Below are positions 1-22,430 of a stretch of DNA of 22,430 nucleotides, one piece after another. The position numbers and the translations under genes are program-made. Where the stretch lies: IMG/VR virus record IMGVR_UViG_3300045733_000128, positions 1 to 22,430 of that record. One strand, given 5' to 3'. Each line of letters starts with the position of its first letter. Position 1 is the first letter of the stretch. Origin of the DNA: a virus. Under the pieces are notes generated by a model. That model was not told where the DNA came from. It saw only the letters and a program-made list of their open reading frames with translations, and made no database searches.

Positions 1-268
1 CATCACTAATTAGCTCTCCACAAAGTATATGTAGTCCATCTTTAACTACCTCACTCAGAAATCTTGTATGGCTCCCAGTCTTATCTAACCACTCACTAAT
101 AGTAGCTAACTCTCTCGAGTCCATCCAGACTTGAACTAAGGCATCTCCCTTGAAATTGATAGGATTAAGTATGCTAAACTGTCCATCTGTACAGTCTTGC
201 TTGAGCTCACCTATCTTAGCCCTTCTTCTTCTCTTCCACCTAGTCTCTACACTACATCTGTCTCTCAT
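1..268 (-). CDS. Ribbon-helix-helix-like protein, partial (runs off left edge)
   Basis: An open frame of 89 codons reads leftward from an ATG at 266-268 to the window edge without a stop. The start is well supported by GGAGGT at 275-280 (+ strand acctcc), six bases from the ATG. The first 20 residues are very basic (KRRRRAK). A later stretch has a strand-like segment (ALVQVWMDS) followed by two helix-like segments (RELATISEWLDKTG, then a helix beginning SHTRFLSEVV). This is the layout of ribbon-helix-helix (CopG/Arc-type) DNA-binding proteins, in which the strand contacts DNA in a dimer. The fold call is inference from pattern; no homologue is recognised. It could be an early regulator. The missing C-terminus prevents a length comparison. 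Confidence 0.6.
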   Translation of the reverse strand, partial: MRDRCSVETRWKRRRRAKIGELKQDCTDGQFSILNPINFKGDALVQVWMDSRELATISEWLDKTGSHTRFLSEVVKDGLHILCGELISD

Positions 269-306
269 CTCAATACCTCCATAGTTTGATAATGTCTCAT
301 TGTACT

Positions 307-520
307 GTCAATAATGTCATTAGTGCTTGTATTGTCTGATGTTCGCACAAGCCTCCCATTAATCGTTCAACAAACTAATTCCTCTTAAGAGTTTATTATT
401 AGTTGTATATATACACACTTATATATATCTCTATATATATATTTAGTAGCCTCTAGTTAGCCTTACCAACCATGGGTTAGGCAATCATCAGACAATACGG
501 ACAAGAATGACATTAACGAC
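307..520. repeat. Diverged long inverted repeat (arms 307-341 and 486-520)
   Basis: The right arm read on the + strand and the left arm read on the - strand both begin with the 13-base block CATCAGACAATAC (486-498 and 341-329). An 8-base dissimilar spacer follows in both arms, then ATGACATTA (507-515 and 320-312), then GAC at the same offset. The conserved spacing shows homology, not chance. The centre of symmetry is near 413, inside the TA-rich tract. Confidence 0.75.
353..376. promoter_or_regulatory. Palindromic element, copy 1 (degenerate)
   Basis: Matches the window consensus (GATC flank, GTTTAAT core half, one variable base, ATTAAAC core half, RAACT flank) at 16 of 23 defined positions. 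The right half is well kept and the left half is poor. It lies 85 bp upstream of the leftward gene that starts at 268. Confidence 0.45.
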
Positions 521-605
521 ATTATTAACAATACCATACCTATAATCATAAATCAAGGTGTATCATGGTGTAATTAATATCCCTCATCCCAAGTATTAAT
601 CAATA

Positions 606-629
606 GTTCGTTTAATCATTAACCGGACT
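606..629. promoter_or_regulatory. Palindromic element, copy 2
   Basis: 20 of 23 consensus positions. It lies between the minus-strand terminator at 671-699 and the control region, with no gene start close on the + side. Read on the - strand it begins AGTCCG, as do some rightward copies, so it may serve the leftward gene starting at 268. Confidence 0.7.
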
Positions 630-670
630 GTGCAAGCCCAAGCTGATTAATATAGTGTGAGTCAATAGGC

Positions 671-699
671 AATAAAAAACCTCCTAGGTCATAGGAGGT
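671..699 (-). terminator. Intrinsic terminator of the leftward 748-1164 gene
   Basis: A perfect 8-bp stem, ACCTCCTA at 679-686 with TAGGAGGT at 692-699 and a 5-base loop, is followed on the minus strand by a T run (the A run at 674-679 on the + strand). It lies about 50 bases past the stop codon of the leftward gene, which is the expected place. Confidence 0.85.
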
Positions 700-707
700 C
701 ATTTATT

Positions 708-1215
708 AGGTTGACATGGTAAGCAGTTGTTTAACTACTTGGAATTGTTAGGCTTTCTCGTCTTCTGTTTTATCTTCCTCAGCTTCCTCAGCTTCCTCAG
801 TGGATGCAGGAGTTGCTTTCTTAATCATTTCTTGGAGATATGCAACTTGCTCCACTGGAGTCATAGAGGCCAGTTTCGCTACCATAGCGACTTCTGGGTC
901 TATCTGAGTTTTTGACGCTGGAGCGGAGAATTGGATCTCGACCACTTGCCCTGCCTTGTATGTGTCGAAGTTCTTGCGCCCAACTCCGTTTTGCCAGGCG
1001 ATAACCGCTCCGCTCACAGCCTTGTCGAAAACAGATTGCAGAGTCGTCCCGTCAAACTTGACTTTCAAGTTGATATTTTTCTTGACGGTCGAGTCTTCAT
1101 CGGCGCGTATGGAGCACACTTTAGACAACGTCACGTTTGCAATGACTTCGGTCATGTTTATCATGGTAGGTTTTCCCCTTTCATATTGGGAGGTTAGGTC
1201 CTACCATGTCAACCT
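708..1215. repeat. 14-bp inverted repeat flanking the leftward gene (arms 708-721 and 1202-1215)
   Basis: AGGTTGACATGGTA at 708-721 occurs as its exact reverse complement at 1202-1215. The two arms bracket the gene at 748-1164, one in its leader and one between its stop and its terminator. Each arm contains TTGACA. The role is unknown; a paired operator or the boundary of an inserted cassette are possibilities. Confidence 0.65.
748..1164 (-). CDS. Hypothetical phage protein with acidic C-terminal tail
   Basis: A 138-residue protein. The first 75 or so residues alternate hydrophobic and polar positions, suggesting beta strands (VTLSKVCSIRA, INLKVKFDG, VVEIQFSAPAS). A helical segment follows at about 90-115, then a strongly acidic tail (EEAEEAEEDKTEDEKA). 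A small beta domain with an acidic tail is the layout of phage single-stranded-DNA-binding proteins, but no sequence motif settles this, so the function stays open. I chose the ATG at 1162-1164 because an AAGGGG ribosome-binding site lies 10 bases upstream; the in-frame ATG at 1153-1155 would be too far from it. The gene is monocistronic, with its own promoter (1259-1286) and terminator (671-699). Its G+C is above that of most neighbours (32 of 60 bases at 841-900). Confidence 0.8.
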   Translation of the reverse strand: MINMTEVIANVTLSKVCSIRADEDSTVKKNINLKVKFDGTTLQSVFDKAVSGAVIAWQNGVGRKNFDTYKAGQVVEIQFSAPASKTQIDPEVAMVAKLASMTPVEQVAYLQEMIKKATPASTEEAEEAEEDKTEDEKA

Positions 1216-1258
1216 TTATTTAGTTGTCAACGAGCAATGGTCATTTGGAACTGGCTGC

Positions 1259-1286
1259 ATCATACCACAGTGAAAATGGATGTCAA
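1259..1286 (-). promoter_or_regulatory. Sigma70-type promoter for the leftward gene
   Basis: On the minus strand a perfect -35 TTGACA (1281-1286) is followed after 16 bases by TATGAT (1259-1264), five of six matches to the -10 consensus, with a TGG extended -10 triplet directly before it. The predicted leader to the ATG at 1164 is about 85-90 bases. Confidence 0.75.
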
Positions 1287-1536
1287 GGTTTATTTTTTGA
1301 TGGTGAAAGGGCTTGTCAATTCAATATGTTACGCGCCTCCCTCATTATTTGTTGATGGTCTCAGAGTCAATGGGGGAGATTGATCCGCATAGCGCGCGGG
1401 TTAGTATCTTTACACTTTGGTCCAAAATCTAGAACAATCCCCCATTTGACACATTTGGTCACTACGTGACCCAGTACTTGATTAATGCTGAGGCCTGATC
1501 GGCGTCCTTGGCCATTCAATAGATTGGGTTGGCCCA

Positions 1537-1560
1537 GTGCGTTGAATCATTAACGGAACT
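1537..1560 (+). promoter_or_regulatory. Palindromic element, copy 3 (upstream of TerS-like gene)
   Basis: 18 of 23 consensus positions. It lies 35 bp upstream of the candidate rightward -35 box and about 80 bp upstream of the TerS-like start, which suits an upstream control site for the first rightward gene. Confidence 0.6.
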
Positions 1561-1594
1561 AATGACTCTACCACCAATGGTACATAATTACACC

Positions 1595-1624
1595 TTGACA
1601 AGGCCAGTGTAGGTATGGTATTGT
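1595..1624 (+). promoter_or_regulatory. Candidate sigma70-type promoter for the rightward operon
   Basis: TTGACA at 1595-1600, an 18-base spacer, then TATTGT at 1619-1624 (four of six -10 matches, including the key A2 and T6). Transcription would begin near 1631, only about 10 bases before the first ATG at 1641. If the promoter is real, the in-frame ATG at 1662 may be the true start. Confidence 0.5.
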
Positions 1625-1640
1625 ATAACCTACAGTAGAA

Positions 1641-2315
1641 ATGAAACGGATGGTACATTTTATGGAAGGTGTTCAGACAAGATCAGATCTCTACGGCTTC
1701 GACTATCGAGAGACAGACTTACGTCGAGTCTCTGAGGGAGAAGAGAAGAAGACCTACAATATCAAGGCCCTCTGGCAGCGCTCTCATGAGATTATTAATC
1801 TCGCTGCGAGAGGCTATAAGTATACAGACATTGCAGAAATCCTTGGTATCACTCCAGCTTGTGTCTCTCTCACTTTAAATAGTGATCTTGGCCAGAAAAA
1901 ATTATCAGAAATTCGTCTCGTTCGAGATGAGGACGCGAAAAAAACTTCAGAAAAAATTAGAGTATTAACCGCTAAAGCAATCCAAACTTACCACGAGATC
2001 TTTGATAATGAATATGGACAAGCAACTCTTCGTGATAGGAAGGATGTGGCTGATACTGTATTGTTAGAATTGAGTGGCTTAAGGGCGCCTACAAAGATCC
2101 ATACATCCTCAGTCTCCACAATTCTCACCGCTGAAGAAATAGAAGCATTCAAGAATAGGGGAATCAGTGCAGCTAAGCAGTCAGGCTTCATTGATATTAC
2201 TGAGCAACCGAGTACTGAGCGTGAGTGTAAGGATCAGCCCATCGAGGCCCTTTCCGCAGAATCTATTACCACTATTATCGAGGAAATCAATGGACCTGAC
2301 CAAGCGACAGCTTGA
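1641..2315 (+). CDS. Terminase small subunit-like HTH DNA-binding protein
   Basis: A 224-residue protein. Residues about 48-90 form a helix-turn-helix (EIINLAARGYKYTDIAEILG, then ITPACVSLTLNS). A long helical region follows to about 150 (RDEDAKKTSEKIRVLTAKAI onwards), then a polar tail. This layout recurs in phage TerS-like proteins, which bind the packaging site and recruit the large subunit; the assignment rests on pattern and on its place at the head of the structural region. TerL lies 5.7 kb downstream instead of adjacent, which is unusual. The start is uncertain: ATGs at 1641, 1650 and 1662 are in frame and none has a strong ribosome-binding site. An alternative reading is a general HTH regulator. 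Confidence 0.6.
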   Translation: MKRMVHFMEGVQTRSDLYGFDYRETDLRRVSEGEEKKTYNIKALWQRSHEIINLAARGYKYTDIAEILGITPACVSLTLNSDLGQKKLSEIRLVRDEDAKKTSEKIRVLTAKAIQTYHEIFDNEYGQATLRDRKDVADTVLLELSGLRAPTKIHTSSVSTILTAEEIEAFKNRGISAAKQSGFIDITEQPSTERECKDQPIEALSAESITTIIEEINGPDQATA

Positions 2316-2682
2316 GACCAAAGATAAGATTGTTAAGATTGCTACAGTGCTCGAGTCACTTGGCTTTTCTATTAATCCTATATGGGCAATCTCTATTGCT
2401 ATGGTAGAGAGTTCTCTTGGAGAGTATCAGAAATCACCCACTGGATGTAGAGGTGTTTTCCAGATGAGTGGGATAGCAATGAAAGATTTACTGCAGGAGA
2501 TGGAGAAAACAGACGACGACATAACTGATATAATCTGCGGTCTTGCATTTCTCCATCTCCTCTTTAAAAGATATAAGACCATCGAGGCAGCGACAGCAAA
2601 GTTCTGTGATCCTAATGATCGAGGATTCTATGTATCAAAGGTCATTAACTATATGGAAACATTTAAGGAGGTAATAGTATGA
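2290..2682 (+). CDS. Small lytic transglycosylase-like lysozyme (endolysin candidate)
   Basis: A 130-residue protein. AISIAMVESSLG at about residues 33-44 carries the expected catalytic glutamate (E40) of the SLT/goose-lysozyme-like fold. GCRGVFQMS at 52-60 matches the following G-(V/L)-(F/M)-Q-(M/L) motif, and AKFCDPNDRGFYVSKV at 103-118 resembles the family's terminal motif. Such enzymes cleave peptidoglycan between MurNAc and GlcNAc. There is no signal peptide, so release would need a holin. The start at 2290 is preferred over the longer upstream extension because GAGGA lies just before it; it overlaps the TerS-like gene end by 26 bases. The protein is shorter than typical full transglycosylases, as expected for a single-domain phage enzyme. 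Confidence 0.75.
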   Translation: MDLTKRQLETKDKIVKIATVLESLGFSINPIWAISIAMVESSLGEYQKSPTGCRGVFQMSGIAMKDLLQEMEKTDDDITDIICGLAFLHLLFKRYKTIEAATAKFCDPNDRGFYVSKVINYMETFKEVIV

Positions 2683-2993
2683 ATCAAGCACAGTTTCAAG
2701 TCCAGGTAATGGCGTTGTTGAATACTATCGTAGAGCAGACGAGACCGATCGCTTCAGGTTCGGGAGCTTCTACATTCGGCGCTGGAAGCATAGGCAACCC
2801 GGTCGATGGGCCAGCCTCGCCTGCTGGAAAGCCCTACGCCGCACTGGTAGAGAGGTATGGTGAAGCGGAATTTGCAAAGCTGGTTCGCCTTAACACTCCT
2901 GGGTACCCTGAAACCAATCCAGCCTTAACTCCTTACTGGAAATATCCAGCTGAATCGGCTGCGTTCAAGTTGGCCTTCCCGAAGTATTTTTAA
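2679..2993 (+). CDS. Hypothetical protein with Gly/Ala/Ser-Pro linker
   Basis: A 104-residue protein that I do not recognise. It begins with a short helix (residues 1-22), then a Gly/Ser/Ala/Pro-rich flexible stretch (about 26-52), then a compact-looking tail with many aromatic residues (YAALVERYGEAEFAKLV; PYWKYPAESAAFKLAFPKYF). The start overlaps the transglycosylase stop as ATGA and has a strong AAGGAGG site. G+C rises sharply here (39 of 60 bases at 2761-2820), unlike both neighbours, suggesting recent acquisition or different codon selection. The position inside the lysis-type cassette is the only functional clue. Confidence 0.75.
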   Translation: MNQAQFQVQVMALLNTIVEQTRPIASGSGASTFGAGSIGNPVDGPASPAGKPYAALVERYGEAEFAKLVRLNTPGYPETNPALTPYWKYPAESAAFKLAFPKYF

Positions 2994-3002
2994 GGTGAAG
3001 TC

Positions 3003-3635
3003 ATGACTCACATCCACTCAGAGTATCTCATCCGTCGTCTGGACAATGGTCGCTTTGTTCAGATGATAGCCCCATTTAAGGCAAGTAGTGATGAACTAGC
3101 AAAGGCCGGATTAGATCCAGACTTTGAAATCCCTGCTGGCTTTGTTATGGATGAAGAGTCTGTTCCTATAGTAAGAGGACGAAACGCAAGGGGTGGAGCA
3201 TCGCATGATTACTTTTCTTGCAATGACTCCATCCCTGTTGTATCTAAGCAGTTGGCTGCAGCTATATACTTTGAGATCAATGAATACTGTGATGCAATAG
3301 ATGCAGGACGTAGTAAGTATGAGATGGTAAGAGACTGGACACGCCGGTGGAGTAAGTGGTCTGTGGTAAGAGTATGGCCTGGCTATTTTCATAAGCGCTC
3401 TGTAATGGCTACTCCTATTGAGATAGCTAACCTGGCCAGTGATCCTTATATGACACCAGAGGAAAAGTTAGCTGAGGCCATTGTCCAGAGCAAGGAAGCA
3501 ACTGCTGCAATCAAAGATGTTCCAGAGGAAGTACTGCAGAAGGATACTCTAGTTGCTGCTAGTGAGAAGGTCACTGATGATTTGAAGGATGCAAAAGCAG
3601 ATGTCGTGGCAAAGGTAGAGGATACTAAGCCATGA
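3003..3635 (+). CDS. DUF1353-family phage protein with helical charged tail
   Basis: A 210-residue protein. GFVMDEESVP at 46-55 and the following GGASHDY (H68, D69) match the DUF1353 signature (G-F-x-x-D-x-x-S-x-P, then a downstream His-Asp-Tyr). The family is common in tailed phages, often near lysis or tail genes; its biochemical role is not established. Residues about 135-210 form an extra Lys/Glu/Ala-rich helical tail (EEKLAEAIVQSKEATAAIKD and onward) that I believe is not part of the core domain. AAGGTG precedes the ATG at 3003, and the stop overlaps the next gene as ATGA, implying translational coupling. Confidence 0.75.
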   Translation: MTHIHSEYLIRRLDNGRFVQMIAPFKASSDELAKAGLDPDFEIPAGFVMDEESVPIVRGRNARGGASHDYFSCNDSIPVVSKQLAAAIYFEINEYCDAIDAGRSKYEMVRDWTRRWSKWSVVRVWPGYFHKRSVMATPIEIANLASDPYMTPEEKLAEAIVQSKEATAAIKDVPEEVLQKDTLVAASEKVTDDLKDAKADVVAKVEDTKP

Positions 3636-3952
3636 TTGAATTCATTCAGAGATGTTGGAAGACACTGGTGGCAATTCCCGTCGTTATCGGTGTAGTCGGC
3701 GGGATCATGACTATCCCAGGGTATGTAGCTACTCCAGCCGCTCTGAAGCAGATGAAAGAGGAGATAAAAACTGAGTTTCAAAAGAGTATGCAGCTCGAAC
3801 GGGATCTCAACCGTGTTGACAGGGCAAATGAAAGCCTACTAAAATTAAAGATCCAGCAGCGAGCTATGCCAAGAGACAAATCCATACAGGACGACATTGA
3901 CAAAGAAGAGACTGCAAAGTCTAAAGCGCAAGATCGAATTGAGAAACGATAA
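3632..3952 (+). CDS. Membrane-anchored coiled-coil protein (spanin- or holin-like)
   Basis: A 106-residue protein. One hydrophobic segment spans residues about 12-32 (LVAIPVVIGVVGGIMTIPGY). The rest is highly charged and helical, with a coiled-coil character (KEEIKTEFQKSMQLERDLNR and onward). A single N-terminal membrane helix plus a periplasmic coiled coil is the layout of an inner-membrane spanin (Rz-like), and the gene follows the transglycosylase and DUF1353 genes. I see no separate or embedded outer-membrane lipoprotein partner, so a class of small phage membrane protein or a holin remains possible. A partial look-alike of the palindromic element occurs in its last codons (about 3931-3950). 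Confidence 0.6.
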   Translation: MIEFIQRCWKTLVAIPVVIGVVGGIMTIPGYVATPAALKQMKEEIKTEFQKSMQLERDLNRVDRANESLLKLKIQQRAMPRDKSIQDDIDKEETAKSKAQDRIEKR

Positions 3953-3976
3953 GATCGTTGAATTGGTAAACGGACT
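3953..3976 (+). promoter_or_regulatory. Palindromic element, copy 4 (abuts start codon)
   Basis: 19 of 23 consensus positions. The element ends at 3976 and the ATG of the next gene is 3977-3979, so no room is left for an ordinary ribosome-binding site. Confidence 0.65.
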
Positions 3977-6079
3977 ATGAAAACTCTAATCTTAGCACTT
4001 TACCCCTATCAAGGAAAAGGCCTTGACTCCTGGCATGACCACGGTGCTGGGATGACTGTAGCTGCTGCTCAAAAGGCTGGCTGCCAGGTAGACTTCTACG
4101 ATATGAAAAGGGCTAAGACTGATGAAGAGATGGTGATGGTTATTAAAGGGTATGATTTGATAGCCTTTGGTCTGAAGAGTTCCTACTACCCTCTCGGAAT
4201 GAAGATAATTAAGATGGCCAAAGATCAAGGTTCTAAAGTAATGGTTGGAGGCTACCATGTTACCGCTGCTTCCAGCGAATTACTTGAGAATCCTGACATT
4301 GACTATGTCTTCCATGGTGAGAGTGAGATCACATTTCCTAAGTTCTTAGCTAATCCCTCAAGTTTTGATAGGGAAATCTTTGGTGAGAAGCCTGAGGCTC
4401 TCGATGGTCTCCCTTGGTTCGACCGAGGGATGTATAAATCTCCTCTCGAAGACTGCAAAGGTTGGTGGTATGGTGGAAGACTTGCCAAAATGATCTCTGT
4501 TGTATCAGCTAGAGGCTGCCCTTATCAATGCGGCTTCTGCCAACCAATAGAAGATAATCACTTTGGAAAGGTTCTTCGAAGGAGATCTGTAGATTCTCTC
4601 ATCGCTGAGTTGAAATGGCTCAAAGACCTCTATCATCCTGAGTGTGTAATGATTCATGATGATACTTTCTTGATTCAACCTAAATGGATAGAGGAATTCA
4701 TTGAGAAATACCCCCAAATAGGCCTTCCTTTTTGGGCTGCTGGGAGGGCTGATGGTATTTGTAAGCACTCAGCTCTGGTTGAACGCTTAGTTAAGGTCGG
4801 CTGGGACTTGATCTCAGTAGGCTTCGAATCAGGCTCACAGAAGATCCTTGATAAAATGAAGAAAGGAACAACTGTAGAGCAGAATTTTGAGGCTGCAAAG
4901 ATCATCCATAGTACGAAGGCTAAGATATACGCCAACTATATGATCGGCCTACCTTGGGAAACTAAGGAAGATATGCAAGCGACTGCTTTAATGGCAGATG
5001 TGATCAAGGCTGAGATGCCCTCCTGGGCTTTCTTCGCTCCTTATCCTGGTAGTGCACTTGGTGAGGAGTGTATAGCCAATGACCTATCTCTTATAGATAG
5101 GACTTCTTACGATCGCTGCCCTCATGGACGTAAAGTTCAAGGTGTAAACTATACTTATGTCAATGCAGTTCTTGCTGGACTTAGGGGAGACAAGGAATTA
5201 GCCGACCACTTCCAGTGTGATATAATTATCCCTACCTACAATAATGAAGATCATACAGTCGAGTGTTTGAATAGCATTAAAAAGTACACTTCCTCAATAG
5301 ACTATAGGGTTATCTGGGTAGATAATGCCTCTAATGACACGTCAAAAGTTGAAAAAGTAATCTCTAAAATGCCCTTCCTTCGCATCGACATGCCTAAGAA
5401 TGAGGGCTTTGTTAGTGCAGTGAATAAGGGAATTAAGGCCTCGAATGCTGACTACATATGCCTCTTAAATAATGACACTGTTGTATCAGATAGATGGCTT
5501 GAGAAACTAATTAATTCTCTTAAGAAGAATCCCAAACTTGGTATTGTTGGCCCTATGACTATGCCCCTTAAAGGTGACAGGGTATATGATTCTCAGCATA
5601 ATCTCACTCTTCATCCTTACTTAATGCCTATTGATCATAGTCTAAATCTTGAGCAGATTAATAAGGTCTTAGAATTTTACTACCCTGAGCAATTAATAGA
5701 CATTACCTTTGTAGCATTCTTCTGTGCTGTGATTAAGATAGAGGTAGTTAATAAAGTAGGTCTGTTAGATACAAACTTTCAATTAGGAATGTGGGATGAT
5801 AATGACTATTGCATCGCAGCACGTAAATTTGGCTATGATGTGAAGTTGCTCACTGATACTTGTATTCAGCATAAGGGAAGGACGACATTCAAACTTCTTC
5901 AGGATACAGAAGGATTCAACATTACAGAATTAATGGCTAAGAATAAAGACTACTTAAATAAGAAGTGGAGATTGAATACTATTCAACGATCTGCTATGGC
6001 ATTACCATCTAGGCCATCTGAATTACAGTTCAATGTAAAACAGACTAGCTGGCGTGATAAGATAGGAGTGGCTCAATAG
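3977..6079 (+). CDS. B12-binding-like radical SAM / family 2 glycosyltransferase fusion
   Basis: A 700-residue protein with three parts. Residues 1 to about 130 resemble the Rossmann domain that precedes many radical SAM enzymes (KVMVGGYHVTA, then DYVFHGESE); a canonical B12-ligand motif is not clear. Residues about 170-385 form a radical SAM domain with the cluster motif CPYQCGFC (C181, C185, C188), which binds a 4Fe-4S cluster and S-adenosylmethionine. From about 412 to 650 there is a family 2 glycosyltransferase with DIIIPTYNN at the nucleotide-binding strand and NNDT (498-501) in place of the DxD metal site. The two activities in one chain suggest a modified-sugar or glycan-tailoring step, perhaps on host surface or virion glycans; the substrate is unknown. 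The ATG directly follows a palindromic element with no Shine-Dalgarno. Confidence 0.85.
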   Translation: MKTLILALYPYQGKGLDSWHDHGAGMTVAAAQKAGCQVDFYDMKRAKTDEEMVMVIKGYDLIAFGLKSSYYPLGMKIIKMAKDQGSKVMVGGYHVTAASSELLENPDIDYVFHGESEITFPKFLANPSSFDREIFGEKPEALDGLPWFDRGMYKSPLEDCKGWWYGGRLAKMISVVSARGCPYQCGFCQPIEDNHFGKVLRRRSVDSLIAELKWLKDLYHPECVMIHDDTFLIQPKWIEEFIEKYPQIGLPFWAAGRADGICKHSALVERLVKVGWDLISVGFESGSQKILDKMKKGTTVEQNFEAAKIIHSTKAKIYANYMIGLPWETKEDMQATALMADVIKAEMPSWAFFAPYPGSALGEECIANDLSLIDRTSYDRCPHGRKVQGVNYTYVNAVLAGLRGDKELADHFQCDIIIPTYNNEDHTVECLNSIKKYTSSIDYRVIWVDNASNDTSKVEKVISKMPFLRIDMPKNEGFVSAVNKGIKASNADYICLLNNDTVVSDRWLEKLINSLKKNPKLGIVGPMTMPLKGDRVYDSQHNLTLHPYLMPIDHSLNLEQINKVLEFYYPEQLIDITFVAFFCAVIKIEVVNKVGLLDTNFQLGMWDDNDYCIAARKFGYDVKLLTDTCIQHKGRTTFKLLQDTEGFNITELMAKNKDYLNKKWRLNTIQRSAMALPSRPSELQFNVKQTSWRDKIGVAQ

Positions 6080-6102
6080 TCCGTTTAATGATTAAACAAA
6101 CT
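6079..6102 (+). promoter_or_regulatory. Palindromic element, copy 5
   Basis: 21 of 23 consensus positions; the inner 15-bp core is a perfect palindrome. It overlaps the last base of the upstream stop codon and precedes a GGAG ribosome-binding site and the ATG at 6117. Confidence 0.8.
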
Positions 6103-6116
6103 TTTGGAGTAATACT

Positions 6117-7973
6117 ATGAAAACATTAAAGATATTTCTCTTCTCACTGATGCTGTTTCTTACACTCTCAACAGGTGTAAAGGCTGAGTTCTTCAAAGAC
6201 ATCATTGTTACAGGGCCTAGTGGTATCTGGACTGACGCTAGAGCATATTCCACTCTTAATGCAGCAATTACTGCTGTAGGGGCTAATCAGCGTACAGTGG
6301 TAATTGCTAGTCCTCAGACGGTCGCTGCTTTAACTGTTCCAGCCAATATCACTCTTAAATTTGAGAGGGATGGAGCAATAGTTAATTCCGGCCAGTTAAC
6401 AATTAATGGAGATGTTATTGCAGGACTTCATACAATATTCTCCGGTGCTGGAGCAGTAACACTTTCTGCAGTTGAGAATATCTATCCTGCCTGGTGGGGA
6501 CTGTCTGAGGTAGCAATAGGATCAGTTAATTCAGCCGCTATTCAAGCAGCAATAGTGGCTGCCTCAGTCCCTTCAACATCTCAAAATTACCCTCTCCATC
6601 CTGGTGCTAAGGTCATGCTTCATAGGGGCACGTTTGCAGTCGCTCCTGATATAATTAGTTTTACTGGTAGGAGGGGAGTAACCCTTTCAGGTGTAAGTAG
6701 TGGTTATGGATATATAGATACGAATTCAGGAACTATCCTCAAATTCTCTACTGGCTCTATTGGCATTAATATGTATCAGGCTGCTAATTCTGACCAGTCT
6801 GGAAATAATAAAGTATCTAACCTTACAATAGATGGTAGTGCTGTCCTAACAACAGGCATAAAAGTAACCTTCAATCAAATATTAGAAGACATCGGTGTAA
6901 CTCATTGTAAGGACTATGGCATCTGGCTTGCTGATGGGACTAACTCGACAGTATTAAATCGAGTAAGTGCTATGTCTAATACAACAGGTCTTGGGTATGG
7001 ACTATATGTAAGTGGTCCAATGACAACTATATTCACTGTCAAGGATTCAAACTTTCGAATAAATAAAGTAGGTATAAGATTAGAATGTTTCTCTAATCCA
7101 CTATTCCAAAATGTTGTTTCAGAGTCAAATACAGCTGAAGGCTTATACATATATAGGGCTTATGATGGAGCTGTAACATCTGGAGGCTTTGGTAATGGAG
7201 CTGTTTTTGATGGCATATGGCTGGAGAATAATTACCTCGGTGGCTCAGGTTATGGGTTAGTTATAGATGGAGTAACTCGTAATAATGGTCAGGGAGTACC
7301 ACAAGGGCTGGAGTTTAATAGAGGTAATATTACAGTAACTGGAGTAGCTAAACACTTAAATATACTTGGTGCTGTCGGAGTTAAGTTTAAGGATATGACT
7401 ATAGCTGGAGGAGCAGCTGGTGAGATAGCTCTTAATACAGATAGAGCAAGGTATATTGTATTTGAAGGGTGTACTTTAGCATCTTTTGCTGGAGGGAACT
7501 ACGGTTATCGAGGTGGTGCAGTTGGAAAAGTATTGACTGGGACTCTATATAATTCAGATCTTGGGTTAGGAATAGCAGATGATGGACAGTTCCTTGTTCC
7601 AGTAACAACCTTAACTACAGCAACACCGACTACTATAGCGTCCTTTGATTCCAACACTTCTACTTACAACATAGCTGGCTTTGTCGATCTAATGGTCTAT
7701 GATAAGGTTGCAACTACAGGAAAATATATCTTATATAGAGTAGCCTTTGGATCAAACTGGGGATTACAAAATACAGTCGGAGTTTTTAGTAATACAAGCA
7801 CAAGTACTTGGTCTGTTGATATTATAAGTTCTCATATAGGATCTAATGCAGTGGGATTAGCATTAACATTTAATGTAGTCGGTTCTGCTTCACAGTTTTA
7901 CTTATCTGTAACACAGAGTAGTGGAGCGACTGCATATATTAAGGGAGTTGGAACTGTATTCCACGCAAGATAG
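6117..7973 (+). CDS. Exported parallel beta-helix (tailspike/pectate-lyase-like) protein
   Basis: A 618-residue protein. Residues 1-23 look like a Sec signal peptide: Lys early, then FLFSLMLFLTL, then GVKA before a predicted cut. The mature part has the YPAWWG motif (about 124-129) common in phage and bacterial beta-helix proteins, then an AAIQAAI helix cap, and repeated short strands (VTLSGV, ILKFS, VSNLTIDG, GIKVTF) typical of a right-handed beta-helix. A C-terminal jelly-roll-like domain follows from about 490. Such folds bind or cleave polysaccharides in tailspikes. A signal peptide is not expected of a virion spike, since virions assemble in the cytoplasm, so the protein may be secreted by infected cells. 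No catalytic residues are assigned. GGAG precedes the start. Confidence 0.75.
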   Translation: MKTLKIFLFSLMLFLTLSTGVKAEFFKDIIVTGPSGIWTDARAYSTLNAAITAVGANQRTVVIASPQTVAALTVPANITLKFERDGAIVNSGQLTINGDVIAGLHTIFSGAGAVTLSAVENIYPAWWGLSEVAIGSVNSAAIQAAIVAASVPSTSQNYPLHPGAKVMLHRGTFAVAPDIISFTGRRGVTLSGVSSGYGYIDTNSGTILKFSTGSIGINMYQAANSDQSGNNKVSNLTIDGSAVLTTGIKVTFNQILEDIGVTHCKDYGIWLADGTNSTVLNRVSAMSNTTGLGYGLYVSGPMTTIFTVKDSNFRINKVGIRLECFSNPLFQNVVSESNTAEGLYIYRAYDGAVTSGGFGNGAVFDGIWLENNYLGGSGYGLVIDGVTRNNGQGVPQGLEFNRGNITVTGVAKHLNILGAVGVKFKDMTIAGGAAGEIALNTDRARYIVFEGCTLASFAGGNYGYRGGAVGKVLTGTLYNSDLGLGIADDGQFLVPVTTLTTATPTTIASFDSNTSTYNIAGFVDLMVYDKVATTGKYILYRVAFGSNWGLQNTVGVFSNTSTSTWSVDIISSHIGSNAVGLALTFNVVGSASQFYLSVTQSSGATAYIKGVGTVFHAR

Positions 7974-7978
7974 CAATA

Positions 7979-8002
7979 GATCATTTAATGATTAAACGAA
8001 CT
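7979..8002 (+). promoter_or_regulatory. Palindromic element, copy 6 (upstream of TerL)
   Basis: 22 of 23 consensus positions. It starts six bases after the beta-helix stop and ends just before the AAGGA site of terminase. Confidence 0.8.
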
Positions 8003-8013
8003 AAGGAACTTTA

Positions 8014-9558
8014 ATGGAACAAGAGATCAAACAAATTTTATCTCAATGCAGCATCTCAACAAGGATGACTGCATTGACCTTCTTCCCTGATCGCTTCTAC
8101 ATGCCTTTTGCTGAAGAAGTCCATGGGAAGATATTTGATCTACTTGATGGTCCTGATCAGAAGGTAGCTATAGCAGCCCCTCGTGGGTATGGGAAGACCT
8201 CTATTGTTGCTCTTGCTCTTATAGCTAGGTGGATCTTATTCCATCATACAGGATTTGTTGTCTACATTAACAAGAGTCATGATGCTGCATCACTACAGAC
8301 CGAGAACCTTCGTCGTGAGCTAGTTACCAATAAAGAGATAAGGGCGTTCTTTGGTAACTTCAAACAGAGGGATCCTGACAAGGCTGAGTTTGATGAGGTA
8401 TTTAGTAAGAAGGCTTGGGTCGCCTATAATACTTTGGTCTGGCCAAGGGGAGCTGGTCAGCAGGTTCGTGGTGTCCTATTCAAGAATGATCGACCTGGCC
8501 TAATTGTCATAGATGATCTTGAAGACCCTGAACTTGTTCAGACTGAGGAATATAGAGATAGACAATACCAGTGGCTCTATGCTGATGTGATTAAAGCTGT
8601 TCCAAGAATAGGGCCTTTTGCTAAGAGTTGGAAGATTGTCTATATAGATACACTTAAGCATGAAGCATCTGTTTTGCAGAAGTTACTTGATTCACCTGAG
8701 TGGGCCTCTATACGACTTGAAGCTTGTGATGATAACTTTAAATCAACAGCTCCTGGTTTTATCTCAGATGAAGATATAATGAAGGAATGGGAACAGCATG
8801 TGGCGGCTGGACAGACAGATGTCTTCTTTCGCGAGCTACGTAATCTCCCAATCTCAACAAAGGACTCTGCATTCAGAACTGAGTACTTCCACTATTACAA
8901 TCTACCTCCTGATAGAGGGAAGAGAGAAGGTGATCTTGATCTCATAGATATGGATGTGCAGAAGAATCAGAATATTGAGACAGTAGTCATTCTTGATCCT
9001 GCCAAAACAGTCAAGATTCACTCAGCTGAATCAGCTATAGTTGGAATAGGTATTGATCTTGCCTCAGCAAAGGTCTACATTAGAGATGTCATTTCAGAGA
9101 AGATGTACCCTGATGAGATCTACAACGCTATGTTTGGAATGGCTCAGATGCTAGGTGCAAAAGTACTAGGAATTGAGGAGACGTCCCTTAATGAGTTTAT
9201 CAAGCAGCCGATCAAGAATGAGATGTTTAGACGTGGTTCGTTCTTTGAACTAATCTGGCTTAAGGCTAGAGGTGGGATGAAGAAGGAACACCGAGTGAAG
9301 GAACTTGTTCCTTATTATAGGGGTGGTTATATCTACCACAATGCTTCTTGTGCAGGGATTAGGAAACTTGAGCAACAGTTGTTAATGTTTCCTAGGTCTG
9401 CCCTGTGGGACATAATGGATGCTGAAGCCTATCTCATTGAAATGCTTGAACTTGGTGAGAGGTACTTTAGCCCACCTGAGATGGATACAAAGGATGATGA
9501 GGCTGAGTATAAAGAGCTTAAATATGAGAAAACTATAGAAGATTGGAGATATGTATAA
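8014..9558 (+). CDS. terL: Terminase large subunit (packaging ATPase-nuclease)
   Basis: A 514-residue protein of usual TerL length. The ATPase domain has a P-loop APRGYGKT (residues 55-62) and Walker B LIVIDDLED (163-171). The RNaseH-like nuclease domain begins near residue 320 with ETVVILDPAKT (D328 as first acidic residue), then GIEET (about 389-393) and a final acidic residue in DIMDAEAY. Together these motifs identify the motor that translocates DNA into the procapsid and cuts it at the start or end of packaging. It works with the portal (10965-12929) and presumably the TerS-like protein at 1641. AAGGA precedes the ATG. The stop overlaps the next start as TAATG. Confidence 0.92.
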   Translation: MEQEIKQILSQCSISTRMTALTFFPDRFYMPFAEEVHGKIFDLLDGPDQKVAIAAPRGYGKTSIVALALIARWILFHHTGFVVYINKSHDAASLQTENLRRELVTNKEIRAFFGNFKQRDPDKAEFDEVFSKKAWVAYNTLVWPRGAGQQVRGVLFKNDRPGLIVIDDLEDPELVQTEEYRDRQYQWLYADVIKAVPRIGPFAKSWKIVYIDTLKHEASVLQKLLDSPEWASIRLEACDDNFKSTAPGFISDEDIMKEWEQHVAAGQTDVFFRELRNLPISTKDSAFRTEYFHYYNLPPDRGKREGDLDLIDMDVQKNQNIETVVILDPAKTVKIHSAESAIVGIGIDLASAKVYIRDVISEKMYPDEIYNAMFGMAQMLGAKVLGIEETSLNEFIKQPIKNEMFRRGSFFELIWLKARGGMKKEHRVKELVPYYRGGYIYHNASCAGIRKLEQQLLMFPRSALWDIMDAEAYLIEMLELGERYFSPPEMDTKDDEAEYKELKYEKTIEDWRYV

Positions 9559-9842
9559 TGGCTACAGAATATAGTGATGCACCATCTGTTGAAGTAGCTC
9601 TTGATAAAGAACGTGTAAAGGCTATGAGTCAGGAAGAGAAACTAAATGTTCTTGTTGATATAGCTTTTGCTAATCATCAAACTATAAAGAGGGTTGGTGG
9701 GGTCTTAAGTGGCGACGAGAAAGAACCAGGTCTTTTAGATACCGTAAGAGACACCAAGAAAGCATTAATGTGGCTTTGGGGAGTCTTCTGTGGCGTAAGT
9801 GGATCATTCTTTACTGTGTTGATCTATCATATATCTAAATAG
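9558..9842 (+). CDS. Small membrane protein, XhlA/holin-accessory-like
   Basis: A 94-residue protein. The N-terminal part is polar and helical. GDEKEPGLLDTVRDTKKAL (52-70) is followed by one hydrophobic segment (about 70-91, with SGSFFTVLIY) and a short basic end. A charged helix, a G-D-E-x-x-P-G-L segment and a C-terminal membrane anchor recall phage XhlA-like membrane proteins, which associate with holins. The start is the ATG in TAATG at the end of terL with GGAG ten bases upstream; an upstream TTG at 9543 is in frame but has no support. It pairs with the next small membrane gene. Confidence 0.7.
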   Translation: MATEYSDAPSVEVALDKERVKAMSQEEKLNVLVDIAFANHQTIKRVGGVLSGDEKEPGLLDTVRDTKKALMWLWGVFCGVSGSFFTVLIYHISK

Positions 9843-9852
9843 GGAGGTTATC

Positions 9853-10029
9853 ATGAGTTTAGGATTAGTATACTGGATCTTGATGTTAGTATGGTTCGTG
9901 TTTGGTCTTTGGACAGTCTTACCTGTTATCAGAACAGGTGGAATTAAAGCTGGTGGTGGAGACTTACTACTCTTCATCTTACTGTTAGTTCTAGGTTGGC
10001 AAGTATTTGGCGCACCTATCCATGGATAA
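9853..10029 (+). CDS. Small two-helix membrane protein (holin candidate)
   Basis: A 58-residue protein. It begins MSLGLVYWILMLVWFVFGLW, the first membrane segment. A short Gly-rich polar turn (RTGGIKAGGGD) separates this from a second membrane segment (LLLFILLLVLGWQVFG), and the end is GAPIHG. AGGGAGG lies at 9841-9847 just before the ATG, which makes this a real gene despite its size. Two membrane helices and its place after an XhlA-like gene suit a holin, but many small phage membrane proteins look like this, so the function is inferred. A palindromic element begins at its stop codon. Confidence 0.75.
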   Translation: MSLGLVYWILMLVWFVFGLWTVLPVIRTGGIKAGGGDLLLFILLLVLGWQVFGAPIHG

Positions 10030-10053
10030 GATCGTTTAATCATTAAACGAACT
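10030..10053 (+). promoter_or_regulatory. Palindromic element, copy 7 (best consensus match)
   Basis: All 23 defined positions match. With the preceding A it forms a 25-bp palindrome (AG..CT ends) broken only at one symmetric pair. It lies 10 bases before the tail-fibre-like ATG, whose own ribosome-binding site is not evident. Confidence 0.85.
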
Positions 10054-10063
10054 GGTTAATACA

Positions 10064-10927
10064 ATGACTCTACGAACAGTCAGAATTGGAGCAGTTGAAG
10101 ATGGTGCTCAGTATAATGATACTGACTATCCTTCTGCTATTGAGACTGATCAACCAATGAAAGCTGGAACACCAGTCGATCCTAATGATGTCTTACGATT
10201 AGTAGATGTTGGCGTACTTATTGGAGATGTTGTTGGTCCAATAGGTGCAACAGCTGATGACCTTGTCGCTTTTGATGGTTCTACTGGAAAGAAAATAAAG
10301 GACTCAAGTCTCTCTACAGCCAATGCAAGTGATGCAATATCTAAGAAACATACAGCAGGGTCTGATACAGCCTTGGGAGTACTTGGGACTAAGAACCCTC
10401 CTGTAGATGCTGATAAGGCGCTTTATAGGGATAGTACTGCTGCTGACGCTCTTGTTACTTCTACATGGACTCAGATTAAAGCGTTTCTTAAAACATACTT
10501 TGATTCACTCTACTCCCCTAAAGCTAGTCCAACATTTACAGGGCCTGTGTTAGGTGATGGATTTATTCATGATCAGTTTTCGAAGGCAACTGCATCAAAT
10601 GGTGACTTTAGTATCTTCTCATTAAATTTTGGCGCTGGCCATGCTGGTGCAGCAGTTGTTGAAATAGTCTATAGTTCCTATGTTCATGGTTGGGGCTTCT
10701 ATGATGGGCATGAGACATATGTTATTACAGGATGTGGGAGTGTAGCTACAAATATACATTCTCAAGGTGGAGCGAAGATACCAGCACCTACTATGGCTGG
10801 AAACCTAGTAACATTTAAGGTTACAATTAGTAATAATTATGCTGCTGTGTCTTGGTTTTCAGTTCGAGTTACTTATATTAGACAGTTTAATGATGCACTA
10901 GGTACTGTTGTTTATGCTAGAATATAG
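10064..10927 (+). CDS. Tail-fibre-like virion appendage protein
   Basis: A 287-residue protein. The stretch around residues 64-82 (DDLVAFDGSTGKKIKDSS) and SPKASPTFTGPV (about 151-162) are phrases that recur in phage tail-fibre and receptor-binding proteins. The C-terminal 120 residues are beta-rich with many Gly, Ser and aromatic residues, a likely receptor-binding or trimeric head domain. Such proteins contact the host surface. The place between TerL and portal is odd for a fibre gene. No Shine-Dalgarno is visible before the ATG (sequence ends GGTTAATACA), so translation may depend on a leader created at the upstream palindromic element. Confidence 0.65.
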   Translation: MTLRTVRIGAVEDGAQYNDTDYPSAIETDQPMKAGTPVDPNDVLRLVDVGVLIGDVVGPIGATADDLVAFDGSTGKKIKDSSLSTANASDAISKKHTAGSDTALGVLGTKNPPVDADKALYRDSTAADALVTSTWTQIKAFLKTYFDSLYSPKASPTFTGPVLGDGFIHDQFSKATASNGDFSIFSLNFGAGHAGAAVVEIVYSSYVHGWGFYDGHETYVITGCGSVATNIHSQGGAKIPAPTMAGNLVTFKVTISNNYAAVSWFSVRVTYIRQFNDALGTVVYARI

Positions 10928-10964
10928 TAAGGAATTAAATAAATAGATTAAATGGAGTGACTAA

Positions 10965-12929
10965 ATGCCATACATAGTAATGGGAGAACCTAGCAGTTGG
11001 AAGGATGAAGTTTATAAGAAAGACTATGGATATAAATATCCTAAAGGTCTCGATCTTCGTCCTGATAGTAAACTCCATCAGAAGTTACGTTCTAAGATCT
11101 GGGAACGGGCTAGGTTATCAAGAGATGAAATTTCTAAGCGATTTGATTCTTGGCGTACGACTGATAAGACGTTGACTACTTATATTGATTTGTCAGGGAC
11201 TGATAAGGGAACTAAGGAAGATGATATAAGAGTAAAGGATAGCACTAAGCCCTTAACGATAGTCTTCCCTTATAGCTACTCAATGCTTGAGGCCCTATTA
11301 ACTTATTTATCTATGGCCTTCTTCCAAGATCCTATGTTCCAGTATGAAGGTGTCGAGGATGATGATACAGTAGGTGCAATGCTGATGGAACTAGTGATTC
11401 GTCTTCACTGTATCAAGAATAAAGTTCCCTTAGCAATTCATACAGTTCTTCGAGATTCACTTGCTTATGGAGTGGGAGTTGGAATCCCAGGATGGCATCG
11501 TCAGTTTGGGAAGAAGTTGATCAAGGCATCTGTGACTACTGAATCGTCTTTAGGGACAGAGACTCAAAACATGAATCAGTTTGTCTCTTCCCTACTCTTT
11601 GAAGGTAATGATCTATCCAACATAGATCCCTATATGTGGCTGCCTGATCCTTCTGTATCAAGTGTGAATATTCAGAAGGGCGAATTCATAGGATGGATTG
11701 ATAGAGATAGCTATGTTAATCTACTTAGTGAAGAAGGTCAGGCTGATTCAGGTCTTTTCAATGTAAAGTATTTGAAGGAGAAGAAGAACAAGCGTTCAAC
11801 CTTTGCACTTGATGAGAGTCAACGGAATGCTAAGCATGGAGGGTCTTCTGATTCGATTAGATATTCTTCAAGTGTTCTTTCTCCAGTTGATAGACTTCAT
11901 ATGTATATTACTCTCATTCCAAAAGAGTGGCAATTATCTAAAAGTGAAGTGCCTGAGAAATGGTACTTTGAATTGGCCGGAGATGATGTAATTATAGCTT
12001 GTGAGAAAGCAGACCATAATCATGGACAGTATCCAATGGCAGTTGCATCACCTGAGTATGATGGATACTCAATTACTCCTATAGGTCGGATGGAAGTGTT
12101 ACAAGGTCTTCAGCATACTCTTGATTTCCTCTTCAATAGCCATGTAGCTAATGTGAGGAAGGCTATCAATGATATGTTTGTAGTTGATCCTTACTTAGTC
12201 AATATCAATGACTTGAAAGATCCACAGCCTGGCAAACTCATTCGATTGAGAAGGCCTGCTTGGGGAAGAGGGGTTACAAATGTAGTTCAGCAGCTTCAGG
12301 TCTCTGATATAACAAGAATGAATATTAGTGACTCGGCCTACATTACTCAGTGGATGGATAGAATATCAGGGGCTGATCAATCTATGCAGGGTGCCCTGAG
12401 AATGTCAGGGCCTGAGAGATTAACTGGAGCTGAGTTTAGTGGGACTAGGAGCTCAGCAGTCTCCAGATTACAGCGAATTGCTATGATCATAGGTATGCAA
12501 TTCATGCAGGATGTGGGAACACAGTTTGCTGTCCACACTCAACAATATATGACTCAGGACGCCTTCATAAATGTTGAGGGTAGGTATGCTGAGCAGTTGA
12601 TGAAGAACTTCACCAATGGAAAAACAAGGGGAAGAGTTAGTCCAGCAGACTTGGCCATAGGATATGATTTAATTGTAAGAGATGGATCAATCCCAGGTGG
12701 AAACTTCTCTCAATCATGGATTGAGTTGTTTAAGACTATAGGGACAAACCCTGAACTGAGTCAACAGTTTGATGTCGCTCGTATCTTTACATATATAGCT
12801 CAGCAGTTAGGGGCAAAGAATGTTGAGGACTTTAGACGTAACATAGGTAGGATCCGGACTCAAACAATGCCTGATCAACAAGTAGCTGATCAAGTGCAGG
12901 CAGGAAACCTCATTCCGACGGGAGCTTAA
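10965..12929 (+). CDS. Portal protein
   Basis: A 654-residue protein, mostly alpha-helical, of podovirus-portal length. The segments IVFPYSYSMLEALLTYLSMA (residues about 97-116), VLRDSLAYGVGVG and the later HTLDFLFNSHVANVRKAIND have the alternation seen in portal wing and stem regions. The assignment rests on size, helical pattern and position between TerL and a scaffold/capsid pair, since portal sequences diverge quickly. The protein would form the dodecameric ring at one capsid vertex through which TerL pumps DNA. GGAG lies upstream of the ATG. The next gene starts one base after its stop. Confidence 0.8.
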   Translation: MPYIVMGEPSSWKDEVYKKDYGYKYPKGLDLRPDSKLHQKLRSKIWERARLSRDEISKRFDSWRTTDKTLTTYIDLSGTDKGTKEDDIRVKDSTKPLTIVFPYSYSMLEALLTYLSMAFFQDPMFQYEGVEDDDTVGAMLMELVIRLHCIKNKVPLAIHTVLRDSLAYGVGVGIPGWHRQFGKKLIKASVTTESSLGTETQNMNQFVSSLLFEGNDLSNIDPYMWLPDPSVSSVNIQKGEFIGWIDRDSYVNLLSEEGQADSGLFNVKYLKEKKNKRSTFALDESQRNAKHGGSSDSIRYSSSVLSPVDRLHMYITLIPKEWQLSKSEVPEKWYFELAGDDVIIACEKADHNHGQYPMAVASPEYDGYSITPIGRMEVLQGLQHTLDFLFNSHVANVRKAINDMFVVDPYLVNINDLKDPQPGKLIRLRRPAWGRGVTNVVQQLQVSDITRMNISDSAYITQWMDRISGADQSMQGALRMSGPERLTGAEFSGTRSSAVSRLQRIAMIIGMQFMQDVGTQFAVHTQQYMTQDAFINVEGRYAEQLMKNFTNGKTRGRVSPADLAIGYDLIVRDGSIPGGNFSQSWIELFKTIGTNPELSQQFDVARIFTYIAQQLGAKNVEDFRRNIGRIRTQTMPDQQVADQVQAGNLIPTGA

Positions 12930-12930
12930 A

Positions 12931-13227
12931 ATGGAAGGAATTCAAGTTAGAGTAAGTAAGGACGCTCTTGAGGAATTTAAGAAATCAATCCTCTGGGCTG
13001 ACATTGTTGAAGAACTCCAGTCGTGGAAAGAGGGATTCAATAGGGAGATGCAATCTATCGTTGACGATGCTGAGGGGAACAATCCCTCAACCGCATCAGT
13101 CTTATTACATATGGGAGATTTGAATGGGAGGCAGAAGGCTGTTGACTATTTCTTAAGCCTCCCTGACGTATTCATAGACCTTTTAACTTCTGAGAAGGAG
13201 GATAAAAATGACAGTCGTGGCAACTAA
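12931..13227 (+). CDS. Hypothetical phage protein downstream of portal
   Basis: A 98-residue, mainly helical acidic protein (DALEEFKKSILWADIVEELQ; DLNGRQKAVDYFLSLPDVFI). Small proteins with a G-R-x-x-A-(I/V)-D-Y segment followed by a leucine-rich LP-x-x-x-I-x-L helix are often found next to portals in podoviruses, but no function is established to my knowledge. It is packed tightly between genes: one base after the portal stop, and its end overlaps the next gene by 20 bases. GGAGC precedes the ATG. Confidence 0.75.
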   Translation: MEGIQVRVSKDALEEFKKSILWADIVEELQSWKEGFNREMQSIVDDAEGNNPSTASVLLHMGDLNGRQKAVDYFLSLPDVFIDLLTSEKEDKNDSRGN

Positions 13228-13672
13228 ACCAGATGATCAAGAATTGGTAAGTATGCTCCCTTACTGGATTCGTCATACTAGGGCAGCTCTTAATGCTTTA
13301 ATAGCTAATGTTAGTGATATCACAGTTAATAACTTATCTCTTACCCCAGGAGATATAGCTATTGTAGTAGGTACTGAGCTTACAGCAATAGGTATTGAGG
13401 TAGTGTTTATCGACTGTCTTGGTGTCTCTGTTATTGAACAGATTAGGGGTGGCTCAGAAGGACAGATAAAGATCTTTGTGTTCCAAGGTAATAATGTTGG
13501 ATTCAAAGATGGACCTAAGTTGACTGGCCAACTTTATCTCAATCAACTACCAGCCCTCTCAACCTTCGATGCACAGACAGATGATGTAATAGCACTTGTT
13601 AATATTGGTGGAGATGGTGCAGCAGTCTATGGTTACTGGAAAGAGCTGTGGAGGCAAGTGTCAGTTAAATAG
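13208..13672 (+). CDS. Small beta-rich probable virion protein
   Basis: A 154-residue protein, not recognised by name. After a helical N-terminus (LPYWIRHTRAALNALIANVS) the rest looks like beta strands (IAIVVGTELTAIGIEVVFID; QIKIFVFQGNN). It ends with a DDVIALVNIGGDGAAVYGYW segment, which resembles the last strand pair of phage head-decoration or fibre domains where a ligand or water phase is described by Y-x-x-W. Its place between portal and scaffold supports a structural role such as decoration or head fibre. A strong AAGGAGG lies before the ATG, inside the upstream gene. Confidence 0.65.
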   Translation: MTVVATKPDDQELVSMLPYWIRHTRAALNALIANVSDITVNNLSLTPGDIAIVVGTELTAIGIEVVFIDCLGVSVIEQIRGGSEGQIKIFVFQGNNVGFKDGPKLTGQLYLNQLPALSTFDAQTDDVIALVNIGGDGAAVYGYWKELWRQVSVK

Positions 13673-13695
13673 ATCGTTGAATGATTAAACAAACT
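13672..13695 (+). promoter_or_regulatory. Palindromic element, copy 8 (upstream of scaffold)
   Basis: 22 of 23 consensus positions; the single change (T to G in the left core) has no matching change in the right half. It begins at the last base of the upstream stop. Confidence 0.8.
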
Positions 13696-13714
13696 AAAAC
13701 AAGGAGGCGGTATC

Positions 13715-14566
13715 ATGGAAGAGGGAAAGAAGGTAAATGCTGAGATCGAGGAAATGCTTACTGCATTAGGTGATCCTACACCTGAAGATTTGAAAGGTGA
13801 TGAGGGAGAAGAAAAGGAAGAAGATAAACCTGAAGAGAAGAAAGAGGAAGAAGCTCCTGAGGAAAAGGAAGTAGTTAAAGAAGAAGAAAAACCTGAGGAG
13901 AAGATTGAAGGGGAAGAGGAAGAAGTAGTTGAGGAAGAAGAGACTGACAAAGACAAGATCATTGAGAGTCTGAGGAATAGACTCAATGAGAAGCCTGAGG
14001 TAGTTATTCCTGAGAAGAAAGAGGAGAAGCCTGACGAGAAAAAGGAAGACCCTCTCAAGTTTGAAGATCAAGACTTCATTGGAGATCTTGATCTGGACGA
14101 TCTAACTCGGGATAAGACAGCCCTTAACAAGATCCTTAACTCTGTCTATTCAAAGGGAGTGAATGACTCTAAGCGGATTGCAACGGAGGGTGTGCTCAAT
14201 TCTATTCCTGACATAGTTAAGCATAACTTAACTTTACTTACCTCGTTGAAGGAAGCAAGTGATAACTTCTATAAAGACAATGCTGATCTTGCCCCTTTCA
14301 AGCGCGTAGTGGCTGCAGTCTTTGAAGATATTGCGGCTAAGAACCCCGATAAGAAGTACGATGAGCTTATGAACCTTGTTGCGCCTGAAGTAAGGAAGAG
14401 ACTCGAGCTTCATAAGAAGGCAGTTAAGGAAGAGAAGAAAGATGAGGATGGAAAGCCTCCTCGTCTCCATGGTGCTAAAAGCGGACAACGGCAATCTCCA
14501 ACTAAACCTAACACTTCAGCGCTAGAGAGCGAGATATCAGCGATGAATAAAGTAATTGGGAGGTAA
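13715..14566 (+). CDS. Scaffolding-like acidic protein
   Basis: A 283-residue protein. Residues about 18-120 are a Glu/Lys/Pro/Val low-complexity region, very acidic (runs such as EEEEVVEEEE). Residues about 125-235 are helical (NKILNSVYSKGVNDSKRIAT, FKRVVAAVFEDIAA). The C-terminus is basic with RLHGAKSGQRQSP. An acidic disordered N-terminus, a helical middle and a basic C-terminal coat-binding end, one gene before the major capsid protein, is the standard layout of a phage scaffolding protein, which guides procapsid assembly and then leaves. AAGGAGG precedes the ATG. Confidence 0.78.
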   Translation: MEEGKKVNAEIEEMLTALGDPTPEDLKGDEGEEKEEDKPEEKKEEEAPEEKEVVKEEEKPEEKIEGEEEEVVEEEETDKDKIIESLRNRLNEKPEVVIPEKKEEKPDEKKEDPLKFEDQDFIGDLDLDDLTRDKTALNKILNSVYSKGVNDSKRIATEGVLNSIPDIVKHNLTLLTSLKEASDNFYKDNADLAPFKRVVAAVFEDIAAKNPDKKYDELMNLVAPEVRKRLELHKKAVKEEKKDEDGKPPRLHGAKSGQRQSPTKPNTSALESEISAMNKVIGR

Positions 14567-14572
14567 TAAAGT

Positions 14573-14938
14573 ATGCTCGAAGATAAGTTTGCTCAGCATG
14601 ATAAAGAAGTAGTCGACAAGTTCATCGATCCGGCAGCGTCGGTTGAGATGACTACGCTCGACTACGTGGTTCGGCCGAGTGCACTCACTGCTCCTATGGT
14701 GATTGTACTTCCTCCGGTATCAGAGGCTAAGGGTCGGTTCTATTCAATCGTCGTGAGAAGTGCATCTGTCGCTAATCACATTACTATCTCTGATCGGAAT
14801 GATTCAGAGTGCTGGAAGGATATCCTTCTGAATAGTAAGTGTGATAGCCTTTTACTCTATAGTGATGGTCTTCACTGGTTCCCACTGGCATCGATTGAGT
14901 CTACGTTCCCCTCTGGATATGATTATGTATATCCCTGA
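14573..14938 (+). CDS. Small beta-rich protein, probable head decoration or fibre subunit
   Basis: A 121-residue protein. A short helical start (residues 1-17) leads into strands (MVIVLPPVSEA, FYSIVVRSASVANHITISD, DSLLLYSDGLHWFPLAS). The final S-D-G-x-x-W-F element is shared in spirit with the 13208 gene product and is common in small phage head and fibre domains. No exact family is recognised. It lies between scaffold and capsid with GGGAGG before the start, six bases after the scaffold stop. G+C is a little higher than in most neighbours, as in the capsid gene, possibly because of high expression. Confidence 0.65.
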   Translation: MLEDKFAQHDKEVVDKFIDPAASVEMTTLDYVVRPSALTAPMVIVLPPVSEAKGRFYSIVVRSASVANHITISDRNDSECWKDILLNSKCDSLLLYSDGLHWFPLASIESTFPSGYDYVYP

Positions 14939-14954
14939 CAGATGGGATGATTAA

Positions 14955-14978
14955 GATCGTTTAATGGTTAAACAAACT
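14955..14978 (+). promoter_or_regulatory. Palindromic element, copy 9 (upstream of major capsid)
   Basis: 22 of 23 consensus positions. It lies alone in the 63-base gap before the capsid gene and is followed by a GGAGG ribosome-binding site. Confidence 0.8.
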
Positions 14979-15001
14979 TTAATTCTCACGGAGGTGTTAA
15001 T

Positions 15002-16312
15002 ATGTTTCTTGGTATGAGAGGTACGGGTGACTGGGTTAATGGTCAGCGCCCTATGAATTGGAGGGAACAGATCATGTATCTGTATCCCAATGGGCAGGCT
15101 CCTTTGACCGCCATCTTGTCAATGATGGGGTCTGAGGTTGTGGACGATCCTCAGTTTCATTGGTGGACTCAGGAACAAACAGCTGTTGGTGGAGCTGTTG
15201 CTGGCGTCTTCACTCTTCCTGATCTGTCTGCTGCATATGTAGCTGGTGGAGTAATTGCAGATGTGGTCTATGTTCAGATCACTACGTTGCTTGCTAATCG
15301 TATCAGAGAAGGTCACCAGATCCTTCTTCGCGACTCTAGCGATTACAGAGTCGATGTGGTTGGTAAGGTCACAGGTGTAGCGAGAGGGACTATCGTCTCC
15401 GTGTTGGCTGTGAAGCTGCTCGAAAACGACGATAACTCTCCTGGAGTTGGTGGTCATGATCTGTCAGACTGCGACACGTTCAAGATCATCGGTAACATTA
15501 ATCCTGAGGGTGGCGAGATGCCTGATGCCATCGCTCTTAATCCTGTGAAGGTTTATAACCTTACTCAGATCTTCAGAACTTCCTTGTCAATGACTCGGAC
15601 AGCTCTCAAGACCAAACTGAGGACTCCTGAACAACGCCAGAAGGCTAAGTCCGAAGCGTTGGAAATGCACTCCTGGGAAATGGAACTTGCATTCCTTTGG
15701 GGGATCAGGACCGAGAACATCGGAGATAACGGAAAGCCTGAACGTACTACGATGGGAGTGATCAACTTCATTCGGCAGTATGCAGCGGCTAACTGTAGTG
15801 ACTATACACTTGATCCGACCTACACAGGCCAGGATTGGGATGTAGGTGGAGAGACCTGGCTCAATACTATGCTTGAGCAGATCTTCCGCTATGGTTCTTC
15901 AGAGAAACTGGTTCTCTGTGGTTCTGGGTTCTTAATGGGACTTAATGACCTGGCTGTCTCTGGCAGCGTTATGACCTTGGTTCCTGGTGCTAAGACCTAC
16001 GGGATGGAGATTCGTCAGTGGATGACTCCCTTTGGAGTTATCAATATGAAGACTCATCCCCTCTTCAGTTACGACGCGACTACGCGTAACATGGGAGTGA
16101 TTATCGAGCCTAAGGAACTTAGCTATCGTTACATTGACGATACTACGTTCTATGGTGAGGATTCAAAGAAGACTCACTCTGAGGGCTATGGTCAGCGAAG
16201 AGTGGATGGCCTGGTTGAGGAGTACTTGACTGAAGCCGGTCTTGAGTTTGGGTTGGCTCAGAAATGTGGCATCCTGAACGGTGTCGGCTTGGACAATAAC
16301 CTGGTCCCCTAA
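15002..16312 (+). CDS. Major capsid protein (DUF5309/SU10-like)
   Basis: A 436-residue protein. The N-terminal segment (MNWREQIMYLYPNGQAPLTA), a beta-rich middle (ITTLLANRIREGHQILLRDS), the helix SALSMTRTALK-like region (about 197-205), and HSWEMELAFLWGIR (residues 223-236) match the pattern of DUF5309-type HK97-fold major capsid proteins, where an E-M-E-x-A-F-x-x-G segment is characteristic. It would form the icosahedral shell around the scaffold. Context fits: scaffold upstream, a strong terminator hairpin downstream, its own palindromic element and a GGAGG site, as expected for the most abundant virion protein. G+C and codon use are raised relative to neighbours. Confidence 0.85.
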   Translation: MFLGMRGTGDWVNGQRPMNWREQIMYLYPNGQAPLTAILSMMGSEVVDDPQFHWWTQEQTAVGGAVAGVFTLPDLSAAYVAGGVIADVVYVQITTLLANRIREGHQILLRDSSDYRVDVVGKVTGVARGTIVSVLAVKLLENDDNSPGVGGHDLSDCDTFKIIGNINPEGGEMPDAIALNPVKVYNLTQIFRTSLSMTRTALKTKLRTPEQRQKAKSEALEMHSWEMELAFLWGIRTENIGDNGKPERTTMGVINFIRQYAAANCSDYTLDPTYTGQDWDVGGETWLNTMLEQIFRYGSSEKLVLCGSGFLMGLNDLAVSGSVMTLVPGAKTYGMEIRQWMTPFGVINMKTHPLFSYDATTRNMGVIIEPKELSYRYIDDTTFYGEDSKKTHSEGYGQRRVDGLVEEYLTEAGLEFGLAQKCGILNGVGLDNNLVP

Positions 16313-16331
16313 GTTATTGATCTTGGCCATT

Positions 16332-16380
16332 AGCTGTGGGGTGGGTTTCCAGACTCCTTCCCCACTCCACAGCTTCTTTA
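16332..16380 (+). terminator. Strong hairpin terminator after the capsid gene
   Basis: AGCTGTGGGGTGGG (16332-16345) pairs with CCCACTCCACAGCT (16361-16374) along 14 positions, including one G-U pair, with a 15-base loop. A short T-rich tail (TTCTTTA) follows. It lies 20 bases past the capsid stop and should end or attenuate the head transcript. The T run is weak, so it may act partly as a 3' stabiliser. Confidence 0.8.
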
Positions 16381-16382
16381 AA

Positions 16383-16406
16383 GTCCATTTAACAATTAAA
16401 CGATCT
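16383..16406 (+). promoter_or_regulatory. Palindromic element, copy 10 (after the terminator)
   Basis: 18 of 23 consensus positions. It sits directly after the hairpin terminator and right before a GGAGGTG site, which suits restart of transcription for the downstream block. Confidence 0.65.
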
Positions 16407-16417
16407 TGGAGGTGAGT

Positions 16418-16780
16418 ATGAAACGATTAGGATTTTATATAGTAGCTATTATGTTGTTGGCTGTATCTTTTGTGTCAGCTGGAACAGTCTCTAGGAATTA
16501 TCAAAGTCTAACTACTGCCACTGTGGTATCTATAGACTCTGCATTCACTACAGCAGGTGGTGTAAGAGCACAACAACTTCTTGCAACAGTTGAGACTGCT
16601 GCTATTAGGTATACAGTTAATGGAGCGACTCCGACTACAACTGCTGGTGGAGCAGTAGGTCATCTTGTTCAGTCTGGTTCTATTATCATAGTCGATTCAT
16701 GGTCAGATATCGTACACTTCAAATGTATCAATGCGGTTGCTGGGAGCGGAGCAGTTGTAAAAGTAACTATTGGTTATTAG
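16418..16780 (+). CDS. Exported small beta-sandwich protein
   Basis: A 120-residue protein. Residues 1-21 form a clear signal peptide (MKRLGFYIVAIMLLAVSFVS, then A before a predicted cut). The mature part of about 99 residues has TVETAAIRYTVNGATPTTTAGGAVGHL-type composition: the segments TAAIRYTVNG, TPTTTAGG and GHLVQSG match a small beta domain that recurs in phage structural proteins (I-R-Y-x-x-D/N-G-x-x-P-T, then G-H). I recognise the pattern but cannot name a family entry. The start is the ATG at 16418 with GGAGGTG just before it; an upstream TTG at 16406 is in frame but would spoil the signal peptide. A virion-type domain with a Sec signal is unusual. Confidence 0.75.
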   Translation: MKRLGFYIVAIMLLAVSFVSAGTVSRNYQSLTTATVVSIDSAFTTAGGVRAQQLLATVETAAIRYTVNGATPTTTAGGAVGHLVQSGSIIIVDSWSDIVHFKCINAVAGSGAVVKVTIGY

Positions 16781-16793
16781 TTGAGGTAAGACA

Positions 16794-17711
16794 ATGAAGA
16801 AGCTATTTTTACTATTATTGGTACTATTGCTGCCTAGTTCAAGTTGGGCAGGGTCAAATATAATTTGCCAGACAGGATATGGAACTGATATGAAAGGGTT
16901 TTATAGACCCTTTATGGTATATGACTGTCTTGAGATAGAGACAATCACCTACCATGATCTAAGGATTTCCGAAGCCAATCCCATGACAGAGGCGCAGACA
17001 GCCGCTCTCGATGCCAACATCAAGACTATCAAGTATGGTGCTGGTATCACTTTGTCGTCTTTAACTTTGAATATTAGTGGCACGACAAGCGGTGCAGTCC
17101 CTTCCTTTATCAGCAACCCCTCCGTTGATTTGCGCCCCTACGTCGGCTTCAAGGTGAGTATCGCCGCTGGTGGAAAGACGTTGGTGGGCTGGATCAAGGC
17201 GGCGGGGAGTGGGGAAACATTATCCGCAACAGAAAAATGGCTTAATGGTAATTTCTCATCAGATGAACCTCCAGGTACTGCTTGGGTAAGAGGTGCGGGG
17301 TTCGTTATAACGGGTGGACAGTTGGTAGGTACTACAGCCCCTGTCGCTAATACTTATGCAACTATTGCTGCAACTACCGGCGCTCTGTATAAGACGAGCG
17401 CCGATTTCGTTATCACAACAGGAACAATTCGCTTCACACCTGCGAGTGGCGGCATTGGTAAAGAGCTTTCTGGAACAGGGGCATACTCAGTCTATGGTAC
17501 AGCTATAACGGGATTTCCTTCTCCGGGATTCCGCGTACTCACAACTTTTACAGGGACAATAGACAACGCCTCGACCAAGCAAGTCCTCACCCCCAGCACC
17601 AACGGCGCAACCATCGTCTCCACCCAAGGCGGCGCAACGTATAACTGGACTTCGGACGGTGGAATTGTCCCGAACAGCGCCAGTTACACCATGACGGTTA
17701 CGAGGAATTAG
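16794..17711 (+). CDS. Exported hypothetical protein with G+C patchwork
   Basis: A 305-residue protein. Residues 1-19 are a textbook signal peptide (MKKLFLLLLVLLLPSSSWA). The mature part has NIICQTGYGTDMKGFYRPFM with two Cys (C25 and C44), then Thr/Ser/Gly-rich beta strands; GKTLVGWIKAAGSGETLS (around residues 127-144) resembles a ligand-binding beta-domain segment seen in bacterial and phage proteins. The C-terminus is Ig-like or carbohydrate-binding-like in composition. G+C varies inside the gene: 22 of 60 at 16801-16860, 38 of 60 at 17161-17220, 24 of 60 at 17221-17280 and 39 of 60 at 17581-17640, which suggests domain-level mosaicism. GAGGTA lies before the ATG. Function is not known. Confidence 0.75.
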   Translation: MKKLFLLLLVLLLPSSSWAGSNIICQTGYGTDMKGFYRPFMVYDCLEIETITYHDLRISEANPMTEAQTAALDANIKTIKYGAGITLSSLTLNISGTTSGAVPSFISNPSVDLRPYVGFKVSIAAGGKTLVGWIKAAGSGETLSATEKWLNGNFSSDEPPGTAWVRGAGFVITGGQLVGTTAPVANTYATIAATTGALYKTSADFVITTGTIRFTPASGGIGKELSGTGAYSVYGTAITGFPSPGFRVLTTFTGTIDNASTKQVLTPSTNGATIVSTQGGATYNWTSDGGIVPNSASYTMTVTRN

Positions 17712-17713
17712 CC

Positions 17714-18436
17714 ATGAACTACCTTCAGATGCGTCTTAAGTTTAGGGAATTATCAGGTCGCTTTGACTTGGTCACTGATCTAGGTGTTGATACTGGTGCA
17801 GGATTCTTTCTCAATGAGGGTCGTAAATTCCTAGACCGTCTTGATGAAAATCAGAAGTCTTGGGGAACTTGCTTTCGCTTCCTTGATGTTGGATTCTATT
17901 CAGTACATTTTCCCTACTGTAGAGCGATCAAGGAAGTCTGGGCTGCTACTACAACTCAAAAGTGGCAACTGAATAAGAAGGATATTCAAAATCTAATTCA
18001 TGGATACTTACTTGATAATCCAAGCGCTCGTAATACTGGACTTCCCCAATACTATGCTCCCTGTATTACTAGGGCCATTCCAGAGAATTTGCCAAGTAGT
18101 TCATTTGAATCCTTTGTTGGTTGGGTAGATATTCCATCTGGTAATGCTCATGAGTATAATGCAATCTTAGTTAGTGTTCCTACAAATGAAAAACTAACCA
18201 TTACGATTAATGGTCTATTTTATTCAGCTGAGTTAATCAATGATATAGATGAAAACTATTGGTCTGTTGCTCATCCCATGCTTCTCTATATGGCTGCGAT
18301 GAGACAGATTGAAATAGCTAATAGAAATACTCAAGGGGTTAAGGATTGGGAAGCATCAATAGGTTCAGATACTAAAACACTAGGCTTTGATCTTGTTGAA
18401 GAGATCACAGCCGAAGTAAATGAGATGGAAGGCTAG
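17714..18436 (+). CDS. Head-tail adaptor (connector) protein
   Basis: A 240-residue protein. The order of segments fits a family of podovirus-type connectors: FFLNEGRKFLDRLDENQKSW (29-48), CRAIKEVW (about 68-76), KWQLNKKDIQNL, GLPQYYAP (about 108-115), YNAILVSVP, a GLFYSAEL strand, ENYWSVAHPMLLYMAAMRQI (about 182-201), then RNTQGVKDWE. I recognise this as a common adaptor-like structural protein without a formal gene symbol. It would bind beneath the portal and seat the tail nozzle (19373-20779). GAGGA precedes the ATG, three bases after the upstream stop. Confidence 0.75.
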   Translation: MNYLQMRLKFRELSGRFDLVTDLGVDTGAGFFLNEGRKFLDRLDENQKSWGTCFRFLDVGFYSVHFPYCRAIKEVWAATTTQKWQLNKKDIQNLIHGYLLDNPSARNTGLPQYYAPCITRAIPENLPSSSFESFVGWVDIPSGNAHEYNAILVSVPTNEKLTITINGLFYSAELINDIDENYWSVAHPMLLYMAAMRQIEIANRNTQGVKDWEASIGSDTKTLGFDLVEEITAEVNEMEG

Positions 18437-18448
18437 GAGGAATAAAAA

Positions 18449-18805
18449 ATGCATCAACTATCTGGTTTTTGTAGAGAGTCAAATATAGCAACTATGGCAA
18501 ACGTGGCAACTCTTATTAATGCTTTCACTGCTGTACAGAATACTAGATTGATAGCTATAGGTGGAGCAGCTACTAGGATAACAGGAGTCTTAATTGTAAC
18601 ATGTAATAGTTCTGATGCAACACTTACTGCTACTACACCTAGATATGTACATAGAATATCTACTCATCTAAATTGTAAAACGCTAGCTGACTGTAATACA
18701 TTAGTTGCTGCATTAGTAGTTCTTATGGCAGCTGTAATTGCTACAACTGATTTTGTATATGATTTATACTTTGACTTTAATATATCTACAAATATGACAA
18801 GTTAG
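18449..18805 (+). CDS. Hypothetical phage protein
   Basis: A 118-residue protein, not recognised. It is rich in Ala, Thr and Asn with alternating hydrophobic positions (TRITGVLIVTCNSSDATLTA, then a helix TLADCNTLVAALVVLMAAV). The hydrophobic stretch at about 83-98 could be a buried helix or a weak membrane segment. GGAGG precedes the ATG, 12 bases after the adaptor stop. Being between connector and nozzle genes, it is probably a virion component, but this is inference from position only. Confidence 0.7.
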   Translation: MHQLSGFCRESNIATMANVATLINAFTAVQNTRLIAIGGAATRITGVLIVTCNSSDATLTATTPRYVHRISTHLNCKTLADCNTLVAALVVLMAAVIATTDFVYDLYFDFNISTNMTS

Positions 18806-18815
18806 GAGACTAAAA

Positions 18816-19313
18816 ATGGACGAGAAACGAGTAGCTAGTCTTGAGACGATCACCAAACGTCTTATGCGTAGGGCTAATAAACATACTATAGGTTTGATTA
18901 CTCCATATCCTATCTCCAATGCTATATTTGGGGAGGATGTTAAGGGAGTGGTTCTTAGGTATATGTTCCCTTGTGATGGAATCATTTCTAGAGGAATGGT
19001 GAAGCTTGGAACTAAACCAAAGAATAGTCCTAATTTACTTGTTAGACTATTCAATGATACTGAGTCTAATGAGAAAGGGTTCTTGATAGAGAAAAAATTC
19101 CTTATCATTGAACCTAATGTTCCAATTAAAGCTGGAGATTGTCTGGAGGTTTCAATTACTTCAGCATCTGAAATTGACCCTATCAAGGAGGTTTGGGTAG
19201 CCCTTCTTTGGAAACCTACAGTAAATAACTTGGAAGCGAAAAGTTTCCTTATATCGGAGATAGAGAATGATATACAGAGTGGGACACTGACCGAACAAGG
19301 AGCCCTGCCGTGA
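18816..19313 (+). CDS. Beta-rich probable virion protein
   Basis: A 165-residue protein. After a charged helix (residues 1-22) it is mostly beta: GVVLRYMFPCDGIISRGMVK (44-63), LLVRLFND, KKFLIIEPNVPIKAGDCLEV, then VWVALLWKP. The G-D-x-L-x-V-S-I turn and the symmetrical hydrophobic strands suggest a jelly-roll or Ig-like domain. A similar protein seems to occur beside nozzle genes in other podoviruses, though I cannot name a family. AGGAG lies before the ATG. The tail (about 145-165) is polar. Confidence 0.7.
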   Translation: MDEKRVASLETITKRLMRRANKHTIGLITPYPISNAIFGEDVKGVVLRYMFPCDGIISRGMVKLGTKPKNSPNLLVRLFNDTESNEKGFLIEKKFLIIEPNVPIKAGDCLEVSITSASEIDPIKEVWVALLWKPTVNNLEAKSFLISEIENDIQSGTLTEQGALP

Positions 19314-19323
19314 GCAGGAAAAA

Positions 19324-19347
19324 GATCGTTTAATCGTTAAACAAACT
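19324..19347 (+). promoter_or_regulatory. Palindromic element, copy 11 (upstream of nozzle)
   Basis: 22 of 23 consensus positions. It begins 11 bases after the upstream stop; an AAGGTG ribosome-binding site follows before the ATG at 19373. Confidence 0.8.
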
Positions 19348-19372
19348 GATCAACCTGAAGAAGGTGACTCTA

Positions 19373-20779
19373 ATGCGCGAGTACGAGTGGAATATAGACA
19401 AGGCATTGACAAAGGGCCTAGCACCTGAGCAACTACCTATCAACGCTGAATTTCTTTATCAGTGCCTTGGATTTAGATGTGGGAAGGCCAGATTAGAGGC
19501 TCATGTACTGCTAACTGACCCAGTCCCAGTTACTGTTGATAAGTATTATGACTGGCCCTTTCCACAATTCTTAGTTGGAGATGCTTTTCATATCCTAGTG
19601 ATTCGTGATACAGTTAATCAGCAGGATTCTGTGTATAGTATAAGTGCAGACCATTCAACTGTAACACATATCTTTGATATCCATGTCCCTATTTATGGTA
19701 AGGGATCCTTAATGGAGGTTGCAGACTTTGGTGAGTATCTCTTTATGACCAATGGAGTGTTGATGATTATCTGGGATGTAGCCTTAGCATCATGGCAGGC
19801 TGTTCCAGTGAGTGCAATTATTCCTATGATGAGAACAGTGTGCAATCTTAAAGGTCAGGCTATTGGAGGGGGTGTGTTAAGCAATTGGCCTCTAGCCAAT
19901 CCACAGTGTGATGAGACCTTCTATCTCTGGTCAATGATAGGCTTTATGAACTTTACACCTGAGCAGAATAATGAAGCTGGTTATCGTAGATGTCCTTATG
20001 GTGGGATAGTTCAACATACAAAAAGAATGGATGATTTTGTAGTTGGCTACTCTTCAAAGGGAATAGTATTCTTAATGCCAGTAGGAGAACCTGTCACGAC
20101 CTTTGGATTTAAAGAAGTGTGTGATGTAGGGATCATTAATCAAGGGGCTATGAATGGGAACTTGACACGGCATATCTTTGTTGGTGAGGACTTCATTATT
20201 AGGGAGGTGACCAAGGAAGGTGTGAAGGAGCTTGGTTATCAATCTTACATGGAACAGTTAGTTGGAGAAGATATTATTGTCTCTTATGATTCTCACACTA
20301 AGGATTTCTATATTGGTAATAGTACAAAGACATTCTTGTTATCACTCTATGGAATGACTGAGGTTCAACAGCATCCTTCTGCAGTATGGAGAAGTAATAA
20401 TGGATCTTATATGTTACCTGAGACTGTTGATAGTAGGATGCCAACTATAACCTCAGAACCTATAGACATGGGGTATGCAGGACAGAAGACTATAGCAACA
20501 ATTGAGAGTGATGTGGCTGTAGTTGATGGTCCAGAGGCAGGGGCGGACTATACAAATAACAATACTTTGTGGGGTATAGCTACATACAAACCTATAAACG
20601 ATCAAGGGATTGTAGCTCTTGCAGTAAGTGGAAATGCCTTTAGAGCTAGTCTAAGGTTTGCTGAGATATACAACAATACTAGAATCAGTTATATTAAGAT
20701 ACGATTTAAGATGACCGATCTCAGAGGTATGAGAGGAGTGTATGCACCACCTACTTCATTCAGAGGACAAGGAGCTTAA
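19373..20779 (+). CDS. Tail nozzle / tail-tube-like protein
   Basis: A 468-residue protein. Repeated strand groups with aromatic turns (FHILVIRDT, FLMTNGVLMIIWD, HIFVGEDFIIREV, DFYIGNSTKTFLLSLYG) suggest a beta-propeller-type fold, as in the T7 gp12 and P22 gp10 class of tail nozzle or DNA-stabilising proteins. YRRCPYGGIVQHTKRMDDFV and the late ITSEPIDMG segment are typical in this kind of protein. It is expected to form the hexameric tube below the adaptor. The start is the ATG at 19373 with AAGGTG six bases upstream; a GTG at 19364 lies within that site and is not credible. Confidence 0.72.
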   Translation: MREYEWNIDKALTKGLAPEQLPINAEFLYQCLGFRCGKARLEAHVLLTDPVPVTVDKYYDWPFPQFLVGDAFHILVIRDTVNQQDSVYSISADHSTVTHIFDIHVPIYGKGSLMEVADFGEYLFMTNGVLMIIWDVALASWQAVPVSAIIPMMRTVCNLKGQAIGGGVLSNWPLANPQCDETFYLWSMIGFMNFTPEQNNEAGYRRCPYGGIVQHTKRMDDFVVGYSSKGIVFLMPVGEPVTTFGFKEVCDVGIINQGAMNGNLTRHIFVGEDFIIREVTKEGVKELGYQSYMEQLVGEDIIVSYDSHTKDFYIGNSTKTFLLSLYGMTEVQQHPSAVWRSNNGSYMLPETVDSRMPTITSEPIDMGYAGQKTIATIESDVAVVDGPEAGADYTNNNTLWGIATYKPINDQGIVALAVSGNAFRASLRFAEIYNNTRISYIKIRFKMTDLRGMRGVYAPPTSFRGQGA

Positions 20780-20780
20780 G

Positions 20781-21260
20781 ATGATTACCAAACTACTTCC
20801 TGATCAGATTTCAAAGTTCTGGCCTGTTGTTAAGTATGCCGTTGAGCAGTCTCTTCCACCGACAGTAGGAGATCATCCTGATAAAATGAATAGAGTTCTA
20901 TCAGGGATGCTTAGTGGAAAACTTGATGTGTGGGTTTCTTATCGACATGAAGGAGAAGTGACTAAGTTTGATGGGATTATAGTTACTCAAATCCTCTACG
21001 ACGACGCGAGTAATACAAAAAGCTTATTAATATATTCTATCTACGCGTATGAAAGTACACTACCAACTACATGGGCTGAAGGATTTGAATCCTTGTTTAA
21101 GTACGCTAAGTCTAAAGGATGCTATAAATGTATAGCATATTCTTCTGTCCCATATGTAGTTGAGCAAGCTAAAAAATTTGGTGCAGATACAAGTTTTACT
21201 TTTATTTCTTTTCCGTTACCGAGTTCGGTTAACGATTCAACGAACTTAATGGGGGTATAG
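20781..21260 (+). CDS. GNAT-like fold protein
   Basis: A 159-residue protein. It has an N-terminal helix and loop (KFWPVVKYAVEQSLPPTVGD), then strands with a FDGIIVTQIL segment, LLIYSIYAYE, a helix (WAEGFESLFKYAKSKGC) and a final strand-helix-strand (KCIAYSSVPYVVEQAKKFGA). This order recalls degenerate GNAT acetyltransferase domains that occur beside tail genes in podoviruses; the canonical acetyl-CoA P-loop (Q/R-x-x-G-x-G/A) is absent, so catalysis is doubtful. AAGGAG lies before the ATG, one base after the nozzle stop. Its last codons (21223-21246) contain a copy of the palindromic element. Confidence 0.6.
   Translation: MITKLLPDQISKFWPVVKYAVEQSLPPTVGDHPDKMNRVLSGMLSGKLDVWVSYRHEGEVTKFDGIIVTQILYDDASNTKSLLIYSIYAYESTLPTTWAEGFESLFKYAKSKGCYKCIAYSSVPYVVEQAKKFGADTSFTFISFPLPSSVNDSTNLMGV
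21223..21246 (+). promoter_or_regulatory. Palindromic element, copy 12 (inside the 3' end of a gene)
   Basis: 19 of 23 consensus positions. It is the only copy lying wholly inside a coding frame, in the last codons of the GNAT-like gene, and it keeps the usual distance (16 bases) to the next ATG at 21263. Confidence 0.65.
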
Positions 21261-21262
21261 AT

Positions 21263-22430
21263 ATGGGAGGTTCTGGTGGTGGAGCGTCAGGTGCTGTATC
21301 TCATTCAGTATATTTAGAGTGGGTTCATACTGATTGGTTAGATCATAATCATGCTGAGTCTATATCAGATTCTATAACTTCTGTTATGAGCTCTGCATTA
21401 GGTAATTCTCCTTGGACTAGTCTATCTGCTTATGATCCAGATGCTGATATAGCAGCATATGAAGCTGAGTTAGCAGTCTTTGCAGCGATACTGGCAGGAC
21501 TCGCTGATACCACAGACTGGGCAGCTTTACAGGTTCAAGCTCTTGCAACAATTGGAGTGCCTGTTGCAGTCTCAATATCTGATATTGTAGTAGATGGTAT
21601 TGTAATAGAAGATATTGAGGAGTTAGAAGATATTGTAATAGGTGATATCACAGAGCCAGCTGATATTGCGGTAGCTGATGCTGTTGCTCCAGCTGATATT
21701 GTATTGGCTGATAAAGCGGCTCCAGCTAATATTGTAATAGCTGATGCTGTTGCAGTTCCAGATACCCCCTTAATTACAGACGCAGAGATAATAGTTGATA
21801 CAGCCGCACTAGCCGACCAGATTGATGATGAGATAACAGCTAAAATTCTTCCTCGTTTTAGACGTGGGATGCAAGATATTAATGCAGTTGTTTCTTCTGC
21901 CTTTCCGATTGGAGAGGCTATCATTGAAGCTTTCAGAGATAGAGAAGTTGCAAAGCATGCTTCAACTCAGCGAGTTAATTTAGTGAACAGAAACTCTGAG
22001 ATTGGCATTGCTAATAGGAGTAAGGATAGTCAGATTAGTCTAGCTAATGTTAGTAAGAATACACAAGTTGGAATATCCAATCTTAATAAAGATGTTGAGA
22101 TTGTTAAGATCAATCTTGATAAAGATGTTAGTATTAAGGAAGCTAATCTTAATAAAGCTGTTGAGATTGTTAAGGTTAATCTTGGTAAGAGTATCAGTAT
22201 TGCTGGAGTTAATCTTGATAAATCTATTAAAATTATCCTAGCTAATCTTAGTAAAGATATTGAGGTAGGTAGTCTTAATCTTGGCAAAATATCTGATATT
22301 CTTAAGGCTAACCTTGCTAAGTCAGTTGAAATAGCTAAGACTAACATGACAAAGAATTTAGCAGTGGCAGATTTAAATACTAGGACAGCTAGTGATTATA
22401 AAAAGATGTATTTAGATGGTACAGGACAGA
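21263..22430 (+). CDS. Repeat-rich virion-type protein, partial (runs off right edge)
   Basis: An open frame of 389 codons from ATG 21263 to the window edge, with a GGGGG site upstream. The first 90 residues contain GGSGGGASGAV and a helical region. Residues about 105-185 are Ala/Asp/Ile/Val-rich with 11-residue spacing (PADIAVADAVA, PANIVIADAVA). After a helical link (about 190-235) come at least 12 consecutive 11-residue units (251-382) with pattern N-h-x-K-x-h-x-h-x-x-h, for example NLNKDVEIVKI. Eleven-residue periodicity suits a hendecad coiled coil or another elongated fold. The position after nozzle and GNAT-like genes suggests a tail-tip, ejected or internal virion protein. No family is recognised. 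Confidence 0.8.
   Translation, partial: MGGSGGGASGAVSHSVYLEWVHTDWLDHNHAESISDSITSVMSSALGNSPWTSLSAYDPDADIAAYEAELAVFAAILAGLADTTDWAALQVQALATIGVPVAVSISDIVVDGIVIEDIEELEDIVIGDITEPADIAVADAVAPADIVLADKAAPANIVIADAVAVPDTPLITDAEIIVDTAALADQIDDEITAKILPRFRRGMQDINAVVSSAFPIGEAIIEAFRDREVAKHASTQRVNLVNRNSEIGIANRSKDSQISLANVSKNTQVGISNLNKDVEIVKINLDKDVSIKEANLNKAVEIVKVNLGKSISIAGVNLDKSIKIILANLSKDIEVGSLNLGKISDILKANLAKSVEIAKTNMTKNLAVADLNTRTASDYKKMYLDGTGQ
22013..22408 (+). repeat. In-frame 33-bp coding repeats encoding hendecads
   Basis: Twelve consecutive units of 33 bases encode residues 251-382 of the partial protein. Most begin with AAT or AAC (Asn), then a codon for Leu, Val or Met, and have Lys at position 4. DNA identity between units is only moderate, while the amino-acid pattern is strict, so selection acts on the protein. 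Confidence 0.8.

Follow-up and report, generated by a model that had tools for sequence, protein, structure and literature searches.

A phage-encoded fusion of a B12-type radical SAM domain and a family 2 glycosyltransferase, a candidate enzyme for two-step glycan tailoring

In hopanoid cyclitol-ether synthesis, the glycosyltransferase HpnI attaches a sugar, which the radical SAM enzyme HpnJ then rewrites (PMC12583986). Radical SAM enzymes that act on sugars are also described for the aminoglycosides, and include the diol-dehydratase AprD4 and the B12 radical SAM methylases GenK and GenD1 (PMC5461906). Phage glycosyltransferases are usually read as modifiers of the host surface (PMC7824862; PMC7029224), and mycobacteriophages add sugars to the capsid and tail proteins of their own particles (work cited in PMC12363180). 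None of these capsid glycosyltransferases, nor TarP or the GtrB-like enzymes, was found described as a radical SAM fusion (PMC12363180). Pelagimyophages carry hypervariable host-recognition clusters in which glycosyltransferases and radical SAM cassettes accompany tail genes (PMC7029224). Phage glycosyltransferases, phage radical SAM genes and partnerships between the two enzymes are already known separately. The single-chain, order-swapped phage pair described here adds a new variation on these; no report of such a fusion was found in the open-access literature, a coverage outside which most subscription papers lie.

The fusion is encoded in the window, a 22,430-nucleotide stretch of viral DNA (IMG/VR record IMGVR_UViG_3300045733_000128), by an uninterrupted frame with an ATG start (3977–6079, plus strand, as for all its domains below). 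The original prediction had described one 700-residue chain with a B12-type Rossmann domain, a radical SAM domain and a family 2 glycosyltransferase (GT2) domain, and each of these scored above its Pfam cutoff. The B12-binding-type domain spans residues 18–123 (4028–4345; PF02310, 47.0 bits against a cutoff of 32.1), with W19, D21-H22-G23, S68-S69, G92 and H94 invariant in the homologue alignment. The radical SAM core follows at residues 176–337 (4502–4987; PF04055, 61.3 bits against 29.5) and is matched by fold; the predicted [4Fe-4S]-binding motif CPYQCGFC (4517–4540), of the CX3CX2C type and with C181, C185 and C188 as foreseen, is invariant in 19 of 19 homologues. This motif and the partial TIM barrel place the domain in the radical SAM superfamily. 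After an interdomain linker at residues 374–412 (5096–5212), where model confidence is lower and pN/pS exceeds that of the domains in most comparisons, the GT2 domain occupies residues 411–668 (5207–5980). It is supported by PF00535 (Glycos_transf_2; residues 416–591, 85.1 bits against 23.3), by alignment and by fold matches, and has the GT-A fold with an Asp motif and a catalytic Asp. The predicted NNDT motif lies at 498–501 and is invariant, as are D607, D608, D610 and H632. The only hydrophobic stretch of the fusion, residues 572–590, lies inside the core of this domain.

Counting the window itself, 14 non-redundant IMG/VR contigs encode the whole chain in this domain order (L039, a duplicate of L037, was left out of the count). 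The junction between the halves is therefore not an assembly artefact, the first of the two grounds on which the original prediction might have failed. Full-length homologues in the other contigs are 58–79% identical and under purifying selection. In contig L002, from another metagenome, the fusion is 77% identical end to end and holds the same position between the terminase genes. Compared with L002, dN/dS is estimated at 0.08 (radical SAM half) and 0.04 (GT2 half); compared with L005, the estimates are 0.12 and 0.17, respectively. All of these are rough because synonymous sites are near saturation. The last 30 or so residues are far less constrained (0.65 against L002).

An AlphaFold model built with only six sequences had a pLDDT of 50.3, and a 22-sequence model (pLDDT 83.2, pTM 0.63) was used. 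Confidence in the latter is low at residues 374–385 (pLDDT below 50) and beyond residue 668; the low-confidence linker in the model suggests that the domains are tethered rather than joined by a fixed channel. Fold matches of the radical SAM half are AprD4, MgmA, MiaB, TsrM, OxsB, CysS and TokK, with AprD4 at the top (E 3.8e-17, TM-score by target length 0.68), and those of the glycosyltransferase half are AvpGT, TarP and GalNAc-T2. By sequence alone, the fusion gave only partial matches in the PDB. A search of predicted viral structures with the whole chain gave no good match (best TM-score by query length 0.43).

Comparison with the described systems brings out both likenesses and differences. 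Among NCBIfam models, HpnJ matches the phage radical SAM half best (E 2.8e-33), but the identity itself was rejected, with 115.5 bits against an equivalog cutoff of 577.6 for TIGR03471. In the HpnI/HpnK/HpnJ pathway the genes are separate and cellular, with a deacetylase step in between, whereas the phage version is one chain; no hopanoid genes were seen in the phage cassettes. AprD4, the top fold match, likewise acts on sugars; however, it is only 17% identical and is a stand-alone enzyme of an antibiotic pathway, working with the reductase AprD3. TarP resembles the GT2 half in fold and is a glycosyltransferase of phage origin (PMC12363180). The pelagimyophage clusters are likewise variable islands, but belong to SAR11 myophages, and a radical SAM–GT2 fusion was not found described in PMC7029224. 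In Streptomyces phage SF3, a B12-binding/radical SAM protein is 25.4% identical over 44% of the query; its gene is unfused, with neighbours annotated as thymidylate kinase and NUDIX hydrolase.

A DxHxxG motif with a His ligand marks class B radical SAM enzymes, although known members do not all use this His. The N-terminal B12-binding domain of that class is present in the fusion, by PF02310 and by the fold matches to OxsB, TsrM, CysS and TokK. The DxHxxG motif is not kept, position 18 being S or A; at the lower-ligand position 20, the 19 homologues have His (nine), Leu (four) or Ile (six). Judged from the sequence, cobalamin use by the radical SAM half is likely yet unproven, because H20 is kept in nine of 19 but the class B His is not universal.

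The association of the two enzymes extends beyond the fusion. Among 20 distinct contigs holding this radical SAM domain, 19 have an orthologous GT2: 14 as radical SAM–GT2 fusions, one as the reverse GT2–radical SAM fusion (L016, 797 aa) and four (L011, L012, L013 and L014) as separate genes, the GT2 gene lying upstream of an adjacent or nearby radical SAM gene (L015 is a truncated near-copy of L014). This sample was partly gathered by GT2 searches, and searches with the radical SAM domain only gave the same pairing. The complete GT2 genes beside stand-alone radical SAM genes are orthologues of the fused domain, scoring 348–375 bits against a half profile built from six fused proteins that themselves score 431–486 bits. 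The fused phages have the terminase large subunit (TerL) or the terminase-small-like gene of the window in common, and the stretches fetched for the split and reversed cases held no TerL of the window type, terminase-small-like gene or beta-helix gene. The pair is thus both split and reverse-fused in unrelated phages, a stronger link than the original prediction had claimed. The exception is one contig pair, L133/L134, in which a radical SAM protein of 60% identity sits in an aminosugar cassette beside a DegT aminotransferase, a formyltransferase, two other GT2s and a methyltransferase; the orthologous GT2 is absent throughout these 47.9-kb and 27-kb records. In six members (L020, L028, L032, L033, L034 and L037) a third domain extends the chain to 930–965 aa, and in the two that were scored, L028 and L032, it is rhamnosyltransferase-like (PF11316). 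Trees built for the two halves are partly congruent (Mantel r 0.52, p 0.0002) and partly at odds: L011/L013 group with the window for the GT2 half, but not for the radical SAM half; fusion, fission or exchange has therefore happened more than once.

In the window, the fusion lies in a slot bordered at the 5' side by a terminase-small-subunit-like gene (1641–2315, plus strand; phrog_2538, E 0.0031), which has an orthologue in each of the 13 other contigs with the fusion, and at the 3' side by TerL (8014–9558, plus strand; phrog_38, E 8.6e-60), which is 67–84% identical among the fusion-bearing contigs that hold it. The next gene downstream of the fusion encodes a beta-helix protein (6117–7973, plus strand; PF13229, 24.4 bits, just under the cutoff of 25.9), and the portal (10965–12929) and major head protein (15002–16312) genes lie further on. 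The predicted setting, a structural region with a secreted beta-helix neighbour and a lysis-type cassette, stands as regards the first two; the lysis-type label is shown only in part, because the transglycosylase-like ORF at 2167–2682 has an SLT score of 21.0 bits, just under the cutoff of 21.3. A small gene upstream of the terminase genes (748–1164, minus strand) is conserved, with orthologue-like ORFs in L002, L004, L005 and L020. At 21535–22347, low-complexity ORFs overlap on both strands, which suggests repetitive sequence at the contig end. The closest named TerL, 46% identical, is that of Desulfofustis phage MD01, which lacks both fusion domains. The host of that phage was predicted from CRISPR spacers (PMC10370329).

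A census of the slot was made with a TerL scan, in which the best 80 of 161 relatives included 54 contigs with both slot borders. Within these 54, the fusion is present in 11, a different GT2 of about 340 aa in 27 and at least one of the two in 34; the fusion is accordingly accessory, missing from 43. Among 37 slot ORFs from fusion-free phages, picked by eye for a glycan-enzyme look, 18 match PF00535 and others are methyltransferases, epimerases or PF11316 proteins. The census and these matches indicate a variable island of glycan enzymes in the slot between the two terminase genes, and the window holds its most reduced form, the fusion alone. Other fusion-bearing islands add a sulfotransferase (PF03567, 23.5 bits, above the cutoff of 22) and an APS kinase (72.8 bits), both in L037. 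At 5352–6764 of that contig, the sulfotransferase, a second conserved P-loop gene (SGPQRSGTR) and the short APS kinase gene lie directly upstream of the fusion, a trio that suggests phage-encoded glycan sulfation; sequence searches of the PDB with profiles of the sulfotransferase and P-loop proteins gave no convincing match. Overall, the glycan partners of the pair are methyltransferases, the sulfotransferase and APS kinase, GT2 and GT9 glycosyltransferases, PF11316 proteins, a DegT aminotransferase, a formyltransferase and epimerases. In every case the pair sits with packaging or head genes, or else in the interval that separates lysis genes from TerL. Separately, a distant B12/radical SAM relative (36%) at 6708–8669 of L138, in a cassette with a GHMP kinase, a HAD phosphatase and glycosyltransferases, has an intein-like domain (PF14890, 45.9 bits) inserted just before and into its radical SAM core.

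The two halves probably act on one glycan. In the scheme that we infer for the catalysis, cobalamin use, sugar substrate and acceptor of the fusion, the GT2 half would transfer a sugar from a nucleotide donor onto an acceptor, and the radical SAM half, probably with cobalamin, would carry out a radical reaction on that sugar, such as C-methylation, deoxygenation or skeletal rearrangement; the two steps could run either way round. The fusion would join two enzymes that are habitual partners through a flexible tether, and would be one of the interchangeable components of a glycan-enzyme island among the late genes of tailed phages. Sugar tailoring coupled to transfer, as originally proposed, gains from the three gene arrangements, from the partners encoded nearby taken together with the HpnI/HpnJ and aminoglycoside precedents (PMC12583986; PMC5461906), and from the fact that AprD4 and HpnJ, the best fold and best NCBIfam matches, are both sugar-acting. 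The most likely acceptor would be a virion surface protein, changed so as to alter recognition of the particle. A cytoplasmic acceptor of this kind is favoured because the enzymes look soluble, lie in late modules and are accompanied by no flippase or membrane glycosyltransferase. The full two-step reading with a virion protein as acceptor is nevertheless tentative, and the lack of the DxHxxG-type motif, the L133/L134 radical SAM protein without its paired GT2 and the accessory nature of the fusion count against it.

A close rival acceptor is the host envelope. The same chemistry could be aimed at LPS, O-chain or another surface glycan, blocking other phages or re-adsorption to debris, which is possible, if rather less than an even prospect. 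PHROG labels the GT2 half GtrB-like (E 7.6e-12), the prophage glycosyltransferase TarP is a fold match, and export is predicted for the adjoining beta-helix protein as well. Glycosyltransferase-rich islands beside tail genes have been read in this way in pelagimyophages (PMC7029224) and jumbo phages (PMC7824862). However, superinfection exclusion would come late from a packaging-module position, and inspection of the island enzymes revealed no membrane flippase, ligase or polyprenyl-phosphate glycosyltransferase. GtrB works with membrane partners, and GtrABC includes the flippase GtrA and the membrane-anchored polyprenyl-phosphate glycosyltransferase GtrB. Such partners were not seen in the phage island, and O-antigen conversion of the GtrABC type was rejected, there being no multi-helix membrane flippase or glycosyltransferase gene among its enzymes.

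It is unlikely that the glycan is instead placed on the adjoining beta-helix protein as a secreted or surface glycoprotein that is not part of the virion. The beta-helix gene directly follows the fusion in eight contigs (the window, L002, L004, L005, L028, L033, L034 and L037), and the signal-peptide-like N-terminus is found throughout. Its N-terminal region was present in 30 of the 54 slot-complete contigs (best 80 of 161 TerL relatives), but 24 of these 30 genes occur without the fusion, and L006, L007, L010, L030 and L032 have the fusion without a beta-helix neighbour. The signal-peptide-like start, kept in all 30 carriers, is odd for a virion protein of a tailed phage. Orthologues of the protein occur in L002, L005, L020, L037 and others, and in the window the structural-region proteins at 16406–16780 and 16794–17711 have similar starts.

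Hypermodification of phage DNA bases by the two enzymes is very unlikely. Phages do glycosylate DNA, the region adjoins packaging genes and a glycosyltransferase in L012 has a weak TAGT match (E 0.049), but the gene content of the 52-kb relative G003 (L005) argues against it: the 42 ORFs scanned gave only an N4/N6 methylase and a dCMP deaminase, and no base-hydroxymethylating or thymidylate-synthase-like genes were among the families listed (25 of 34). The aminosugar, sulfation and methylation partners also fit a protein- or lipid-linked glycan better. Chance or regulatory joining of two domains with unrelated substrates would accommodate the L133/L134 lineage and the partial agreement of the half trees, but is highly improbable, since unrelated phages have the pair fused in both orders and as separate genes next to or near each other.

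A housekeeping role for the same fusion in host genomes, the other ground for doubt, found no support, as no cellular homologue of the same level was detected, although the cellular search was weak. The scan of cellular genomes was near-empty, its patterns fitting close relatives only; 198 genomes of one phylum held one unfused relative (146 bits) with no glycosyltransferase nearby, and the best plasmid relatives were 26–27% identical.

Radical SAM enzymes seldom figure in accounts of how phages modify glycans. The occurrence of the pair in fused, split and reverse-fused form is strong genetic evidence of a shared substrate, and the fusion therefore offers, in a single protein, a convenient system in which to discover an unknown sugar reaction. 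More speculatively, and doubtful as a whole, it may represent a phage-specific class in which one polypeptide both transfers a sugar and, through a radical reaction, rewrites its carbon skeleton on the virion surface, giving non-host sugars, with the active-site pair swapped between unrelated phages as a cassette. The fusion marks a phage lineage whose inter-terminase slot is a glycan-diversity hotspot, which would make the choice between decoration of the virion and of the host surface directly testable.
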